In this document: one piece after another, positions 1 through 64,000 of the stretch
Position numbering within the stretch: the first letter of the stretch is position 1
Layout of the letters: every line of letters begins with the position of its first letter
NCBI RefSeq assembly: GCF_024138165.1
Contig: NZ_CP100000.1
Span: 1,550,001-1,614,000 of the forward strand
DNA: 64,000 nucleotides
Direction of reading: 5' to 3'
Source: Halorussus vallis
Lineage (GTDB): Archaea > Halobacteriota > Halobacteria > Halobacteriales > Haladaptataceae
The notes under the pieces: generated by a model
The model's database searches: none
What the model was told of the DNA's origin: nothing
Seen by the model: only the letters and a program-made list of their open reading frames with translations
Translations under genes and position numbers: made by a program

Positions 1-768
1 CGCCAGACTCTTGAGCGAGTCGGGGTAGGTCTGCTCGCCGATGTGGTCGACCACCACGTCGACCCCGCGCTTGTCGGTGAGTTCGCGGATGCGGTCGGCG
101 AAGTCCTCCTCGGCGTAGTTGATGGCGTAGTCGGCGCCGAGGTCCCGGGCGTGGTCGAGTTTCTCGTCGGTGCTCCCGGTGGCGTACACCTCCGCACCGA
201 GATAGTCGGCGATCTGGACCGCGGCGTGGCCGACGCCGCCCGAGGCCCCGAGTACCAGCACCTTCTCGCCGGGGTCGACGTCGGCGCGGGTGACCAGCAT
301 CCGCCAGGCGGTCTGGAAGACGAGCGGCGCGGCCGCGGCGGTTTCCCAGTCGACGCCCTGCGGGACGGGGACGAGGTTGTCGGCCGGAATCGCGGCCATC
401 TCGCTGTGGACGCCCCGGACGTGTTCGCCGATGATGTGGTAGTTGACGCACAGCGAGTGCTCGCCGTGGCGACAGTGTTCGCACTTGCCGCAGGAGACGC
501 CCGCAGACAGCGCAACGCGGTCGCCAGCCTCGAACCGGGTCACGTCCTCGCCGACCTCCAGGACGACGCCCGCGGCGTCGCTGCCCGGAACGTGGGGCAT
601 GTCGAGGTCGATGCCCGGCATGCCGCGCCGGGTCCAGATGTCCAGGTGGTTGAGCGCCCCGGCCTTGACGTCGACCAGCACCTCGTCGCGGTCGGGCGTC
701 GGGTCGGGGAAGTCGCCGTACTCCAGTACGTCCCGGTCGCCGTGCTCCTCGAACTGAACGGCCTTCAT
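1..768 (-). CDS. Zinc-type alcohol dehydrogenase / quinone oxidoreductase-like protein (3' end outside window)
   Basis: The first 256 residues of a medium-chain dehydrogenase/reductase read from ATG at 768 off the left edge. It opens MKAVQFEEHGDRDVL, has the GroES-like fold, a structural-zinc cysteine cluster (CGKCEHC followed by a fourth Cys, about residues 96-110) and a Rossmann motif LGASGGVG near residue 172. Family members reduce or oxidise alcohols, aldehydes or quinones with NAD(P)H in the cytosol. The substrate cannot be told from the sequence. The stop codon is not in the window. Confidence 0.9.
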   Translation of the reverse strand, partial: MKAVQFEEHGDRDVLEYGDFPDPTPDRDEVLVDVKAGALNHLDIWTRRGMPGIDLDMPHVPGSDAAGVVLEVGEDVTRFEAGDRVALSAGVSCGKCEHCRHGEHSLCVNYHIIGEHVRGVHSEMAAIPADNLVPVPQGVDWETAAAAPLVFQTAWRMLVTRADVDPGEKVLVLGASGGVGHAAVQIADYLGAEVYATGSTDEKLDHARDLGADYAINYAEEDFADRIRELTDKRGVDVVVDHIGEQTYPDSLKSLA

Positions 769-903
769 GGGCGTGTGATTGGCTTGCGAAGGTAAAACTG
801 TACCTCAACCGGAAGCGGGGTGAGTGGTTGTGAGAGGAGTGGGTAAAGGATAGTTACGCCGTAGATCAGAACGACAGCACAGCCCCGGATTACAGTCAGA
901 CGA

Positions 904-1120
904 AGTGCGGACCGCTACTCGCACGGTCCAACTGAGTACTGCCCCGCCACCGCAACCGCAGGCCACACGCCTCCCCAGCCGACTCCTTCGCGCCCTACGG
1001 GCGCTCGGTCGTCCCTCGCGCAATGAAGGCGCGACCCGAAACCGCCCGGGTCGCGCCGTGGGAGCTTCGCTCCCACGAGCCCTCGTTCACTCCGTTCACG
1101 AGGACGCCAGCGCGCGCCGT
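904..1120 (-). repeat. Dispersed hairpin element, family A, copy 1
   Basis: Read on the minus strand it starts ACGGCGCGCGCTGGCG and ends with a tract like GAGTAGCGGTCCGCAC. Between them lies a fixed block, GCGCGAGGGA then GAGTCGGCTGGGGAGGCGTG. Inside the frame are perfect hairpins unique to this copy: GTGGGAGC/GCTCCCAC, CCTCGT/ACGAGG and GGCGCGACCC/GGGTCGCGCC. Other copies are near 8325, 45640 and 50214. No protein is encoded. Confidence 0.75.
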
Positions 1121-1140
1121 ACCTCTCGTTCAACAGGACG

Positions 1141-1190
1141 TGGCTGCGGTGGCGGTGCGGTACTCACATGTATCGTGCAAGCAGGACGCT
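1141..1190 (+). repeat. Family A element, right-end fragment in opposite orientation
   Basis: The tract GCGGTGGCGGTGCGGTACTC followed by ACATGTATCGTGCAAGCAGG matches the right end of family A (compare 50340-50375). It sits head to head with the copy at 904-1120. The same arrangement is seen near 45800. Confidence 0.6.
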
Positions 1191-1422
1191 TCGTCGACCA
1201 AGATGCCAGTTGACCGAGTGCGAGTAGGGCGCTTTACTCGAACGAGCCCTCGCAGTCGCGGAGTACGAGCAGGACGCTTCGTTCGACGAACAATCGAGTC
1301 GGTGCGGAGAGCGCGAGGCGCTTCTACCTCCGAGAGTCCGACCGATACGAAATCGTAATTCTCGAATCACGAAACCGCTCTGGCGGCGGGGATTTTACGT
1401 GATGGCGGTCCAATCGTTCGCC

Positions 1423-2076
1423 ATGGTCGATTTCCAATCTCGCGACAGGCGCCGCGGAACGGAAGACGAAGACGACGAGGACGACTCCGGACGACCCCTC
1501 GACGAACCAGAAGAGGAGCCCCACGACCACGAGGACCACGCGAAGAAGGGCCACCACCACGAACACGACGTGGAGTCGCTGAGCGCGGCCGTAGTCACGA
1601 TTTCCTCGTCGCGGTCGCTCTCGAACGACCCGGCGGGCGACGCCATCGTCGCGGCGCTGGACGACGAGGGTCACGACGTGGTCAACCGAGAACTCATCGC
1701 CGACGACTACGACGGCGTCCAGAGTTCGCTGAACGCGCTGGTGCGGCGCGACGACGTGGACGCGGTGGTCACGACCGGTGGGACCGGCGTCACGCCCGAC
1801 GACGTGACCATCGAGGCCGCCCGGCCGCTGTTCGACAAGGAACTGCCGGGCTTCGGCGAACTGTTCCGCACCCTCTCGTACGACGAGATCGGCACGAAGG
1901 TCGTCGGCACGCGCGCGACCGCGGGAGTCGCCAACGGTGTGCCGGTCTTCTGCCTGCCGGGGAGCGAGAACGCCGCCCGCCTCGGGGCCGAGGAGATAAT
2001 CGTCGCGGAGGCCGGCCACCTCGCGGGGCTGGCCAAGCCAGACGATGAAGAAGGCGAAGACGAAGACGGGTCGTAG
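1423..2076 (+). CDS. moaB: Molybdenum cofactor biosynthesis protein MoaB/MogA family
   Basis: Probable molybdopterin adenylyltransferase, which activates molybdopterin before metal insertion. The MoCF-binding domain covers about residues 50-205: VVTISSSRS, the TTGGTG substrate loop, and a late PG motif in FCLPGSENA. The first 45 residues are an unusual acidic, His-rich extension ([16 protein letters not shown]) that may bind metal or be a haloarchaeal adaptation. ATG at 1423 is chosen because TTTTAC at 1393 is correctly spaced for a leaderless start; in-frame GTG (1399) and ATG (1402) lie just upstream. Confidence 0.88.
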
Positions 2077-2120
2077 GAGAAGGGAGAGTCCCGGTTAGAA
2101 GCGATAGCCGACGACGTCCG

Positions 2121-2738
2121 TCAGTACGAACCTTCGGGCGGCGTGTGGTCGGGCGAGGTGTCCCGGCGCATCGCGATTTCGAACCACGGACAGAGCCGGA
2201 GCTGTCGGTACCATTCGGGGTGTTCGTGCAGGCGCTCGTAGGGCACCCACATCAGGCCCGCGACCTCCTCCTCGTCGGGGTCGAGCGAGACGTCGTCCAG
2301 CGTCAGCTTCAGCACGGCGCAGACCTCGTGTTCGACGCCCGCGTTCTCGAAGTAGCGCTTGTACTCGAACTGGTCGGTCAGGCGCAGGTCGTCGTACTGG
2401 TCGGGCGAGATGCCCAGTTCCTCTTCGAGTCGCTGGCGGGTGGCGTCCTCCTGGCTCTGGCCCTGGACGGGATGAGAGGCGACCGTGCCGTCCCACCACG
2501 TCCCCCAGAGGCGCTTGTCGGGCGCGCGCTGGGCTAACAGGATGTTGCCGTCGCCGTCGAACACGAGCGAGGTGAACGCCCGGTGGCGCGTGCCGTCGCC
2601 CGTGTGGGCGTCGAGGCGGTTGACGACGTCCTGTTCGTTGTCGTCCGCGTCGACCGCGACGACGTGCTGTCGGGCGTTCTTGTGGCGCTCCTCCCCGGCG
2701 GAACTGGCCGCGTCCCCGGCCGTGTCGTCCGTACTCAT
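2121..2738 (-). CDS. idi: NUDIX protein of the type 1 isopentenyl-diphosphate isomerase family
   Basis: A 205-residue NUDIX protein matching type 1 IPP isomerase, which interconverts IPP and DMAPP for archaeal lipid synthesis. The NUDIX box is visible in EDATRQRLEEELGI (about residues 95-110), and the catalytic glutamate region EHEVCAVLKL is present. In well-studied enzymes the other catalytic residue is a Cys in a C-(S/G)-H-P motif; here the site reads TVASHP, so it is Ala. It is therefore either an isomerase working without that Cys or a NUDIX enzyme with another substrate. ATG at 2738 is preferred because upstream sequence is not conserved-looking. Confidence 0.8.
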   Translation of the reverse strand: MSTDDTAGDAASSAGEERHKNARQHVVAVDADDNEQDVVNRLDAHTGDGTRHRAFTSLVFDGDGNILLAQRAPDKRLWGTWWDGTVASHPVQGQSQEDATRQRLEEELGISPDQYDDLRLTDQFEYKRYFENAGVEHEVCAVLKLTLDDVSLDPDEEEVAGLMWVPYERLHEHPEWYRQLRLCPWFEIAMRRDTSPDHTPPEGSY

Positions 2739-2828
2739 TGGTCGGGAGTTGAAGGGGATAGGTAAAACCGTCTTCGATAGTCCGCTCGCGCAGAACGGTC
2801 GGCCGACCGGCGGTCGCGGCGGGACGGG

Positions 2829-2863
2829 TGAGTCCAGAGTCGCGCGGCGCGACTCTGGACTCA
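2829..2863. terminator. Perfect 17-bp inverted repeat downstream of the MATE gene
   Basis: The arm TGAGTCCAGAGTCGCGC is followed, after a single G, by its exact complement. It lies between the stop of the MATE gene (minus strand) and idi, so a terminator or 3'-end hairpin is possible. There is no U tract, and its shape matches the other unexplained palindromes in the window. Confidence 0.6.
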
Positions 2864-2887
2864 GTCGTCGCCCGAGCGGGGCCAGAC

Positions 2888-4318
2888 TCAATCGTCACCC
2901 GGAGCGGGGCCGGGGCCGCGCGCGAGGTCGACCTCGCGCCAGGTGTCGCGCTGGTACCACGCGTACGCGAGCGCGGCCCCCACGACGTTCGTCACCGCGA
3001 ACGAGAGCCAGATACCGCTCGAACCGAGTTCGTTGGCGGCGACCCAGGCGAACGGGAGTCGGAGCAGGCCGAGCGTCCCCACCGAGATGGCGGCGGCGGT
3101 CAGCGTCTTGCCCGCCCCGCGGAAGCTTCCGTTGTACGAGCGCATGATGCCCATGAAGCCGAACGTCGGCGCGACGTAGCGCATGAACGTCACGCCGACG
3201 TCGACCACGTCGGCGTTGGTGGTGAACACCCCGACGATGGGTTCGGCCCAGATCCAGCCGACGACCCCGACTAGCGAGAGCACGACGAACATGGCCTTGG
3301 CGGCGAACTTGCTCGTCTCGGCGGCGCGGTCGTAGTTGTTCGCGCCGATGTTCTGGCCCGACATGGTTTCGACGCCGCGCGCGACCGCGATGGCCGGCAT
3401 GAAGACGACCGACAGCACCCGGGTGCCGATGCCGAACGCCGCGACCACCGTCGTGGGGAACATCCCAACCACCAGCAGCATCAGGTTGACCGAGAGCGCC
3501 CGCCCGGTGCCCTCGATGGACGCCGGTAGGCCGATTCGGAGGATGCGCTTGGCGAACGCGAGGTTCGGCCGCATGTCCCGGAGGTGTATCTCGACGCCGC
3601 GGATGCCGGCGAACATGATGCCGAGGCCCGCGACGAGCGCCAGCGCTCGCGAGAAGATGGTGGCGTACGCCGCGCCCTCCAAGCCCATCCGGGGGAACGG
3701 CCCCCACCCGAAGATGAGGAACGGGTCGAGGATGATGTTCAGCAGAACCGAGAAGAACATCACGACCATCGGCGTCACGGTGTCGCCGTAGCCCCGCATC
3801 AGCGAGATGAACATCAGGAAGCCGAACATGAACACCAGCCCCAGCGAGATGACCCGCATGTAGTCGACCGCGAGCCGGTAGACGTCGGGGGCGGCGCCGA
3901 AGAACCGCAGGAGGTCGTCGACGACGAAGTAGCCGGCGATACCCAGCAGTATCGAGGCGACGATGGCGAACGCGACCGTCTGGGACGCGGCGTACTCGGC
4001 CTCGCGCTCCTCGCCGGCCCCGACGTTCTGGGCGACCATCACGCTGCCCGCGACCGACAGCCCCATCCCGAGCGAGATGAGCAGGAACACCATCGGGAAC
4101 GCGAAGCTGATGGCCGCCAGCGCCTCGGTCTTGTACTGGCCGACCCAGAAGGTGTCGGCGAGGTTGTAGGCGGTCTGGAACAGGTTGGTGATGACGATGG
4201 GAACCGACAGCAGGAACAGCGGCGTGGCGATGCCGCCCTCGGTCAGATCGAGGCCCTCTTGGTCGAACGCCCGCGAGAAGAGCTGGCGAACCCGCTCGAA
4301 CCCGTCGAGGCCGCTCAC
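2888..4318 (-). CDS. MATE family efflux transporter
   Basis: A 476-residue polytopic membrane protein of the multidrug and toxin extrusion family, with about twelve predicted helices. It exports cationic or organic compounds using a Na+ or H+ gradient. The repeated halves are visible: PLFLLSVPIVITNLFQTAYN near residue 33 and a second MATE half from about residue 255 (GLPASIEGTGRALSVNLMLL). The GTG start at 4318 overlaps the stop of the TetR gene (GTGA), so the two are translationally coupled. The TetR protein probably controls it. Confidence 0.93.
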   Translation of the reverse strand: MSGLDGFERVRQLFSRAFDQEGLDLTEGGIATPLFLLSVPIVITNLFQTAYNLADTFWVGQYKTEALAAISFAFPMVFLLISLGMGLSVAGSVMVAQNVGAGEEREAEYAASQTVAFAIVASILLGIAGYFVVDDLLRFFGAAPDVYRLAVDYMRVISLGLVFMFGFLMFISLMRGYGDTVTPMVVMFFSVLLNIILDPFLIFGWGPFPRMGLEGAAYATIFSRALALVAGLGIMFAGIRGVEIHLRDMRPNLAFAKRILRIGLPASIEGTGRALSVNLMLLVVGMFPTTVVAAFGIGTRVLSVVFMPAIAVARGVETMSGQNIGANNYDRAAETSKFAAKAMFVVLSLVGVVGWIWAEPIVGVFTTNADVVDVGVTFMRYVAPTFGFMGIMRSYNGSFRGAGKTLTAAAISVGTLGLLRLPFAWVAANELGSSGIWLSFAVTNVVGAALAYAWYQRDTWREVDLARGPGPAPGDD

Positions 4319-4920
4319 CGTTCGGCCCCCGGCGGGTCGGCCGTCGCGAGGACGTCCGATTCGACGTAGCGTTCGAGCGTTCGTCGGGTCCGTTCGGTCG
4401 AGCGGCCGACCGCGACGCTACGGGTCTGGGCGCCGTTGCAGACCGTCACGAAGAACTCGGCCGTCTCGTCCACGTCGAGGTCCGAGCGGAAGTCGCCCGA
4501 CTCGACGCCCGCCGCGAGCGCGTCGGCGAAGCGGTCGTGGAGCGTCCGGTCGAAGTCGGCGAGTCGCCGCCGGAAGGCGTCGTCGTAGGGGCCCTGGGCT
4601 TTCATCTCCAGCACCGCGGTCTTGAACTCGCGGTCGGGCCCCTCGGCGTCCGGGTCGAGCACCGCGTCGACGGTCGCCCCGAGTCGGTCGCGGGGCGTCT
4701 CCCCGTCGACCGCGTCGAGGCGCTCGGTGAACGACTCCAGCAGGTCGTCGAGGAACGAGAGCAACAGGGCGTGCTTGCTCTCGTAGTGGTAGTGGAGCGC
4801 CGACTTACTCTTCTCGGACTTCGCGGCGATGTCCTCCATCGTCACGTCGGCGTAGCCGTGCTCGCAGAGCGCGCGGTAGGTCGCGCGCATGATATCGTCG
4901 GTGGGTGGTGAGTCCGACAT
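4315..4920 (-). CDS. TetR/AcrR family transcriptional regulator
   Basis: A 201-residue repressor. The N-terminal HTH is clear (VTMEDIAAKSEKSKSALHYH, about residues 26-46), followed by a helical ligand-binding domain. The gene is the first of an operon with the MATE transporter, overlapping it by 4 bases. A palindrome at 4942-4959 lies just upstream of its ATG and is the likely operator, implying autorepression and ligand-induced efflux. The inducer is unknown. Confidence 0.92.
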   Translation of the reverse strand: MSDSPPTDDIMRATYRALCEHGYADVTMEDIAAKSEKSKSALHYHYESKHALLLSFLDDLLESFTERLDAVDGETPRDRLGATVDAVLDPDAEGPDREFKTAVLEMKAQGPYDDAFRRRLADFDRTLHDRFADALAAGVESGDFRSDLDVDETAEFFVTVCNGAQTRSVAVGRSTERTRRTLERYVESDVLATADPPGAER

Positions 4921-4941
4921 GCTGTTCGGTCGTTAGTGGAA

Positions 4942-4959
4942 CTGACTGGCTAGTCAGTC
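4942..4959. promoter_or_regulatory. Palindromic operator of the TetR-MATE operon
   Basis: ACTGACT-GGCT-AGTCAGT, 7-bp perfect arms around 4 bases, 21 bases upstream of the TetR start. The sequence and place fit a TetR dimer site overlapping the promoter. Confidence 0.7.
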
Positions 4960-5067
4960 AAATGGCTTGTGAAGTCGGAAGTCCACCGGGGTTCCCGCGC
5001 TCCGTGCTACCCGATACCAAGTTCGAATTTCGAAACCCCACTTCGGAACTCGTAATCTATCGTCGGA

Positions 5068-5074
5068 TTTATTA
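5068..5074 (+). promoter_or_regulatory. TATA-like box of carB
   Basis: TTTATTA lies about 30 bases before the ATG at 5103, the spacing expected for a very short or absent 5' leader. Confidence 0.6.
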
Positions 5075-5102
5075 CGATGAACGAACTTCCAACTACCAAC
5101 AG

Positions 5103-8100
5103 ATGACCGAGGAGACCGAAGCTGGCGAGGGGCAGACGATACTGCTCATCGGAAGCGGGCCGATTCAGATCGGACAGGCCGCGGAGTTCGACTACTCCGG
5201 CGCGCAGGCCTGTCGCGCACTCCAGGAGGAGGGCGCGCGAGTCGTGCTGGTCAACTCCAACCCCGCGACCATCATGACCGACCCGGAGATGGCCGACGAG
5301 GTGTACATCGAACCCATCACCACCGAGGCCATCGCCGAGATCATCCGGAAGGAGCGCCCCGACGGCGTCATCGCCGGACTCGGCGGCCAGACCGGGCTGA
5401 ACGTCACCGCGGAGCTCTCCGAGGAGGGCGTTCTGGAGGAGTACGACGTCGACATCATGGGCACGCCGCTCGACACCATCTACGCCACGGAGGACCGCGA
5501 CCTCTTCCGCCAGCGGATGGAGGACCTTGGCCAGCCCATGCCCCGGTCGACGACCATCGCGCTCGACGATGACGAGAGCGCGACCGGATTGAGCGAGGAA
5601 GACCTCGAAGAGCGCGTCGAGGCCGCCGTCGAGGAGGTCGGCGGCCTGCCCGTCATCGCCCGGACGACCTACACCCTCGGCGGGTCGGGGTCGGGCGTCG
5701 TCGACGACATGGACGAACTCCTCGCCCGCGTCCGGAAGGGCCTGCGCCTGTCGCGCAACAGCGAGGTGCTCATCACCGAGTCCATCTCCGGATGGGTCGA
5801 ACTGGAGTACGAGGTGATGCGGGACGCGGGCGACTCCTGCATCATCATCTGCAACATGGAGAACATCGACCCGATGGGCATCCACACCGGCGAGTCGACG
5901 GTCGTGACGCCCAGCCAGGTCATCCCCGACGAGGGCCACCAGGAGATGCGCGACGCCGCGCTCGAAGTCATCCGCGACCTGGGAATCCAGGGCGGGTGTA
6001 ACATCCAGTTCGCCTGGCACGACGACGGCACCCCCGGCGGCGAGTACCGCGTCGTGGAAGTGAACCCCCGCGTCTCGCGCTCGTCCGCCCTGGCCTCGAA
6101 GGCGACGGGCTACCCCATCGCCCGCGTGACCGCGAAGGTCGCCCTGGGCAAACGGCTCCACGAAATCGAGAACGAGATTACCGGCCAGACCACCGCCGCG
6201 TTCGAACCCGCCATCGACTACGTGGTGACCAAGGTGCCCCGGTGGCCCAAGGACAAGTTCGACGACGTCGACTTCGAGTTGGGCACCGCGATGAAGTCGA
6301 CCGGCGAGGCGATGGCCATCGGCCGGACCTTCGAGGAGAGCCTGCTCAAGGCGCTGCGCTCCTCGGAGTACGAACCCGAGGCCGACTGGGCCGAAGTCGA
6401 CGACGAGACGCTGGAAACCGACTACCTCGAAGCCCCGACGCCCGACCGCCCCTACGCGATGTTCGAGGCGTTCGAGCGCGGCTACACCGTCGAGGACGTC
6501 GTCGACCTCACGGGCATCAAGGAGTGGTACGTCGAGCGCTACGAGAACGTCGCCGACGCCTCCGTCGCCGCCCAGGACGGCGACTTCGAACGGGCCGCCG
6601 AAATCGGCTTCACGAACCAGGAGGTCGCCGCCAAGGCCGGCGCCGACGTCGGCACCGTCGAGGCGAGCGCCCCCGACCGCGACTTCAAGCAGGTCGACAC
6701 CTGCGCCGGCGAGTTCGCCGCTTCGACGCCGTACTACTACTCCTCGCGGAGTCCGGGCGCGGGACTGGGCCGTGACGAGGTCCAGGTCGACCGCGACGTC
6801 GAGAGCGTCGTCGTGGTCGGCGGCGGCCCCATCCGCATCGGCCAGGGCGTCGAGTTCGACTACTGCTCGGTCCACGCGGTCCGGGCGCTCCGCGAGCAGA
6901 GCATCGACGCCCACGTGGTCAACAACAACCCCGAGACGGTGTCGACCGACTACGACACCTCCGACGGCCTGTTCTTCGAACCCATCACCGCCGAGGAGGT
7001 CGCCGACGTCGTCGAGACGACCGACGCCGACGGCGTGATGGTCCAGTTCGGCGGCCAGACCTCCGTCGACATCGGCCACCCGCTGGAGGACGAACTCGCC
7101 CGCCGCGGCCTCGACTGCGAGATTCTGGGCACCACCGTGGACGCGATGGACCTCGCAGAGGACCGCGACCGCTTCAACCGCCTGATGGACGACCTCGGCA
7201 TCGCTCAGCCCGAAGGCGGATCGGCCACCAGCGAGGAAGAGGCGCTCGAACTCGCCCACGACATCGGCTACCCGGTGCTGGTGCGTCCGAGCTACGTCCT
7301 CGGCGGGCGCGCGATGGACGTAGTGTACGACGACGAGGAACTGAAGGAGTACATCGAGGAGGCCGTGCGCGTCTCGCCCGACAAACCCATCCTCGTCGAC
7401 GAGTTCCTCGCCGACGCGGTGGAACTCGACGTCGACGCCGTCGCGGACGGCGACGACGTGCTCATCGGCGGCATCATGGAGCACGTCGAGAGCGCGGGCG
7501 TCCACTCCGGCGACTCGGCCTGTCTGATTCCGACCCGGTCGCTCGACGACGAGACGTTGGGGCGGGTCCGCGACGTGGTCGAGGACATCGCGGTGGCGCT
7601 CGACACCGTCGGCCTGCTGAACGTCCAACTCGCCGTGAAGGAGGGCGAGGTGTACGTCCTGGAGGCGAACCCGCGCTCCTCCCGTACGGTTCCGTTCGTC
7701 TCGAAGGCGACCGGCGTCCCCATCGCCAAACTCGCCGCGAAGGTGATGGCGGGCGAGACGCTGGCGGACCTCGACGTCGAGGAGCAGGTGCCCGAGCAGA
7801 TCAGCGTCAAGGAGGTCGTCCTGCCGTTCGACCGCCTGCCGGGTAGCGACCCGCGCCTCGGACCGGAGATGAAGTCGACGGGCGAAGTGATGGGCACCGC
7901 CGACACGTTCGGCAAGGCATACGACAAGGCCCAGGACGCGACCGGCAAGCCCATCCCCGACGACGGCACCGCGCTGGTCGACCTCACCGACGACTTCGGC
8001 GAGTACTTCAGCACCGAGGAGTTCGCCACCCACTTCGACGTGGTCACGCCCGAGGAGTTCGGCGACGACGAGCAAGAGCAGACCGAGCGCGAGATTCAAG

Positions 8101-8300
8101 CCGTCCTCGACGGCGACGTCGACCTCATCGTCTCGCGCAACCGCGACCTGCTGGAGACGGCCGTCGAGGAGGAAGTGACGTACTTCTCGACCGAGGCGAG
8201 CGCCCGGGCCGCACTCGACGCCCTGGACGCGCGCGACGAACCGCTCGACGTCCAGTCGGTCGACGTCCGACCCAAAGACGCCCGCGAGTGGGGCCGGTAG
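5103..8300 (+). CDS. carB: Carbamoyl-phosphate synthase large subunit
   Basis: A 1065-residue enzyme making carbamoyl phosphate from bicarbonate, ATP and glutamine-derived ammonia, for arginine and pyrimidines. The two homologous ATP-grasp halves are evident: the N-terminal half starts with ILLIGSGPIQIGQAAEFDYS and the second with VVVVGGGPIRIGQGVEFDYC, each followed by ATP-binding and Gly-rich loops. The C-terminal MGS-like allosteric domain is short (about the last 110 residues). The glutaminase subunit carA is not adjacent. The start follows a TATA box by about 30 bases. Confidence 0.97.
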   Translation: MTEETEAGEGQTILLIGSGPIQIGQAAEFDYSGAQACRALQEEGARVVLVNSNPATIMTDPEMADEVYIEPITTEAIAEIIRKERPDGVIAGLGGQTGLNVTAELSEEGVLEEYDVDIMGTPLDTIYATEDRDLFRQRMEDLGQPMPRSTTIALDDDESATGLSEEDLEERVEAAVEEVGGLPVIARTTYTLGGSGSGVVDDMDELLARVRKGLRLSRNSEVLITESISGWVELEYEVMRDAGDSCIIICNMENIDPMGIHTGESTVVTPSQVIPDEGHQEMRDAALEVIRDLGIQGGCNIQFAWHDDGTPGGEYRVVEVNPRVSRSSALASKATGYPIARVTAKVALGKRLHEIENEITGQTTAAFEPAIDYVVTKVPRWPKDKFDDVDFELGTAMKSTGEAMAIGRTFEESLLKALRSSEYEPEADWAEVDDETLETDYLEAPTPDRPYAMFEAFERGYTVEDVVDLTGIKEWYVERYENVADASVAAQDGDFERAAEIGFTNQEVAAKAGADVGTVEASAPDRDFKQVDTCAGEFAASTPYYYSSRSPGAGLGRDEVQVDRDVESVVVVGGGPIRIGQGVEFDYCSVHAVRALREQSIDAHVVNNNPETVSTDYDTSDGLFFEPITAEEVADVVETTDADGVMVQFGGQTSVDIGHPLEDELARRGLDCEILGTTVDAMDLAEDRDRFNRLMDDLGIAQPEGGSATSEEEALELAHDIGYPVLVRPSYVLGGRAMDVVYDDEELKEYIEEAVRVSPDKPILVDEFLADAVELDVDAVADGDDVLIGGIMEHVESAGVHSGDSACLIPTRSLDDETLGRVRDVVEDIAVALDTVGLLNVQLAVKEGEVYVLEANPRSSRTVPFVSKATGVPIAKLAAKVMAGETLADLDVEEQVPEQISVKEVVLPFDRLPGSDPRLGPEMKSTGEVMGTADTFGKAYDKAQDATGKPIPDDGTALVDLTDDFGEYFSTEEFATHFDVVTPEEFGDDEQEQTEREIQAVLDGDVDLIVSRNRDLLETAVEEEVTYFSTEASARAALDALDARDEPLDVQSVDVRPKDAREWGR

Positions 8301-8324
8301 GCCGGTAGTTCGAACGCTCAATTT

Positions 8325-8496
8325 TCACGTCCGAGGTGGCGCGCGCTGGCGGGACTCCGCTGTTTGGAGTCCCGCCCATGCGCGCGAGGGATGACTGAGG
8401 TCCCGAAGGGACCGAAGGAATCGGCTGGGGAGGCCGTGGTTTGTGGTGGCGGTGCGGTCTTCATGTGAGTCGTGCGAGTGGCGGTCTGCAGTGCGG
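8325..8496 (+). repeat. Dispersed hairpin element, family A, copy 2
   Basis: It shares the frame TCACGtCCGAGGTGGCGCG, then GCGCGAGGGATGAC, GAAGGAATCGGCTGGGG, and TCATGTGAGTCGTGCGAGTG with the other copies. The inserts are copy-specific perfect hairpins: GGCGGGACTCC/GGAGTCCCGCC (8348-8376) and GGTCCC-GAA-GGGACC (8399-8413). It fills the gap between carB and the next gene. Confidence 0.8.
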
Positions 8497-8612
8497 TTGC
8501 GGTCACTGTGCGTTTTCCGTCCTCCGTGAAAATCGCAGACGTTCCCATCTCCGTTCTACCCACTAGCTCCACCGAACACCCCACGACGAAAGCTCAATAC
8601 GAATAGTTCAGT

Positions 8613-8969
8613 TCAAGTCCCGACGCCCGGATGGCCGTCCTGATACCGGAGCAACTGGGCTGCCCGGTCGGCCTTCGCCAGCAGCACTTCCTTCAGCGCC
8701 GGGGGGTTCCGGATGTCGCTGTCCTCGATGACCGACTCGGGGAGCGCGAGCGTCCCCTCGGGGACGCCGTCGGCGCCCTGCACCGCGACGTGGCGGCGGC
8801 CGACCTTCATCACGAGCGGCGCGTCGAGTCGCTCGACGCCCTCTCCGGTCGCGTACAGCTGCTCGTTGATGTATTCGTGCTGGTCGCGGCGCATCACCGC
8901 TTGCTCCTCGCCGGAGGGCTCGACGTACAGCCGACCGAGGTAGTAGCCGCTGGAGAATTCCTCGAACAT
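8613..8969 (-). CDS. Conserved haloarchaeal protein (DUF5802-like)
   Basis: A 118-residue soluble protein beginning MFEEFSSGYYLGRLYVEP. It resembles a small haloarchaeal family I know as DUF5802; function unknown. It has no signal peptide, membrane segment or cysteine. It stands alone, transcribed away from the DUF1405 gene, with a CTTAAG-type TATA element about 30 bases before its ATG. Confidence 0.75.
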   Translation of the reverse strand: MFEEFSSGYYLGRLYVEPSGEEQAVMRRDQHEYINEQLYATGEGVERLDAPLVMKVGRRHVAVQGADGVPEGTLALPESVIEDSDIRNPPALKEVLLAKADRAAQLLRYQDGHPGVGT

Positions 8970-9198
8970 GACACACGGTGTCGTATAGCACCCTTAGACT
9001 TAAGCTCGTCGGGTGGTTTTATATGGTAGTTCAAACTTACTACTTAAGGATTCGCAGGTCGGAGCCGAAGATTCGAACGCGCTCCCGGACGCCGACCGCG
9101 AGCGACCGAGCGGAACTCCGGACACGGTACGCGACGCGACTCGGCCGACGCCTACGCGTCTGGGAAGACATTTGGCGCTGGCGCTCCGCCTGACCGGT

Positions 9199-9891
9199 AT
9201 GGCGATTCCGGAGCGGTACGCGCGGACGTATCTCGAACGCGGGCCGAACCTGGTCTGGCTTCTGGTAGTGAACGTCATCGCGATGCTGGTCGGGGTTCGG
9301 TTCTACGTCGAGACGCTGCCGGAGGTCCCGACCTACCTCTGGCCGCTGTACGCCGACTCGCCCGCGGCACTCTTCCTGGCGACGCTCTCGCTCGTGACGC
9401 TGCTGCCGAACCTGGGTCGGCGACTCGCCGACGCCCCCAGCAACCGACCGCTCCGGTACCTCCACACGCTCGCGTTCGCGTCGCTGGTGAAGTACGGACT
9501 CTGGACGTTCGTCGCGCTCAACCTCGGCTTCTCGCAGTACTTCGGACCGCCGTGGGAGTCGGGGCCGCTGTGGGACTACTGGTTCATCGTCCTGACCCAC
9601 CTCGCGTTCGTCGTCGAGGCGTACCTCCTGCCGTACTACGCCGACACGAGTCGCGGGGCGCTCGCGGCGGCGCTCGGAGTCCTCCTGGTCAACGACGCGC
9701 TCGACTACGGCCTCGGACTCCACCCGCCGCTCCGGTACACGCCGGACCTGCTGTTGCCCGCCGCGACCGTCGCGCTCTCGGTACTCTCGGTCGCCGCGGC
9801 CGCCCGCGCGCTCGGCCGCCGCCGGAACCGCGGCGGCCCCGCGTCCGCCGACTCGGCCCGGTCGCGTGACGAACCGAGTCGAGGAAGCTAA
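9199..9891 (+). CDS. DUF1405 family membrane protein
   Basis: A 230-residue integral membrane protein with about six helices, e.g. LVWLLVVNVIAMLVGVRFYV near residue 17. The pattern, with a conserved YLWPLYADSP and a central GPLWDYWFIVLTH, fits the DUF1405 family of archaea and some Bacilli; role unknown. ATG at 9199 is chosen because the upstream in-frame extension from 9013 overlaps a TATA-like box (TTTATATGG, 9019-9026) and is not membrane-like. This start would imply a 5' leader of about 150 bases. Confidence 0.8.
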   Translation: MAIPERYARTYLERGPNLVWLLVVNVIAMLVGVRFYVETLPEVPTYLWPLYADSPAALFLATLSLVTLLPNLGRRLADAPSNRPLRYLHTLAFASLVKYGLWTFVALNLGFSQYFGPPWESGPLWDYWFIVLTHLAFVVEAYLLPYYADTSRGALAAALGVLLVNDALDYGLGLHPPLRYTPDLLLPAATVALSVLSVAAAARALGRRRNRGGPASADSARSRDEPSRGS

Positions 9892-9995
9892 TCGGTCTTT
9901 GAACACTCGCGGGCCGTCTGCTGGCTTCGCTCCCGTTCGTAAACGGAACGAACGAATCTCGGTCTTTTTAAGGCGAGCTGAACTACGCATTCTCG

Positions 9996-11000
9996 ATGAG
10001 AACGTACCGAGCCGTCCTGTTGGCGCTGCTCGCCGCCTGCGGCGCGCTAGCGGTAGCCACTCCAACCGGTGCAGTCGCGACCGACGACGCGGTTCGCCCC
10101 GGCTACGACGCCGAGGGCGGTCCCTCGGCCGCCGTCCTCCAATCCGACGCGCCGAACGACAACGCCAGTGCGAACGCCACGCTCGGCGCGGACATCTCGG
10201 CGTTCATGCAGTCGAACGCCGCCGAAATCGGCGGTGCGGTCGAAACCGGCATGTGGACCGCGGCGTTCAACGCCACCGACAACGCGTCGGCCAAGGAGCG
10301 GCTCGTCGACCGCCGGACCAGACAGCTCCAGAAGGAACTCCAGGCGCTCCAGCAGCGGAAACAGCGACTCGTCGAGCGCCACGAGGCCGGAAACCTCGGC
10401 GACACGGCCTACAAGGCCCAGGTGAGCCACCTCCTCGGGCGCATCAACGCACTCCAGTCGGCGGTCAACACGACCATCAGCACGGCCGCCAGCGCGCCGC
10501 CACAGTCGACGGTCGGCGCGACCGCACAGGGGACCGCGCGCGGCAAGGGTAACCTGGGTCGGCTCCGGAACATCGGCCAGCAGGCCGCGAACCTCTCGGG
10601 GCCCGAAATCGCCGCCGTGGCGCGCAACACCTCGGGCGTCGGCCTCGAAAACGGCCGGTCGAACGGCGCGAAGAACGGCCTCGGCGTCGGCAACGCCACC
10701 GGCCCGACGAACGGTTCGAACGGCCTCGGCGTCGGTCCCGGCTCGAACGGGAATCGGGGCAACGGACAGGGGCCGCAGAACGGAGCCGGCAACCCCGGCG
10801 GTGAAGCCCCGCTCGCCGGCGACGGGACGAACGCGACCCTCGACGACCCCGTGACCGGACCGACCGTCAACGGGACGAACGGACTTGACGGACTCGTGAA
10901 CGACTCGACCGACGGCCTCGACGCCGAGACGGTCGCCGACGCGTTCGACCACAGCGCGACCCCGTTCGGCGTATTACTGGCCCCGAACGTCGCGGCGTAA
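9996..11000 (+). CDS. Secreted Asn/Gly-rich protein with coiled-coil segment
   Basis: A 334-residue exported protein with a Sec-type signal peptide (RAVLLALLAACGALAVATPT) and many potential N-glycosylation sequons (NAT, NDS, NTT, NGS). Residues about 100-150 form a charged coiled coil (LQKELQALQQRKQRLVERH). Residues about 220-285 are low-complexity with repeated NGLGVG units. It ends with a short hydrophobic stretch, FGVLLAPNVAA. Function unknown, probably cell-surface. TTTTTAAGG at 9964-9972 supports the start. The next gene encodes an HTH protein, an arrangement that may be functional. Confidence 0.75.
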   Translation: MRTYRAVLLALLAACGALAVATPTGAVATDDAVRPGYDAEGGPSAAVLQSDAPNDNASANATLGADISAFMQSNAAEIGGAVETGMWTAAFNATDNASAKERLVDRRTRQLQKELQALQQRKQRLVERHEAGNLGDTAYKAQVSHLLGRINALQSAVNTTISTAASAPPQSTVGATAQGTARGKGNLGRLRNIGQQAANLSGPEIAAVARNTSGVGLENGRSNGAKNGLGVGNATGPTNGSNGLGVGPGSNGNRGNGQGPQNGAGNPGGEAPLAGDGTNATLDDPVTGPTVNGTNGLDGLVNDSTDGLDAETVADAFDHSATPFGVLLAPNVAA

Positions 11001-11086
11001 TCGGCCGGTAGCCGACCCGATGCGCGGTCGTCGGGTCGGGCGGAGAGACACCCTTTTCAGCGCGCGTTTCTTAGGCCCGGTCGTGA

Positions 11087-11869
11087 ATGGACTCCGCCGA
11101 GTTACTCGACATTCTGGGAAACGAAAACCGTAGGCGAATCCTCCGCCTGCTGGCACGCAAACCCTGTTACGTCACGGAGATTAGCGAGTACCTCGGCGTC
11201 AGTCCCAAGGCCGTCATCGACCACCTCCGGAAACTGGAGGACGCCGGTCTCATCGAGAGTCGCACCGACGACCAGCGGCGCAAGTACTTCAGCATCTCGC
11301 GGAACCTCCGACTCGAAGTCGAAGTTTCGCCCTACCAGTTCGGCATGAAGAGCGCCTACCCGGCGAGTACGAACCTCGACGTGAGCGCCTGCCGGTACGT
11401 CTCGCTCAACATCCAGTACGACGCCGACACCGCCGACCAGGAGAAAGACGCCGACGAGGCGGCCGCCGAATCGTCGGCGAAGCCGGACGAAACCGCCGAC
11501 GAAGCCGACGGACGAGACGCTGACGAGACGGACATTGGCGAGACGGACGCCGACGCCCAAACCGCGGCGGGGCTCGCGGCGGAACTCACCCAACTCGAAG
11601 ACCTCCAGAGCGAACTCTCGCTCGCACAGCGGTGGGTCCACGGCCGTATCGCCGACGTGCGCGACCGCCTCGCGAGCGAACTCGACGCCGAGGGCGAAAA
11701 GCGCCTTCACGCCGAGGTGCTGGCGGCCGTCGCGGGCGGCGCCGAGACAGTCGCCGAGGTCGCCCGCGACGTCGACGCCCCCGAACCGGTGGTCGAGGAG
11801 TGTCTCGACCTGCTGGCCGGCCGCGACGTGCTGACCGAAGACGGCGGACAGTGGTCGCTGGCGGAGTGA
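11087..11869 (+). CDS. ArsR-like winged-helix transcriptional regulator with helical C-terminal region
   Basis: A 260-residue DNA-binding protein. The N-terminal winged helix (about residues 1-75) contains ILGNENRRRILRLLARKP and a recognition helix SPKAVIDHLRKLEDAGLI. A conserved middle part (VSPYQFGMKSAYPAS) is followed by an acidic linker and a second small helical domain near the C terminus that again looks wHTH-like (AETVAEVARDVDAPEPVVEE). It may regulate the secreted-protein gene just upstream; this is inference from position. Confidence 0.85.
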   Translation: MDSAELLDILGNENRRRILRLLARKPCYVTEISEYLGVSPKAVIDHLRKLEDAGLIESRTDDQRRKYFSISRNLRLEVEVSPYQFGMKSAYPASTNLDVSACRYVSLNIQYDADTADQEKDADEAAAESSAKPDETADEADGRDADETDIGETDADAQTAAGLAAELTQLEDLQSELSLAQRWVHGRIADVRDRLASELDAEGEKRLHAEVLAAVAGGAETVAEVARDVDAPEPVVEECLDLLAGRDVLTEDGGQWSLAE

Positions 11870-11923
11870 CGCGGCGTCACGCGGAAATCTCTTCTGCGAG
11901 CGAACGCGGTCGAAAACTGGGGT

Positions 11924-12415
11924 TCAGATGTCGGCCGTCAGGCCGTCGCGAAGGTCGCCGCCGAAGTACGCGCCGAGCGCGCCCGCCAGCAGGCCGGTTC
12001 CGGCGCCGAAGACGGCGAGCTGAACTCCCGCGCCGCCGAACGCCGTGAGCGCGAGGTGTCCGAGGACGGCCGTCAGTCCGGCGACGACCGCGCCGGCGAC
12101 CGCGGATTCGAGGACGGTCGAGCGCTCGACGGCGAGACCGAGCGCGAACGCGCCGGCGAAGACGCCGAGCAAGCCCGTGAACTGGTCGAGTATCGGGAGC
12201 GGGACGAACGCACTCCCGACGAACATGCAGACGCCGAGGAGCACGAGCGCGTAGCCGAACGTCTTCGGATTGAAGATGTTCGCCGCGCGCGACTTGGCGC
12301 GCTGACCGAGCGAGGCCGACTGGCTCTGGGTCTGCTCGCCGGACTCGGCGTCGAGCGTGGAGGTGAGGTCGTCCGCGAGCGAGTCGCGGGTGCGCTGGTC
12401 GGAGCGCTGGGGCAT
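11924..12415 (-). CDS. Small four-helix membrane protein
   Basis: A 163-residue protein. A polar 50-residue N-terminus is followed by four hydrophobic segments, e.g. TFGYALVLLGVCMFVGSAFV and AVAGAVVAGLTAVLGHLAL. It ends with a glycine-rich tail (GAYFGGDLRDGL). I do not recognise the family. It faces away from the next gene across about 150 bases. Confidence 0.65.
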   Translation of the reverse strand: MPQRSDQRTRDSLADDLTSTLDAESGEQTQSQSASLGQRAKSRAANIFNPKTFGYALVLLGVCMFVGSAFVPLPILDQFTGLLGVFAGAFALGLAVERSTVLESAVAGAVVAGLTAVLGHLALTAFGGAGVQLAVFGAGTGLLAGALGAYFGGDLRDGLTADI

Positions 12416-12569
12416 GCGTAGCTGTTGGGCGGGTGAGGTAATGGGTCTTTCCGTGGGCGCTCCGAACGGGAGTTACTACTGTTGGGTGACGGCTCGATTT
12501 TCCCACGAGATGATAGACTGTACCTGCCACGAACAGAGGACAGTAACCCTTCGAGCCCGTGTCTGTTCT

Positions 12570-13544
12570 ATGAATTTCGATTCGGTCGTCGGTCGGGAGT
12601 CTCGCTACGCGCGCCTCGCCCAGTGGGCGTTGATCGAGGGCGATCGACTCCTCATCACGGCGGGAGTGTCCGCGGCGACCTTCGCGCTCACGTGGACGCT
12701 CATCGCGAGCGGCACGCTCTCGGTGAACCCTCGGAGTCCCATCGAGTCGATACTCGGGAGCGGGGTCGTCGCCGGCCTCTTCTCGCTCATCTCGGTGACG
12801 CTGACCATCAATCAACTCGTTTCCTCGCGGGTCTTCGGCGGACTGGACACGTTCCAGGAGAAGTTCGAGGGCGGCAACGACCTGCGGAACAAGATCGCGG
12901 AGATCTCCGGGCATCCCTCGCCGCCGATCGACGCGGCGGAGTTCATCGCCTTCATCGGCGAGACGCTCGGTGAGCAAGCGGTCGCGCTCCGGGACGAACG
13001 CGACCGCGACGACGAGGAGATGGGCGAGGAGATAGCCTCGTACGTCGACGATCTGGTCGAGTACGCGCAACCGGTCCGGGAGGTGTCGAACGAGATGTCG
13101 CCCGAGACGGTCATCCTGACGCTCGCGGGCCCCGATTTCGCGCAGTACCTCAATCGGACGGACGACCTCCGGAGCGGGCGGTACGAGGAACTCACCGACG
13201 CAGAGTCCGACCGACTCGACTCGATAGCCCACCTGCTGAGCGCGCTCACCGTGTTCCGGCAGTACTTCAAGACCATCTCGCTCCACCAGGAACTGGCCCG
13301 GCTGTCGCGGCAGTTCGTCTTCATCGGATTTCCGGCGGTGATGGTCGCGCTGCTCGCCCCGCTACTCTACAAGTCGAATCCGGCGGCGGTGCTCGTGCCG
13401 TACTCGCTGCCGCTGATCATGAGCGCCAGCCTCACCGTCGTCGTCACGCCGCTGGTGCTGTTGATGGTCTACATGCTCCGCATCGCGACCATCTTCAGGT
13501 ACACCGTCTCGGTCGCCCCGTTCGTCCCGCCGGCCGAGTGGTGA
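12570..13544 (+). CDS. Haloarchaeal four-helix membrane protein, paralogue A
   Basis: A 324-residue protein with two helices near the N terminus, a central cytosolic domain of about 150 residues, and two helices near the C terminus. It is a divergent paralogue of the gene at 15828-17105: both have FRQYFK/GREYFK plus ELARLSRQ before helix 3 and an IATIFR/AATITQ...T-S-APF motif after helix 4. Function unknown; the layout suggests a membrane scaffold or sensor. The ATG at 12570 fits the first conserved residues; a longer ORF exists upstream but is not protein-like. Confidence 0.75.
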   Translation: MNFDSVVGRESRYARLAQWALIEGDRLLITAGVSAATFALTWTLIASGTLSVNPRSPIESILGSGVVAGLFSLISVTLTINQLVSSRVFGGLDTFQEKFEGGNDLRNKIAEISGHPSPPIDAAEFIAFIGETLGEQAVALRDERDRDDEEMGEEIASYVDDLVEYAQPVREVSNEMSPETVILTLAGPDFAQYLNRTDDLRSGRYEELTDAESDRLDSIAHLLSALTVFRQYFKTISLHQELARLSRQFVFIGFPAVMVALLAPLLYKSNPAAVLVPYSLPLIMSASLTVVVTPLVLLMVYMLRIATIFRYTVSVAPFVPPAEW

Positions 13545-13621
13545 ACGGGTGCGCACTCGACCGACGGTTCCGGAAGAGCCGAAAAGATGGTTTGAAGTCC
13601 GGCGCGGCGGTAGCCCGTGGT

Positions 13622-14863
13622 ATGAATCCCGGCGACCGCGTCCGCGTCGAGCGGGCCGACCAGACCTACGAGGGCGTACTGCTCCCCTCCACGACGAGCG
13701 AGCACCTCGTCGTCAAACTCGACGGCGGCTACAACGTCGGCGTCGACCGCGAGGCCGCAGACGTCGACGTGCTCGAAGACGACGTGTACGACATTGAGGA
13801 GGGCGAGACGAGCGACTCCTCGGCGGTCGAGTTCGACCCCGACCTGCCGACCGTCTCGCTCATCTCTACCGGCGGCACCATCGCCTCGACGGTCGACTAC
13901 CGCACCGGCGCGGTCACGGCGCAGTTCGACGCCGAGGACGTGCTCCGGGCGGTCCCGGACCTCGCGGGCCGGGCCAACTACCGCGGGCGCGTGGTCGCCA
14001 ACATCCTCAGCGAGAACATGACCCCCGACGTGTGGCGCGACCTCGCGGAGGCGGTCTACGAGGAAATCGAGGCGGGCGCCGACGGCGTGGTCGTGATGCA
14101 CGGCACCGACACGATGCAGTTCACCGCGTCGGCGCTCTCGTTCGTACTCGACACGCCCGTCCCCGTCGTGTTCACCGGAAGCCAGCGGTCGGCCGACCGG
14201 CCCTCCTCTGACAACGTGATGAACGCGGTCTGCGCGGTCGAGGCCGCCAAGGCCGACGCCGCGGAGGTGCTGGTCTGCATGCACGCCACCGAGAGCGACG
14301 ACGTCTGCGCGCTCCACCGGGGCACCCGGGTGCGGAAGAACCACACCTCCCGCCGGGACGCCTTCGAGACGGTGGGCCGAAAGCCCCTGGGAGAGGTCGA
14401 CTACGACACCGGCGAAGTGAGCTTCCGCCGCGAGCACGCCGAGCGCGGCCAGAAGGACCTCGACATCGCGCCCGAACTCGAAGCCGACGTGGAACTGCTC
14501 AAGTTCACGCCCGGGATGGGCGTCGAAGCGCTCGACTTCGCCGAGGGGAAGGCCGGCCTCGTCCTCGAAGGCACCGGCCTCGGCCACGTCCACTCCGACT
14601 GGGTCGACCGCATCGCCGAACTGGTCGACGACGGCACGACGGTCGTCATGACCAGCCAGTGCATCGAGGGCCGGGTCTGCGACCGGGTCTACGACACCGG
14701 CCGGGACCTGCTGGAGGCCGGCGTCGTGGAGGGCGAGGACATGCTCCCCGGCACCGCGAAGGTGAAACTGATGTGGGCGCTGGCAAACAGCGCCGACGTG
14801 CCCGAGACGATTCGGGAACCGCTGGCCGGCGAGATACAGCAGCGGTCGGTGCCGTGGATTTAG
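13622..14863 (+). CDS. gatD: Glutamyl-tRNA(Gln) amidotransferase subunit D
   Basis: A 413-residue L-asparaginase-like subunit of the archaeal GatDE amidotransferase, which converts Glu-tRNA(Gln) to Gln-tRNA(Gln). A short SH3-like N-terminal domain (NPGDRVRVERADQTYEGVLL) precedes the asparaginase domain. Both catalytic threonine motifs are present, ISTGGTIAS (about residue 86) and MHGTDTM (about 160), as is the lysine region. Unlike plain asparaginases the N-terminal domain marks GatD. gatE is not in the window. The GNAT gene follows after one base. Confidence 0.95.
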   Translation: MNPGDRVRVERADQTYEGVLLPSTTSEHLVVKLDGGYNVGVDREAADVDVLEDDVYDIEEGETSDSSAVEFDPDLPTVSLISTGGTIASTVDYRTGAVTAQFDAEDVLRAVPDLAGRANYRGRVVANILSENMTPDVWRDLAEAVYEEIEAGADGVVVMHGTDTMQFTASALSFVLDTPVPVVFTGSQRSADRPSSDNVMNAVCAVEAAKADAAEVLVCMHATESDDVCALHRGTRVRKNHTSRRDAFETVGRKPLGEVDYDTGEVSFRREHAERGQKDLDIAPELEADVELLKFTPGMGVEALDFAEGKAGLVLEGTGLGHVHSDWVDRIAELVDDGTTVVMTSQCIEGRVCDRVYDTGRDLLEAGVVEGEDMLPGTAKVKLMWALANSADVPETIREPLAGEIQQRSVPWI

Positions 14864-14864
14864 G

Positions 14865-15776
14865 ATGAGCACCGGCATCCAACTCCGGGAGGCGACCCAC
14901 GACGACTACGAGGCCGTCGTCGCGTTCACCGAGAACACCTGGCCCGACCGCGACGGGGGCGACTACATCCCCCACATCTACCACGACTGGATAGAGGGCG
15001 ACGACCGCCGGACGGTCGTCGCGGACGCCGGCGACGACATCGCCGGCATCGTCCAGTGCGTGCTCCTCTCCGACTGGGAGGCGTGGGGCCAGGGGATGCG
15101 AGTCAACCCCGAATTCCGCGGCCGGAACGTCGGCGTCGAGATGACTCACGACCTCTTCTCGTGGGCGCGGGACCGGGGCGCGACCGTGCTTCGGAACATG
15201 GTGTTCTCCTGGAACGTGGCGGGACTGGGCCACTCGCGGGCGACCGGCTACGAACCCGCGACCGAGTTCCGGTGGGCGCACCCGACTCCGGACCCGGACG
15301 CCGAACCGGCTGGCCGGGCCGAAATCACGAGCGACCCGAACGCGGCGTGGCGATTCTGGACCGACAGCGCCGCCCGCGACCACCTCCGCGGCCTGGCGCT
15401 CGACGACGAGGAGTCGTGGGCGCTCTCGCAGTTGACCCGCGACCACCTCCGTGCGGCGGCCGACGACGACGGCCTGTTCGTCGTTCAGGGCGAGAAGACT
15501 CGCGGGTTCGCCCACCGCGTCCGGGAGTACGACCGGCCGGACGAGGACGGCGACCCCGCTCGGTGGGTCGAGTACGGCGTCGGCGCGTGGGCCGACGCCG
15601 AGAGCGCCGCCGCGCTGTTCGGGGCGGTCGCGCGCGACGCCGCCGCGCGCGACGCCGACCGCACCCGCGTCCTGATTCCCGAAACCGTCGAGGCGGTCAG
15701 CGACGCCGCCGCCTGCCGAGTCGAGGTCGCCGCCGAACCGGACTTCGTACTCGCGGCCGACCTCACCGGAAAGTAG
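14865..15776 (+). CDS. GNAT family N-acetyltransferase
   Basis: A 303-residue protein whose first half is a GNAT domain; the acetyl-CoA loop is visible in MRVNPEFRGRNVGVEMTHDL (about residues 77-96). The C-terminal half has no motif I can name and may be a second degenerate GNAT fold. The ATG begins one base after the gatD stop, so the two are probably co-transcribed. The substrate is unknown. Confidence 0.85.
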   Translation: MSTGIQLREATHDDYEAVVAFTENTWPDRDGGDYIPHIYHDWIEGDDRRTVVADAGDDIAGIVQCVLLSDWEAWGQGMRVNPEFRGRNVGVEMTHDLFSWARDRGATVLRNMVFSWNVAGLGHSRATGYEPATEFRWAHPTPDPDAEPAGRAEITSDPNAAWRFWTDSAARDHLRGLALDDEESWALSQLTRDHLRAAADDDGLFVVQGEKTRGFAHRVREYDRPDEDGDPARWVEYGVGAWADAESAAALFGAVARDAAARDADRTRVLIPETVEAVSDAAACRVEVAAEPDFVLAADLTGK

Positions 15777-15784
15777 GAGTCGTT

Positions 15785-15820
15785 CGGCTCGCTCGCGCGC
15801 ATCGGCGCGCGAGCGAGCCG
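15785..15820. terminator. Perfect 16-bp inverted repeat between convergent genes
   Basis: CGGCTCGCTCGCGCGC, loop ATCG, then the exact complement. It lies between the convergent ends of the GNAT gene (stop 15776) and the membrane protein (stop 15828), so it could end transcription from both sides. No T tract is present. Confidence 0.6.
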
Positions 15821-15827
15821 TATCGCA

Positions 15828-17105
15828 TCAGTCGTCGGTCTTCGCTTTCCCCGTCTCCGACTCGTCGCTCTCTGCGTCGCCAGTCGCCGCCTCGTTGCTC
15901 TCGTCCTCGCCTCCCTCGGCCTCCGCGGCCGGTTCCGGCGTCCCCTCGTCTGTGCCGGGCATGTTCCACTCGATGGAATCGGTGGCGGTGTCCCAGTCGA
16001 CCGTCTCGCCCACGTCGCTCTGCTGGAGCAGGAACGGCCCCGCCGAGAGCGTGCGCTGGGTGATGGTCGCCGCCCGGACGATGTAGGCCGTGAAGATGAG
16101 GTACGGGCCGAGCGCGAGCGTGTAGGCGACGCTGACGAACACCACCAGCGGCGACACGCCGAACAGCGACATCTCGGGGATGAGCTTCGAGTCGAGCGCC
16201 AGCAGGACGTACGAGGTGAACACGATGGCCGGTAGCGAGACGTACAACAGCCTGCTCGACAGCCGCGCGAGTTCCCGCTTGTAGTACAGCGACTTGAAGT
16301 ACTCCCGGCCGGTGGCGAAGAACTTCAGCGTGTCGATGAGGTCGTCGATGGCCTGGTTCTCGTCGTCATCGAGCGCGTCGCCGTACTTGCGCTTGAACCG
16401 CCTGGCGACGTTGAGTTGCCAGGAGTAGTTGTAGTTCAGCCCGGCCAACAGCACGTCGAACGTGCCGAATCGCGCGTTGTGGAGCGTATCTCCGGCTTTC
16501 TGGGCGTCCTGGTGGACGCGGTCCGCGAAGTCGCTCGCCTCTTCGGCGAACTGGCCGTCGTTGCCCTCGGCGTGTTCGGCGAGCGCCTCGGCCTGCCGGT
16601 CGATGGTGCCCAGGATGACCCGCAGGAACTCGGCGGGCCGGGTCGGACTCACCTCGGACTCGATGTAATCCTCGATGCGGTTGCGGTACTGCACCGACGC
16701 GTCGATGCGCTGTTCCTGGCTCTCGATGTCGGTTATCTCCTGCGAGAGAAAGACCGAGTTGATGGAGACGACGATCGAGACGAGCAGGATGATGCCGCTC
16801 AGTAGCGTGTTGAACAGCGTCTGGACCGTGTTCGTCTCTCTGAGCAACCCGCGCACGTCGACCGGCCGCACGACCGACAGCGCGACGAGCGCCACCAGCA
16901 CGGTGGCCATCAGCACCACCGCGACCTTCCAGCGGTCGGCGCTGAGCAGCAGCCAGCGAGCGACGCGGCTCTCTCCCGGTAGTTCGAGCGACGACGGAAC
17001 GCTCGGGACCCCCTCGCGGAGCTGCGACGCGTCGTCACGAAGCTCCCGAGCCCCGTCGCGAACCTCGTCTACCCGCGACTGGTCGTCGGTTTCTCCCGTC
17101 CCCAT
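15828..17105 (-). CDS. Haloarchaeal four-helix membrane protein, paralogue B
   Basis: A 425-residue paralogue of the protein at 12570-13544. There are two N-terminal helices (VAVVLMATVLVALVALSVV and TLLSGIILLVSIVVSINSVF), a long helical cytosolic domain, then GREYFKSLYYKRELARLSSR and two further helices. It ends with an acidic low-complexity tail of about 60 residues, rich in Glu, Ala and Thr. Function unknown. It is transcribed convergently to gatD-GNAT. Confidence 0.75.
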   Translation of the reverse strand: MGTGETDDQSRVDEVRDGARELRDDASQLREGVPSVPSSLELPGESRVARWLLLSADRWKVAVVLMATVLVALVALSVVRPVDVRGLLRETNTVQTLFNTLLSGIILLVSIVVSINSVFLSQEITDIESQEQRIDASVQYRNRIEDYIESEVSPTRPAEFLRVILGTIDRQAEALAEHAEGNDGQFAEEASDFADRVHQDAQKAGDTLHNARFGTFDVLLAGLNYNYSWQLNVARRFKRKYGDALDDDENQAIDDLIDTLKFFATGREYFKSLYYKRELARLSSRLLYVSLPAIVFTSYVLLALDSKLIPEMSLFGVSPLVVFVSVAYTLALGPYLIFTAYIVRAATITQRTLSAGPFLLQQSDVGETVDWDTATDSIEWNMPGTDEGTPEPAAEAEGGEDESNEAATGDAESDESETGKAKTDD

Positions 17106-17204
17106 ATTCCTCCCCCTACCTTTTGCAGGGACCCGGAGGCTAAGGTCTTCGGGTTGAAATGTCCGGGTCCGGCCGAGGAGAAAAGCCCGTCGTCGCGGAC
17201 GCGC

Positions 17205-17480
17205 TCAGCCGCCGCTGACCGGCGGGAACAGCGCGAGTTCGTCGCCCTCGTCGAGTTCGGTGTCGAGCCCTCGCTGCTCGCCGACGCTCGTCCCGTTTCG
17301 CAGGACGTTGATGTGGTCGCGCATGTCGCCGTCGTCGTCGTAGATGCGGTCGGCCAGGCCGGGCCGGTCGGCGACCAGCGCGTCGAGGGCCGCCCCGACC
17401 GTCTCGCCCGGTTCGGCGTCCACGGCGATCTCCTTGTCTCCGGCGACCTCGGCGAGGTCCGCGAACAGCTTCCACTGCAT
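17205..17480 (-). CDS. samp1: Ubiquitin-like small archaeal modifier protein (SAMP1/MoaD family)
   Basis: A 91-residue beta-grasp protein ending in the diagnostic di-glycine (FPPVSGG). It closely resembles Haloferax SAMP1, from MQWKLFADLAEVAG through RDHINVLRNG. In haloarchaea SAMPs are adenylated at the C-terminal glycine by UbaA and then joined to lysines of target proteins; MoaD-like members also carry sulfur for molybdopterin. It lies 33 bases downstream of the RCK_C gene and may be co-transcribed. A longer reading from 17507 is possible but the match starts at MQWK. Confidence 0.9.
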   Translation of the reverse strand: MQWKLFADLAEVAGDKEIAVDAEPGETVGAALDALVADRPGLADRIYDDDGDMRDHINVLRNGTSVGEQRGLDTELDEGDELALFPPVSGG

Positions 17481-17513
17481 ACTCGACCCTGAGGGACGGG
17501 GGGACAAAGAGGG

Positions 17514-18869
17514 TTACCCAAGCCGACGCGTCCGGCCGGACGCGTCGGCCGGCCGCTCGCCGTCGGTCGCCGTCTCGCGCACGTCGGACTCCCCGTCGGC
17601 GACCGCCGCTTCCCCGGCGTCCGAGACGCCGGCGGCCGCGGCTTCGACCTTCCGGAGCAGGTCGGGCCGGCCGACGAGGTAGAGCGTGTCGCCCGCCGCT
17701 ATCGAACGGTCGCGGGCCGGGAGCGTCTCGACGCCGTCGGCGCCGCGAACCGCGACGACGGTCGCCGCCAGTCCGCCGACCGGCGCGCCAGCGAGCGGGC
17801 TGTCGTCGGTCACGACCACGGCGCCGACCGTCTCGTCGGCCGCGCGGAGTTGAGCGGAGAACTCCCGGTCGGCGCGCTCCTCGGTCGGGAGCGTCACCAG
17901 CCGGTACGCGGCGTCGGGGTCGAGGGCGGCCGCGTCGGCGGCGTCGAGCGCGAGCGTCGCCACGTCGCCGACCGCCGCTCGGAGTTCCGCGGTCGCCACG
18001 CGCTGGGGACCGGGGGACGCTGCGGCGGACTCGGCGTCCGAGTCGCCCTCCGCAGCGTCGAAGGTGTCCTCCGCGGCGGCCGAGTCCGTCGACGGACTCG
18101 GCCGCCGCCAAACCTGGACGCGGTCGCCCGGACTCGCGCTGAACGCGGGGTCGGCCCGGACCGCCGCCGCGACGGTTCCCGGCGGCAGCGTCGGCCCGAT
18201 GCCCGCCGCCCGGCCGCCGACCGCGAGGTACGAGACGGTGCCGTCGGCCGACAGGTCGACGTCCACGTGGCCGACGCCGTAGTCGTCCCGGAGCCGGGTT
18301 ACCAGCCGGTCACGGAGTTCCGCCACGGTCAGCCCGCGCGGAAACCGGAGCGTGGTTTCGGCCAGCACGGCCTTCGTCTCAGGCGCGACCGGGTCGTAGC
18401 CGTCGATGTCCTCGACGCTCGCCGGGAGTTCGACCGCGACGAACCGCCCGACCGCCTGCACGAGTCGGCTCAGGTCGCCTTCGAGTTCGGCCGCGCCCGA
18501 GACCGCGAACGCGTTCGCTACCGCAGTGCCGACGTGCCCGCCCGCAACGGCGGTGACGGCGCCCAGCGCGAACGCCGCGACGTTGACGAGCGCGCGACCG
18601 GTCGACGGGACGGCGGTGCCGCTGTCGAGGAACTGATAGAGCGCCGTCTCGGTGTTGAGCAACGCGCCGACGGCGCCGAGACCGACCAGCACCGCCAGAC
18701 CCTCGGGAATCCGCTGGCGTGCGTACGACCGGTAGAGTAGTCCGGCGAACGCCGCGACCCCGCCCGACAGCAGCGCGAGGCCGACGACGCGCGCGAGCGC
18801 CACGACGGGGCGCTCGAACGTGACCAGGAGGTTCGAACCCGCGGCGGCCGGGCCGACGAGCGCGGTCAC
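17514..18869 (-). CDS. Membrane-anchored RCK_C (TrkA-C) domain protein
   Basis: A 451-residue protein. About four helices fill residues 1-130 (e.g. VVALARVVGLALLSGGVAAF), then come two soluble repeats, and a TrkA-C fold at about residues 350-420 (AAGDTLYLVGRPDLLRKVEA). RCK_C domains bind regulatory nucleotides and control potassium transport. The GTG start overlaps the stop of the homologous gene upstream (GTGA), so they are coupled. Two long palindromes fall inside the coding sequence (18073-18108 and 17522-17549), each in a low-complexity stretch. It is likely to partner the divergent potassium channel. Confidence 0.8.
   Translation of the reverse strand: MTALVGPAAAGSNLLVTFERPVVALARVVGLALLSGGVAAFAGLLYRSYARQRIPEGLAVLVGLGAVGALLNTETALYQFLDSGTAVPSTGRALVNVAAFALGAVTAVAGGHVGTAVANAFAVSGAAELEGDLSRLVQAVGRFVAVELPASVEDIDGYDPVAPETKAVLAETTLRFPRGLTVAELRDRLVTRLRDDYGVGHVDVDLSADGTVSYLAVGGRAAGIGPTLPPGTVAAAVRADPAFSASPGDRVQVWRRPSPSTDSAAAEDTFDAAEGDSDAESAAASPGPQRVATAELRAAVGDVATLALDAADAAALDPDAAYRLVTLPTEERADREFSAQLRAADETVGAVVVTDDSPLAGAPVGGLAATVVAVRGADGVETLPARDRSIAAGDTLYLVGRPDLLRKVEAAAAGVSDAGEAAVADGESDVRETATDGERPADASGRTRRLG
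17522..17549. repeat. Perfect 28-bp palindrome at the 3' end of the RCK_C gene
   Basis: GCCGACGCGTCCGG followed directly by its complement. It encodes about residues 441-449, ending 8 bases before the end of the stop codon. Confidence 0.8.
18073..18108. repeat. Perfect 36-bp palindrome inside the RCK_C gene
   Basis: Arms of 18 bp (left arm GCGGCGGCCGAGTCCGTC) meet without a loop at GTCGAC. They encode part of a Ser/Asp/Ala-rich linker, about residues 254-265. Confidence 0.85.
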
Positions 18870-20155
18870 GCCGCCACCTCCTCGAAGCGGTCGAGCGCGC
18901 TCCGCGCGCCGACCGCGTACAGTTCGTCGCCGGCCGCGAGCGCGGTCGACCCCGCCGGCGCGAACGTCCAGGTCCGGCCGCGCCGGACCGCGAGCACCGC
19001 CACACCGTACTCGTCGCGGAGCGCCGCCCCGCCGAGGGTCGCGCCGTCGACCGGCGACCCCTCCCGGAGTTTCAGCCGGCGGAACCGCTTGCCGTCCCGT
19101 CGCAGCAGCGACAGCAGTTCGAACTCGCGGCGCGTGCCGCGGGCACGTACCCGGAGCGCGGCCGACTCGGCGTCGAGCAGGGTTTCGGCGTCCCGCGGCG
19201 AGACGGCGACCGTCACCCGACCGTCACCGCCGGTGGCCTGGGGCGCGGGCGTCGAAACCGGCACGTCGGCGGCCGCCTCGTTCTCGGCGTCATTTTTCGT
19301 CGCGGAGTTGGCCCGTGAGACGACCGGGTTCGAAGCGCCGTCGTCGAAACTCGCGGCTCCGGCGGGTGACGCGGTTGCGCCGCCCGCTCCGTCGGACTTC
19401 GCGCTGATGACCGTGCCGTCGACCTCGCCGCCGTCGGTCGAAACCGTCACCTCATCGCGGCGCGCCAGCCCCGTCGGGACGAGCGTCTCTACCGAGACGG
19501 CCCGCCGGCCCTGCGGGACCCGCCGGGAGAGGCCGCCGACCGGCGGGGCCGCCGCGAGCGTCGCCCGCCCGCGCTCGTCGATGCTCGCGGTCACCTCTGC
19601 GAGGTCGTGGTCGGTTCGGAGTCGCTCCTCCAGGCGGAGTTCGAGTTCCGACAGCGGGAGGTCGGCGGGGAACGTCCACTCGCCGCCACGAAGCGTCGCC
19701 CGCAGGTCGGCGGTGAGCGGCGGGTAGCCCTCGACGTCGGCGACCTCGCCGGTCGCCCGGACGCGGACCTGGCCGAAGCGGCCGACCCGCTCTATCGCGT
19801 CGGCCGAGAGGGTGCGCTCGCGAAGCGACTTGAGCGTGAACCGGCGCGGGAACTCCGCGCCCATCCGGTCGCCCTGGGCGTGGGCGTACAGCGTCACCAT
19901 CATCACGACCAGTGCGGAGACGAGCGCGGCGGGCGAGGCGGCGATCTCGGTTTCGAGCAGGCCGAGAAGTCCGCCCTGGACGCCGGCGACCGCGACCCCG
20001 AGGACCAGGACGGCGAACCCCGGAATCGAGACGCCGGTGAAGTACTTGAACGTGAACCCGAGCGACCACGCCACGAGCGCCGGGACGACGGCCGTCAGTA
20101 CGCCGAGATAGAGACCGACCAGCAGTTGGCCGGGGAACGAGAGACCGAGCGCCAT
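18866..20155 (-). CDS. Membrane-anchored RCK_C (TrkA-C) domain protein
   Basis: A 429-residue homologue of the protein encoded directly downstream. It has three or four N-terminal helices (e.g. LLVGLYLGVLTAVVPALVAW), soluble repeats, and an RCK_C-like C-terminal region (STALAAGDELYAVGARSALD). The pair forms an operon with a 4-base overlap. ATG at 20155 is preferred over GTG at 20173 because a TATA-like GATTTACGG on the minus strand (20180-20188) is about 28 bases upstream. It is divergent from the potassium channel gene with only 72 bases between, which suggests shared control. Confidence 0.8.
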   Translation of the reverse strand: MALGLSFPGQLLVGLYLGVLTAVVPALVAWSLGFTFKYFTGVSIPGFAVLVLGVAVAGVQGGLLGLLETEIAASPAALVSALVVMMVTLYAHAQGDRMGAEFPRRFTLKSLRERTLSADAIERVGRFGQVRVRATGEVADVEGYPPLTADLRATLRGGEWTFPADLPLSELELRLEERLRTDHDLAEVTASIDERGRATLAAAPPVGGLSRRVPQGRRAVSVETLVPTGLARRDEVTVSTDGGEVDGTVISAKSDGAGGATASPAGAASFDDGASNPVVSRANSATKNDAENEAAADVPVSTPAPQATGGDGRVTVAVSPRDAETLLDAESAALRVRARGTRREFELLSLLRRDGKRFRRLKLREGSPVDGATLGGAALRDEYGVAVLAVRRGRTWTFAPAGSTALAAGDELYAVGARSALDRFEEVAA

Positions 20156-20179
20156 GGTTTCGGCGAGACGCACCGACCG

Positions 20180-20202
20180 TAAATCACTACCGACAGTTTA
20201 TC
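20180..20202. promoter_or_regulatory. Divergent promoter region of RCK_C operon and potassium channel
   Basis: A TATA-like element on the minus strand (about 20180-20188) and another on the plus strand (TTTATC, 20197-20202) lie 28 and 29 bases from the two divergent starts. Confidence 0.5.
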
Positions 20203-20227
20203 TACCGGGACGCGCACAGGTTCGTGC

Positions 20228-21403
20228 ATGGAGACGGGGTCGTGGCCCGACCGCATCAGCGTCCGCGTCACGGTCACCCTGACGTTCGCGGTGGCGGCGC
20301 TCTCGATAGCCACGGGCGTGTTCAGCATCGGGTTCAGCCCGGCCTCCACCGGGAACCTCTTCGGCGGCGAGATTCCCGAGTGGGTCCAGGAGACGGCCAG
20401 GTTCACCGGCGTGCTCACCGGCTTCACGATGCTCGTCAGCGCGATGGGAATGCGCCGGGGGCTGCGTGTCGCGTGGTACTCCACGGCGTTGCTGCTCCCG
20501 CTGACGGCCGTCCAGGGGCTCGTCCAGTCGAGTTCGTACTCGCTCCCCCTGGTCGCGGTGTCGCTGCTCGCGCTCCCGTTCGTGTTCGTCCGGCGGGACC
20601 GCTTCGACCGCGAACTCGACGTGACGATATCCCAGTTGACCGCGGTGGCGGCGCTCGCCGGCGTGCTGGTGTACGGGACCACCGGCACGTACGCGCTGGC
20701 CGACGACTTCGCCAACGTCGAGACGCCGCTCGACGCGCTGTACTACACGCTGGTCACCGCAAGCACCGTCGGCTACGGCGACCTGACGCCGACATCCCAG
20801 ACGGCCCGGCTGTTCGGGCTGTCGGTCGTCGTCCTCGGCACGTCGAGTTTCGCCATCGCGCTCGCGTCGCTGCTCGGCCCGGCCATCGAGGCCCGCATCG
20901 CCTCCGCACTCGGAAGAATGACCGAATCACAACTCGAACTCCTCGAAGACCACGTCGTCGTCCTCGGATACGGCGACCTGACCGAACCGATTCTGACCGA
21001 ACTCGGCGACCAGGTCGAGTTCGTCATCGTCACGCTCGACCAGCAGCGCGCCGCAGAACTCCGCGAGCGCGGCCTCAACGTCCTCACCGCCGACCCGAGC
21101 GACGAGGACCCGCTCCGGCGGGTCGGCATCGACCGGGCGCGGGCGGTCGTGGCGGCCACGAACGACGACGCCGAGGACGCGCTGGCGGTGCTGACCGCCC
21201 GCCAACTCAACCCCGAGGTGCGCATCGTCGCGGCCGCGACCGACCGCGAGAACGTCGACAAACTCAAACGGGCCGGCGCCGACACCGTCATCAGTCCGGC
21301 GACCATCGGCGGTCACCTGCTGGTGCGGTCGGCGCTCGGCACCGAGGGCATGGAAGACGTGGCCGACCGCCTCTCCGGCGAGTCCTCGCGTCGAAGGGGC
21401 TGA
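20228..21403 (+). CDS. Potassium channel with cytosolic RCK (TrkA-N/TrkA-C) domain
   Basis: A 391-residue ion channel. Four hydrophobic segments come before the pore; the selectivity filter is TVGYGDLTP (about residues 178-186), followed by the inner helix. The RCK domain starts at VVVLGYGDLTEPILTEL (about residue 240) and keeps the Rossmann strand, but the third glycine of GxGxxG is Thr. Ligand binding may therefore differ from classic NAD-binding TrkA. It imports or releases K+ across the membrane, central in a salt-in halophile. It is divergent from the two RCK_C membrane proteins. Confidence 0.92.
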   Translation: METGSWPDRISVRVTVTLTFAVAALSIATGVFSIGFSPASTGNLFGGEIPEWVQETARFTGVLTGFTMLVSAMGMRRGLRVAWYSTALLLPLTAVQGLVQSSSYSLPLVAVSLLALPFVFVRRDRFDRELDVTISQLTAVAALAGVLVYGTTGTYALADDFANVETPLDALYYTLVTASTVGYGDLTPTSQTARLFGLSVVVLGTSSFAIALASLLGPAIEARIASALGRMTESQLELLEDHVVVLGYGDLTEPILTELGDQVEFVIVTLDQQRAAELRERGLNVLTADPSDEDPLRRVGIDRARAVVAATNDDAEDALAVLTARQLNPEVRIVAAATDRENVDKLKRAGADTVISPATIGGHLLVRSALGTEGMEDVADRLSGESSRRRG

Positions 21404-21565
21404 CCGGACGCGCGCGAATTCACCACGTGACGGAAGCGCTCGGTGACATGTACCACGGGAAGCGCCCGGTGACGCGAACCCCCGGAAGCGCTCGGTGAAT
21501 CAACCGGCAGGGTGGTTCTCGTGAGCGGAGCGAACGAGAGCTCGTCGGACCGGAGGTCCGACGGT
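21404..21565 (+). repeat. 26-base tandem array before structured element B1
   Basis: Three units at 21432, 21458 and 21484 start GGAAGCGCYCGGTGA, with an exact 26-base period and about 11 variable bases between cores. The same unit recurs before B2 (24267 and 24293). The array ends at AATCAACCGGCAGGGTGG, which leads towards element B1. The rest of this stretch has small hairpins but no gene. Confidence 0.7.
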
Positions 21566-21700
21566 GGACTGAAAGGGGCCGCCCGCTCGCGCCCGAAGGG
21601 CGTGGTCGTCTCAGCGACCCCTATTCGGCGAGTGCCGCAGGCGCGAGCCGGATATGTCGCTGAGCGACCGCGAGCGGGCGGGGGCTTTCGAGGCGTTCTC
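21566..21700 (+). ncRNA. Structured element, family B, copy 1 (putative RNA or mobile hairpin)
   Basis: It runs from GGACTGAAAGGGGCC to GGGGGCTTTCGAGGCG. The closing stem CGCCCGCTCGCG (21580-21591) pairs exactly with 21669-21680. An inner stem pairs GGTCGTCTCAGCGAC with GTCGCTGAGCGACC, and an apical part ATTCGGC...GCCGGAT follows. Compared with copy B3 the apical stem changes C-G to T-A while still pairing. No ORF is conserved. Whether it is transcribed is unknown. Confidence 0.65.
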
Positions 21701-21819
21701 CTCTCCGTTGTCGCTAATATCGGTCAAAGCGGTCACCGTCGTTCTACCGTTCCCGTCGTAGACGCCACGGTGGTTAGGTGAACGAGAAGGAGGTGCCAGA
21801 CAAACCCGATTTCGCCGGA

Positions 21820-23340
21820 CTACCCCCGGTGAACCACGGCGACGTCGCACTCCAAATCCTGGAGACGCTCGAACGTCGGCGGAGAGATGAACCGCGAGGC
21901 GGTCGAGCGGTCGGTGCTCGCGCCCATCACCACGAGGTCGTAGTGGGCGTCGTTGGCCGCGAGGAACGACTCGATGGACGACCGCGAAACCCGGGTTTCG
22001 AACGACCCTTCGAACGCCTCGACGAGGTCGGCCAGCGTCGCCTCGGCCGACCGCCGCTCGTTCTCGCGGTCGATGCAGGTGCAGACGCTGACGCTGCCCG
22101 AGAGGCCGGTGAGTCGCCGCGCGAAGTCTATCATCGCGTGGGCGGTGTCGCCCGGCCGGGCGATGGGCACGAGGACCCGTTTCCAGCGCGAACGAAACGC
22201 GGTCTCGGACGCCGACCGGAACGCGATGGTGTCGATGCGCCCCTGGAACAGTCGCCTGACGAACGGCGACAGCGAACCGTGTCGCTCCTCGTAGGGCGTC
22301 ACGACGAGGTCGCAGTTGGTCTCGCGGGCCGTCCTGATGACGGTCGCGGCCGGATTCGCGCCGTCGCCGGCGACCACCACCTCGCAGGGGACGCCGATTC
22401 GGGTCTTGATGCGGTTGGCCTCGGCTTCGAGTCGCTGGGCCGACTCGTCGGCGACCTGGACCTCCTCGACCTCCGCACCCTCGGCCTCGGCCGCATCGGC
22501 GTCGACGAATTCCGTCCTCTCGACCGCCCGCGGGTCGGGGTCGACGTCGCCGGCCTCCTCGGCGGCCGCGACGCTCTCCTCGTCCACCACGTCGAGGAGG
22601 ACGACCTTCCCCGCGTCGTGGGCGGCCGCGAGTCGCGCGCCGAAGGTCGCCGCCGCGGTCGAGGCGTCGCCCCGCATCGGCACCAGCACGTGGTCGTCGC
22701 CCCGCGTCGACTGGTAGAGGTACTTCGAGCGACGCTCGTAGAACCGGTCACGCCAGAGGTGGAACGCGCCCGCGACGATGCTGCTGGCGAAGAAGACCGA
22801 CCCGACGTAGTCGAGGAAGAACTCGGCGATGTCCGTCGGGCCGGTGAACGCCGGCGCGATGAGCGCCAGCAGCGCGGTCGAGAACGCCGATGGCTCCTCG
22901 TAGTCGAGCGCCCACGTGACCCCGCCGGTCAGGAAGATGGCGAGCGCGGCCTCGACCGGCGAGACCTTCAGCACGCCGGCGCCCATCGGGTCGCGCAGCG
23001 ACGTGTGCATCCCCAGCCAGATGGCCGCCGTCCCGCAGACCGCCCCGGCGGTGAGGCCTCCGACGAACTTGGTCGGCGAGGCGTACTTGCCCTCGGGGTC
23101 GGCGAACAGCGTGTAGGTGCCCGACGCCAGCGGCGGGAAGAGGACGAACGGAAGGACCTCCTCGGAGTTCGCGATGGCGGTGACGAGCGCGATGAGCAGC
23201 GGCACGAACAACAGAATCGTCAGGTGAATGAGGTTGGTCGTGTGCTCTATCCAGCGACGGAACTCGGCGACCTCGCGTCGTTCGAACCGACGCACGCGCC
23301 GCAGAAGAGCGTGGTAGCGCGTACGCAGGCCGTCGAACAT
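21820..23340 (-). CDS. HPP family membrane protein fused to two universal stress protein domains
   Basis: A 506-residue protein. The HPP-type membrane domain (about residues 25-185, roughly six helices, e.g. LTILLFVPLLIALVTAIANS and the FPPLASGTYTLF motif) is followed by two UspA-like domains (about 205-365 and 370-506). The second holds VLVPIARPGDTAHAMIDFA and DLVVMGAS. HPP proteins have been linked to nitrite transport, USPs to nucleotide sensing, so a regulated transporter is plausible. ATG at 23340 is preferred to TTG at 23349. The gene sits between structured elements B1 and B2. Confidence 0.88.
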   Translation of the reverse strand: MFDGLRTRYHALLRRVRRFERREVAEFRRWIEHTTNLIHLTILLFVPLLIALVTAIANSEEVLPFVLFPPLASGTYTLFADPEGKYASPTKFVGGLTAGAVCGTAAIWLGMHTSLRDPMGAGVLKVSPVEAALAIFLTGGVTWALDYEEPSAFSTALLALIAPAFTGPTDIAEFFLDYVGSVFFASSIVAGAFHLWRDRFYERRSKYLYQSTRGDDHVLVPMRGDASTAAATFGARLAAAHDAGKVVLLDVVDEESVAAAEEAGDVDPDPRAVERTEFVDADAAEAEGAEVEEVQVADESAQRLEAEANRIKTRIGVPCEVVVAGDGANPAATVIRTARETNCDLVVTPYEERHGSLSPFVRRLFQGRIDTIAFRSASETAFRSRWKRVLVPIARPGDTAHAMIDFARRLTGLSGSVSVCTCIDRENERRSAEATLADLVEAFEGSFETRVSRSSIESFLAANDAHYDLVVMGASTDRSTASRFISPPTFERLQDLECDVAVVHRG

Positions 23341-23442
23341 AACCGACAAATCGGCCGCGGGAAGGTAAATGTCTGCCGGCCTGAGGGGACGACGGCGGCG
23401 TCTCCCGGTCGGCGGAACGTTCGACCGCGGAGCTTTCGGTCG

Positions 23443-24174
23443 CTACTCCGCCAGCGAGCCCACCGCGTCGAGGCTGATTCGAATCGCGCGCTCGACGTTG
23501 TCCTTGGCCTTCTCGGGGAGTTCGTCGTCCTCGGTTTCGCCCTTCTGGGTGCCCTCGACGAGATTGCCGTCGACGGTGCAGATGGCCCCCGCGCGCATGC
23601 CCTTGCGCCGCGCGAGCGAGAACACCGCGGCAGCCTCCATCTCGACCGAGAGGATGTTGGCAGCCTCCCAGTCCTCGACGTACTCGTCGGTTTCGGCGTA
23701 GAAAGCGTCGTCGCTGGCGATGGGGCCGACGTGGACCGACTCGTCGTTCGCTTCCGAGGAGTCCACGAGCGCGGTCAGCACGTCGTACTCGGGCACCGCG
23801 GGGTACTCGACGGCCTCGTAGCGCTTGCTCGTCCCCTCGTTCTTCGCCGCGCCGGTGGCGACGATCATGTCGCCGATCTCGATGCCCGACTGGAGCGCGC
23901 CGGTCGTCCCGACCCGGATGACGGTTTCGACGCCGACGGCGTGGAGTTCCTCGACCGCGATGGCGGCGGAGGGACAGCCGATGCCGGTCGAGCAGATGGT
24001 GAGGTCGACGCCCTCGTACTCGGCGTTGACGACCTTGTACTCGCGGTTCTCGGAGACGACCGTCGAGTCGTCGCAGAGGCCCGCGATGCGGTCGACGCGG
24101 CCGGGGTCGCCGGGGATGAGCGCGATGTCGTTCACGTCGCCCGGTTCGACGAGGAGGTGGGGCTGTTTCGCCAT
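23443..24174 (-). CDS. udp: Uridine phosphorylase
   Basis: A 243-residue nucleoside phosphorylase-I family enzyme cleaving uridine with phosphate to uracil and ribose-1-phosphate. Visible motifs are IPGDPGRVDRIA (phosphate binding, about residue 20), VIRVGTTGALQ (about 85) and SVEMEAAAVFSLA (about 173, ribose-binding Glu/Met/Glu). In haloarchaea the ribose-1-phosphate is thought to enter the pentose-bisphosphate pathway; the R15P isomerase at 49147 and the PfkB kinase at 25826 would act next. Confidence 0.93.
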   Translation of the reverse strand: MAKQPHLLVEPGDVNDIALIPGDPGRVDRIAGLCDDSTVVSENREYKVVNAEYEGVDLTICSTGIGCPSAAIAVEELHAVGVETVIRVGTTGALQSGIEIGDMIVATGAAKNEGTSKRYEAVEYPAVPEYDVLTALVDSSEANDESVHVGPIASDDAFYAETDEYVEDWEAANILSVEMEAAAVFSLARRKGMRAGAICTVDGNLVEGTQKGETEDDELPEKAKDNVERAIRISLDAVGSLAE

Positions 24175-24266
24175 GGGCGTGGCTTCTCGGGAGCGGGAGA
24201 AAAAGCGTACGGGTTCGCGGCCGACGCGCGGGGTTCGGAGGTTGGTCGCGCGGTGACTCGGCCGGC

Positions 24267-24402
24267 GGAAGCGCTCGACGACACCAACCACCGGAAGCGC
24301 CCGGCGACACCAACCATCGGGAATCGACCGGTGGAACGGACCACCAGGTATCGGCCGACCGACCATACCCCAAAAGCGCCCGACGACGCTACCGGCGGGG
24401 TG
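24267..24402 (+). repeat. 26-base tandem array before structured element B2
   Basis: GGAAGCGCTCGACGA (24267) and GGAAGCGCCCGGCGA (24293) lie exactly 26 bases apart. More degenerate units follow near 24319, 24347 and 24371. The array runs into ACCGGCGGGGTGGGACTGAAAG, the start of B2. Confidence 0.7.
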
Positions 24403-24525
24403 GGACTGAAAGGGGCCGCGCGCTGGACGAACCCCGGCGACGTAAGCACTGGAGTGAGCGCCGGAGGCGCGAACGAAGCGCGCAGCGAGCCGCGGGAGTC
24501 CAGCGCGCGGGGGCTTTCGAGGCTG
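24403..24525 (+). ncRNA. Structured element, family B, copy 2
   Basis: It keeps the boundaries GGACTGAAAGGGGCC and GGGGGCTTTCGAGGCT. The closing stem is a different sequence that still pairs perfectly: CGCGCGCTGGAC (24417-24428) with its complement at 24498-24509. The inner stems of B1 and B3 are replaced, but an apical GTGAGCGCCGGAGGCGCGAACG resembles that of B3. No ORF is visible. Confidence 0.65.
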
Positions 24526-24631
24526 TCTTCGACGGCGAGCAGTCGGAGACTCCCTGAACCCTCAGAACACCGGCCGTGAGTCACGTTATATACGCAAACG
24601 ACTTCTCACCGCACTAACGCCTCTCGCACGC

Positions 24632-24772
24632 ATGAGCCACTGTCCCGACTGCGGCGAGGAGGGAGAGAAACTGGTCGAGAGCGACGCCTCGGCCGGCGGA
24701 TTCCTGAGTTCGCGACACGTCTGGGACTGCCCGCACTGCGGCGCGATTCTCGGCGTGAGCGGGCACATCTAG
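24632..24772 (+). CDS. Zinc-finger microprotein (46 aa)
   Basis: A 46-residue protein starting MSHCPDCGEEGEKL and containing CPHCGAILGVSGHI, so two CxxC knuckles form one zinc site. Small zinc-finger proteins of this size are common in haloarchaea and several have been linked to stress or biofilm behaviour; this one has no assigned role. TTATATAC at 24585-24592 is a candidate TATA box, giving a short 5' leader. Its stop overlaps the stop of the convergent regulator gene by four bases. Confidence 0.75.
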   Translation: MSHCPDCGEEGEKLVESDASAGGFLSSRHVWDCPHCGAILGVSGHI

Positions 24773-25140
24773 GCGTATCGGTCGAGGGCGTCCCACTCGG
24801 TGCGGATGAGTTCGCCGATGCCGTGTTTCATCACGGCTTCGCCGAGCGAGGTGGCGACGTAGTAGGAGTACAGACCGTCGGCTCCGCGCTCCTTCTGCAA
24901 GCGATTGCCGACGACGCCGACGTCGACTAGCTTATCGAGGTGGTAGTGGAGCTTGTTCGAGGGTAAATCCAGCGCCTCCGAAAGCTCCGTGGCGCTCATC
25001 TCGCCCTCGCGCAGCAGTTCCGCGACGATGCGGTAGCGCGTCTCCTCGCTGACCGCCCGCTGCATGGCGAGGTAGTCTTCGAGTTCGAGGATGCTCTCCT
25101 CGGGGAGCTTCGGGGGTTCGTAGCGTTCTGCTTTGGCCAT
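24769..25140 (-). CDS. ArsR-like winged-helix transcriptional regulator
   Basis: A 123-residue DNA-binding protein. The winged helix covers about residues 25-90, with SEETRYRIVAELLREGEMSA then the recognition helix LPSNKLHYHLDKLVDVGVV. The C-terminal part, GLYSYYVATSLGEAVMKHGI, is typical of haloarchaeal ArsR-like regulators. A perfect 9-bp inverted repeat at 25171-25189 sits 30 bases before the ATG, suggesting autoregulation. ATG at 25140 is chosen over the in-frame start at 25239 because that extension spans the palindrome and is not protein-like. Confidence 0.85.
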   Translation of the reverse strand: MAKAERYEPPKLPEESILELEDYLAMQRAVSEETRYRIVAELLREGEMSATELSEALDLPSNKLHYHLDKLVDVGVVGNRLQKERGADGLYSYYVATSLGEAVMKHGIGELIRTEWDALDRYA

Positions 25141-25170
25141 GGTTCGAGGGTGCTCCGCCGGTTCGGTGAC

Positions 25171-25189
25171 GTTAGGAGCCGCTCCTAAC
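25171..25189. promoter_or_regulatory. Operator-like inverted repeat
   Basis: GTTAGGAGC-C-GCTCCTAAC is a perfect 19-bp dyad in the gap between the ArsR-like gene and the divergent gene at 25296. Its position suits autorepression and possibly control of both genes. Confidence 0.6.
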
Positions 25190-25259
25190 CTCGTCGGTAG
25201 TACGTTGGGGAGACGGCGACTTAACGGTTGTTGACTCAACGTTCGCTGAAATGGCCGCT

Positions 25260-25268
25260 ATTTATAAG
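25260..25268 (+). promoter_or_regulatory. TATA-like box of the gene at 25296
   Basis: TTTATAAGT ends 27 bases before the ATG, which supports that start over the in-frame ATG at 25251. Confidence 0.6.
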
Positions 25269-25295
25269 TATGGGCGGTGCGTCGGCCGCGAACGA

Positions 25296-25829
25296 ATGCG
25301 AGAACGGCTCATATACGACCTCGAACCCACCTCCTACAGACGCTTTCTCGTCTACGTCATGGGGCCGTACAAGTCCCACGTGACCGAGGACGAGGAGATG
25401 TACTCGTTCCTCGAACGACTCCGCGACGACCTCCGGGAGGAGGGACTCAACGCCTTCCTCGCGACCGACCCGGAGATTCCGCTGGACGAGATGGACGCCG
25501 GAACCCAGACGCTCGAGTTCGCCCGGGCGAGCAACGTCGTGCTGTTCGTGGTCCCCCGCGAGGGGAAGAACCTCGGCGTCGGCATCGAGGTCGGGGCCGT
25601 CCTCGAAGATATCTCGGACCGGCGGCGCGAACGGATTCTCTTCGTCCACGAGGTCGGAATGCGGAGCGCGATGATCGGCGCCATCGGCGACCGGTGGGAC
25701 GTCGAGCGCCGGACGTTCGACGACGAGGACGGGCTACTGAAGGCGGTGAAACAGTTCGTCGCGGACGTCGTTCGAAAGGAGGACACCGGCGAGCTACCGT
25801 TCCCACCCGGCGAAGAAGGCGACGACTAA
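25296..25829 (+). CDS. Conserved haloarchaeal protein (DUF7509-like), possible deoxyribosyltransferase-like fold
   Basis: A 177-residue soluble protein starting MRERLIYDLEPTSYRRF. The order of motifs, VYVMGPYK, a two-helix region ending LNAFLAT, then ASNVVLFVVPREGKNLGVGI with EVGAVLED, recalls nucleoside 2-deoxyribosyltransferase-like or TIR/SLOG-like folds. I know similar haloarchaeal proteins only as a domain of unknown function. It is divergent from an ArsR-like regulator and overlaps the convergent PfkB gene end by 4 bases. Function unknown. Confidence 0.75.
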   Translation: MRERLIYDLEPTSYRRFLVYVMGPYKSHVTEDEEMYSFLERLRDDLREEGLNAFLATDPEIPLDEMDAGTQTLEFARASNVVLFVVPREGKNLGVGIEVGAVLEDISDRRRERILFVHEVGMRSAMIGAIGDRWDVERRTFDDEDGLLKAVKQFVADVVRKEDTGELPFPPGEEGDD

Positions 25830-26737
25830 CCGAACTGCTCGTCGAGGAACCGGCCCACCTCGTCCCACGTCGGCGCGGTCTGTGCACCCTCTTCCGTGGC
25901 CGCCAGCGCCCCGCAGGCGTTGGCGAACTCCAGCGCACGCTCGTAGTCGGCGTCCGGGCCGAGCACGCCGTCCCGACGCAGCAACACCGCCAGGAACCCG
26001 GCGGCGAAGGCGTCGCCCGCGCCCGTGGTGTCGACGGCTTCGGCGTCGAAGCCGGGATGGCCGAACGAGGCGTTCGGCGTGTCGACCCGCGCACCGTCCT
26101 CGCCGTGCTTGATGACGACGATGCGGCTGTTGAGCTCCGAGGAGGGGTGTTCGAGGTCGCTATCGAGGATGGTCCGGGCCTCGCGATCGTTGAGGAACAC
26201 CACGTCGGCGTACGCCAGCGCCTCGGCGTAGTCGCGCTCGCCGACCCGCCGTCCCGGGTCGAAACTGACGCTCAGGCCGGCCTCGGTCGCGATTCGGGCC
26301 AGCGCCGCCGCGGTTTCGGGTCGCTGGCTGGTGAGGTGGAGGTGGCCCGCGTCGGCGACGTACTCGGGGTCCACGTCGTCGGGCGCGACCGCCTCGTTGG
26401 CGCCCTCGTTGCCCAGCACCATCACCTCCCCCGCCTCGTCGACGATGAGGTACTTCGTCGTGGTTTCGGCGGCCGGGACTTCCAGCAGGTGCGAGCAGTC
26501 GACCCCCGCGGTTTCGAGTTCGCGCCGGGCGAGGTGGCCGGTTTCGTCGTCGCCGACGCTCCCGACGAGGCCGGCGTCGTACTCCAGGCCCGCGAGCGCC
26601 ACGGCGACGTTGGCGGCGCTTCCGCCGCCCGAGCGGCGCTGGGAGTCGATTCGGGCCTCGCCGTCGGGCCGGGGAAGGGCGTCGACGCGGAGGGTCACGT
26701 CCCAGTTGACGTGGCCGGCGGTGATTACCTCGACCAT
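25826..26737 (-). CDS. PfkB family carbohydrate kinase
   Basis: A 303-residue ribokinase-fold enzyme that phosphorylates a sugar or nucleoside. The N-terminal substrate region GSAANVAVALAGLEYDAGLV (about residue 38) and the C-terminal ATP/anion-hole motif DTTGAGDAFAAGFL (about 237, catalytic Asp in GAGD) are intact. Candidate substrates include ribose, ribose-1-phosphate, a nucleoside or KDG. The presence of udp and R15P isomerase makes ribose-1-phosphate attractive, but this is inference. ATG at 26737 starts MVEVITAGHVNWD, a normal family start. Confidence 0.9.
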   Translation of the reverse strand: MVEVITAGHVNWDVTLRVDALPRPDGEARIDSQRRSGGGSAANVAVALAGLEYDAGLVGSVGDDETGHLARRELETAGVDCSHLLEVPAAETTTKYLIVDEAGEVMVLGNEGANEAVAPDDVDPEYVADAGHLHLTSQRPETAAALARIATEAGLSVSFDPGRRVGERDYAEALAYADVVFLNDREARTILDSDLEHPSSELNSRIVVIKHGEDGARVDTPNASFGHPGFDAEAVDTTGAGDAFAAGFLAVLLRRDGVLGPDADYERALEFANACGALAATEEGAQTAPTWDEVGRFLDEQFG

Positions 26738-26879
26738 GGTTGACGACGGGGAGGGCGGTTGACGAACAACATACCGCCTCGATACGAACCCGGCCGTCAA
26801 AACGCTTGGGCCGTCGGAGAAAGAGACGCGGTATCGGGGGCGCGGGATGCGCCAGCGAGAGGTGCGCCGGGGAAGCCCG

Positions 26880-27686
26880 TCAGCCCGCGAGCGCGAACAG
26901 CAGGAGGTTGTGGACGCCCGGACCGAGTCCGACGGCCGCGACGCCGCCGAGCAGGAGGTAGCCCTGCGTCGGGTCCTCGGCCACGAGGTCGGCGAACAGC
27001 ACGACGACCACCTCGGCGATGGCGAGTTTCACGAGGACGAACAGCCACCCGACGCCGATGAGGTCGGCGGTCGGCAGGCCCGCCGCGACTTCGAGGACGA
27101 CCCGCGAGACGGGCGTCCGCTCGCCGAAGCCCAGCAGGTCGACGCCGACTGCGGTCGAGACGGCGTCGAGCGCGTGGCCGAACAGCGCGAGCGCGCCGAC
27201 CGCACCGGTGGTGGCGGCCACGCGGGGGTAGGTCGCACGCGTCGCGGCCCAGAGCGCCGCGGTCAGGCCGACGGCGACGACGAGGCCGACCAGCGGCCAG
27301 AACACGAGCAGTCCGCCGCTCGCGCCGCGAGCGAGCGCGTAACCCACGACGGCGAGCGCGGCGACGGTGCCCGTCGCCGCGACGGTCCGCTCGACGCCGG
27401 TTTCGGCGGCCTCGGCGACGAGCCAGACGGCTCCGGCGACGACGAACGTCGTGAGATACACCGACGGCGTGCCCAGCAGCGGCGCGATGGCCGCGGGTGC
27501 CCACTCGACCACGTAGAGGACGTGGAGGCTCGACCCGACCGGCACCCAGGGGACGAGCGCGAGGACGGTCCGGTCGGTGACGGTGGGGTTCGACCGAACT
27601 AGCGCCCACCCGACCAGCGCCACCGCCGCGAGCAGCGGAAGCAGGTAGCGTAACGGCGGGAGAGCGAACCCCTCTGGCAGTACCAT
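26880..27686 (-). CDS. DUF63 family membrane protein
   Basis: A 268-residue integral membrane protein with about seven to eight helices and no soluble domain. The pattern, starting PPLRYLLPLLAAVALVGWAL, matches the archaeal DUF63 family, whose role is unknown. The last helices (AKL-type: LFVLVKLAIAEVVVVLFADL) are typical. It lies 142 bases upstream of the PfkB gene on the same strand and may share transcription. Confidence 0.82.
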   Translation of the reverse strand: MVLPEGFALPPLRYLLPLLAAVALVGWALVRSNPTVTDRTVLALVPWVPVGSSLHVLYVVEWAPAAIAPLLGTPSVYLTTFVVAGAVWLVAEAAETGVERTVAATGTVAALAVVGYALARGASGGLLVFWPLVGLVVAVGLTAALWAATRATYPRVAATTGAVGALALFGHALDAVSTAVGVDLLGFGERTPVSRVVLEVAAGLPTADLIGVGWLFVLVKLAIAEVVVVLFADLVAEDPTQGYLLLGGVAAVGLGPGVHNLLLFALAG

Positions 27687-27878
27687 GCCGGAAACGGCGG
27701 AGCGCGGGGCCGAAAGGCTTGCGGTCGCGCTCGAAGCGTCGAATTCGGTCCGGTCCGACCGCGGAATCGGAGTGCGGGCGACCGACGTGCCGGCGACCGA
27801 CGACCGTAGTCGTCGGACGTCGGACGTCTCGCGACTCGTTTCACCAGCGACGGCAGAAAGAAACGTGACCGAGCGCCT

Positions 27879-28133
27879 CTACGCGTTGTTCATCCGCTGT
27901 TGGGTGGTTTCGCCGCAGACCCGACACTCGGTGACGCGGTACGGTTCGCGCGAGAACGCGGCGTTCTCTCGCTTCTGACTCTCGGTGAGTATCTCGATGG
28001 AGACGATGTGGGGCGTCTCCTCGCCGCAGGCCTCGCAGGCCTCGAGGACGCTGTCGGGGTCCTCGACGGGGTCGGCCGCGTCGACCGGGTCGGACGCTGC
28101 TTCGCGCCCGCCGAAGTGCTCGGGGTGACTCAT
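27879..28133 (-). CDS. Zinc-ribbon protein (DUF7835-like), paralogue 1
   Basis: An 84-residue protein with a beta zinc ribbon: CEACGEETPH and later CRVCGETTQQRMNNA, giving four cysteines. The last 45 residues are nearly identical to the protein at 63233-63433. The family is haloarchaeal and of unknown function; a nucleic-acid or ribosome-related role is possible for such ribbons. Its ATG overlaps the stop of the gene upstream (ATGA), so the two are translationally coupled. Confidence 0.8.
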   Translation of the reverse strand: MSHPEHFGGREAASDPVDAADPVEDPDSVLEACEACGEETPHIVSIEILTESQKRENAAFSREPYRVTECRVCGETTQQRMNNA

Positions 28134-28435
28134 GCGGACGACACCTCCGGAGCACCGCCGGACCTCGAACGCTCGCCGCCGCCGTCGGGCGGCCCGAACG
28201 TCCGAGACGGGAACTCGTCGTCGAGCAGCAGGACGAACCCGCCGTCCGAGGTCGACTCGGCCTCGTGCTGCGGTTCGCCGTAGAGCGTCTGCTCGGCCGC
28301 ACCGTCGGCCCCGACCGCCTCGTGCTGAGAGTCGCCGTACAGTCGGCGTTCGTCGGACGATTCCTCGTCGGTGACGCCCTGAGGCGTCGAAGCGTTTCTG
28401 ATCATCGGGGAAGGGCATAGTGTACCGACACCCAT
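28130..28435 (-). CDS. Small acidic hypothetical protein with two LYGxxQHEA repeats
   Basis: A 101-residue protein coupled to the zinc-ribbon gene by a 4-base overlap. It holds two copies of a short motif, RLYGDSQHEA and TLYGEPQHEA, and a C-terminal stretch FVLLLDDEFPSRTFGPPDGG. A TATA-like ATTTATA (28462-28468, minus strand) lies about 30 bases before ATG 28435, supporting a leaderless start; ATG 28405 is an alternative. I recognise no family. Confidence 0.6.
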   Translation of the reverse strand: MGVGTLCPSPMIRNASTPQGVTDEESSDERRLYGDSQHEAVGADGAAEQTLYGEPQHEAESTSDGGFVLLLDDEFPSRTFGPPDGGGERSRSGGAPEVSSA

Positions 28436-28596
28436 CACGACACGCCTTTCCTACACAACCCATTTATACGCTTCCGAGGGAAATCGCGTGACTGCGTCGG
28501 GGTGTTCGACCCGGCGAATCCTTCCGGTTCGACGCTCGTTCGCGGAGGCCACCACGCCTAAGAAAACTCGCGCCGTGTCTGTCTCGGGGGAGAACA

Positions 28597-28893
28597 ATGG
28601 CAGACGACGACAGCACGACCACGACCGACCACGACGAGATTCGAGACTGGGTCGAGGAACGAGACGGCAGTCCCGCCCACGTCGAGGGGACCGGGGGTGG
28701 CGACGACCCCGGGATGCTCCGCATCGACTTCCCGGACCAGGGCGACGAGGACGAGGACCTCGAAGACATCGGGTGGGACGAGTTCTTCGAGGCGTTCGAG
28801 GACAACGACCTCGCATTCCTCTACCAGGAGGAGACCAACGACGGCGAGACGAGTTACTTCTGCAAGTTCGTCAGCCGTCAGCAGGCCCAGTAA
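28597..28893 (+). CDS. Conserved hypothetical protein, small acidic
   Basis: A 98-residue protein with a central motif GSPAHVEGTGGG...GMLRIDF and a C-terminal LEDIGWDEFFEAFEDNDLAF followed by LYQEE. Related small proteins occur in bacteria and archaea and are sometimes labelled as branching-enzyme-like on weak grounds. No catalytic residues can be named. The next gene begins 13 bases after its stop, so the two are probably co-transcribed. Confidence 0.75.
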   Translation: MADDDSTTTTDHDEIRDWVEERDGSPAHVEGTGGGDDPGMLRIDFPDQGDEDEDLEDIGWDEFFEAFEDNDLAFLYQEETNDGETSYFCKFVSRQQAQ

Positions 28894-28905
28894 CCGCCCG
28901 CTTTT

Positions 28906-30237
28906 ATGGCGACCCACGACCGAGCGACGGCCGGAACCGGGGGTATCGAACGCGCCGCCGACGCCATCGACGAACGCGCCGAACCGCTCGACGAGGACGC
29001 GGTGTCGCGCATCGCCGACGAACTCGAAGACGAGTCGTTCGTGCTGTTCGGCGAGGCCAGCCACGGCACTTCGGAGTACTACCGCTGGCGCGCCAGGCTC
29101 ACCGCCGAACTCGTCGAGCGCGGTGAAGCCTCGTTCGTCGCGGTCGAGGGCGACTGGACCGACTGCTACGAGGTGAACCGCTGGATCCGAGGGAATCGGA
29201 CGGACGAGAACGCCTCGGACGTGCTCGGCGAGTTCGACCGATGGCCCACCTGGATGTGGGCCAACTGGGAGGTCGCGGCGCTGGTCGAACGCCTCCGGGC
29301 GTACAACCGCGACAGACCCGCCGAGGAGGAAGTCGGCTTCTACGGCCTCGACGTCTACAGCCTGTTCGAGTCGATGGAGGCCGTGATAGCGTTCCTCGAA
29401 GACTTCGACCCGGAGGCCGCCGAGCGCGCCCGGGACGCCTACCGGTGTTTCGAACCGTACGGGGAGGACGCCCGGGAGTACGGCCGGTCGACCCGCATCG
29501 TCCCGGACGACTGCGAGGACGAGGTGATCGAGATCCGGGCCGAACTCCGCCGGGACTTCGAGGACGCGAGCGACGACGCCGAGTCCGAGGACCGCTTCGC
29601 CGCCGAACAGAACGCGCTGGTCGCGAAGAACGCCGAGGAGTACTATCGGACGATGGTCCGGGGGAGCGACGAGTCGTGGAACGTCCGGGACCGCCACATG
29701 GCCGAGACCCTCGACCGCCTCGCCGAGCGCAACGACGTCGCGGGCGACGGCGGCACCGCCATCGTCTGGGCGCACAACACCCACGTCGGCGACGCCCGCG
29801 CGACCGACATGCCCGACCGCGGGCGACTCAACCTCGGCCAACTCGTCCGCGAACGCCACGGCGACGAGGACACCGCCATCGTCGGCTTCGGCACCCACCG
29901 CGGGTCGGTCATCGCCGCCAACTCGTGGGGCGCCGACCACGAGGAGATGCGCGTCCCGGAAGCCCGCGAGGGGAGCGTCGGCGACGTCTTCCACCGGGGG
30001 CGCGGCGAGGACTGCTGGCTCGTCGACACCGACGACCCGGCGCTCAGAGAGCGCCGGGGCCACCGGGCCATCGGCGTGGTCTACGACCCCGAGCGCGAGA
30101 GCTTCAACTATGTGCCGACGAACCTCGCCGAGCGCTACGACCTGTTCGTCCACGTCGAGGAGTCGACCGCGCTCCACCCGCTCCACCCCGAACCGGAGAT
30201 GCGAGAGAGCCCCGACCTGTACCCGTGGGGCGTGTGA
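28906..30237 (+). CDS. Erythromycin esterase family protein
   Basis: A 443-residue hydrolase of the erythromycin esterase/succinoglycan-biosynthesis-like family. The conserved Glu and His motifs are present: FGEASHGTSEYYRWR (about residue 48), VEGDWTDCYEVNRW, and VWAHNTHVGDA (about 289). Family members hydrolyse lactone rings or act as esterases; in haloarchaea the physiological substrate is not known. No signal peptide is seen, so it is cytosolic. A 13-bp inverted repeat follows the stop. Confidence 0.9.
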   Translation: MATHDRATAGTGGIERAADAIDERAEPLDEDAVSRIADELEDESFVLFGEASHGTSEYYRWRARLTAELVERGEASFVAVEGDWTDCYEVNRWIRGNRTDENASDVLGEFDRWPTWMWANWEVAALVERLRAYNRDRPAEEEVGFYGLDVYSLFESMEAVIAFLEDFDPEAAERARDAYRCFEPYGEDAREYGRSTRIVPDDCEDEVIEIRAELRRDFEDASDDAESEDRFAAEQNALVAKNAEEYYRTMVRGSDESWNVRDRHMAETLDRLAERNDVAGDGGTAIVWAHNTHVGDARATDMPDRGRLNLGQLVRERHGDEDTAIVGFGTHRGSVIAANSWGADHEEMRVPEAREGSVGDVFHRGRGEDCWLVDTDDPALRERRGHRAIGVVYDPERESFNYVPTNLAERYDLFVHVEESTALHPLHPEPEMRESPDLYPWGV

Positions 30238-30242
30238 AGGGT

Positions 30243-30290
30243 TCGGACGACGGGCGCTCCTCGCACCGTCGATAGCTGCCCGTCGTCCGA
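30243..30290. terminator. Inverted repeat after the esterase gene
   Basis: TCGGACGACGGGC at 30243-30255 pairs exactly with 30278-30290 across a 22-base loop, starting six bases after the stop codon. A 3'-end hairpin is plausible; there is no T tract. Confidence 0.45.
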
Positions 30291-30341
30291 CGTTCTCCGG
30301 AACTGACCGTCGAACTACGGTCCTGCCTCACGCGACTCCGC

Positions 30342-30656
30342 TCACTCCCGCTCGGAGATGCGGACGCGGTCGGTCCCCTGCACGTTCACCCTGTACGATT
30401 CGTAAGCGAAGGCGACAGAGCACCGGCCGTTTCGCGGCGTATCGTCTTCGCAAGGGGCAAAGAGTGCGTCCAGAGCGTCCGGACTGACGACGGTGTAGAG
30501 CGGGGTGAGTTCCGTGACTTCGGCCCCCGAAACCACTCCGACGGCGGTCGGAATCGCCTCGGAAACCGACTCGTCGTCGTCGATTTCGTAGACCAACTCA
30601 CCGCTGTCGCCGTTGTTCCTCATCTCGCGCACGATTTCGGTTTTTCCTCGTATCAT
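30342..30656 (-). CDS. HalOD1 output domain protein
   Basis: A 104-residue single-domain protein of the HalOD1 family, a haloarchaeal module often found after receiver or sensor domains. The core runs from LVYEIDDDESVSEAIPTAV through LTPLYTVVSPDALDALFAP and ends with VQGTDRVRISERE. It is thought to act in signalling output; the partner is unknown. ATG at 30656 is preferred to GTG at 30662. The neighbouring Bat-like regulator is divergent in function but on the same strand upstream. Confidence 0.85.
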   Translation of the reverse strand: MIRGKTEIVREMRNNGDSGELVYEIDDDESVSEAIPTAVGVVSGAEVTELTPLYTVVSPDALDALFAPCEDDTPRNGRCSVAFAYESYRVNVQGTDRVRISERE

Positions 30657-30777
30657 AGTCACACTGAAGCGGCTACCACACGCTACGGAGTGGACCGGAA
30701 AGGGTTCGGTGTGGTCGTGCTCCCACCGTTTATGGTCTCCACCGTCTCCCGAAGTCGCCCGATTCGGTCGCGAACGG

Positions 30778-31449
30778 CTACACCCGGTGCTCCTCGTCGT
30801 GGACGAGCGTGCGCGAGAGGAGATTGTGTTGCCCGCGTCGAAGGCGAGCGGACAACGCGTTCCGAGAGATTCCGAGTTCGTCCGCCAGTTCGGTCAGCGT
30901 TACGTCTCGCGGGACGCGGAAGTAGTCCGCTTCGAACGCAGCCACTAACGCTTCCTGCTGCTCTTCCGTGACCCCGTACTCGGCCTCCTCCTGCGGATTC
31001 TCGGAGTGGTAGATGCGTTCGACTTCGAACTGAATTCCGTTCTCCGCGCAGAAGTCGTGAAATGCGGACAGCGCGTCCTGGTCCGGGAACAGGATTTTGA
31101 GCCTCCACTTCGAGCCGTCGTCGCGGACGGCTTCGAGAATCGTCGCCTTGGCCTCCGAAAGCGCCGAGAGGAGGTCCGGAGGGTTCGACTTCCACGCCAC
31201 GCGGTAGAATCGCTCGTCCCCCTGGCCGTCTTTGAGGGTGAGTACCTCTTGAATCGTCGAATCGCCGCGAATCGCCTGTTCGAACGCGGCGAAATCTCCA
31301 CCGCTCGCCCAGAAGTACGGAGTGACGCGCTCTTCGCCCGCGACGACCCGCTGGATTTCGATGTGCATGTCCGGCACGGCGGTTAGAGTGTCCGCCAAGA
31401 CGAACTCGTCCGCCGGGAAGACGAACTCTGCCAAAACGCTTATTCGCAA
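30778..31449 (-). CDS. Bat-like helix-turn-helix (HTH-10) regulator
   Basis: A protein of about 223 residues related to bacterio-opsin activator Bat. The N-terminal sensory part (ISVLAEFVFPADEFVLADTL) is followed by a C-terminal HTH-10 domain, with the recognition region TLTELADELGISRNALSARL near the end. Homologues normally start MSVxAEF; here the matching codon is ATA (31441-31443). The TTG at 31447-31449, two codons earlier, is used as the likely start. An in-frame ATG at 31530 would give 27 extra residues that do not look conserved. Target genes unknown. Confidence 0.8.
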   Translation of the reverse strand: MRISVLAEFVFPADEFVLADTLTAVPDMHIEIQRVVAGEERVTPYFWASGGDFAAFEQAIRGDSTIQEVLTLKDGQGDERFYRVAWKSNPPDLLSALSEAKATILEAVRDDGSKWRLKILFPDQDALSAFHDFCAENGIQFEVERIYHSENPQEEAEYGVTEEQQEALVAAFEADYFRVPRDVTLTELADELGISRNALSARLRRGQHNLLSRTLVHDEEHRV

Positions 31450-31758
31450 ATCTCCACCCCCGCGATACGGTACGCGGGCGTAAGTACGTCGGGCCTGCGC
31501 TCGATTCCATCGACAGATTTCGCCTCGCATCGAACGCAGGACTTCCACCAGACGACCGAACGGTCGGGTCGGCAGCTATCGTAACGAGAGGCGGCACGGG
31601 AAAACGACGGTGGCCTCTCGCCGCCGCGCAAGCACGGCGCTCGGCGTCGTCTCGCCGTGCCCACCGCCGGGGCGATGCGACGCGACGCGGTTCGCCGCCG
31701 AGTCCGCGTACCGGACGGCGATAGCCGTATCGAGGTCGCCGCCTCCCCCGTTCCGCCG

Positions 31759-32511
31759 CTACGTTACCGTGTCCGTGTTGTACTCGTTCTGGTCGCGGCC
31801 GACGCGGTCGTCGCCGTCGGCCTCGACCAGCGACGTGGCGTAGTACGACCCGTCCTTGGGGACGTCCACGTCGATTTCGATGCGGCGCTGTTCGCCGGCC
31901 TCGATTTCGACCGGCGGCCCGCTGGCCGACCCCAGGTCGTCGCCGTGCTCGTCGTAGATGGTGACGACCGGCGCGACCGTGCGGTCGTCGCCGCCGTTCG
32001 CGACCGTCACCGTCACGGTGACCTCGCCGACCGGCAGAATCCGGTCCTGGGCGACCTGCCGACCGTCGTCGGCGTCGCTCGATTGGGCCGCGTTCCCTCG
32101 ACGGCCGCTCCGGGCTTCGGTGCTCGACGCTTCCCCGCCGTCGGCGTCCGAAGTTTCGGGGTCGTTCGACGCCGCCGCGGCCTCGCGCTCGGCCCGGTCG
32201 CGAGCGGTCGACTCGACCACCGCGAGCCCCGACGCGGTCTCGTCGAGCGAGTCGCGGTAGATGTGGATTCGATTTCGGGCCGCGGCGATTCGGCGCGAGG
32301 CGTCGCCGTCGGTGCGCTCTTCGAGTCGAAGGAGCTGGTTGTCTATCTCGTCCAGCACCCCCTCGCTGTCCGAGCCAGCCCGGTCCCGCTCGGCGAACGC
32401 GTCGAGTCGGTCCCGAATCGTCTCGAACTCGTCGTTCAGGTCGTCGCCGGTACTCTCCCTGGCGGCGTCGAGGTCGTCTCTGATATCGATTACTGGCGGT
32501 AGCGATGACAT
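31759..32511 (-). CDS. Haloarchaeal protein with helical N-terminal domain (DUF7553-like) and beta C-terminal domain
   Basis: A 250-residue protein. Residues 1-105 are helical and charged (DIRDDLDAARESTGDDLNDE and NQLLRLEERTDGDASRRI). Residues about 110-155 are an acidic linker. Residues 155-250 form a beta-rich CARDB/FN3-like domain (VTVTVANGGDDRTVAPVVTI). The helical part resembles a haloarchaeal domain of unknown function. There is no signal peptide. A role in protein interaction is possible, not shown. Confidence 0.7.
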   Translation of the reverse strand: MSSLPPVIDIRDDLDAARESTGDDLNDEFETIRDRLDAFAERDRAGSDSEGVLDEIDNQLLRLEERTDGDASRRIAAARNRIHIYRDSLDETASGLAVVESTARDRAEREAAAASNDPETSDADGGEASSTEARSGRRGNAAQSSDADDGRQVAQDRILPVGEVTVTVTVANGGDDRTVAPVVTIYDEHGDDLGSASGPPVEIEAGEQRRIEIDVDVPKDGSYYATSLVEADGDDRVGRDQNEYNTDTVT

Positions 32512-32662
32512 TCTCCCACCCGTTCGAAGTTGTTGCGTCGGGGGCAAGTGTCCTCCGGCTAGGCGAAGGAAACGGGGTCGTTCCGAGTCCCGAAAGTCCC
32601 CATCGACTCACTGTCGAACGCAGTAGTGATATCGAGCGCAGCAACGGCAGTAACTGAGAACA

Positions 32663-32790
32663 CCTCGAAAGCCCCCGGCCGCTCGCGGTCGCTCAGCGAC
32701 ATATTCGGTTCGCACCTCCGGTGCTCACCGAACAGAGGTCGCTGAGGCGACCACGGGCCTGCGGCCCGCGAGCGGCCGGCCCCTTTCAGT
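32663..32790 (-). ncRNA. Structured element, family B, copy 3
   Basis: Read on the minus strand it runs from ACTGAAAGGGGCC to GGGGGCTTTCGAGG like B1 and B2. The closing stem CCGGCCGCTCGCGG (32675-32688) pairs with 32766-32779. An inner stem GGTCGCCTCAGCGAC/GTCGCTGAGCGACC and an apical GTTCGGT...ACCGAAT follow. The B1 equivalents differ in sequence but keep pairing. The upstream side carries only degenerate 26-base units. Confidence 0.65.
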
Positions 32791-32931
32791 CCCACCCCGT
32801 CGGTTGGTTCGCCGGCCGTTCCCGTCGGCTGGTCCGCCTGCCCTCGCGGGTTGACTGGTCGGCTTTCGCCTCGCCGAATCCCGCGTTCCGCCGCCCCAAC
32901 CGCTTTCCGGGGCGCCGTCGTACCGCCACCG

Positions 32932-33837
32932 ATGTTCGTCAGCGTCGTCCTGCCGACCTACGACCGGGCGTCGGTCCTCGGCGGCGCCATCGAGAGCGTG
33001 CTGGCCCAGACCCACGAGGAGTTCGAACTCCTGGTCGTCGACGGCGGGTCGACCGACGGGACTCCCGAGGTGGTCTCGTCGTTCGACGACGACCGGATTC
33101 GGTACCGCCGCCGCGACGAGCGCGAGGGGGTGAGCGCCGCGCGGAACACCGGCATCGAGGCCGCCGAGGGGGAAGCAGTCGCGTTCCTCGACTCCGACGA
33201 CCGCTGGCACCCCGAGAAACTGGCCCGGCAGGTCGCCGCCCTCGCGGAGGGCGGCGACGACTGTGGCGTCGTCTACACCGGCATCGTCAAGGCCGACGCC
33301 GACGGCGAACCGCTCTCGCGGTCGGGAGCGTCGGGCGACGTGCGCGAGGAGATTCGCACGCTGTCGGTGCCGACCTACACCTCCACGCTACTGGCCCGCC
33401 GAGACGCCCTCCGGGCGTGCGGCGGCTTCGACGAGCGACTCGGCTGTTTCGAGGACTGGGACCTCTGTCTGCGCCTGGCCCGCGACTGGCGGTTCGAGTA
33501 CGTGGACGCTCCGCTGGTGGCCAAGGGCACCGACACCGCGAACGTCTCGGCCGACCCCGACCGCTTGGCACGCGCGGTTCGACGCATCTTCGAGAAACAC
33601 GACCTGCCCGACGCCGCGCGCGCCCAGTTCCTCGCCGACGCGGGCAAGACCCACTGCGAGGCGGGCCGCCTCGCGGACGCGCGCCCCTACCTCCGGCGGG
33701 CGCTCGCGCTGGACGTCCGTCCCCTCGCAGCGGCCGCGTACGCCCTCTCACTGACGGATTCTCCGGCCGCGTACGACGCCGGAATGGCGGCAGTAAACAC
33801 CGTCGAACGCCGATTCTCGGAATCAACGGGCGATTAA
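32932..33837 (+). CDS. Family 2 glycosyltransferase
   Basis: A 301-residue GT-A fold enzyme. The donor-binding start is VSVVLPTYDRASVLGGAIES, with VVDGGSTDGT and the metal-binding LDSDDRWHPEKL (about residues 83-94); the ED(W) catalytic motif appears in CFEDWDLCLRLA (about 170). It transfers a sugar from a nucleotide donor to a lipid or protein-linked acceptor on the inner membrane face. No helices follow, so it is soluble or peripheral. It begins the surface-glycan region and resembles the GT2 at 47384. Confidence 0.92.
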   Translation: MFVSVVLPTYDRASVLGGAIESVLAQTHEEFELLVVDGGSTDGTPEVVSSFDDDRIRYRRRDEREGVSAARNTGIEAAEGEAVAFLDSDDRWHPEKLARQVAALAEGGDDCGVVYTGIVKADADGEPLSRSGASGDVREEIRTLSVPTYTSTLLARRDALRACGGFDERLGCFEDWDLCLRLARDWRFEYVDAPLVAKGTDTANVSADPDRLARAVRRIFEKHDLPDAARAQFLADAGKTHCEAGRLADARPYLRRALALDVRPLAAAAYALSLTDSPAAYDAGMAAVNTVERRFSESTGD

Positions 33838-33900
33838 TAACTTAAATAGCCGGTCGGCTTTTGAAGTTCAGGTCCTAACCCCCGCTCGGAGGTTCCAAAC

Positions 33901-34329
33901 ATGAGTAACACGAGAACTGCGAACGACAGAGCGACGACCGACGACGCCGGCACCACCGGCGGGTGGATCTCGGCGCTGGTAGCGCTCGTCGGCGGCTGGA
34001 TCGTCGTCAGTGCGTTCCTCTTCGCGCCGATGCCCGCCGCGAACTTCTGGAACGACATCATCGTCGGCGCCGCCATCGGCATCATCGCGGGGTACAACGC
34101 CATCAAGACCGACGACTTCGAAACCATCAGCACCGGCGCGGCCGGCCTCGTCGCCCTGCTGGGGCTGTGGATGATACTCGCGCCGTTCGTCTTCGAGACC
34201 GCGACCGCGACGGCGTTCTGGAGCGACGTCATCTCCGGCGCCATCGTCGCCGTGCTCGCGGGCTACAACGCCTACCAGGCGCGCTCGACGACCCGCCGAA
34301 CCACGACCGCCGAGGCCGAAGGTCGGTAG
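33901..34329 (+). CDS. SPW repeat membrane protein
   Basis: A 142-residue protein with four helices arranged as two SPW-type repeats, each containing a helix, an SAFLF(A)P or APFVF segment and a W followed by another helix (FWNDIIVGAAIGIIAGYNAI and FWSDVISGAIVAVLAGYNAY). Function unknown; these occur widely in membranes of actinobacteria and haloarchaea. A TATA-like TTAAATA lies at 33842-33848. A second SPW gene is at 41571-41957. Confidence 0.88.
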   Translation: MSNTRTANDRATTDDAGTTGGWISALVALVGGWIVVSAFLFAPMPAANFWNDIIVGAAIGIIAGYNAIKTDDFETISTGAAGLVALLGLWMILAPFVFETATATAFWSDVISGAIVAVLAGYNAYQARSTTRRTTTAEAEGR

Positions 34330-34457
34330 ACGGCCGCGACGAACGTTCGCCGAAGCGAACCGAGCGACCGGAACGAATGGACCGTGAACGAAGCGACCGA
34401 TTTTTCGCCGCTCGGGCGGCCCCCAGCGTTACGGCGGAAGCCGGCGTGCCTGGATTC

Positions 34458-35987
34458 ATGGGACAGCGGAAGCCGAACGTCCTCCTCCTCGTCGTCGACG
34501 CCTGTCGGTACGACTACCTCCGGGGAGCGCGCGCCGAGACGCCCGCGACCGACGCGTTCGCCGAGGAAGCGACCGACTTCCGGCGAGCGATCAGCGCGGC
34601 GCCGTGGACGCTGCCGAGCGTCACGAGCATGCTCACCGGGAAGCTCCCCCACGAGCACGGCGCCACCTCGCGGGGGTTCGAACCGGACGACGGCTGGACG
34701 GTCGTCGACGACCTCCGGGAGGCGGGCTACGAGTGCGTGCACTTCTCGCCGAAGACGTGGATCGGCGACTGGCTCCCGCAGGGTCGGGGGTTCGACCGCG
34801 TCGAGGAGTTCACCGGGCCGGAGCATCGCTACTTCGAGGACGGCACCGACGTGCGCCACCTCTCGGAGGGCGTCGCCCGCGGGCCGGAGTGGTACGCGAC
34901 CGTCCTCCGGCGAGCACTCGAGTCCGAGAACCCCGCCAAGAGCCTCGGAAACGCGGCGATGTACAAGTACCGCGAGGCGACCGAGGACGCCTGGCTGGAC
35001 GACGTCCGGGCCAGCGAGCGCGCCGCCGAACTCGCCGACGCGCAGTTCGCCGACCTGGCCGACGGCGACGAACCGTTCTTCGCGTACGTCCACCTGATGG
35101 ACCCGCACCTCCCCTTCTACGTCCCCGAGGAGTTTCGGTCGCCGGTTCGCCCGCCCGGCTGCGAGAGTTACGACGAAGAACTCGACTATCTCGACGACCT
35201 GATGGACGACCTCTGGGCGATTCGGCTCGGCGACCGCCGACTCTCGGACGCCGAACTTCGGTATCTCCGCCGACGGTACGCCGACGAGGTCGAGTACGCC
35301 GACCGCGTCATCGGCGAAATCCTCGATTCCATATCGCAACATGGGATTTACGACGACACGCTGGTCGTCCTGACCGCCGATCACGGCGAACACCTCGGGG
35401 AGGGCGACGGACGGACCCTGCTCGACCACCAGACCTCAGTCGGCCTCACGCTGGTTCGAGTGCCACTCTTGGCACGCTACCCCGGGCGATTCGGCCCCGC
35501 CGAGCGCGACGACCTCGTCCAGACGACCCACGTCGCCGAAACCGTCCGGGCGCTCGCTGGCCTGGAGTACGACCCGGCGCGTTCGCTCCTCGCCGAGGAC
35601 CGGGACATCGACTCGGACGCCGACGAAGCCACCCGCCGAGGACCCGGCGACGCCGACGCGGAGGTCGCGCTCGCGGAGTACGCGGGCGTCGTCCCCGCCC
35701 ATCCGCCCGAGGGGGTCGAGGACGAGCGACTGTTCCGGACCCGCAACACCGCCGTCGCCGGCGAGTGGAAACTCGACGCCGTGGGCGACGAGCGCCGCGC
35801 CCGGCGAATCGACTGGACCGAAAACGAAACCGAGGCGGTCCCGCTCGATTCGGTACCCGCACGCGTGCGCGAGAGGCTCGAAAGTGCGCTCGCCGAGGCG
35901 GCGCCGACGCCGCCTCGGCGAGCGCCGGGCGAGCAGTCCGTGCCCGCCTCGGTCGCGGAGAACCTGGAGAAACTCGGATACCGCTGA
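34458..35987 (+). CDS. Sulfatase / alkaline phosphatase superfamily protein
   Basis: A 509-residue enzyme. The metal-binding start NVLLLVVDACRYDYLRGA and the later TADHGEHLGEGDG are intact. At the usual nucleophile site (C/S-x-P-S-R) this protein has TLPSVTSMLTG, so Thr replaces the formylglycine precursor and Val the Arg. It is therefore more likely a phosphodiesterase or phosphotransferase acting on a surface glycan or lipid than a true sulfatase. An in-frame ATG at 34377 would add 27 residues. Its TGA overlaps the ATG of the next glycosyltransferase. A palindrome lies at codons 477-490. Confidence 0.85.
   Translation: MGQRKPNVLLLVVDACRYDYLRGARAETPATDAFAEEATDFRRAISAAPWTLPSVTSMLTGKLPHEHGATSRGFEPDDGWTVVDDLREAGYECVHFSPKTWIGDWLPQGRGFDRVEEFTGPEHRYFEDGTDVRHLSEGVARGPEWYATVLRRALESENPAKSLGNAAMYKYREATEDAWLDDVRASERAAELADAQFADLADGDEPFFAYVHLMDPHLPFYVPEEFRSPVRPPGCESYDEELDYLDDLMDDLWAIRLGDRRLSDAELRYLRRRYADEVEYADRVIGEILDSISQHGIYDDTLVVLTADHGEHLGEGDGRTLLDHQTSVGLTLVRVPLLARYPGRFGPAERDDLVQTTHVAETVRALAGLEYDPARSLLAEDRDIDSDADEATRRGPGDADAEVALAEYAGVVPAHPPEGVEDERLFRTRNTAVAGEWKLDAVGDERRARRIDWTENETEAVPLDSVPARVRERLESALAEAAPTPPRRAPGEQSVPASVAENLEKLGYR
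35886..35925. repeat. 18-bp inverted repeat inside the sulfatase-like gene
   Basis: GCGCTCGCCGAGGCGGCG, loop CCGA, then the exact complement. It encodes an Ala/Pro/Arg-rich stretch between the last helix and the conserved LEKLGYR end. Confidence 0.85.
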
Positions 35988-37300
35988 TGCGCATCGCAAT
36001 GCTCTCCGACGGCTACCCGCCGTGGGAGCGCGGCGGGGCCCAGAAGATCGCCGCCCAGTGCGCGGAGGGGTACGTCGAGCGCGGTCACGACGTGCTGGTC
36101 GTGACGGCGGTGACCGACCGCTCGGCCCGCGGCCGAGCGGTCGAGAACGGGGTTCGCGTCCGGAAGTGCTGGTCGCCGAAACCCCGGGCGGTCCTGCCGT
36201 ATCTCACCCTCCACAACCCCTTCGTCGTCCGGAAGGTCGGGCGTGCACTCGACGCGTTCGACCCGGACATCGTTCACGCGCACAACGCCCACTACCTCTC
36301 GAACGCGAGCCTCCGGGCCGCGGCCGCGCGGGCGCCCGTCTGCAAGACCTTCCACGACGCCGGGACGGTTTCGTACGGCGAACTGACCGGCTACCTGGCC
36401 TCCCATCGGGACTCGGACGACGACGCCGAGTCGGGTCCGCCGGTCGGCGGACCCGACTCGCACGCCGACGTTCGACCCGCCGAGTACCGCGTGAACCCGC
36501 TCCAGCAGCTCCGTCGAGAGGGTCTGCGGTACAACCCGATACGCAACCGACGCAACCGACAAACCATTAATCGCTATACAGAATTGGGCGTCGGCGTGAG
36601 CGACGCGCTCCGAACCGCGCTCCGCGCGAACGGCCTGGACTGCGGGGAGACGGTTCGAAACGGCGTCGACGCCGCGGCGGTCACCGACGCGGGCGACCCC
36701 GCGGCGTTCTGGGAGCGCTACGGTCTCGACGGTCCGTTCGCGCTGTTCGGCGGGCGAACGAGCTATAACAAGGGCGGCGCCCATCTCGGACGGGCATTCG
36801 GGTCCATCGCCGACGAGGTACCGGACGCGAAACTGGTCGTAACCGGCGACGGCGAGTACGTCGACCGAATGCGCGAACTGGCCGACGCCGCAGGGTCGGA
36901 CGAGGGGTCGGAGACGGCGAGCGACCGCGTAGTCTCGACCGGGTGGATTCCGCGGGAGGAACTGTGCGCCGCGCTCCGGGCCGCGACGGTCGTGGCCACG
37001 CCGTCGGTGCACCTCGACCCGTTTCCGACGCTGAACCTCGAGGCGTTCGCGGCGGGGACGCCCGTCGTGACCTCGACATTCGGCGGCGCGGACGAACTGG
37101 TGACCGACGGCGAGGACGGCCACGTGGTGAACCCCTTCGACGTCCCGGCGCTGGCCGACCGCCTGCGGGAGTTGCTCGCCGACCCGGGGCGAGCAGCGGC
37201 GCTGGGCGAGCGCGGCCGCCGAAAGGTCCGTCGGGAGTTCACGGTCGCCGAGCAGGTCGAGACGTATCTGGCGTTACTGGACTCGCTCGTCGAGGAGTAG
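35987..37300 (+). CDS. Family 4-type glycosyltransferase
   Basis: A 437-residue GT-B enzyme. The acceptor domain begins MRIAMLSDGYPPWERGGAQK; HAHNAHYLSNASL (about residue 97) is typical. The donor-binding C-terminal half has FGGRTSYNKGGAHLGRAF and PSVHLDPFPTLNLEAFAAGT (about 338-357). Its ATG overlaps the TGA of the sulfatase-like gene, showing coupling. A palindrome at 36427-36460 encodes part of a polar insertion (residues 147-158) not expected in the fold. It probably builds a surface glycan. Confidence 0.92.
   Translation: MRIAMLSDGYPPWERGGAQKIAAQCAEGYVERGHDVLVVTAVTDRSARGRAVENGVRVRKCWSPKPRAVLPYLTLHNPFVVRKVGRALDAFDPDIVHAHNAHYLSNASLRAAAARAPVCKTFHDAGTVSYGELTGYLASHRDSDDDAESGPPVGGPDSHADVRPAEYRVNPLQQLRREGLRYNPIRNRRNRQTINRYTELGVGVSDALRTALRANGLDCGETVRNGVDAAAVTDAGDPAAFWERYGLDGPFALFGGRTSYNKGGAHLGRAFGSIADEVPDAKLVVTGDGEYVDRMRELADAAGSDEGSETASDRVVSTGWIPREELCAALRAATVVATPSVHLDPFPTLNLEAFAAGTPVVTSTFGGADELVTDGEDGHVVNPFDVPALADRLRELLADPGRAAALGERGRRKVRREFTVAEQVETYLALLDSLVEE
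36427..36460. repeat. 15-bp inverted repeat inside the glycosyltransferase gene
   Basis: CGAGTCGGGTCCGCC, loop GGTC, exact complement. It encodes a Ser/Gly/Pro/Asp-rich linker. Confidence 0.85.
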
Positions 37301-37411
37301 ACGTGCCGAGTGCTCGAGAACGGCCGCGGGCGGCGAATCACGCGTCGAAAGGTCGGGATACTCCGTCGGCGGCGCAGTCGGAGGCGGAAACGGTCGTCGC
37401 CTTTTTGCAGT

Positions 37412-37437
37412 AGGGCGTGTTACTTGTAGCACGCCCT
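37412..37437. terminator. Hairpin followed by TTTAT between glycosyltransferase and inositol-phosphate synthase
   Basis: AGGGCGTG pairs with CACGCCCT around a 10-base loop and is followed by TTTATC. It may end the upstream operon; the same AT-rich run could serve as a TATA box for the next gene, about 140 bases downstream. Confidence 0.45.
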
Positions 37438-37578
37438 TTATCAGATACGATCCGTCGACGGAGTAAACGGGGGCTCGGAGTCGACACAGCCGAACGGGGG
37501 GAAATCTATGCACGGACGTAGCAGCTACGAACTGGGGCATCGTGCGTCGAGTCGAGGAAGCGACGGGGGTGAGGCGAG

Positions 37579-38823
37579 ATGAGCGGAACCGGCGTCTGGT
37601 TCGTCGGCGCGCGCGGCAACATCGCCACGACGGCGATGGTCGGCGCGCTGGCGGTCGCTCGCGGCGAAATCGACCGAACCGGCATGGTGACCGCCAACGA
37701 ACCCTACGCCGACCTCGACATGCCGGCCGTCTCGGAGTTCGTCTTCGGCGGCCACGACGTCCGGGACGGGAACGTCCTGGAGACGGCCCGCGAGATTGCC
37801 GACCGGAACGGCACGCCCGCCGAGTCGGTGGTCGAAACCGTCGCCGCCGACCTCCGCGAAATCGAGGACCGTATCGAACGGGGTACCGCACGTAACTGCG
37901 GCGAGCGCGTCGAATCGCTCGCCGACGGCGACCCCCTCGGCGACCTATCGGCGGCCGAAACCGTCGAGCAGTTCCGCGAGGACCTCCGAGCCTTCGAGCG
38001 CGAGGCGGAGTTGGACCGGGTTATCGTCGTCAACGTCGCCTCGACGGAGCCGTCGGTCGCCGACCCCGGAAAGTACGACACCCGCGAAGCGTTCGAGCGG
38101 GCGGTCGAGGACGACGACTCGGACCTGCCCGCGAGTTCGCTGTACGCCTACGCCGCGCTCTCGGAGGGCTACCCCTACGCGAACTTCACGCCGAGCGCGG
38201 GGAGTTCGCTCGGCGGCATCCGCGAGTTGGCCCGCGAGGAGGGTGTCCCGCACATGGGCGACGACGGGAAGACCGGCGAGTCGCTGGTGAAGGCCACGCT
38301 CGCGCCCATGTTCGCCGGGCGAAACCTCCGAGTGCTGTCGTGGGAGGGTCACAACATCCTCGGCAACACCGACGGACAGGTGCTCGAAGACGACCGCAAC
38401 AAGCAGGGGAAACTCGACAGCAAGGGCGCCATCTTAGACGAGATTCTCCCGGACATCGGCCACAACCGGGTGCGAATCGACTACACGCCCTCGCTGGACG
38501 ACTGGAAGACGGCGTGGGACTACGTCCACTTCGAGGGCTTCCTCGACACCCAGATGAAGATGCAGTTCACCTGGGAGGGTTCGGACTCGGCGCTGGCCGC
38601 CCCGCTGGTGCTGGACATCGCGCGCCTGCTCGACCACGCCGACCGGAACGGCGAGGCGGGCCTCCAGACCCACCTCGCGTCGTTCTTCAAGGACCCCCAG
38701 GGCGTCGAGGTCCACGACCTCTCCCGGCAATTCGAACTGCTGGACGGGTACGCGAAGCGACACCGCGAAGGCGAGGGAGACGGCCGCGAGAAGCCCGAAC
38801 CGGCCGCCGAACCCACGGACTGA
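37579..38823 (+). CDS. myo-Inositol-1-phosphate synthase
   Basis: A 414-residue NAD-dependent enzyme converting glucose-6-phosphate to inositol-1-phosphate, used for archaetidylinositol and as an anchor or osmolyte precursor. The N-terminal Rossmann segment VWFVGARGNIATTAMVGALA and the C-terminal catalytic block, SWEGHNILGNTDGQVLEDDR followed by NKQGKLDSKG, are diagnostic. It lies in the glycan cluster with a glycosyltransferase starting two bases after its stop, suggesting that inositol phosphate or its lipid is part of the same product. Confidence 0.93.
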   Translation: MSGTGVWFVGARGNIATTAMVGALAVARGEIDRTGMVTANEPYADLDMPAVSEFVFGGHDVRDGNVLETAREIADRNGTPAESVVETVAADLREIEDRIERGTARNCGERVESLADGDPLGDLSAAETVEQFREDLRAFEREAELDRVIVVNVASTEPSVADPGKYDTREAFERAVEDDDSDLPASSLYAYAALSEGYPYANFTPSAGSSLGGIRELAREEGVPHMGDDGKTGESLVKATLAPMFAGRNLRVLSWEGHNILGNTDGQVLEDDRNKQGKLDSKGAILDEILPDIGHNRVRIDYTPSLDDWKTAWDYVHFEGFLDTQMKMQFTWEGSDSALAAPLVLDIARLLDHADRNGEAGLQTHLASFFKDPQGVEVHDLSRQFELLDGYAKRHREGEGDGREKPEPAAEPTD

Positions 38824-38824
38824 C

Positions 38825-40132
38825 ATGCGCGTCCTGCAGGCGGTCCACGCCCTGCCGCCCGCCACCTACGGCGGGACGGAGCTGTACACCCGGGACCTCG
38901 CGGCCGCGCTCTCTGAGCGCGGCCACGAGGTGGCGGTCGCGGCCCCGCGAGGCGCCGACGAAACCGAGGTGCAGGGCGTCGAGACATTCGAACTGCCCGA
39001 CCCCGGCGGCGAAACCGCGCCCGCCGTCGGTGAGCGTCCGGTGTCGGCGGTGCGCCGCGGGCGCACCGCCGACCGCTTCCGGGAGGTGCTCGCGGCGTTC
39101 GACCCGGACGCGGTCCACTTCCAGCACGTCAAGCACCTGTCGGCCGACCTGCCGCGACTGTGCGCCGAGCGCGGCGTCGCCAGCGTCGCCACGCTCCACG
39201 ACTTCTGGACCATCTGCCATCGCGAACAGCTCTACCGACCGGAGGGACGGCCCTGCTCGGGGCCGGAGTCGGTCGAGAAGTGCGCGGCGTGCCTCCGGCG
39301 GGCGCGGGAGCAGAACGGCACGGCGACCGAAACCGCCGCCGGCGCCGAACTCGGGGTCGACGCGGAACCCACGACCGACGGCGGGACCGCCGCGCGCGGC
39401 GGTCCCGTCGTCGACGCGGTGGCCGAGCGGGACGCGCGCCTCCGGCGGGCGCTGGCGGCGCTCGACCGCCTCGTCGCGCCCTCGCGGTTCCTCGGCGAGA
39501 CGTTCGCCGAGTTCGGCGCGCCGGCCGAGCGCCTCGTCCACCTGCGCAACGGCATCCGAGTCGACCGCTTCGACGGGGGAGCGTTCGACCCCGACGGCCC
39601 GCTCCGGGTGGGCTACGCCGGTCGGATCACCGAGACGAAGGGCGTCCACCTCCTGGCGGAGGCCGCCCGGCGAGTCGACGGCGTCTCGCTCGACGTCTTC
39701 GGCGAGTTCGACCCCGAATCGGACGACTACCACGCCCGACTCGCCGAGGCGGCGGGCGAGCGGACGACGTTCCGGGGCTGGTACGAGGCGCGGCCCGAAC
39801 CCTACCGCGAGGTGGACGTGCTGGTGTTACCGTCGCTGTGGTACGAGAACAGCCCGCTCGTGATTCAGGAGGCGTTCGCCTCGGGCGTGCCGGTCGTGAC
39901 CGGCGACGCGGGCGGGATGGCCGAACTCGTGACCGACGGCGAGGACGGACTGACGTTCCCGCTCGGCGACGCCGACGCGCTGGCCGACCGCCTGCGACGG
40001 CTGGCCCGGAACCCCGACCTCGTGGCCGACCTCCGCGAGGGCGTGGAGGCGCCGAAGCGACTGGCCGACCACGCCGAGGAGGTGAGCGCGCTGTACGGGG
40101 GCGCCGTCGAGCGCCGCGAGGAGGTGTCGTAG
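38825..40132 (+). CDS. Family 4-type glycosyltransferase
   Basis: A 435-residue GT-B enzyme. It begins MRVLQAVHALPPATYGGTEL, includes a cysteine-bearing loop (CSGPESVEKCAACLRRA, about residues 142-158) found in some archaeal glycosyltransferases, and has the donor motif SLWYENSPLVIQEAFASGVP (about 338-357). It follows inositol-phosphate synthase at a 1-base gap and precedes another glycosyltransferase at 2 bases, so the three form an operon. A 26-bp palindrome interrupts the coding sequence at 39382. Confidence 0.92.
   Translation: MRVLQAVHALPPATYGGTELYTRDLAAALSERGHEVAVAAPRGADETEVQGVETFELPDPGGETAPAVGERPVSAVRRGRTADRFREVLAAFDPDAVHFQHVKHLSADLPRLCAERGVASVATLHDFWTICHREQLYRPEGRPCSGPESVEKCAACLRRAREQNGTATETAAGAELGVDAEPTTDGGTAARGGPVVDAVAERDARLRRALAALDRLVAPSRFLGETFAEFGAPAERLVHLRNGIRVDRFDGGAFDPDGPLRVGYAGRITETKGVHLLAEAARRVDGVSLDVFGEFDPESDDYHARLAEAAGERTTFRGWYEARPEPYREVDVLVLPSLWYENSPLVIQEAFASGVPVVTGDAGGMAELVTDGEDGLTFPLGDADALADRLRRLARNPDLVADLREGVEAPKRLADHAEEVSALYGGAVERREEVS
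39382..39407. repeat. Perfect 26-bp palindrome inside the glycosyltransferase gene
   Basis: CGGGACCGCCGCG followed directly by its complement; encodes a Gly/Ala/Arg-rich piece of a polar insertion, residues 186-194. Confidence 0.8.
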
Positions 40133-40134
40133 CG

Positions 40135-41484
40135 ATGGCGCACGGACGTTCCGGCGACGGCGCGACGGTCCTCGTCCTCTCGCGCGAGGTGCCGCACCCG
40201 CCCGACGCGGGCGACCGCATCGTCACCCACGGCTTCGTCCGCGGCCTCGCCGAGCGCGGCCACGCGGTCCACGCGCTGACGTACGGGGAAACCGAAGACG
40301 ACCGCGAGCGCGCTCGAACCCTCGCGGAAACCGCCGAGTCGGTCCGGCTGACGCCCCGGGAGAAGAGCCCGCTCCCCGCGCGACTCCGGAAGCTACGGAA
40401 CTTCGCGGCGGGCCGGTCGGACGTGATGGCGATGTTCGAGTCGCCGTCGCTGGCGACGGCGACGCGGCGGGCGATTCTGGACCTCGACCCCGACGCCGTG
40501 CTGGCAGAACACCCCTACATCGGCCAGGTGTTCCGCGAGTCGGGCGTGCGGCGGGCGGCCCGCGAGGCCGACGCGACGCTCGTCACGAACGCCCACGTCG
40601 TGGAGTTCGCGGTCCACCGCCGGTACCGCGACCTCGCGCCGGACCTCGAAACCCGGGCCGAACTCGCGCTCGAAACCCCGCGACTGCGCCGGGAGGAACT
40701 GGCCGTCTACGAGGCGTCGGACCGTGTACTGGTGCTCGGCACCGAGGACCGTCGGGAGCTATCGGATTGCTCGACGCCCGTGGCGACCCAGCACGTCGGA
40801 CTGGACCTCTCGAAGTACGAGACGAAAGACCGGTGGCGGGAGCGAGCGCCGGAGACGCCGGCGTCCGGACCCGGCGCGGGGGCCTCCGGTACGCCGGAGG
40901 CCCCCGCGCCGACCACCGACGACGCCGCGCCGACCACCGACGGCGGAACCTCCGCGCGCGCCACCGACCTGCTCTTCTTCGGCTCCTACGGCTGGTTCCC
41001 GAACGAGGACGCCGTCACGACCTTCGCCGAGGAGGCGTTCCCGGCGCTTCGACGCCGGCGACCCGACGCCCGCCTCGTCGTGGCTGGCCGAAACGCCCCC
41101 GAGTCGGTGCGGGCGCTGGGCGACCGGCCCGGCGTCGAGTTCCGCGGCGAGGTCGTCGACCTCGCCGCGGCGGTCCGCGAGGCGGCCGCCGTGGTCGCGC
41201 CGCTCCGCATCGGCGGCGGGACGCGCCTGAAGATACTGGAAGCGATGGCGTGGGGCGCGCCGGTCGTGACGACCGCGGCGGGATTCGAGGGCGTCGACGC
41301 CCGGCCGGGCGTCGACGTGGCCGTGGCGAGCGACTGGCCGGAGTTCGTCGACGAGTGCGTCGAGGTGCTCGACTCGCCGGAGCGCCGGCGGCAACTCGGA
41401 CGAAACGCCAGGCGGCGCGTCGAGCAGGTGTACGCGCTGGAGGACGCGGCCGCCGAACTGGAGGCGAACCTGAGGCTGTCGTGA
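40135..41484 (+). CDS. Glycosyltransferase (GT-B, family 4-like)
   Basis: A 449-residue GT-B enzyme of the type with an N-terminal LVLSREVPHPPDAGDRI and a C-terminal LRIGGGTRLKILEAMAWGAP (about residues 361-380). The two domains are joined by a Pro/Ala/Thr-rich linker (residues about 240-275) that contains the 18-bp palindrome at 40872. It is the third gene of the operon starting with inositol-phosphate synthase. The donor and acceptor sugars are unknown. Confidence 0.9.
   Translation: MAHGRSGDGATVLVLSREVPHPPDAGDRIVTHGFVRGLAERGHAVHALTYGETEDDRERARTLAETAESVRLTPREKSPLPARLRKLRNFAAGRSDVMAMFESPSLATATRRAILDLDPDAVLAEHPYIGQVFRESGVRRAAREADATLVTNAHVVEFAVHRRYRDLAPDLETRAELALETPRLRREELAVYEASDRVLVLGTEDRRELSDCSTPVATQHVGLDLSKYETKDRWRERAPETPASGPGAGASGTPEAPAPTTDDAAPTTDGGTSARATDLLFFGSYGWFPNEDAVTTFAEEAFPALRRRRPDARLVVAGRNAPESVRALGDRPGVEFRGEVVDLAAAVREAAAVVAPLRIGGGTRLKILEAMAWGAPVVTTAAGFEGVDARPGVDVAVASDWPEFVDECVEVLDSPERRRQLGRNARRRVEQVYALEDAAAELEANLRLS
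40872..40911. repeat. 18-bp inverted repeat in the interdomain linker of the glycosyltransferase gene
   Basis: CGGCGCGGGGGCCTCCGG, loop TACG, exact complement. It encodes residues about 246-259, a Gly/Ala/Pro linker. Confidence 0.88.
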
Positions 41485-41570
41485 GTCGGGTCGACGCGTT
41501 CGGTACTGAAACTGTAAAAATCGGCGGTGTCCTCAAAAACTGGCGATGTTCCGAGCGGGGTCGAGCGTCG

Positions 41571-41957
41571 CTACGCCTGGACCCGGTCGCGGGTTTCGGT
41601 GCGGCGGCGCCGCGCCTCGTAGACGTTGTACGCGGCGAGCATCGCCACGACGAGGCCCACGACGACGTCGTTCCACAGCAGGAGGTTGCGGGCGACCTCG
41701 AAGAGGAACGGCACCGCGACCACGTACAGGCCCAACAGCAGGGTGACGAGGCTCAGTCCGCTACTACCTCGCTCGTAGGCGCTGTCGTCGTCGGCTTTCA
41801 GCCCGTTGTACGCGGCGAACGCCAGGATGCCCAGCCCCGCGATGACGTGGCTCCACATCACGACGTCGCGCGTTACCTCGAAGGCGAACGGTGCCGCGAT
41901 CAGCCACGCGCCGAGCACCGCGATGACCCACGAGAACTTCTGTGCGTTGTTATCCAT
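41571..41957 (-). CDS. SPW repeat membrane protein
   Basis: A 128-residue protein with four helices in two SPW-type repeats (GAWLIAAPFAFEVTRDVVMW and GLYVVAVPFLFEVARNLLLW), each ending AAYN. It starts MDNNAQKFSWVIAVLG at ATG 41957. It is convergent to the glycosyltransferase operon. Its sequence differs clearly from the SPW protein at 33901, so the two are old paralogues. Confidence 0.88.
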   Translation of the reverse strand: MDNNAQKFSWVIAVLGAWLIAAPFAFEVTRDVVMWSHVIAGLGILAFAAYNGLKADDDSAYERGSSGLSLVTLLLGLYVVAVPFLFEVARNLLLWNDVVVGLVVAMLAAYNVYEARRRRTETRDRVQA

Positions 41958-42110
41958 GATTTTTCTCCGAGGTGCTGGAAGGCGTCCAGCGGGCATAACC
42001 CGCGTGCCTGATACTACAAGGTGTCTGGCGGCGATTTCCGCGAAATCGAGCGGCGCGAACGCTCTCGGCGGACTCCGAATACGTCCGCGGACTCCCTCGA
42101 CGTTACGTGC

Positions 42111-42557
42111 TCACTCGCCGGACTCCGCGCCTTCCTCGTCGCGAATCGGGACCGTGAGTACCTGGACGGGCGCGGTCCGGACCACGCGCTCGGTGACGCT
42201 CCCAAGGTGGAGCAGTCGGTCGAGGCCCGTCCGGCCGTGGGTGCCCATCACGACGAGGTCGGCGCCGTAATCGTCGACGGCCCGGTCGATTTCCTTGTGG
42301 GGGACGCCCCACCGGAGGTGCTTCTCGACGTCGACGCCGAGTTCGGCGGCGCGCTCGCCGACCCAATCGAGCGCCGCCTCGGCCCGCCGCTCGGCGTCCT
42401 CGACGACGTAGTCGTACTCTCGGGTGACGCGGCGCTCGTCGACGACGTACAGCGCGTGGACGTTCGCGCCGACCTGCGCCGCCAGTTCGAGGCCGGCCTC
42501 GACGCCCGCCTGCGCGCCCTCGCTCCCGTCCGTGGGGAGCAGCACGGTCGAGTACAT
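42111..42557 (-). CDS. Universal stress protein UspA family
   Basis: A 148-residue single-domain USP starting MYSTVLLPTDGSEGAQAGVE. The ATP-binding motif is intact, GTHGRTGLDRLLHLGSVTER (G-2x-G-9x-G-S/T), so it is the nucleotide-binding type. It is cytosolic and likely acts in stress response. It lies 68 bases downstream of the Gfo/Idh dehydrogenase on the same strand. Confidence 0.93.
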   Translation of the reverse strand: MYSTVLLPTDGSEGAQAGVEAGLELAAQVGANVHALYVVDERRVTREYDYVVEDAERRAEAALDWVGERAAELGVDVEKHLRWGVPHKEIDRAVDDYGADLVVMGTHGRTGLDRLLHLGSVTERVVRTAPVQVLTVPIRDEEGAESGE

Positions 42558-42625
42558 GGGCTATCGTGTTCGCAGGCGGAGATAAAACTACCCCCGGGGA
42601 AACCCTGGACGTCCGGACCCGCGGG

Positions 42626-43705
42626 TCACGCCCGCGCGTCCTCGCGCACCTGCGTCATCAGTTCCAGCACCCACGCGCTGTGGGCCAGCGGGACCGGCGG
42701 TTGCTCGCCGCGCTCGATGGCCTTCGCCGCCTCGTTCAGCAGGTAGTAGTGGCCGTCAACGCTCGCCTCGCTGTGGCGGTCGAGTCGCTCCTCCGCGCGG
42801 TCGCGGCCGTACTCCGCGAGGGTGTCGGCGACGCCGCGGGCGACGTTCTCGGCGGTCGTCGCGCTCCGGCTGAGTTGCTCGTTGAGGAAGTGGAACGGCC
42901 CCTCGTCGGCGTCGTGGGCGTCGACCGTGTTGGTCTGGACGTCCACCGACGCCGAGCCGTCGGTGCCGTAGACCCGGACGCGGTTGTTCGGCGCCGACCC
43001 CGAGAGGTAGGTCACCGAGCAGAGGACGTCGTCGCCGGTGGTCCACTGGAGGCCGGTGCCGTCGTAGTCGAAGCCGTCGTAGTCGCGGGTCGCCCGCGTC
43101 TGGACGTCGACGTCCGCCGCGCTCTCCGGGACGCCGCCCAGGCCGAGCGCCAGGTAGAGCGGGTGGGGCATCCCCTCCTCCAGGTCGCCGCCGGGCAGGT
43201 CGTAGACCCACTCCCCCCGGTAGGTGTCGTCGGGCCGTCCCTCGCCGGTGAAGGTGACCTCGACCCCGCGAACCTCGCCGAACTTGCCCGCCGCGATTCG
43301 CCGCCGGAGGTCCCGAATCACTGGGTAGAACAGCCAGTTGTGGACGACCGAGACGGGGACGCCGGTCGCCTCGGCCCGTTCTCGGAGGTCGGCCAGTTCC
43401 TCGCGGTCGGTCGTCGCGGGCTTCTGGACCGTGACCGGGACGCCCTCGTCTATCGCCGCGCCGGCGAGCGCGTGGTGGCTCTGGACCGGCGTCGCGACGT
43501 GGACCCAGTCGAGCGACTCCTCGGCGAGCATCTCCTCGGCGTCGCCGTAGGGTCGGCCACCGTACTCGCGGGCCGCCTCGCGTGCACTCTCCTCGTCGAG
43601 GTCGGCGACCGCGACCAGTTCCGTCCGGGGGTTGCGACGCACCGACGGGAGGTGGTTGTTCTCCGACACGATGCCGGCGCCGACGACGGCGGTCCGAAGG
43701 GTCAT
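42626..43705 (-). CDS. Gfo/Idh/MocA family oxidoreductase
   Basis: A 359-residue NAD(P)-dependent sugar dehydrogenase. The Rossmann start is LRTAVVGAGIVSENNHLPSV; the EKP-type motif reads VQKPATTDREE (about residues 92-102), keeping the catalytic Lys. The C-terminal half is the usual beta-sheet substrate domain. Candidate roles include making an unusual sugar for the adjacent glycan genes. ATG 43705 gives the canonical family start; a longer reading extends upstream without conservation. Confidence 0.92.
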   Translation of the reverse strand: MTLRTAVVGAGIVSENNHLPSVRRNPRTELVAVADLDEESAREAAREYGGRPYGDAEEMLAEESLDWVHVATPVQSHHALAGAAIDEGVPVTVQKPATTDREELADLRERAEATGVPVSVVHNWLFYPVIRDLRRRIAAGKFGEVRGVEVTFTGEGRPDDTYRGEWVYDLPGGDLEEGMPHPLYLALGLGGVPESAADVDVQTRATRDYDGFDYDGTGLQWTTGDDVLCSVTYLSGSAPNNRVRVYGTDGSASVDVQTNTVDAHDADEGPFHFLNEQLSRSATTAENVARGVADTLAEYGRDRAEERLDRHSEASVDGHYYLLNEAAKAIERGEQPPVPLAHSAWVLELMTQVREDARA

Positions 43706-43811
43706 GGCGACGGAACCACGACGGAGACGGTCTAATCGGTTGTGGCCTCCGTCGGCGGAGGGCGGTCGGGTCACCGAAACGTATTCGGCGCGCGGGTCGG
43801 TTCGTCCGGCT

Positions 43812-44312
43812 ATGCCAGCGCCCTCCCGCTCGCCGTCCCTCTCGCGCCGGAAACTGCTCGCGCTCGGCGGCGGCGCGACCGTCGCCGCGCTCGCGGGTAC
43901 CGCCCTTCCGTTCGTCGACAACCCCATCGACATGACGATCTTGAACCGCCACGCGGAACCGCTCGGCGTCACCGTCGAGGCGATTCGGCTGAAGGGCGAG
44001 TCCGAGTACAGCGAGGCGGTCGAACTCTCGGAGTACTACGAGCTTCCGGCCCAGAGCGACGACGGGCCGGGGACGGTCCACGAGGAGAACGTCCTCCCGA
44101 GCGCGGCCTACGTCGTCCGCGTCGAACTCGAAGGCCGAGCGGCCGGCGGCGACCGGTCGTTCGTCTTCCACTTCTTCCCGGACTGCACCGGCGGAACCGA
44201 CGAGGACGGAGACGAGCGACCCGAGGACGAGTTCTACCTCGACGTCCAGTCCGGCGCCGAGGACGTGCTGTTCCAGCACAACAGTTGCAGCGACGATAGC
44301 TGGAGGTTGTAG
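43812..44312 (+). CDS. Tat-exported hypothetical protein
   Basis: A 166-residue protein with a twin-arginine signal (LSRRKLLALGGGATVAALAG). The mature part has beta-rich segments, TILNRHAEPLGVTVEAIRLK and YVVRVELEG, and three cysteines: one in FPDCTGG and HNSCSDDS with others near the end. There is no clear lipobox. I do not recognise the family. The location in the glycan region suggests a surface role, which is only inference. Confidence 0.75.
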   Translation: MPAPSRSPSLSRRKLLALGGGATVAALAGTALPFVDNPIDMTILNRHAEPLGVTVEAIRLKGESEYSEAVELSEYYELPAQSDDGPGTVHEENVLPSAAYVVRVELEGRAAGGDRSFVFHFFPDCTGGTDEDGDERPEDEFYLDVQSGAEDVLFQHNSCSDDSWRL

Positions 44313-44321
44313 CCCGGAGAA

Positions 44322-45452
44322 TCAGGCCAGCGCCTCCGCGACGACCTCCCGAACCTCGGACTGGAACCGTTCACGGCCGAACCGCCGCTCTATCTCGGCG
44401 CTCTCGCTCCGGAGTTCGCGGGCGCGCTCGGAGTCCGACAGCACCCGGTCGACGGACTCGACCGCCTCCTCGACGGTGCTGTAGGTCAGTTCGTCGCTCC
44501 CGACGATCTCGCGCTGGCCGCCGTTGTCCGGGACGAACGGGACGGTGCCGCCCGCGACCAGTTCCGCGACCGCCATCCCGAAGTGCTCGTGGCGCTTGCC
44601 GTGGAGGCCGTACTTGTGCCGGCAGATGGTTTCGACGACCTCCTCGCGCGGGAGTTCGCCCTCGACGGAGACGTAGTCGCGCTCGGTGGCCGCCTGCTTC
44701 ACCTTGCGGGTGTATTCATCGTCGTAGGCTGGGCCGACGAGGTGGAGGTGGACGTCGTGGCCCCGGTCGCGCACCCGGTCGATTATCTCGATGTCTTCGA
44801 GGACGTTCTTGTAGCCGGCGATGCGCCCGACTGTGACGAAGCCGTCCTCGCGTTCCTCGAACGGGCGCTCGCGCTCGCCGAATCCGCGGGTGTCGACCGG
44901 CGGGTGGACGACCCGCGGCCGGGCGTCGTAGGCGTCCTGGACCACGTCGGCCATCCACTCGGAGTTCGAGAGCAGGGCGCTTCCCCGAATCTCCTCGGGG
45001 TCGAACTCGCCGAGTCGCCAACACAGTCGGTCGTAGGCGTGGTCGGCGAAGCTATCCTCGCCGACGCGCTTCGAGACGACCAGGCGGGCGAACCGGGGCG
45101 TGTGGACGTACTGGACCAGCGGTCCCGCGACGCTGAGTTCGTTGTCGGTGCCGAACGCGAGGTCGAAGTCGTCGCGGCGGGCGGAGACGTACCGGTTGAG
45201 TAGCGCGTTCCGGAGGTTGTACCGCGGATTGTCGAGCCACGCCAGGAAGTCGTCGACCAGCGGCGGGCGGTCGACGGCGACGTCGCGCACGTCGGTCCGG
45301 AAGTAGTCGTTGAGTTCCGTCAGGTCCGGCGGCGTGAGCGTCAGCAGGGTCACCTCGTGGTCTTCCTGGAGCGCTTCGAGGACGTTCATGCAGACGCCTT
45401 CGCCGCCGCCCTTCGCCATCAAGTCCGTGTGTGCGACTGCGATTCGAGCCAT
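44322..45452 (-). CDS. Family 4-type glycosyltransferase (ALG11-like C-terminal motif)
   Basis: A 376-residue GT-B enzyme. It starts MARIAVAHTDLMAKGGGEGV and has the donor region VTVGRIAGYKNVLEDIEIID plus the E-x7-E type motif GKRHEHFGMAVAELVAGGTV (about residues 286-305), as in ALG11-type mannosyltransferases. It probably adds a hexose to a lipid-linked glycan. It is convergent to the Tat protein gene. ATG 45452 gives the conserved N terminus. Confidence 0.92.
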   Translation of the reverse strand: MARIAVAHTDLMAKGGGEGVCMNVLEALQEDHEVTLLTLTPPDLTELNDYFRTDVRDVAVDRPPLVDDFLAWLDNPRYNLRNALLNRYVSARRDDFDLAFGTDNELSVAGPLVQYVHTPRFARLVVSKRVGEDSFADHAYDRLCWRLGEFDPEEIRGSALLSNSEWMADVVQDAYDARPRVVHPPVDTRGFGERERPFEEREDGFVTVGRIAGYKNVLEDIEIIDRVRDRGHDVHLHLVGPAYDDEYTRKVKQAATERDYVSVEGELPREEVVETICRHKYGLHGKRHEHFGMAVAELVAGGTVPFVPDNGGQREIVGSDELTYSTVEEAVESVDRVLSDSERARELRSESAEIERRFGRERFQSEVREVVAEALA

Positions 45453-45639
45453 TGACTGTCGTGTCGGAAACGTCGAGAGAGCGAGGAGAGGGGCCCTCAA
45501 TCCCCGAAATCGGTGCCGTGGGATGGACGACCCGCCGGTAGTTAAGCCTGCGGGCCTCCTTCGTGCGGTTCGTATCTCACGGGTTTCGTGGAATCAGGTG
45601 TGACCACTACAATCACACGACGAAACTGCAACTACCACG

Positions 45640-45759
45640 ACCACGACTTACACGACTCACATGAGTAGCCTCCCCGCCATAGCCACACGCCTCCCCAACC
45701 GACTCCTTCGCGCATGAAGGCGCGGCTCAAACCGCGAGCCGCGCCAGCGCGCGCCGTGA
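45640..45759 (-). repeat. Dispersed hairpin element, family A, copy 3
   Basis: On the minus strand: TCACGGCGCGCGCTGGCGCG, a copy-specific hairpin GGCGCGGCTC/GAGCCGCGCC, then GCGCGAAGGAGTCGGTTGGG and CTCATGTGAGTCGTGTAAGT. Unlike copies 1, 2 and 4 it lacks the second small hairpin. Confidence 0.75.
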
Positions 45760-45798
45760 CCCACGGACGAGGACTTGGACTCCTCCGCTTTCGGCGTG

Positions 45799-45816
45799 GA
45801 GTGCGAGTAGCGGTCA
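45799..45816 (+). repeat. Family A right-end fragment in opposite orientation
   Basis: GAGTGCGAGTAGCGGTCA matches the right end of family A copy 1 (read on its strand) and lies head to head with copy 3, as at 1141. Confidence 0.5.
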
Positions 45817-45867
45817 CAGTCCAGCCCCCAACTGAACCGACAGAGCCACTCGCCGAGAAACCACGCG

Positions 45868-47298
45868 TTACCGATAGCCCAGGTTCGCCAACCGGCGCTC
45901 CACGTCGCGACTCGTCCGGGCGTCGCCCGACTCGCCCCGGTCGCCGTCCGGAAACGCCGGCAGCGCGTCGCGGAGCGACGACTCCACCGCCGGCGGAATC
46001 TCGGCCGTCTCTACCGCCGAACCTGACTCGCCTGCCGACAGCGCGAAGCCCTCGGCGTAGTCGTCGCCCTTCGACACCACCAGTTTCCACTCCCCGGCGT
46101 AAGCCGCCTTCTTCTCGTAACCGTAGCGCGCGCTCTCGACGAGCAGCGTCCGGTCGGCGGCCGGCGAGTCGAACAGCGACGTACCCGCGGCCTCGGGGAG
46201 TTTGAACCCGGCCGCGTCGGCCAGCGTCGGCGCGACGTCGACCAGCGAGGCGGGCGCCCCATCGACGCGCCATTCGCCGTCGAAGCCCGCGGTCCGGAGC
46301 GGGACGCGAGTCACCGCCTCGTAGGGTGGACCGCCGTGGCCCACCGAGTAGGCCGGCCGGGGGTCGGCGAAGTTCGCGGCGGCGTGGCGCGACCGCTCCC
46401 AGAACGCCTCGCCGTGGTCGCCCGCGACCACCAGCCCCAAATCGTCACCCGCGAGGTCGCTCGCTCGCCGGTGGTACGCTCCGAGGCGGTTGTCGACGTA
46501 CTCGGCGCAAGCGCGGTAGAGCCGACGGCGGTGCTCGCGGTAGCGTTCGACCGCCGGGGTCGACTCGACCACGTCCTCGTGTCGCCACTCGCGGATTCCC
46601 GGAATCGAGTCGTCGACGTCGTGAGCCCACAGGTAGTGCTCGGGCGGAGCGAGTGGTTCGTGGAGGTCGGCGAGGTGGAGGTACGAGAAGGTCCGGCCCT
46701 CGGGGCGCTCGGCGAGCCACGAGAGGTGCTCGCCGAGCACGTCGTCGGCCGCGGCGCCCTCGCCGAGTCGGTGCTCGGCGAAGCGCCCCGAGAGCGCGAG
46801 GAACGGGACCAGCATGCCGAACCCGCCGTAGATGTCGTAACCCGCGGCGGCGAACCCCTCGGAGAGCGTCGGCACCTCGCTCCGGGGCGGCAGGCCGGTC
46901 ATGTCGGCCACGGAGTTCGCGAAGTCGTCGGTGCGGCGAATCGCGCCGTGGTCGTGGGGGTACCGCCCCGTCAGCAGCGACGTGACGGAGGGGAACGTCC
47001 ACGTCGAGGGCGCGAGGGCGTCTCCCCCCGCCAGCGAGTCGAGGAACGGCGTCGGCGCGCCGAGCGCGTCGGCGCGGAGGCAGTCGACGACCACGACGAC
47101 GACGTGGTCCGGTGCGTCGTTTCGCCATTCCCTCGACCGTTCGCGAGCGCCCGACGCCCACGTCGCGGGCGTCGGGCGCTCGCGGAACTCCCGGTCGGCG
47201 CGTCGCTCTCGATACGTGTCCGCGAGATTCGTCTCCGCCGCGAGGCCGCGTTCGGCCGCGCGGTCTACCGCCGCGAGCGCGTCGGTTCGCCACCCCAT
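45868..47298 (-). CDS. Sulfatase / alkaline phosphatase superfamily protein
   Basis: A 476-residue enzyme related to that at 34458. The metal-binding start is VVVVVVDCLRADALGAPTPF and the later motif VVAGDHGEAFWERS. The nucleophile position reads STWTFPSVTSLLTGRYPHDH, again Thr instead of Cys/Ser and Val instead of Arg, so formylglycine chemistry is unlikely. The C terminus ends RRLANLGYR, like LEKLGYR in the other copy. The first 70 residues are a charged lead segment containing a long palindrome (47142-47184). Start ATG 47298; an ATG at 47328 is possible. Confidence 0.85.
   Translation of the reverse strand: MGWRTDALAAVDRAAERGLAAETNLADTYRERRADREFRERPTPATWASGARERSREWRNDAPDHVVVVVVDCLRADALGAPTPFLDSLAGGDALAPSTWTFPSVTSLLTGRYPHDHGAIRRTDDFANSVADMTGLPPRSEVPTLSEGFAAAGYDIYGGFGMLVPFLALSGRFAEHRLGEGAAADDVLGEHLSWLAERPEGRTFSYLHLADLHEPLAPPEHYLWAHDVDDSIPGIREWRHEDVVESTPAVERYREHRRRLYRACAEYVDNRLGAYHRRASDLAGDDLGLVVAGDHGEAFWERSRHAAANFADPRPAYSVGHGGPPYEAVTRVPLRTAGFDGEWRVDGAPASLVDVAPTLADAAGFKLPEAAGTSLFDSPAADRTLLVESARYGYEKKAAYAGEWKLVVSKGDDYAEGFALSAGESGSAVETAEIPPAVESSLRDALPAFPDGDRGESGDARTSRDVERRLANLGYR
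47142..47184. repeat. 18-bp inverted repeat near the 5' end of the sulfatase-like gene
   Basis: CGCGAGCGCCCGACGCCC, 7-base loop, exact complement. It encodes residues about 39-52, ahead of the catalytic domain. Confidence 0.88.
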
Positions 47299-47383
47299 GG
47301 TCGTCAGAGTCACGACGGCGGAAACCATAGTGGTGACGGCACAGCGGTTTTGTCGCCCACCGTCGAACGTCCCGCGGGAAACG

Positions 47384-48421
47384 ATGGGGGAAGACGGAAG
47401 CACACCGACCGATGGAGCGACGCGACCGAGCGACGCGGCCGCGGGGGCGGAGGACCGGACGGACGAGGACGAGACACCCCCGGAGAATCGGCGAGAGACG
47501 ACCGACCGGCCGACGGTTTCGGTCGTCGTACCGACCTACTACCGCAACGACCGACTTCGGGCGGCGCTGTCGAGCGTCGCCGACCAGACCTACCGGCCGG
47601 TCGAACTGCTCGTCGTCGACGGGTCGGGCGAGGCCCACGCCCGCCCGGTCGTCGGCGACTTCGCAGGCGAAGTCGCCGACGACTCGTACTTCGAGTGGAC
47701 CTACGTCCCCCAGAAGCGCGACCGGGGACCCCAGGCCGCCCGGAGCCTCGGCGTCGACCGCGCTGCCGGGTCGTACGTCCAGTTGCTCGACGACGACGAC
47801 CGACTCCGTCCAGGGAAGTTCGCGGCCCAGGTGCCGCGACTCGAAGCCGAGGACGACGTCGGGGTCGTCTACTGCGCGCTCGCCGACGAGGAGTGGGGCG
47901 AGATTCGCCCCGACGACCCGATTCGGGGCGACGCGCTCGAACGCGCGCTCCGAATCGACACCTTCCCGGCGATTCCCTCCTCAATGCTGATAGACGCCGG
48001 CGTGCTGGCCGACCTGCTCCCGCTGGGCAACCGCCACGGCGCCGACGACTCGGGCACGAAGATAGAACTCGCGCGCCGGACCGAGTTCGACTACGTCGAC
48101 GAGGTACTGGTCGAGCGGGGCAAGCCCGACGACCCGCTCTCCTCGTCGTGGGCCCACGTCGAGGGCCGCAAGCGCCTCGTCGAGAAGTACGCCGACCTCT
48201 ACGAGCGGTTCCCCCCGGATGTCAGGGCCACCGCGGTCCGCCAGACCTACTACCGCCAGGGCCGCAAGCACCTCGAAGAGAAGCCGTGGTCGGCGGCCGC
48301 GGTGGCGTCGCTCGCGCTCGCGGCCTACCACACCCCCGAGGACCGCCCGGAGTACGTCCGGGACGCGGCGGCGGCGGTGTTCGGCCGGCCCGGGATGGCG
48401 GTGGCCGACGCGCTCGGATAG
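47384..48421 (+). CDS. Family 2 glycosyltransferase
   Basis: A 345-residue GT-A enzyme with a 45-residue acidic N-terminal extension. The catalytic domain starts VSVVVPTYYRNDRLRAALSS; VVDGSGEAHARP and the metal-binding LLDDDDRLRPGKF (about residue 135) follow. Its C-terminal part (RQTYYRQGRKHLEEKPWSAA) resembles the TPR-like tail of the GT2 at 32932. A 17-bp inverted repeat encodes residues 89-100, inside an insertion. It is divergent from the sulfatase-like gene. Confidence 0.9.
   Translation: MGEDGSTPTDGATRPSDAAAGAEDRTDEDETPPENRRETTDRPTVSVVVPTYYRNDRLRAALSSVADQTYRPVELLVVDGSGEAHARPVVGDFAGEVADDSYFEWTYVPQKRDRGPQAARSLGVDRAAGSYVQLLDDDDRLRPGKFAAQVPRLEAEDDVGVVYCALADEEWGEIRPDDPIRGDALERALRIDTFPAIPSSMLIDAGVLADLLPLGNRHGADDSGTKIELARRTEFDYVDEVLVERGKPDDPLSSSWAHVEGRKRLVEKYADLYERFPPDVRATAVRQTYYRQGRKHLEEKPWSAAAVASLALAAYHTPEDRPEYVRDAAAAVFGRPGMAVADALG
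47648..47683. repeat. 17-bp inverted repeat inside the GT2 gene
   Basis: GTCGTCGGCGACTTCGC, two-base loop AG, exact complement; encodes VVGDFAGEVADD. Confidence 0.88.
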
Positions 48422-48422
48422 G

Positions 48423-49028
48423 TCAGTCCTCGCCGGTCGCCAGCGACTGGAGCGTCCCCGAGAGTCGATTCAGCGGTCCCTCCAGGTCGTCGACGTCGTG
48501 GCGGTCCGCGAGGTAGTCGGGGTCGTCGTAGGTGACGTACGTCGAACCGTCGTCCTCCCAGACCAGTAGTTTGTGCGGGAGGTCGACGCCGACGGTCGGG
48601 CTGGCCTGCATCAGTCGCGCGGCGAGGGCCGAATCGCCGAAGACGAGCAGGGTCGCCGGTCGGACGTCCTCGCCGACTCGCTCGGCGTTCCGCGCGTGGT
48701 CGACCGTCTCGACGAGCGTCAAGTTCTCGCGGTTCCGGACGTCCGCGATAATGCGCTCGACGGTCCGGTCGAAACTCCGGTCGTTAGCCACGGTGACGAG
48801 TCCGTCGTCATCGTCGTCATCGTCATCGCCGTCGTCCGGGTCGTCGTCATCGCCGGTCGAATCGTCTCCGTTCTGGTCGTCGTCTCCCGGACCGTCGTCG
48901 TTTCCGCCGTCGTCTTGGCCGCTCGAATCGCCCCCTCCGTCGTCCTGTGCGGCCGAGGTACCTGCGAGGGTGAGGCCGGTGCCCGCGAGCGCCGCACGGA
49001 GGATTCTGCGTCTGTCGGGTTCTCGCAT
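48423..49028 (-). CDS. Tat-exported DUF302 domain protein
   Basis: A 201-residue protein with a twin-arginine-like signal (DRRRILRAALAGTGLTLAGT), an extreme Asp-rich linker (residues about 30-75) and a C-terminal DUF302 domain (LTLVETVDHARNAERVGEDV, RPATLLVFGDSALAARLMQA, DLPHKLLVWEDDG). DUF302 proteins occur outside or in the envelope and may bind small ligands or metals; function not established. It is convergent to the GT2 gene. Confidence 0.88.
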   Translation of the reverse strand: MREPDRRRILRAALAGTGLTLAGTSAAQDDGGGDSSGQDDGGNDDGPGDDDQNGDDSTGDDDDPDDGDDDDDDDDGLVTVANDRSFDRTVERIIADVRNRENLTLVETVDHARNAERVGEDVRPATLLVFGDSALAARLMQASPTVGVDLPHKLLVWEDDGSTYVTYDDPDYLADRHDVDDLEGPLNRLSGTLQSLATGED

Positions 49029-49146
49029 CGCTCGGGCCGAGCGACGACGGACGGGTCGTTAGTTATGAATCCGATTCGGGAACGAAACGTGGGTTACGGT
49101 CCGACGCACCGTCTCCGGCGGGTTCAACGCCCCGTTTCGGCCCGGC

Positions 49147-50127
49147 TCATTCCTCCCATGGCTCGCCGCCCTGCTGGTCGCCGAACAGTTCGCGCATCAG
49201 CGTGACGATGCTCTCGGGCGGGAACTGCCCGCGTTCGGTCACGATGGCGTCGACGTACCTGGGCGGGGTCACGTCGAAGGCGGGGTTCTCGACGGCCAGA
49301 CCCTCCGCGCCGACCTCGCCGTTGATCTCGGCCTCCTCCTCGTCGGTGAGCACCTCGCGCTCGTCGCGCATCTCTATCTCGACCGTGTGACCGGTCATGG
49401 TGTCGGGGTGGAGCTTCAGCGTCTGGGCCGCGACCATGATGGGAACCCCGCGCTCGCGGGCGTTGACCGCGAGGCCGGAGGTGCCGATCTTGTTGACGAC
49501 CGAGCCGTCGGCCGCGATGGAGTCGGCGCCCACCAGCACGTGGTCGACCTCGTCGAGGTAGCGCCGGGCGGCGTTGTCGACGATGAGCGTCACGGGGACG
49601 CCCATCTCGCGGAGCCAGCGGGCGGTGATGTGGCCCTGCTTGCGCGGGCGGGTCTCCTTGACCACCGCGCGGATGTCCTTGCCCTGGTCGAGGGCGTGCT
49701 CGACGCACGAGAGCGCGTCGGTCGAGTGGCAGTGGGTCATCACGGTGTCGCCGTCCCGGAGGCGATTCGCGCCGATGCGCCCGAGGTTGTCCTGAGCCTG
49801 GTCGAGTTCGGTTCGGAACTCCGCGGCGCTGTCGAGGACGCTCTCCCGGAGGTTCTCGACCGTCTGGCCCTCCATCCCTCGGAGGACGTACCGCAGGGAG
49901 TTCGGGAGGCTGACCGCGGTCGGCCGGGTTTCGACGAGTCTGCGGGCGGCCGCCCGCATCTCCGCGCGGAACGTCTCGGGGTCGGCGGCGTCGCTATCCT
50001 CGGCCTGGGCCGTGAGCGCCTCGGCCGCCGCGTCGGCGATGGTCGCCGCGCCGCGAATCTCCATGTCGGCGATGTCCTCGGCGACCTCCGCGACGGTCGG
50101 GTGGACTTCGGGTTCGGAGGTTGTCAT
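49147..50127 (-). CDS. Ribose-1,5-bisphosphate isomerase (eIF2B-like family)
   Basis: A 326-residue protein of the aIF2B/R15P isomerase family, converting ribose-1,5-bisphosphate to ribulose-1,5-bisphosphate in nucleotide degradation. Diagnostic are MTHCHSTDALSCVEHALDQG (catalytic Cys region, about residue 131), KETRPRKQGHITARWLREMG and GADSIAADGSVVNKIGTSGL (Asp, about 198). Length and motifs fit the R15P isomerase rather than the translation factor. It pairs logically with udp and a PfkB kinase elsewhere in the window; the downstream use may be RuBisCO or the non-carboxylating haloarchaeal route. Confidence 0.9.
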   Translation of the reverse strand: MTTSEPEVHPTVAEVAEDIADMEIRGAATIADAAAEALTAQAEDSDAADPETFRAEMRAAARRLVETRPTAVSLPNSLRYVLRGMEGQTVENLRESVLDSAAEFRTELDQAQDNLGRIGANRLRDGDTVMTHCHSTDALSCVEHALDQGKDIRAVVKETRPRKQGHITARWLREMGVPVTLIVDNAARRYLDEVDHVLVGADSIAADGSVVNKIGTSGLAVNARERGVPIMVAAQTLKLHPDTMTGHTVEIEMRDEREVLTDEEEAEINGEVGAEGLAVENPAFDVTPPRYVDAIVTERGQFPPESIVTLMRELFGDQQGGEPWEE

Positions 50128-50213
50128 GGGAACTCGTACGGGCCAGGAGTGGAAAAGTGAACGGGTGAAGTAGGCTCGTGGAACGAGTTAAGATTGGGGC
50201 CGTCTCGTGAATC

Positions 50214-50393
50214 TTCACGGCCGGCGTGGCGCGTGCTGGCGTGAGTTCATCTCACGCCAACCTCGCGCGAGGGATGACCGAACGAGCGCCGGCAGGCGCG
50301 AGTGAGGGAATCGGTTGGGGAGGCGTGTGGCGTGCAGTCGCGGTGGCGGTGCGGTACTCATGTGAGTCGTGTAAGTGGCGGTCTGCGTTGCGG
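50214..50393 (+). repeat. Dispersed hairpin element, family A, copy 4
   Basis: TCACGGCCGGCGTGGCGCG, then the copy-specific hairpin GGCGTGAG/CTCACGCC (50238-50258), the block GCGCGAGGGATGACCG, a second hairpin GCGCC/GGCGC, GGGAATCGGTTGGGGAGGCG and CTCATGTGAGTCGTGTAAGT. It fills most of the gap between R15P isomerase and deoC. Confidence 0.8.
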
Positions 50394-50533
50394 TTACGGT
50401 GCAGTCGAGAATGCGTTGCTGTCGAAGAAACGGTGTGCCCTTCGTCCAACCCCGTCGAGCCGACTCCGCTCGGAACGTCTCCCATCGAGTCGAACGTCCC
50501 CATTTTTACCCCCGCGAGCGAAACCACGGGAAC

Positions 50534-51175
50534 ATGGACGAAGCCGACCTCGCGGCCAAGATAGACCACACGGTGCTCGGTCCCGAGACGACCCTCGACG
50601 ACGTGAAGCGAATCCTCGACGAAGCCCAGGAGTACGGCATGAACGCCTGCATCCCGCCGTGCTACGTCGCCGAGGCCGCCGAGTACACTCCCGACGTCAC
50701 GCTCGCCACCGTCATCGGGTTCCCCCACGGCCAGAACGCCACCGCCGCGAAGCGCGAGGAGGCGGCCATCGCCGACGCCGACGGCGCAGACGAACTCGAT
50801 ATGGTCATCAACGTCGGCCGTCTGAAGGCCGGCGAGCGCGAGGCGGTCCGCGAGGACATCGAAGAAGTCGTCGCCGCGGTGCCGATTCCCGTCAAGGTCA
50901 TCATCGAAACCGCGCTGCTCTCCGACGACGAGAAGCGCGCGGCCTGCGAGGCCGCGAAGGAGGCCGACGCCGCGTTCGTCAAGACCTCTACCGGATTCGC
51001 CGACGGCGGCGCGACGGTCGCGGATGTCGAACTGATGAGCGAGTACCTCCCGGTGAAGGCCAGCGGCGGCGTCGGGAACTACGAGCAGGCGAAGGCGATG
51101 CTCGACGCCGGCGCCGAGCGCATCGGCGCGAGTTCGGGCGTCGAAATCGTCGAGGACTTCCGCGAGAACTACTGA
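50534..51175 (+). CDS. deoC: Deoxyribose-phosphate aldolase
   Basis: A 213-residue class I aldolase splitting 2-deoxyribose-5-phosphate to acetaldehyde and glyceraldehyde-3-phosphate. The Schiff-base Lys lies in [14 protein letters not shown] (about residue 150); the second Lys is in [20 protein letters not shown] (about 175); the N-terminal [12 protein letters not shown] is typical. It completes deoxynucleoside breakdown. A TATA-like TTTTTACC lies just upstream (about 50502). Confidence 0.96.
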
Positions 51176-51327
51176 CCGCGCGGCCCGTCGGGACGAAACC
51201 CGACGACCCGTCCGGACACCGCAACTCGTCCGGGCACCGCAACCCGTCCCAACACTATCTTCTCGACCCGAGATAGCCCCGCGTCCGGAAGTACGAAGCG
51301 GCAGAAAGGGTTCGTTACGCATCGTCG

Positions 51328-51363
51328 CGGCGGACGCGGCGCGTCGACGCGCCGCGTCCGCCG
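51328..51363. repeat. Perfect 36-bp palindrome between deoC and the TM-helix gene
   Basis: Arms of 18 bp (left arm CGGCGGACGCGGCGCGTC) meet at GTCGAC without a loop. It sits between convergent genes and might help end transcription, but has no T tract. Confidence 0.85.
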
Positions 51364-51395
51364 TGTCTACCGTACGACCGAAGTCGCTACGCGGT

Positions 51396-52151
51396 TCAGT
51401 CGTCGCCGGTCGTCTCGGACTGCGACTGGGAGGTCGGCGCGCCCTGGCGCGCCCGGCCCGCCCACTCGCCGATGTGGTTGGCGACGTAGTCGTGGCCGCC
51501 CCACCCGAACGCGATGCCGATGGCGAGCGCGAGTCCCGCCGCGAGGCCCCACGCCAGCGCCCGCGCGAACAGGTAGAGTATCTGGACGTCGATACCCATC
51601 GTGTCGAGGCCGATGACGACCGCGGTGAAGTACAGGAACATCCGGACGCCGGTCGCGAAGTACTGGGTGTAGGCGGTCTGGGCCGCCGCGCGGGTCCGGT
51701 TAATTGCGTCGCCGATGAAGTCTGCGACGATGAACCCGCCGATGATGACCAGCAGGCCGGCGATGAACGCCGGGAGGTACGACACCGCGGTCGCGATCCA
51801 TTGCGAGAGAATCGGGATGGCGAGCGTGTTCGCCGCCGCCAGGATGGCGAGCGCGTAGATGAACCACGCCGTCACCTTCCCGAGGAAGTTCGACAGCGCG
51901 TCGCGCGACCCGCCCATCATCCGACCGAGCGGGGTATCGCGTGCGTAGCCGTCGAGTCCGATCCTGTCCGCGACGCCGGCGACGACCTTCCCGAGCGCCG
52001 CGCCGACGATCCAGCCGATTATCAGGATGACTATCGCGCCGAGGAGTCGCGGGAGCGCCGCCACGATATCCGAGAGCGCGTTGCCGAGCCATCCCGGTAG
52101 GTTTCCTAACGGTCCGCCGTCCGCCTGAAGTACGATTTGTGGTACGTTCAT
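51396..52151 (-). CDS. MscS-type conserved TM-helix domain protein
   Basis: A 251-residue membrane protein with about five helices. The first conserved helix, DIVAALPRLLGAIVILIIGW followed by IVGAALGKVV, matches the TM_helix repeat found in small mechanosensitive-channel-like proteins; a second similar segment (YLPAFIAGLLVIIGGFIVAD) follows at about residue 130. The MscS beta domain is missing, so channel function is uncertain. The tail is Ser/Gln/Thr-rich. It is convergent to deoC across a long palindrome. Confidence 0.85.
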   Translation of the reverse strand: MNVPQIVLQADGGPLGNLPGWLGNALSDIVAALPRLLGAIVILIIGWIVGAALGKVVAGVADRIGLDGYARDTPLGRMMGGSRDALSNFLGKVTAWFIYALAILAAANTLAIPILSQWIATAVSYLPAFIAGLLVIIGGFIVADFIGDAINRTRAAAQTAYTQYFATGVRMFLYFTAVVIGLDTMGIDVQILYLFARALAWGLAAGLALAIGIAFGWGGHDYVANHIGEWAGRARQGAPTSQSQSETTGDD

Positions 52152-52633
52152 GGGTTCTCGATAGTGCCGTTTCGGCATCGGAGACAGAGCACGGGGGTAG
52201 TTTGTTATTTGGTGCTGACCGTTCGGAGCGAGATTCGCCGGGAGCGGCGTTCGAGACGGCGTTCGGGAGTTCGCGTTCGGATACACGTCTTCAACCTGAC
52301 AGTCGCGCGACCGCCGGTCGACTCCGACTCGGGGGAACGTGAAACTATCGAGTATCGTACGTTTCTCCGGCGCAGAGCGTCGAGCCGAGCGTTCGCGTCC
52401 GAGAACCGCAAGGAGCGTCTCCGATTCGCCCGCGCAACCGGTTTCAGTTATCAAGTCACGCTCCTGCCACGACCGCCGCCGGCGACCGGCGGCCGCCGGC
52501 GGCGGGACGAGTCCCCGCGAACGTGTCCGAGCACCGGAGAGTGAAACGCTCACTTTCCTCGCCAACGGTTCGCACGTCGCTCCGGCCCGGACCGTCGCGT
52601 TTTTGGCCGCGTAGCCGAAACGCTCCACAGCGA
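52152..52633. other. Intergenic region without a recognised gene
   Basis: Divergent upstream region for the TM-helix gene and mtaB. It contains only G+C-rich inverted tracts near 52470-52505 (CCGCCGCCGGCG/CGCCGGCGGCGG). I see no conserved ORF or repeat-family copy. Confidence 0.5.
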
Positions 52634-53884
52634 ATGGCCCGCTATCACATCGAAACCTACGGTTGCACGTCCAACCGGGGCGAGAGCCGCGAGATAGAGC
52701 GGCGGCTCCGCGACGCCGGCCACCACCGGGTGGACGGCCCCGACGCGGCCGACGTGGCGATTCTCAACACCTGCACGGTGGTCGAGAAGACCGAGCGCAA
52801 CATGCTCACCCGGGCCAAAGAACTCGAAGACGAAACCGCCGACCTCATCGTGACGGGCTGTATGGCGCTGGCCCAGGGCGAGGAGTTCCAGAGCGCCGGC
52901 GTCGACGCCGACGTGCTCCACTGGGACGAGGTTCCGACGGCGGTCACCAACGGGGAGTGTCCGACCACGACGCCCGACGCCGAACCCGTCCTCGACGGCG
53001 TCATCGGCATCCTCCCCATCGCGCGCGGGTGCATGTCCGACTGTTCGTACTGCATCACCAAGCGCGCGACCGGCAAGATAGACTCCCCACCGGTCGAAGA
53101 GAACGTCAGGAAGGCGCGGGCGCTCGTCCACGCCGGCGCGAAGGAGATTCGGATCACCGGCCAGGACACGGGCGTCTACGGCTGGGACAAGGGCGAGCGA
53201 AAGCTCCACGAACTCCTCTCGCGCATCTGCGACATCGAGGGCGACTTCCGGGTTCGCGTGGGGATGGCCAACCCGAAGGGCGTCCACGGCATCCGCGAGG
53301 AACTCGCCGAGGTGTTCGCCGAGAACGAGAAGCTCTATAACTTCATCCACGCGCCGGTCCAGTCCGGTTCGAACGACGTGCTCGGAGATATGCGTCGCCA
53401 GCACCAGGTCGACGAGTACGTCGAAATCGTCGAGACGTTCGACGAACACCTCGACTACTGGACGCTCAGCACCGACTTCATCGTCGGCTTCCCGACCGAA
53501 ACCGACGAGGACCACGCCCAGAGCCTCGCGCTCCTGCGCGAGACGCGCCCGGAGAAGATCAACGTCACGCGCTTCTCGAAGCGCCCCGGCACCGACGCCG
53601 CCGACATGAAGGGGCTGGGTGGGACGCTCAAGAAGGAGCGTTCGAAGGAGATGACCGACCTCAAGATGGAGGTCGTCGCCGACGCCTACGACGCGATGGT
53701 CGGCGAAACCCACGAGGTGCTGGTCGTCGAACCCGGGACGGGCGACTCGGTGAAGTGCTACGACGAGGCCTACCGACAGGTCATCGTCCGGAACGCCCCC
53801 GAGCACGGGATCGAGGTCGGAGACTTCGTGGACGTCGAGATTACGGGCCACAGCACGGTGTACGCGTTCGGGGAACCGGTCTGA
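52634..53884 (+). CDS. tRNA (N6-threonylcarbamoyladenosine-37) methylthiotransferase
   Basis: A 416-residue radical-SAM enzyme of the MtaB/CDKAL1 type, adding a methylthio group to t6A37 of tRNA. The N-terminal UPF0004 domain has its three cluster cysteines (YGCTSN, NTCTV, VTGCMA); the radical-SAM motif is GCMSDCSYC (about residues 135-143); a TRAM domain closes the protein (DAMVGETHEVLVVEPGT onward). Its ATG is preceded by a broad GC-rich region with no clear TATA. Confidence 0.93.
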   Translation: MARYHIETYGCTSNRGESREIERRLRDAGHHRVDGPDAADVAILNTCTVVEKTERNMLTRAKELEDETADLIVTGCMALAQGEEFQSAGVDADVLHWDEVPTAVTNGECPTTTPDAEPVLDGVIGILPIARGCMSDCSYCITKRATGKIDSPPVEENVRKARALVHAGAKEIRITGQDTGVYGWDKGERKLHELLSRICDIEGDFRVRVGMANPKGVHGIREELAEVFAENEKLYNFIHAPVQSGSNDVLGDMRRQHQVDEYVEIVETFDEHLDYWTLSTDFIVGFPTETDEDHAQSLALLRETRPEKINVTRFSKRPGTDAADMKGLGGTLKKERSKEMTDLKMEVVADAYDAMVGETHEVLVVEPGTGDSVKCYDEAYRQVIVRNAPEHGIEVGDFVDVEITGHSTVYAFGEPV

Positions 53885-54019
53885 GAGGGTCGAGGTTCCC
53901 GTTTTCGCTCGAGACGATTCTGGTCGCTCGTCCGCAGGAGCAACCGCAAAGACGGCGAATGTGACAACTCCGAAAATTCGGACCAACTCGTTGTGAGCCG
54001 CGATAACCCGCGTGACTGA

Positions 54020-54040
54020 ACGGCCCCTTTCAGTCTCACC
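54020..54040 (-). repeat. Solo left end of structured element family B
   Basis: The minus-strand sequence GGTGAGACTGAAAGGGGCCG matches the family B start. No matching GGGGGCTTTCGAGG end is found within 200 bases, so this is a fragment. Confidence 0.55.
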
Positions 54041-54124
54041 TCGTGGAACCGGTAGCGGGCCGTTACTGCCGGTCGGTGAGTCACTCGTCACTCGCGGTTG
54101 ATCGACTCGTCGTCGCTCGGGTCG

Positions 54125-54150
54125 GCCGCGGGGCCGTGCGGCCCCGCGGC
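54125..54150. repeat. 11-bp inverted repeat beside the halocyanin gene
   Basis: GCCGCGGGGCC, loop GTGC, exact complement, about 20 bases past the halocyanin stop. It may be a 3'-end hairpin. Confidence 0.5.
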
Positions 54151-54170
54151 GGGTTTGGTTGCCCCGTCGC

Positions 54171-55373
54171 CTACTCCTCCGTGACCGTGATGGTCCCCCG
54201 CATTCCGGCGGCCTTGTGGGCCTGGCAGAAGAACTCGTAGGTGCCCGGGACGTCGAAGGTGTGGGTGTACTCGTAGCCTTGGTCGTACATCTTCGACGAC
54301 GGGCCGGGCGTCCCCTCCCAGTTCGCGCCCTCGGGTTGGGACTCGACCACGACGTTGTGGGAATCCGACTCCCAGACCCACTCGACCGTGGTCCCGGACG
54401 TGACGGTCAACTCGGCGGGTTCGAACGTCAGGCCTCCGCCGGGACCCACCTTCACGGGGAGGGAATCCGCGGTGGCCGAGTCGGTGGTGTTCTGGCCGGT
54501 CGTCTCCGCGGGAGGGTCGCCGACGACGATGGTACCGACCATCCCGGCGGTTTCGTGGGGGATACAGACGAACTCGTAGGTCCCCTCGACTTCGAAGGTG
54601 TGGCTGTACTCGTATCCCCGGTCGTAGACCGTGCCGTAGTCGCCCGGCGTTCCCTGCCACTCGGCGCCGTCGGGTTGGTCGTGGACGGCGATGTTGTGGT
54701 TGTCAGACTCCCAGACGAATCGGACGGTGGTTCCGGGGTCGACCGCCAGCGGTCGGTCGGTGCCGGGTTCGAACGTCAGGCGTCCGCCGGGGCCGACCTT
54801 CACGGGGAGGTCGGCCTCGGTCGCGTACTCGGCCTCCTCGCCGGTTTCGGTTTCTTTTCCGGTTTCAGTTTCTTCGGCGGTTTCGGTCGTCGCCTCGCGC
54901 GCGGTCGGTTCGTCGACGGTTCCGGAGACGACGATTTCGCCCTTCATGTCGATCGTCTCGTGTGGCACGCAGACGTACTCGTACGTTCCCTTGACCTCGA
55001 AGGTGTGGCTGTGTTCGTGGCCGGCGTCGTACGTCGCTCCGCTCTCCTCTTCGGTGCCGGTCCAGTCGGCCCCGTCGGGTTTGGTCTCGACCGCGATGTT
55101 GTGTGTGTCGGACTTCCAGACCCACGTAACGGTGGTGCCGGGCGGGACGACCAGCGTCTCGGGGGCGAAGACGTACTTCCCGTCGGGACCGACGGCGACG
55201 GTCGCCGTCGGCCCGTCGCCCGCGGTCGTCGTTCGAGTCGTCGTTTCGCCGCCGGCGCCGATGGCTTCGCGGGCGTTTCCGACGCAACCCGCCAGTGCGC
55301 CGACCGCGAGGGCCGACGCGCTCGCTCGGAGTACGGTTCGTCTATCCGCGACGTCCCGGTTCGGGGGGACCAT
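54171..55373 (-). CDS. Halocyanin-like blue-copper protein with three cupredoxin domains
   Basis: A 400-residue exported lipoprotein. The Tat signal (DRRTVLRASASALAVGALAG) ends in a lipobox cysteine. Three plastocyanin-type domains follow (about residues 55-150, 180-285, 300-400), each with a complete type 1 copper set: an HN(I/V) His and a C-x2-H-x4-M loop (CVPHETIDM, CIPHETAGM, CQAHKAAGM). They are separated by Thr/Glu-rich linkers that encode TETG-type repeats. Halocyanins carry electrons on the outer membrane face. Most have one domain, so three is unusual. TTTTACC near 55399 fits a leaderless start. Confidence 0.93.
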   Translation of the reverse strand: MVPPNRDVADRRTVLRASASALAVGALAGCVGNAREAIGAGGETTTRTTTAGDGPTATVAVGPDGKYVFAPETLVVPPGTTVTWVWKSDTHNIAVETKPDGADWTGTEEESGATYDAGHEHSHTFEVKGTYEYVCVPHETIDMKGEIVVSGTVDEPTAREATTETAEETETGKETETGEEAEYATEADLPVKVGPGGRLTFEPGTDRPLAVDPGTTVRFVWESDNHNIAVHDQPDGAEWQGTPGDYGTVYDRGYEYSHTFEVEGTYEFVCIPHETAGMVGTIVVGDPPAETTGQNTTDSATADSLPVKVGPGGGLTFEPAELTVTSGTTVEWVWESDSHNVVVESQPEGANWEGTPGPSSKMYDQGYEYTHTFDVPGTYEFFCQAHKAAGMRGTITVTEE

Positions 55374-55538
55374 GTTTTCGAGTCCCACCTTCGAAGGTAA
55401 AAGTCGTCCACCTCGTTTTCGAGCCGTGAGAATCGGGTTCGTCGGGAGACGCGTCGAACGACCGTCGCCCATTTCGACAAACTTCCGGCAATCGTTGCAT
55501 CGGCCGGACGAAAAAGTTAGGATTCCGTCTTTTCGGGG

Positions 55539-58034
55539 TCAGTCGTCGTCCGAGGAGACGGGCGTCGCCTTCTCGAAGTCGTCTTCGAGCGAGGCGTCGG
55601 AGTCCTCGTCGTCGCCCGCCGAGTCGCCGGCGTCCTCCAAACCGCCGGCGACCGATTTCGCGACCGGCGTGCGGTCGCCCACCGGGTCGTCGGACGATTC
55701 GGGCGCGACGTCATCGGTCGTTTCGCCCCCGGAGACGCCGCCCGCTCGTCCGGCCCGGTCGACCCCTTCGGCCGCCACCTCGAACTGTGCGAGTGCGGCG
55801 TCGAGGTCCGCCGCCTTCCCTTCGAGTTCCTCGACGACCGTGGTGACCTCGTTGAGCGCCGCGGTCTGCTGCTGGGCGGAGGCGGCCACCCGCTCTGTCT
55901 CGTCGGCGGTGCGGTCGGCGGCCTCCGTCACGTTGTCGACCATCGCGGCGACCTCCTCGGTGCTGGCGGCCTGTTCGTCGGTCGCGGCGTTGATGTCCTG
56001 CATGCCCGTGTTGGTCGCCTCCACGCTGTCGGCCACCGCGAGCAGCGCGTCGCGGGCGTCTCCGACGGTGTCGGCGCCGTCGCCGAGTTCGTCGCGCGCG
56101 GTCCGCATCCGGTCGGCGGTGGTTTCGGTCTGGTCCTGGATGGCCTCGATGTGAGCCTCGATGTCGTCGGCGTGGGTCTGGGTTTCCTCCGCGAGGTTCT
56201 TGACCTCCTCGGCGACCACCGCGAAGCCCTCGCCGCCGGACTCGGCCCGAGCGGCCTCGATGTTGGCGTTGAGCGCGAGCAGGTTGGTCTGCTCGGCCAC
56301 GTCCGAGATGATGTCGACGATGTCGCCGACGGCGTGGATGCGCTCGACCAGTTCGTCGACCTCCGAAACCGCGGTGCCGGCGGTGTCCTCGACGTCCTCG
56401 ATGGCGTCGACGGCCTCCTCGGCCGCGGTGCGGCCCGACTCGGCCCGGTCGGCGGTTTCGCGGGCGGTCGTCGCCACCGAGTCGGCGGTCGAGGCCACCT
56501 CCTCGATGGTCGCCGAGAGGTTGTTGGTTTCGCTGGCCACGTCGCCGAGGCGGTCGCGCTGTTCGTGGGTCCCCTCGCTGATGGTGCCGACCGCCTCGCC
56601 GACCTCCTCGCCGGCGTCGCGGATCTCGGTCGCGCCGGCCGCGAGTTGCTCGGTCCCGGCGATCACCTCGTCGGCGAACGCCTCGACCTCGGCGACCGTC
56701 GCTTCGAGTTCGCCGAGCAGGTCGTTCAGCCGCCGACCCATCGACTCGACGACCCGGTTGTCGCTGTCGGGCGAAACCCGGGCGGTGAGGTCGCCGTCGG
56801 CGGCCGCGGCCATCGCAGTCTCGTACTCCTCGGCCTTGGCTTCGAGGTGCTCGTTGACCCGCTGGGCCTCCCTTCGGGCCTCCTCGGCGTCCTCCTGCTG
56901 GCGCTCGGCCTCGCGGCGGGCCTCCTCGGCCTGCGACTGGGCGCGTTCGGATTCGGCGATGCGCTCGCGGAGGTCCTCGCGCATCCGGTCGAACGCTCGG
57001 AACAGGTCGCCGATTTCGTCGCCGCGGTCGCTCTCGACCGCCGCGTCGAGTTCGCCCCGCCGAAGCGCCTCGGCGTGGTTCGAGAGCACGCCGACCGCCT
57101 TCACGGTCGGGCGCTCGACGACGACGGCGAAGCCGACGAGCAGCAGGCCGACTGCGCCGAGCAACACCAGAATCTGCTGGCCGACCGACTGGGCGACCGC
57201 GAACATGGTGGCGGGCGGCGCGTAGGTCACGAGCGCCCAGTCGGCGCCCTCGATGGCGTCGTGGCCGACCACGACGCGCTCGCCCGCGCCGGCCTGCTCG
57301 GCCGCGAGGACGGTCGTGTTCGCGTCGCCGGCGAGGCCGGCCGTCACCGCGGGCGAGTCGGCGCCGTCGCCCGCGACGTGCTGGGTGCCGACCGCCGACC
57401 CGCTCTCGGTGTCGAGGACGACGACGCCGTCGGCGTTGACCACGCGCGTCCGGGTGCCCTCCATCACGGCGTGGAACCGGTCGGTGACGGCGGCGACCGA
57501 AACCTCCGAAACCATCCAGTAGTTTCCGACCGGGACGAAGAACACCCACGACTTGCCCTCGACGCTCGACCGGAGCGTGACGACCGACTCGCGCTCTTCG
57601 AGCGCCGCGGTCGGCACGTCGTAGTTGAGTTCGGCGATTGCCTCGCCCTCGTAGGTGTCGTCTGAGCTGATTTCGATGCGGCCCGTCGACGAGTTCACGT
57701 AGTGAAGCCGCCGAACCGCGTCGGAGAGTTCGGCCTGCCGTTGGACGAACGACCGGATGTCCCGGCGCTCCTTCGCACTATCCTGGACCGCGGTCTTGAT
57801 CTCGTACGCCCTGTTGGCGAACCGCCGAGTGTCCTCCATCCGCCCGGAGACGGCCGTGTCGACGATGTCGGCCTGGACGACCGCCTGCCCGCCGAGCGTG
57901 GCCTCCTTCTGGGCGCGCACCTGGTCGTTCGTACTCGTGTAGGTGTACGCGCCGACGGTGCCGCCGACGAGCAACACGACGGCGAGGCCGACGACGACCT
58001 TCGCCGTGTAGCTGTTCCGCGGGTCGATTTCCAT
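55539..58034 (-). CDS. Methyl-accepting chemotaxis protein
   Basis: An 831-residue membrane chemoreceptor. TM1 is near residues 12-32, an extracellular dCache-like sensor fills about 35-280, TM2 is near 285-305 ([20 protein letters not shown]), then HAMP, a second HAMP-like piece ([15 protein letters not shown]) and a long signalling coiled coil. The conserved tip is [20 protein letters not shown] (about residue 600). It signals to CheA to bias archaellar rotation. The ligand is unknown. The tail is acidic and Ser-rich. Confidence 0.95.
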
Positions 58035-58114
58035 ACGCCGGGTGTCGGTTTCACCGACGTATAACCTTCGGTACGCTGGTAGTTCCCGATTTACTATCTA
58101 AGTTCGGCGGAAAT

Positions 58115-59026
58115 TCAGCTATCGACGAGTCGGTCGACCGACGCGTCGTCCTTCCACTCGCCGAGTTCCTTGGGGTCGACGTGGACGAACACGTCGTCGA
58201 CCTCGTCGAGCGCCCGGATGGACTCGACCACGGCGGTTTCGATGTCGTGGGCCTCCCGGAGCGTGCGGTCGCCCTCGACCTCGATGTGGAGGCTCACGTC
58301 TATCTCGGGGCCGACGTAGTGGGCGATGACGTCGTGGGCGCCCTCGACGTCGGGGTGGGCGAGCGCCCGGCGGATGATGGTCAAGCGGAGGTCGTCGGGC
58401 GGCGCGCTCCCGACGAGGTAGTCGACGTTGTCCTGGACGATTTCCAGGCCGGTGTAGAGGATGGATACCGCGACGACGGTCGCCGCGAGCGGGTCGAGTA
58501 TCGGAAAGCCCAACCGGGCGCCCACGACGCCGACGAGCGCCGCGCTCGCGGTGAGGATGTCGTTGCGGTTGTCGAGCGCGGTCGCGCGCACCGCGGGCGA
58601 CCGCGTCTCGTCGGCCCGAGAGAGGCAGTACCGGTAGAGGCCGAACTTGATGACGGCGGTTCCAGCCAGCACGACGACGGCCGCCGGCCCGGTGGTGACG
58701 ACGACGTCGCCCGACAGAATCGAGGTCGCCGCGCGCCAGAGCACCGCGCCGCCGGCGGCGAACACGCCGACGGCGACGAACAGCGAGACGAACGGTTCGA
58801 TGCGCTCGTGGCCGTGAGGGTGACTGAAGTCCGGCGGCCTGGTGGTGAGGTAGAGGCCCGCGAGGACGACCAGGCTGTAGGCAGCGTCGGCGAGGCTGTT
58901 GACCGCCTCGGAGCCGACGGCGAGGCTGCCGGTCGTCCACCAGACGGCGCCCTTGGCCGCGACGAGCAGGAGGTTGACCGCCAGCACGAGCGCGCCGACC
59001 CGGCGGACGACGGTCCTCCGGGACAT
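58115..59026 (-). CDS. Cation diffusion facilitator family metal transporter
   Basis: A 303-residue exporter of divalent cations (Zn, Co, Fe, Mn or Cd) driven by proton or potassium exchange. Six helices fill about residues 10-215; metal-site residues are visible as GSEAVNSLADAAYSLVVLA (helix II) and RATALDNRNDILTASAALVG (helix V, H replaced by N in the usual HxxxD). A cytosolic metal-binding domain (VIAHYVGPEIDVSLHIEVEG) follows. Upstream on the same strand is the Cys-rich microprotein at 59082, 55 bases away, which suggests an operon. Confidence 0.92.
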   Translation of the reverse strand: MSRRTVVRRVGALVLAVNLLLVAAKGAVWWTTGSLAVGSEAVNSLADAAYSLVVLAGLYLTTRPPDFSHPHGHERIEPFVSLFVAVGVFAAGGAVLWRAATSILSGDVVVTTGPAAVVVLAGTAVIKFGLYRYCLSRADETRSPAVRATALDNRNDILTASAALVGVVGARLGFPILDPLAATVVAVSILYTGLEIVQDNVDYLVGSAPPDDLRLTIIRRALAHPDVEGAHDVIAHYVGPEIDVSLHIEVEGDRTLREAHDIETAVVESIRALDEVDDVFVHVDPKELGEWKDDASVDRLVDS

Positions 59027-59081
59027 GGGTTCTCGTGTTGGTACCGACGGGTCAAGGGCGTGTCGCTTTCGCCGGCCGCGA

Positions 59082-59201
59082 CTAACAGCACCCCGGCCCG
59101 CAGCAGCAACAGTCGACGACGATTTCGCAAGTCGTGGTCCGGTCGGCGTCGGTTCGATTCGCGTCTGTCCGTCGGTCGGTGGTGCAACACTGGTTCGACA
59201 T
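59082..59201 (-). CDS. Cysteine-rich microprotein (39 aa), possible metallothionein-like metal binder
   Basis: A 39-residue ORF starting MSNQCCTTDR with nine cysteines: C5, C6, C25, the run CCCC at 31-34 and a final CC. A TATA-like GGGATAAA element (59228-59234) lies 30 bases before its ATG on the minus strand, as expected for a leaderless gene. It is directly upstream of the CDF exporter and divergent from an HxlR regulator whose own C terminus is Cys-rich. A metal-buffer or chaperone role is inferred; I know no named family that it matches. Confidence 0.6.
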   Translation of the reverse strand: MSNQCCTTDRRTDANRTDADRTTTCEIVVDCCCCGPGCC

Positions 59202-59227
59202 CGCGGTTGGGACTACGGGCGCCGACG

Positions 59228-59234
59228 GGATAAA
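59228..59234 (-). promoter_or_regulatory. TATA-like box of the Cys-rich microprotein gene
   Basis: On the minus strand TTTATCCC, centred 30 bases before ATG 59201. Confidence 0.5.
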
Positions 59235-59307
59235 CGAGTCAGCTTCCCGAGAGGAACTGAGTTTCCTCACCGCGAGGCGGTTTCTGTGCGGAAACCGCCC
59301 GCAGACG

Positions 59308-59314
59308 CTTAAGG
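59308..59314 (+). promoter_or_regulatory. TATA-like box of the HxlR-type regulator
   Basis: CTTAAGG, 24-30 bases before the ATG at 59338, gives a leaderless start. Confidence 0.5.
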
Positions 59315-59337
59315 TGGCGCGCTTCCAAGGAGAGACG

Positions 59338-59760
59338 ATGACCGACGACTCTCGCCCCGTCGACGGCGGTTCGCTCTTCTCGAACGACGCCGACCCCGAC
59401 CGCGAGTGGCAGCGAACGTGGCACGCCGTCCGGGACGTGCTGGGGTCGAAGTGGGCGTTCCACGTCGTGCGCGCGCTCGGAGTCTCCGAGCGCGGGTTCA
59501 ACGACCTCAAGCGCGAACTCGACGGCGTGACCGCCAAGACCCTCTCGGAGCGACTGGGGGAACTGCGGTGTCTCGGCTTCGTCGAACGGGAAGTTCACGC
59601 CACGTCGCCGCCGACCACGACGTACCGACTCACCGACCACGGCGAGCGACTCGCGGCCGTCATGGACGACGTGGAGTCGCTGGTCGAGGTGGTCGAGTGT
59701 CCGGACGGTGACTGTCCGATGGCGTCGGAAGTCGCGCCGGAGTGCGCCTGCGACTGTTAG
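59338..59760 (+). CDS. HxlR family transcriptional regulator with cysteine-rich tail
   Basis: A 140-residue winged-helix regulator. The HxlR core is clear: VRDVLGSKWAFHVVRAL (about residue 31), GFNDLKRELDGVTAKTLSER and PTTTYRLTDHGERLAAV. The last 20 residues add five cysteines (C121, C126, C136, C138, C140; ECPDGDC...ECACDC), not usual for the family and suggesting metal or redox sensing. It is divergent from the Cys-rich microprotein and CDF exporter, its likely targets, and its stop overlaps the HIT gene by 4 bases. Confidence 0.9.
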   Translation: MTDDSRPVDGGSLFSNDADPDREWQRTWHAVRDVLGSKWAFHVVRALGVSERGFNDLKRELDGVTAKTLSERLGELRCLGFVEREVHATSPPTTTYRLTDHGERLAAVMDDVESLVEVVECPDGDCPMASEVAPECACDC

Positions 59761-60302
59761 AAGTCGAACCGAATCGCGCGCTCGTCGTCCTCGGGAACCG
59801 CCGCATCGTCCTGCTCGGCGAAGGCCGCCCGGAGTCGGTCGTAGCTCTCGTCTATCGCCTCGACGACGACCTTGGTGTCCGAGATGACCGGCATGAAGTT
59901 GGTGTCGCCCGACCAGCGCGGGACGACGTGGGTGTGGAGGTGGTCGTCGATGGACCCGCCGGCGCCCTCCCCGAGGTTCAATCCAGCGTTGAAGCCGTCG
60001 GGTCCGAAGGCCGAATCGAGCGCGTCGAAGGTCCGCTGTTTGAGTCGGGCGTGGTCGAGGAGGGTCGCCTCGTCCAGCGCGCGGTAGTCGCCGGTGTGGT
60101 CCCGCGGGATGACCATCGCGTGGCCCGGACTGTAGGGGTAGTTGTTGAGCATGACGAACGCCCGGTCGCTCCGGGCGACCACGAGGTGTTCGCGGTCGTC
60201 GTCGCCGTCGAAGAACTCGCAGAAGACACAGCCCTCGACTTCGGCCTCGTCGTCGCCGCGCTCGACCCACTCGATGCGCCACGGGGCGAAGATCTGATCC
60301 AT
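59757..60302 (-). CDS. HIT family hydrolase
   Basis: A 181-residue histidine-triad protein. The catalytic HLHTHVVPRW (about residues 107-116) is intact; a zinc pair is visible in CVFCEFFDG. Family members hydrolyse dinucleoside polyphosphates or AMP conjugates. MDQIFAPWRIEWVER is the usual N terminus of the archaeal HIT group related to Ap4A phosphorylase/hydrolase. Cytosolic. Confidence 0.93.
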   Translation of the reverse strand: MDQIFAPWRIEWVERGDDEAEVEGCVFCEFFDGDDDREHLVVARSDRAFVMLNNYPYSPGHAMVIPRDHTGDYRALDEATLLDHARLKQRTFDALDSAFGPDGFNAGLNLGEGAGGSIDDHLHTHVVPRWSGDTNFMPVISDTKVVVEAIDESYDRLRAAFAEQDDAAVPEDDERAIRFDF

Positions 60303-60708
60303 GTCCCCGGATGGAGCGCGACGGTCTTAATCCTCAGCGGTTCGGTGCGCGCGAACCGGGACGACGTGTCCGCCCGAGATTGCGAACGATGATACGGCCG
60401 AGCCCGGGACTCCCAGTCCCTCTCGCGGCCACTTAGTTCAACGCTTCCGGCGGTGGAACGACTCGTTTCGCGCGGTTAGCCCGAGTCAACCGTCGTTTCC
60501 GACCCGTATCGTCTCGTTTCGCGGAGCGTAAATCGGCGAAACGGCGCGGAACCGTGACCGCGGCGGTGAAACGAACCGGCGAACGGAGCCGAACGAACTT
60601 CGCGTGCGGAACGGGAGCGGTCGAAGTCGCCGGAACGGCCACCGCACGCCTGCTCGGGCGCGAAGAAAGGTAACTTTTCAAACGACGGACTTCCTACGGG
60701 GTACACGG
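60303..60708. other. Intergenic region before trkA
   Basis: I see no supported gene. AACTTTTCA near 60672-60680 is a plausible TATA-like element about 30 bases before trkA. The rest is GC-rich without family A or B repeats. Confidence 0.5.
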
Positions 60709-61386
60709 ATGTATCTCATCATCGTCGGCGCAGGGAGCATCGGGTCACAGCTCATAGAGGTAGCGACCCGGGACAACAACGACGTGGTCGTCATCGAGAA
60801 GGACCCCGCGAGAGCCGACGCCGCGGCCGCAGAGTACGACGCACTCGTACTCAACGACGATGCGACCGTCCTCGACACGCTGGAGGAGGCGGGCGGCGAC
60901 CGGGCGGACGCCCTCATCGCCACGACCCAGCACGACGCGACCAACATCATGGTGAGCCTGCTGGGCCAGGAACTCGAAATCCCCTCCATCGTCTCGGTGG
61001 TCCACAACCCCGAGCACATGAACATCTTCCGCCAGATCGGCGTGAACGTCATCGAGAACCCCCAGCGGCTCATCGCCGAGTACCTCTACCGGGCGGTCAA
61101 GCGCCCGTCCATCAAGGACTACATGCGGGTCGGCGAGCGCGCGGAGGTGTTCGAGATCACCGTCGCGGCCGAAGCGCCGGTCGCCGACAAGACACTCTCC
61201 GAAGCCGCGGGCGAGGGCCTGTTCGAGGACGGCATCCTCGTGGTCGCCATCGAGCGCGACGACGGGGTCCTGACTCCCCGCGGCGAAACTCGGATTCGGG
61301 CGGGCGACCTCGTGACCGTCTTCTCCGAGTTCGGCGCGACGCCTGACGTGACGGACGTGTTCGGCCACTACGAGGACCACGACTGA
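60709..61386 (+). CDS. trkA: Trk potassium uptake regulator TrkA
   Basis: A 225-residue cytosolic RCK protein gating TrkH. The Rossmann motif VGAGSIGSQLIEVATRDNND (about residues 6-25) with acidic end IEKD shows NAD(H)-type binding; the TrkA-C domain follows at about 145-220. Its TGA overlaps the ATG of trkH, so they form a coupled operon for K+ uptake, essential in salt-in haloarchaea. Confidence 0.95.
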   Translation: MYLIIVGAGSIGSQLIEVATRDNNDVVVIEKDPARADAAAAEYDALVLNDDATVLDTLEEAGGDRADALIATTQHDATNIMVSLLGQELEIPSIVSVVHNPEHMNIFRQIGVNVIENPQRLIAEYLYRAVKRPSIKDYMRVGERAEVFEITVAAEAPVADKTLSEAAGEGLFEDGILVVAIERDDGVLTPRGETRIRAGDLVTVFSEFGATPDVTDVFGHYEDHD

Positions 61387-63032
61387 TGACCCGTCGTCCT
61401 ACCGTCCGCGGCGTGCCCGCCGACCTCGCCACCATCCTCCGGGACGTGGGGGCGCTCGTACTGATGCAGGCGGGACTGATGGCCCTCAGCATCGGCGTCG
61501 CGGTCGTCTTCCGCGAGTGGTATCCCGCGCTCGCCTTCCTGCTGGCGGGCGGCGTGACCGCGGTCGTCGGCGCGACCCTCCGGAGCGCGTTCGACGACGC
61601 CCCGAACCCCAAGATGAAACACGGGATGGTCATCGCCGCCGGCGGATGGCTCGCAACCGCGGTGTTCGGGGCGTTGCCGTTCCTCTTCGCGGCCCACCTC
61701 ACGCCGCCCGAGGTGATGGCGAGTTACGTCCCCGCGGGCGTCGACACGTCCGGTTGGGAGCCGATTCGGGTCGGTTCGGCGGCGACGCTGTCGAGTCTGG
61801 CCTACTTCCAGAATCCGCTCCACGCCCTCTTCGAGAGCATGTCGGGGTGGACCGGGAGCGGCCTCACGATGGCGGTTCACGAACCGTCGCTCCCCCACGC
61901 CATCCAGTGGTGGCGCTCGCTCATTCAGTGGGTCGGCGGCGTGGGCGTCATCGTGCTCACGACCGCCATCCTCGCCCGTCCCGGCAGCGGGAGCTACACC
62001 CTCTACCAGGCCGAAACCCGCGAGGAGCGCATCCACCCGAGCATCATCCACACCGTCCAGACCGTCTGGCGGATATTCCTGGCGTACACCGTGATCGCGA
62101 TCGTCGTGCTGTTCGGCGCCATCATGTGGACCGAACCGCTGTCGGCCCCGACCGCGTTCTGGCAGGCGCTCAACCACGCGATGACCGGGCTCTCGACCGG
62201 CGGGTTCAGCGTGACCGACAACTCCATCGCGTCGTACGACTCGCCGCTGGTCGAGACGGTGCTGTTGCCCATCATGACGCTCGGAGCCATCGCCTTCCCC
62301 ATCCACTACCTCATGCTCACCCAGCGCGATCCGAGGGCGTTGTTCGCCGACCTCCAGACGCGGTGGTTGTTGATTCTTTTCGCGGTGGGTGTCGCGGCAC
62401 TTACACTACAAAACGCGCTGACACCCCAACTCGCGACCGCGGCCTTCGACGGCCGCTCGGACGCCTTCCGAGACTCGGCGTTCCAGTTCGTCAGCGCGCT
62501 CACGTGCACGGGGTTCCAGTCCGCGCCCATCAGGCTGTGGAGCGCGGGCGGAAAGCTCATCGTCAGCTTCGCGATGGTGCTCGGCGGGGCGGCGGGGAGC
62601 ACGGTCGGGGGCATCAAGATCATCCGGGGCTACACCATCAGCAAGGGAATCCAGTGGGAGTTCTCCCGGGTGTTCCTCCCCGCATCGGCTATCGCGAACG
62701 TGCGAATCGGCGAGCGGGTGCTCGGCCGCAACCAGATGGAGCGGGAGTTCTCCGAGGCGGCCATCGTGAGCATGCTGTGGCTCATCCTGCTGATTAGCAG
62801 CAGCGTAATCCTCGTCGACGTCGTCGGACCCGACTTCACCTACGCCGACGCGCTGTTCGAGGTCGCTAGCGCCCAGGGTAACGTCGGCCTCTCGACGGGC
62901 ATCACCGGCCCCGAGATGCCGGCGGTCGCGGAGGGGATGTTCCTCCTCAACATGTGGGTCGGACGCCTCGAAATCATCCCGGTACTCGTCTTTCTGCGGT
63001 CGGCGCTCTTCGGACTCCAGCCCCGCAGGTGA
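61386..63032 (+). CDS. trkH: Trk-type potassium uptake protein TrkH
   Basis: A 548-residue transporter of the TrkH/KtrB superfamily with four pore repeats. Selectivity glycines are visible in each: SGWTGSGLTM, TGLSTGGFSV, ALTCTGFQSA and GNVGLSTGIT. It takes up K+ across the cytoplasmic membrane under control of TrkA, encoded just upstream with a 1-base overlap. The two genes are followed by a hairpin with a T tract. Confidence 0.95.
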   Translation: MTRRPTVRGVPADLATILRDVGALVLMQAGLMALSIGVAVVFREWYPALAFLLAGGVTAVVGATLRSAFDDAPNPKMKHGMVIAAGGWLATAVFGALPFLFAAHLTPPEVMASYVPAGVDTSGWEPIRVGSAATLSSLAYFQNPLHALFESMSGWTGSGLTMAVHEPSLPHAIQWWRSLIQWVGGVGVIVLTTAILARPGSGSYTLYQAETREERIHPSIIHTVQTVWRIFLAYTVIAIVVLFGAIMWTEPLSAPTAFWQALNHAMTGLSTGGFSVTDNSIASYDSPLVETVLLPIMTLGAIAFPIHYLMLTQRDPRALFADLQTRWLLILFAVGVAALTLQNALTPQLATAAFDGRSDAFRDSAFQFVSALTCTGFQSAPIRLWSAGGKLIVSFAMVLGGAAGSTVGGIKIIRGYTISKGIQWEFSRVFLPASAIANVRIGERVLGRNQMEREFSEAAIVSMLWLILLISSSVILVDVVGPDFTYADALFEVASAQGNVGLSTGITGPEMPAVAEGMFLLNMWVGRLEIIPVLVFLRSALFGLQPRR

Positions 63033-63044
63033 TATATAAACATT

Positions 63045-63070
63045 CCGGCCGTTCCGGCCGGTTTTTGTTT
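63045..63070 (+). terminator. Hairpin with T tract after trkAH
   Basis: CCGGCC pairs with GGCCGG around GTTCC and is followed by TTTTTGTTT, about 12 bases after the trkH stop. This is the clearest terminator in the window. Confidence 0.7.
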
Positions 63071-63232
63071 CATTACCTAATCTAATGGTCCTATAAACTG
63101 TTTCACCGCATCTCGCCGATTTCCGAAGTAAAATCGATAGACGGGAACGTAATGAACGGTTCGAACGACACCCAACGGAGGGGGGTTTTTATGCTCATAT
63201 CAGCACAAGAAGATACTGAGTGGAAGGTCACA

Positions 63233-63433
63233 ATGGCTACACAAAATCAGAACTTCCAGGCCATCACCGAATCGTGCGACGAGTGCGGACGCGACACGCC
63301 TCACGAGGTGTCCGTCCAGATTCGCACCGAGAGCCAGAAGCGAGAGAACGCGGAGTTCTCGCGCGAGCCCTACCGCGTCACCGAGTGTCAGGTGTGCGGT
63401 GAGACGAGCAGCCAGCGGATGAACAACGCGTAA
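63233..63433 (+). CDS. Zinc-ribbon protein (DUF7835-like), paralogue 2
   Basis: A 66-residue protein with CDECGRDTPH and CQVCGETSSQRMNNA forming one zinc site. It is a close paralogue of the gene at 27879-28133 but with a shorter N terminus and without the coupled upstream ORF. ATG 63233 is used; an in-frame ATG at 63191 overlaps a TTTTT-rich promoter-like run. Function unknown. Confidence 0.82.
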   Translation: MATQNQNFQAITESCDECGRDTPHEVSVQIRTESQKRENAEFSREPYRVTECQVCGETSSQRMNNA

Positions 63434-63570
63434 GCGACTCGCGCACGTACCGCCGCGACGCAGACCGTCGCTCCCCGCGCGAACGAAAACCGTCGTCGAA
63501 GACCGCCGGACGTCGGGACGCCGCGTCGAGTGGGGTCGGAGGGGGAACGGACCGTCTTCGCTTTTCCAGA

Positions 63571-63605
63571 AGTCGACCGCCGAGCCGTCGGCTCGGCGGT
63601 CGACT
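63571..63605. repeat. 16-bp inverted repeat
   Basis: AGTCGACCGCCGAGCC, loop GTC, exact complement. It is intergenic and of unknown role. Confidence 0.85.
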
Positions 63606-63837
63606 CAGAGTGGGTGTCCGAACACTCCAGGGTCTAGACCCGGGGGTACGGCCGGGGAATCGTCCCGTCCGGAGTTCGGTCGTCGGCCGAGTTCGCGGAT
63701 TCGGTTTTCGGAGCGACGGCGGGACTCGCGGAGCCGTCGTTCGGTCCCGCTCACGAATCTCCATCTGGGTCCGAAACTCCGCTCGCGTTCGAAAATTGCC
63801 TTCGTTCGAGGAGTCAGGAACTCGCCTTCGTTCGTAG

Positions 63838-63887
63838 CGCACCTCGCACTCGCACGCCTCCGCGGAGGCGTGCGAGTGCGAGGTGCG
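63838..63887. repeat. Perfect 50-bp palindrome
   Basis: Two 25-base arms (left arm starts CGCACCTCGCACTCGCACGC) meet without a loop at the centre CCGCGG. It is the longest perfect palindrome in the window and lies outside any recognised gene. Confidence 0.9.
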
Positions 63888-64000
63888 GCCACCGGTGGAA
63901 CGTTCGCCACCGCCGGACCGGGACCACGTCCGGAAGAAGCGTTCCGCGATTCAGGAGCGGGCCAACCCGCGACCCGCTCCGGTTCGGGCGTGCTTATCTT

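Follow-up and report, generated by a model that had tools for sequence, protein, structure and literature searches.

We propose that hairpins repeated between the genes of Halorussus vallis belong to a Halobacteria-wide, non-autonomous mobile element that would spread at the DNA level, be recognised through the fold of its sense strand and be homogenised by gene conversion, the enzyme that moves it being unidentified; on balance we hold this to be probable, if only just. The copies are dispersed, some of their sites are empty in relatives, their conserved fold covaries and they are homogenised within genomes.

Three copies (B1–B3) had been noticed in the window (that is, the whole stretch of 64,000 nucleotides that was analysed) by a sequence-only reading, and that observation is confirmed, with ends a few bases from those first given (21566–21693, 24403–24522 and 32663–32792). 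As the reading had it, the ends GGACTGAAAGGGGCC and GGGGGCTTTCGAGG are identical and exact in all three, the closing stems (CCGCCCGCTCGCG, CCGCGCGCTGGAC and CCGGCCGCTCGCG) differ from copy to copy with a perfect partner for each, and the apical pair changes between B1 and B3 from TTCGGC/GCCGGA to TTCGGT/ACCGAA. The shared ends and architecture hold for B2 as well, whereas it lacks the inner arrangement that B1 and B3 have in common, which makes B2 a second type (type II). RNA folding gives z-scores of −6.1 for B1, −3.7 for B2 and −8.4 for B3; the short end motifs, counted inside the window alone, are weakly unusual by chance. The parts of these copies and of a truncated fourth (B4) are listed below, with bit scores from R1, a covariance model of type II.

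21404–21819, plus strand: whole B1 insertion, 416 bp between two converging genes that are 0–26 bp apart in relatives
21432–21515, plus strand: 5′ arm of B1, three 26-bp units (GGAAGCGCTCGGTGA...) at 21432, 21458 and 21484, spaced by exactly 26
21517–21563, plus strand: nested double-hairpin palindrome of B1 (TTCTCGTGAGCGGAGCGAACGAGAGCTCGTCGGACC..GGTCCGACGG), between array and element
21566–21693, plus strand: B1 hairpin, type I, with outer GAAAG/CTTTC, GGG/GGG loop, 13-bp closing stem, and stems B and C
21694–21800, plus strand: 3′ arm of B1, a degenerate ~57-bp unit with CGGTCAC (3′ motifs of other copies have a tandem spacing of 54–58 bp)
24267–24402, plus strand: 5′ arm of B2, 26-bp units at 24267 and 24293 plus degenerate ones
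24403–24522, plus strand: B2 hairpin, type II, core GACGTAAGCACTGGA..GAAGCGCGCAGCGAG, z-score −3.7, 109 bits
24523–24600, plus strand: 3′ arm of B2, reaching the promoter region of a small gene at 24631 (end approximate)
32663–32792, minus strand: B3 hairpin, type I, z-score −8.4, 45 bits
32793–32890, minus strand: 5′ arm of B3, degenerate 26-bp units, the final one GGCCGGCGAACCAACCGACGGGGTG
32560–32662, minus strand: 3′ arm of B3 (approximate)
54023–54036, minus strand: B4, a truncated copy with the 5′ end AGACTGAAAGGGGC only and without the 3′ half

The hairpin measures 100–140 nt; an outer part that does not vary (GACTGAAAG/CTTTCGAGG and the GGG/GGG internal loop) encloses variable inner stems that are nearly always paired. 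GAAAG pairs with CTTTC across the internal loop and the closing stem comes next, outer and closing stems together amounting to about 18 bp. Two types with the same ends were distinguished among 69 copies read in this genome: type I (B1 and B3), in which the closing stem P2 is followed by stem B and then by stem C, closed by CTAT..ATAT, and type II (B2), the more widespread, with the core GACGYAAGCACCGCAGG..CCGAGGAGCGCAGCGAG. Because R1 scores not only B2 but also B3 and B1 (the last at 41 bits), the model detects a relationship between the two types, which rests at a minimum on the ends that they have in common. In this genome the hairpin is the centre of an intergenic unit of ~0.4 kb, with a 26-bp array 5′ of most copies (autocorrelation peaks at 26 and 52) and one to three ~57-bp units, with the repeating motif GGGGGCTTTCGAGGCGGTCAC, on the 3′ side. 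In this genome as well as in other genera, some copies have an alternative upstream domain (GCGCGAGGGA..GGYTGGGGAGG), which in one genome (G121) repeats the type II core motif, and in long forms of other genera the hairpin is preceded by one or two additional structured domains.

The family is abundant well beyond the window. This genome holds 60 exact matches to the invariant 5′ end GGACTGAAAGGGGC against none for the reversed pattern and, with one mismatch allowed, 70 against 2 genome-wide; copy number in relatives ranges from 0 to 68 per genome, and within the genus from 0 to 66. Among Halobacteriales, R1 matches 77 of 117 genomes, which represent 34 of 48 genera, many genomes having at least 31 candidates, so that the covariance-model search of haloarchaeal genomes, suggested with the first description as a check, returns many matches outside this strain. 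The stricter sequence pattern is found in 41 of the 293 genomes of the order, and a scan of contigs matched 64 stretches, every titled record among them being haloarchaeal. As IMG/VR gave no match to the strict pattern, the idea of a virus-borne element was rejected.

That the fold itself is conserved is indicated by the manner in which the stems vary. Across 96 distinct closing stems, 85.9% of pairs are Watson–Crick and a further 4.5% G·U, compared with 57.3 ± 1.3% Watson–Crick in shuffled and 25–32% in slid controls. When copies from many genera (31 of type I and 34 of type II) were aligned by sequence only (MAFFT), RNAalifold consensus structures contained compensatory pairs at 16 of 39 (type I) and 12 of 26 (type II) positions; cells changed on both sides numbered 121 and 110 in the two alignments versus 41.5 and 32.6 in shuffles, with slid controls far lower, and the covariation score of both exceeded those of shuffled and slid controls. 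Since the copies are related, the changes counted here cannot be treated as independent. All aligned Halorussus copies have the same outer stem, which is replaced in other genera (by CAAAG/CTTTG, GGAAG/CTTCC, CGAAG/CTTCG or GCAAG/CTTGC), and unpaired motifs are kept inside the changing stems (that is, the GGG/GGG loop and the type II mismatch in GCACC/GAGGAGC). The proposal that stem changes keep pairing therefore stands, with homologues across Halobacteriales and for the outer stem too, and its wording as a conserved RNA fold or a hairpin DNA substrate is supported as a choice left between the two, in the absence of expression data. Isolated mismatches are in addition asymmetric on the sense strand, GT outnumbering AC by 25 to 6 (P = 0.0009; 16 to 6, P = 0.05, by distinct contexts) and GG outnumbering CC by 19 to 2. 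Because of this excess of G·T over A·C, one single strand, the sense strand, appears to fold; we regard this as moderate evidence, drawn from sequence, and the asymmetry does not separate RNA from single-stranded DNA.

Comparison with relatives bears on how the copies came to be where they are. The B1 site is empty in three of them (L071, L074 and L075, with 0–26 bp between the same converging genes) and the B2 site in five (L066–L068, L070 and L071). At some other sites an element is present in as many as four species, within flanks of ~80% identity and in the same orientation, the hairpin having been exchanged and yet remaining paired; among changed closing-stem pairs at orthologous sites, 39 had changed on both sides, 12 on one side and 11 were broken (two misregistered comparisons were left out). 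At one closing-stem pair the copies of this genome have C (49:2) and G (41:1) at its two sides, those of H. amylolyticus have G (14:0) and C (12:1), and the difference holds at orthologous sites too. Such homogenisation within genomes amounts to concerted evolution, for which gene conversion is most simply invoked, and part of the apparent ‘compensation’ between copies is block replacement, probably by gene conversion within a genome. Given this, copies in one genome cannot be taken as independent evidence of compensatory selection, and a general caution follows: gene conversion between copies can mimic compensatory evolution.

For the mobile element that we favour, recognition would depend on how a single strand, the one annotated as sense, is folded, and an enzyme acting in trans would spread the element at the DNA level. 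Spread as DNA is inferred because no reverse transcriptase (PF00078) was found in any of 59 genomes of relatives, which also makes copying through RNA by a retroelement, group II intron or retron unlikely. Gene conversion may then swap and homogenise whole hairpins, which is our proposed reason why stems change in blocks and still pair. As regards a MITE, which would share terminal inverted repeats with a transposon and have a target-site duplication, the hairpin itself has inverted ends, but unit boundaries and target-site duplications could not be resolved at ~80% flank identity. Several observations weaken the case for mobility: no transposase has been identified and no transposition observed, certain copies have stayed at orthologous sites in species whose flanks there are ~80% identical, a slow pace for a mobile element, and the non-random orientation of copies described below could mean a function in cis. 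No transposase was found between orphan copies of the conserved ends; the orphan 3′ motifs are accounted for by variant 5′ ends (GGATGAAAG), hairpin-less arrays and isolated matches, so we discarded the idea of an autonomous parent whose conserved ends would enclose a transposase.

The fold could instead act as RNA. One such scenario, which remains possible and which we hold only tentatively, is a large family of non-coding RNA genes, as yet undescribed, that would be mobile at the DNA level and have tens of copies per genome in many haloarchaea; its long forms (~200–250 nt) would have two or three structured domains and in some cases their own promoter, its stems would be free to drift under a maintained fold, and the copies in the window would represent short versions of the 3′ domain. 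Another, about which we are more doubtful, is a multicopy family of functional non-coding RNAs, in which the sense strand would be transcribed from its own gene or within neighbours’ transcripts, the folded RNA would have a cellular role, and copies would have multiplied by duplication and gene conversion. The covariation together with the tolerance of G·U on the sense strand is what a functional RNA would give, as are the conserved internal-loop motifs. Orientation is also favourable, in that among the copies, which are intergenic (by a simple codon-usage gene caller), sense prevails over antisense between tandem gene pairs (76 versus 35, P = 1.2 × 10−4). In 124 of 174 cases it is the 3′ end of the element that points towards a gene start, and this non-random orientation could indicate a cis function, with the reservation that the gene caller is approximate and the copies are related. 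In one genus (g7 of family f5, genomes G126 and G031; probably Halorubrum, Haloferacaceae), 13 of 22 long-form copies have a TATA-like box within the 45 bp that precede the conserved start of the long form, and for most of them the distance is the same. Set against this, no TATA-like box was seen upstream of 18 long-form copies sampled in the present genome or of 10 in G121 and, because the 3′ arms of the TATA-bearing genus carry such boxes as well, these may belong to the repeat arms. Transcription of the element on its own thus remains a possibility for some genera but lacks support in this genome. Expression data are lacking, and a housekeeping RNA would sit badly with empty sites and with copy numbers that vary within a genus. 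Functional RNA also draws some support from plasmids of several families that retain a diverged copy upstream of an OB-fold gene. These plasmids (for example, Haloferax mediterranei pHME132) carry the copy about 460–620 bp upstream of the gene and divergent from it. The gene is a general plasmid gene, present on 195 plasmids, several of which lack the element next to it, for which reason the OB-fold protein was rejected as an obligate partner.

Pairing might also persist without any selection on the fold, if template-switch (quasi-palindrome) correction and gene conversion kept the arms of neutral palindromes complementary. Haloarchaea are polyploid and convert readily, and both the block changes of stems at orthologous sites and the homogenisation within genomes would be expected. 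Correction should, however, erase the conserved mismatches and internal loops, yet both persist; it would give no bias between strands, whereas GT is in excess over AC and GG over CC; and it leaves the order-wide conservation of core and ends unexplained, so we judge it unlikely. A single-stranded DNA hairpin used as substrate by a Y1/REP-type transposase, as for REPs or PATE-like elements, would explain an intergenic, multicopy hairpin with conserved ends, the sense-strand fold and the lack of a reverse transcriptase, and haloarchaea are rich in PATEs and IS605 elements (PMC3119063). Nonetheless, Y1 (PF01797) was undetected in G011, G016, G003, G010 and G018, which have 51, 26, 25, 19 and 12 copies (two of these are drafts of 20–80 contigs), and is present in many genomes without any copy. 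As Y1 does not follow copy number (some high-copy genomes being drafts), a REP/RAYT mechanism is very unlikely. Least credible is a site for chromosome organisation or replication polarity: many dispersed, oriented copies would suit it, but orientation forms no significant runs along the chromosome (P = 0.20 in this genome and P = 0.42 in G006), on which basis a replichore-polarity site was rejected, and copy number varies from zero upward within one genus.

The first description of these copies knew no named family, and none was found: Rfam 15 has no match in the window at the gathering threshold, a permissive search of six loci returned only a tRNA and a search of four plasmid loci nothing credible. 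Nor did a literature search by sequence and keyword, of partial coverage, find a published description. By its features, the closest published kind is that of the SMRs and PATEs of Haloquadratum, the sequence relation to the HqIRS families being uncompared (PMC3119063). SMR-A of Haloquadratum walsbyi is about 110 bp long, reaches up to about 54 copies and moves by an unknown means, and like the present element it is haloarchaeal and non-coding, has prominent terminal inverted repeats and lies beside other palindromes (PMC3119063). The element fits the size (~110 bp) and inverted ends of SMRs. SMRs, however, have high identity within a family and target PATE/IS605 palindromes (PMC3119063), whereas the element has covarying stems, two subtypes and an order-wide distribution, and its hairpin lies in a repeat-array unit; in the copies read, the flanks are 26-bp arrays or long-form domains, without recognisable PATE palindromes. 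PATEs and other IS605 derivatives are likewise transposase-free, palindromic and present in many haloarchaeal copies, but they are without terminal inverted repeats and show a relationship to the ends of IS605-type elements (PMC3119063), whereas the element does not track Y1. REP/BIME sequences with RAYT are also multicopy intergenic palindromes for which a single-strand fold is likely, but REPs are 20–40 bp long with a GTAG or CGTC tag (PMC2817692, PMC3733652), in contrast to an element of ~120 nt with variable stems and no correlated Y1. The invariant 5′ end has neither tag, and the hairpin is 100–140 nt long. Integron attC sites, which lie in cassette arrays with IntI and RYYYAAC/GTTRRRY boxes, do not match the element, judging from its copies alone, which are dispersed, single and have different ends. 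BOX and ERIC of bacteria are modular intergenic repeats of about 100–200 bp that can form an RNA hairpin and whose mobility enzyme is unknown, BOX having tandem internal units. Their sequence and taxa are unrelated to the element, and we know of no order-wide covarying conserved core described for them. Of the features of a structured non-coding RNA gene family, the element has a covarying secondary structure.

Within the limits of that incomplete literature coverage, the family is apparently undescribed, and it is abundant across a whole archaeal order. Its hundreds of naturally occurring versions of a single fold, in which the loops are conserved and the stems free to vary, make single-strand recognition testable, both as to RNA or single-stranded DNA and as to the protein involved. 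As copies are intergenic and mostly face gene starts, they may affect regulation, rearrangement and gene conversion in archaeal model organisms.

The units are at times composite. Some arrays bear the 3′ motif without a hairpin, and hairpins occur as head-to-head pairs in several genera. Other double-hairpin palindromes are nested inside element units, and the one inserted in B1 also precedes five further copies (L004, L010, L018, L028 and L055).

An OB-fold (RPA/Ssb-like) gene, which adjoins some diverged copies of the hairpin element, is present on 195 haloarchaeal plasmids, and the several hundred non-coding bases upstream of it are conserved across families. This upstream region contains strong hairpins, for example, CATTTTAGCCCGG..hairpin..CCCGGAATGGTCGGTCGCGA, in which the enclosed hairpin varies from plasmid to plasmid. 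No credible match to the region was found in Rfam; it is possibly an RNA gene or a replication/transfer region. The region and the further features described below are located as follows.

L177:2540-3000, L180:2450-2960 and loci L185-L198: conserved non-coding region upstream of the OB-fold gene
Window 54023-54036, minus strand: fourth, truncated copy of the element
Window 21517-21563; copies L003, L021, L025, L096 and L099: nested palindromes
Loci L116, L124, L128, L138, L145, L147, L150, L238, L242 and L245: head-to-head hairpin pairs
Copies L231, L247, L248, L251, L254, L255, L257 and L261 (genome G126): TTTAAA/TTATAA pair before the long form
Genome G000, contig C4, 30452/151736 and 38322/159604: recurring Orc1/Cdc6 matches

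The fourth copy in the window has lost its 3′ half; what remains is the 5′ end alone, AGACTGAAAGGGGC. Nested inside or beside the hairpin elements are members of at least two other families of palindromes, which are double hairpins, for example, TTCTCGTGAGCGGAGCGAACGAGAGCTCGTCGGACC..GGTCCGACGG and TCACGCGAGCGAAGCGAGTGTGA... Hairpins are also paired head-to-head across a short spacer of variable sequence; in most cases, CCCACC and GGTGGG, or motifs very similar to them, form the boundaries.

As the two Orc1/Cdc6 matches in contig C4 recur approximately 121 kb apart with identical scores, the data suggest that a plasmid is duplicated within this contig or that the duplication arose in the assembly.

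The long-form copies of G126 located above (that is, copies with extra upstream structured domains) are preceded by a repeated pair of TATA-like boxes, TTTAAA followed approximately 32 bp further by TTATAA, and TTTATAA is found in the 3′ arms (the repeat units downstream of the hairpin) as well.

Follow-up and report, generated by a model that had tools for sequence, protein, structure and literature searches.

SmtA is a metallothionein, and SmtB is its zinc-released repressor. In Synechococcus, the genes for this repressor and this small Cys-rich protein diverge over an operator-promoter region of ~100 bp (PMC8790569, PMC7387436). Other small Cys-rich proteins have been described in haloarchaea, including the zinc micro-proteins of Haloferax volcanii with two C(P)XCG motifs each (PMC11241148) and the HcsL, HcsS, Rdx and DUF2703 proteins of arsenic and related loci, which have a Cys-rich C-terminus that ends in CC in HcsL, HcsS and Rdx. 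Here we describe a locus of Halorussus vallis, found within a 64-kb window (the whole stretch of DNA analyzed), that has the smt-type arrangement at the level of gene order and palindrome, namely a divergent gene for a putative repressor, a small Cys-rich gene and an inverted repeat, the candidate operator, between them (Table 1). It differs from smtB/smtA in that the regulator is of the HxlR type and does not belong to the ArsR/SmtB family, the haloarchaeal peptides match no Pfam family, and the candidate operator is GGTTTC-N6-GAAACC rather than 12-2-12. Unlike the C(P)XCG micro-proteins, the peptides carry CC and CCCC clusters with 8–17 Cys each, and unlike HcsL, HcsS, Rdx and DUF2703, which span 62–200 aa and in three of four cases contain a recognized domain, the microprotein has no detectable domain. 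In a literature search of limited coverage, we found no description of a metallothionein from archaea that has a regulator of its own.

Table 1. Features of the HxlR–microprotein locus, in window coordinates
Feature	Position	Strand	Remarks
CDF transporter, site A N43/D47/D152/D156	58115..59026	-	judged a probably older neighbor, not a core part
CDF's own promoter-like element CGACACGCCCTT	59054..59065	-	39 bp before the CDF ATG, conserved
Cys-rich microprotein	59082..59201	-	39 aa, nine Cys, ends CC-stop
Microprotein TATA box TTTATC	59229..59234	-	-33 from ATG, spacing kept in most related loci
Second inverted repeat GAGGAACTGAGTTTCCTC, possible second site	59251..59268	.	noticed in the focal locus
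Perfect inverted repeat GGCGGTTTC-TGTGCG-GAAACCGCC, proposed HxlR operator	59276..59299	.	sequence, cross-loci pattern
Core GGTTTC-N6-GAAACC	59279-59296	.	within inverted repeat 59276..59299
HxlR TATA-like GCTTAAGG	59307..59314	+	putative; adjoins candidate operator
HxlR-type winged-helix regulator with Cys tail, 140 aa	59338..59760	+	PF01638
Cys78 codon	59569..59571	+	invariant in Cys-tailed HxlR, missing from Cys-less relatives
HxlR Cys tail (Cys121, 126, 136, 138, 140)	59698..59757	+	predicted disordered

We first consider the microprotein. Only one of the 231 ATG-started ORFs of 25–70 aa in the window reaches 18% Cys, and it is the nine-Cys ORF pointed out in the preliminary description, which the sequence confirms and which recurs in relatives. 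Its translation, MSNQCCTTDRRTDANRTDADRTTTCEIVVDCCCCGPGCC, is 23% Cys (positions 5, 6, 25, 31–34, 38 and 39) and has no aromatic residue or His. This composition agrees with that of metallothioneins, which are small, contain ~15–30% Cys arranged in CC/CxC clusters and have few aromatics if any; the relatives contain ~16–34% Cys. Neither the focal nor the related peptides matched a metallothionein model in Pfam or NCBIfam, and no Pfam or NCBIfam family was detected for the microprotein. We therefore call them metallothionein-like rather than metallothioneins. In a close pair (G032 and G059), differences at codon positions 1, 2 and 3 number 2, 1 and 10, a pattern that fits a coding gene under purifying selection. 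Within the focal Halorussus family (Haladaptataceae), the peptides vary in length but share the start, an N-terminal MS with an early Cys, and CC at the C-terminus. A spurious ORF was considered and judged unlikely; as far as sequence comparison can tell, this is a real, conserved and unannotated gene. The preliminary description had made conservation of the ORF in related genomes a test of its proposal, and it is conserved there. In Halorussus amylolyticus (L125:4980-5165, G011), GG/AACC-like repeats have expanded the microprotein, which has 61 aa and 17 Cys. At L093 (G358) and L147 (G281), the Cys-tailed HxlR genes adjoin divergent microproteins of a different type (53–60 aa, 11–13 Cys), with no terminal CC and no palindrome.

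The regulator belongs to the HxlR family by a wide score difference (PF01638, 63.7 bits against a curated cut-off of 20.8). Its five-Cys tail, remarked on earlier, is present as described, and a further cysteine, Cys78, lies in the body of the protein. When 392 genomes of the order were searched with a profile, 42 HxlR matches had E < 1e-28; even the weakest of them reached 8e-37, so that the group is clearly set off from lower-scoring sequences. Of these 42, 37 combine Cys78 with a Cys tail, as does the HxlR of Halorarius halobius. All 38 Cys-tailed regulators have Cys78 and a nearby Cys-rich partner (20 microprotein, 11 DUF2703 and 7 SelW-like Rdx), counts that do not represent independent events because many loci share ancestry. 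The three kinds of partner are unrelated, and all have clustered Cys near the C-terminus. No Cys-rich partner of this kind lies beside the six Cys-less archaeal HxlR relatives (L041–L044, L149, L150); L041 has a zinc-finger-like ORF of a different kind upstream. On the HxlR tree, which lacks L147–L150, the partner types are strongly clustered, with four changes against a minimum of three.

The candidate operator and promoter layout recur with the pair. GGTTTC-N6-GAAACC lies between the HxlR and microprotein genes at 16 of the 20 loci, matching 10–12 of 12 positions, and a full-spacer palindrome is not clear at 4 of the 20. A pattern search of the 5.05-Mb genome found a single perfect copy, the focal site. 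Relative to the microprotein start, the center of the palindrome is mostly at -66/-67 and the TATA box at -33; the focal center is at -86 because of extra bases between palindrome and TATA box, and three loci match the layout solely under a GTG start. The preliminary description had called the TATA-like box well placed, and most related loci keep its distance from the ATG. With this spacing, the microprotein mRNA may be near-leaderless. Like the microprotein genes, Rdx and DUF2703 genes adjoin Cys-tailed HxlR genes, and the DUF2703 partner genes of the sister regulators have a similar palindrome and TATA layout. No palindrome was found in Rdx-group loci. At L105, L117–L120, L122–L124 and L102, the DUF2703 proteins have CGCGC-like tails along with the same HxlR palindrome/TATA layout as the microproteins. 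A scan of the locus for bacterial-type promoters and terminators, whose coverage leaves archaeal signals outside, was empty.

Orthologs of the pair were located via the neighboring HxlR and CDF genes and not by microprotein search. Tblastn with the 39-aa query gave weak, chance-like matches only and missed true orthologs, which are short, of low complexity and variable in length; we therefore rejected this negative as a sign of absence. HxlR and the microprotein lie between HIT and CDF in 7 of 28 Haladaptataceae genomes. In the six besides the focal one, the HxlR orthologs are 76–82% identical and divergent from CDF, and every one of these genomes has a Cys-rich microprotein of 29–67 aa between the two. 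In all 20 cassette-free Haladaptataceae examined, CDF lies 36–108 bp from HIT with nothing between. This joint presence or absence suggests that HxlR and the microprotein were gained or lost as one cassette. Four or more other families of haloarchaea have the pair without CDF, bringing the total to 20 loci in at least five families, with the microprotein ending in Cys-Cys at 17 of the 20. Thus the synteny proposed in the preliminary description holds for HxlR across these 20 loci, but for CDF only in Haladaptataceae (7 genomes); at none of the loci inspected in other families does this CDF stand beside a microprotein pair.

With restrained confidence, we lean towards a two-gene divergent cassette responding to thiophilic metals or metalloids, in which HxlR would be the repressor and the metallothionein-like peptide its target, with CDF outside. 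An HxlR dimer would occupy the palindrome between both promoters and repress the microprotein gene and its own. A soft metal(loid), with As(III) as the single best guess, would bind Cys78 and/or the tail cysteines and release HxlR, and the derepressed microprotein, made from its near-leaderless mRNA, would chelate the ion in the cytosol. CDF would be a pre-existing neighbor that may receive some read-through. The compared loci directly show that both genes are conserved, that the palindrome and the spacing of the TATA box recur, and that the HxlR cysteines occur together with a Cys-rich partner. A sensor with a Cys-rich buffer is supported by the pairing, by the common palindrome and promoter layout and by the co-conservation of Cys78, tail and partner.

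That the ligand is a metal at all we infer. Sister Rdx-type regulators sit in ars clusters, on pHLAC01 in the order arsD-arsA-hcsL-hcsS-peptidase-Rdx-HxlR, and at one Rdx-type locus the neighbors are a methyltransferase gene and an ArsR-like gene. An ArsP permease gene stands next to two of the DUF2703 loci, and Halorarius has an ArsP_2 heavy-metal exporter gene near its HxlR–microprotein pair. Apart from this ArsP_2 gene in one species, no ars genes were seen beside the microprotein pairs themselves. A DUF2703 gene also belongs to an arsenate-induced cluster in Rhodococcus (PMC6514093). Because sister regulators sit in arsenic clusters, our leading guess for the ligand is a soft metal(loid), with As(III) as a possibility. 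Literature searches on HxlR with arsenic and on halo-CC-star proteins found nothing on point. At L106 (G333), an Rdx/HxlR locus has a CDF-like gene (36% identity) nearby, and no ars gene was noticed. The unrelated small ars-cluster proteins HcsL, HcsS and Rdx end in Cys-Cys at L104, L107–L110 and L146, and two proteins of these types carry the NCBI name halo-CC-star.

The preliminary description had proposed a three-part unit, with HxlR, buffer peptide and CDF exporter co-regulated and acting on one metal. Its sensor and buffer are supported by the co-conserved cysteines, candidate operator and promoter layout; the exporter as an integral part is not supported, and we now consider the full unit quite improbable. 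The gene order is kept in 7 of 7 cassette-bearing Haladaptataceae, the microprotein is indeed directly upstream of CDF, with 55 bp from its stop to the CDF ATG (59026), and the simple (bacterial-type) scan finds no terminator-like site in the locus. Against this, CDF (Cation_efflux PF01545 and ZT_dimer PF16916; TIGR01297, 201.5 bits) has an ortholog in all 28 Haladaptataceae genomes searched, one copy being split over contigs, and remains beside HIT in the 20 cassette-free genomes, while pairs in other families lack such a CDF alongside. In 25 of 27 Haladaptataceae, whether the cassette is present or absent, CDF is preceded by a promoter element of its own, CGAYACNNCCTT or a variant of it, at ~38 bp from the ATG. 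The candidate operator is situated in the HxlR–microprotein interval and not at the promoter of CDF. Site A also differs: the YiiP/FieF residues are D-D-H-D (PMC6440370), whereas N43/D47/D152/D156, aligned to FieF D45/D49/H153/D157, give N-D-D-D in 30 of 30 orthologs. The His-containing site A of Zn-type CDFs (DD-HD, as in YiiP) is therefore absent, and the N-D-D-D site would be unsuited to thiophilic ions. CDF is probably a pre-existing core-gene neighbor older than the cassette, and read-through transcription from the microprotein is possible. Upstream of CDF (G019, G022, G026; L065, L066, L068), Haladaptatus genomes with the cassette have a Halorussus-like promoter element and those without it have the variant CGAYATANCCAT, a split that may mean that the whole stretch was transferred or was retained from an ancestor. 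Elsewhere in the window, an ORF with three apparent cupredoxin-like repeat domains, read by eye (54171-55472, minus strand), adjoins a chemoreceptor-like ORF (55539-58034, minus strand).

The main rival is a redox or electrophile response, in which HxlR senses oxidants or electrophiles through Cys and the peptide serves as a thiol buffer or scavenger; we hold it unlikely, though deserving of serious attention. The AF2 model of the regulator matches YodB, QsrR and HxlR structures, and its closest solved relatives, which also include HypR, are presumably all quinone, oxidant or formaldehyde sensors and not metal sensors. These HxlR/DUF24 regulators share the winged-helix fold and sequence family with the focal HxlR but differ from its group, which has the invariant Cys78, the multi-Cys tail and a Cys-rich partner protein. 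The tail is unplaced in the model and predicted to be disordered, so no preformed metal site is visible. The best NCBIfam matches are the redox regulators RrpB/RrpA, well below cut-off, and the partners DUF2703 and Rdx have been linked to thioredoxin-type folds (PMC6514093). On the other hand, the CC, CCCC and terminal CC motifs, the multi-Cys tails and the arsenic and heavy-metal gene neighborhood better suit metal(loid) ligation. We also weighed two readings of the microprotein as something other than a buffer and judged both very unlikely. Polycysteine leaders with ribosome stalling have been proposed for mycobacteria, and a short, apparently leaderless ORF with a Cys run at its end just upstream of CDF could likewise control the downstream gene by stalling at that run; but in other families the next gene is mostly on the opposite strand, leaving nothing downstream to control, the N-terminus is conserved too, and the microprotein promoter has its own candidate operator. 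Hardly more can be said for the precursor of a modified peptide (RiPP/TOMM): GG precedes the Cys run in some relatives and one has a weak TOMM-like match, but this match scores below threshold (16.8 bits, cut-off 35) and no modifying enzyme was seen among the listed neighboring genes.

Beyond the metal(loid)-responsive cassette itself, we tentatively suggest, as a proposal that may well prove too broad, that the microproteins form a widespread and so far unannotated class of metallothioneins in archaea, that the HxlR proteins with Cys78 and a Cys tail controlling them are metalloregulators of a new class, and that the microprotein, DUF2703 and Rdx partners belong to one haloarchaeal regulon for defense against soft metal(loid)s. 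If correct, this would constitute an archaeal analogue of smtAB made of different parts and would extend the range of HxlR-family regulators to the sensing of metal(loid)s. It would also explain a set of overlooked micro-genes and provide a precise candidate operator.
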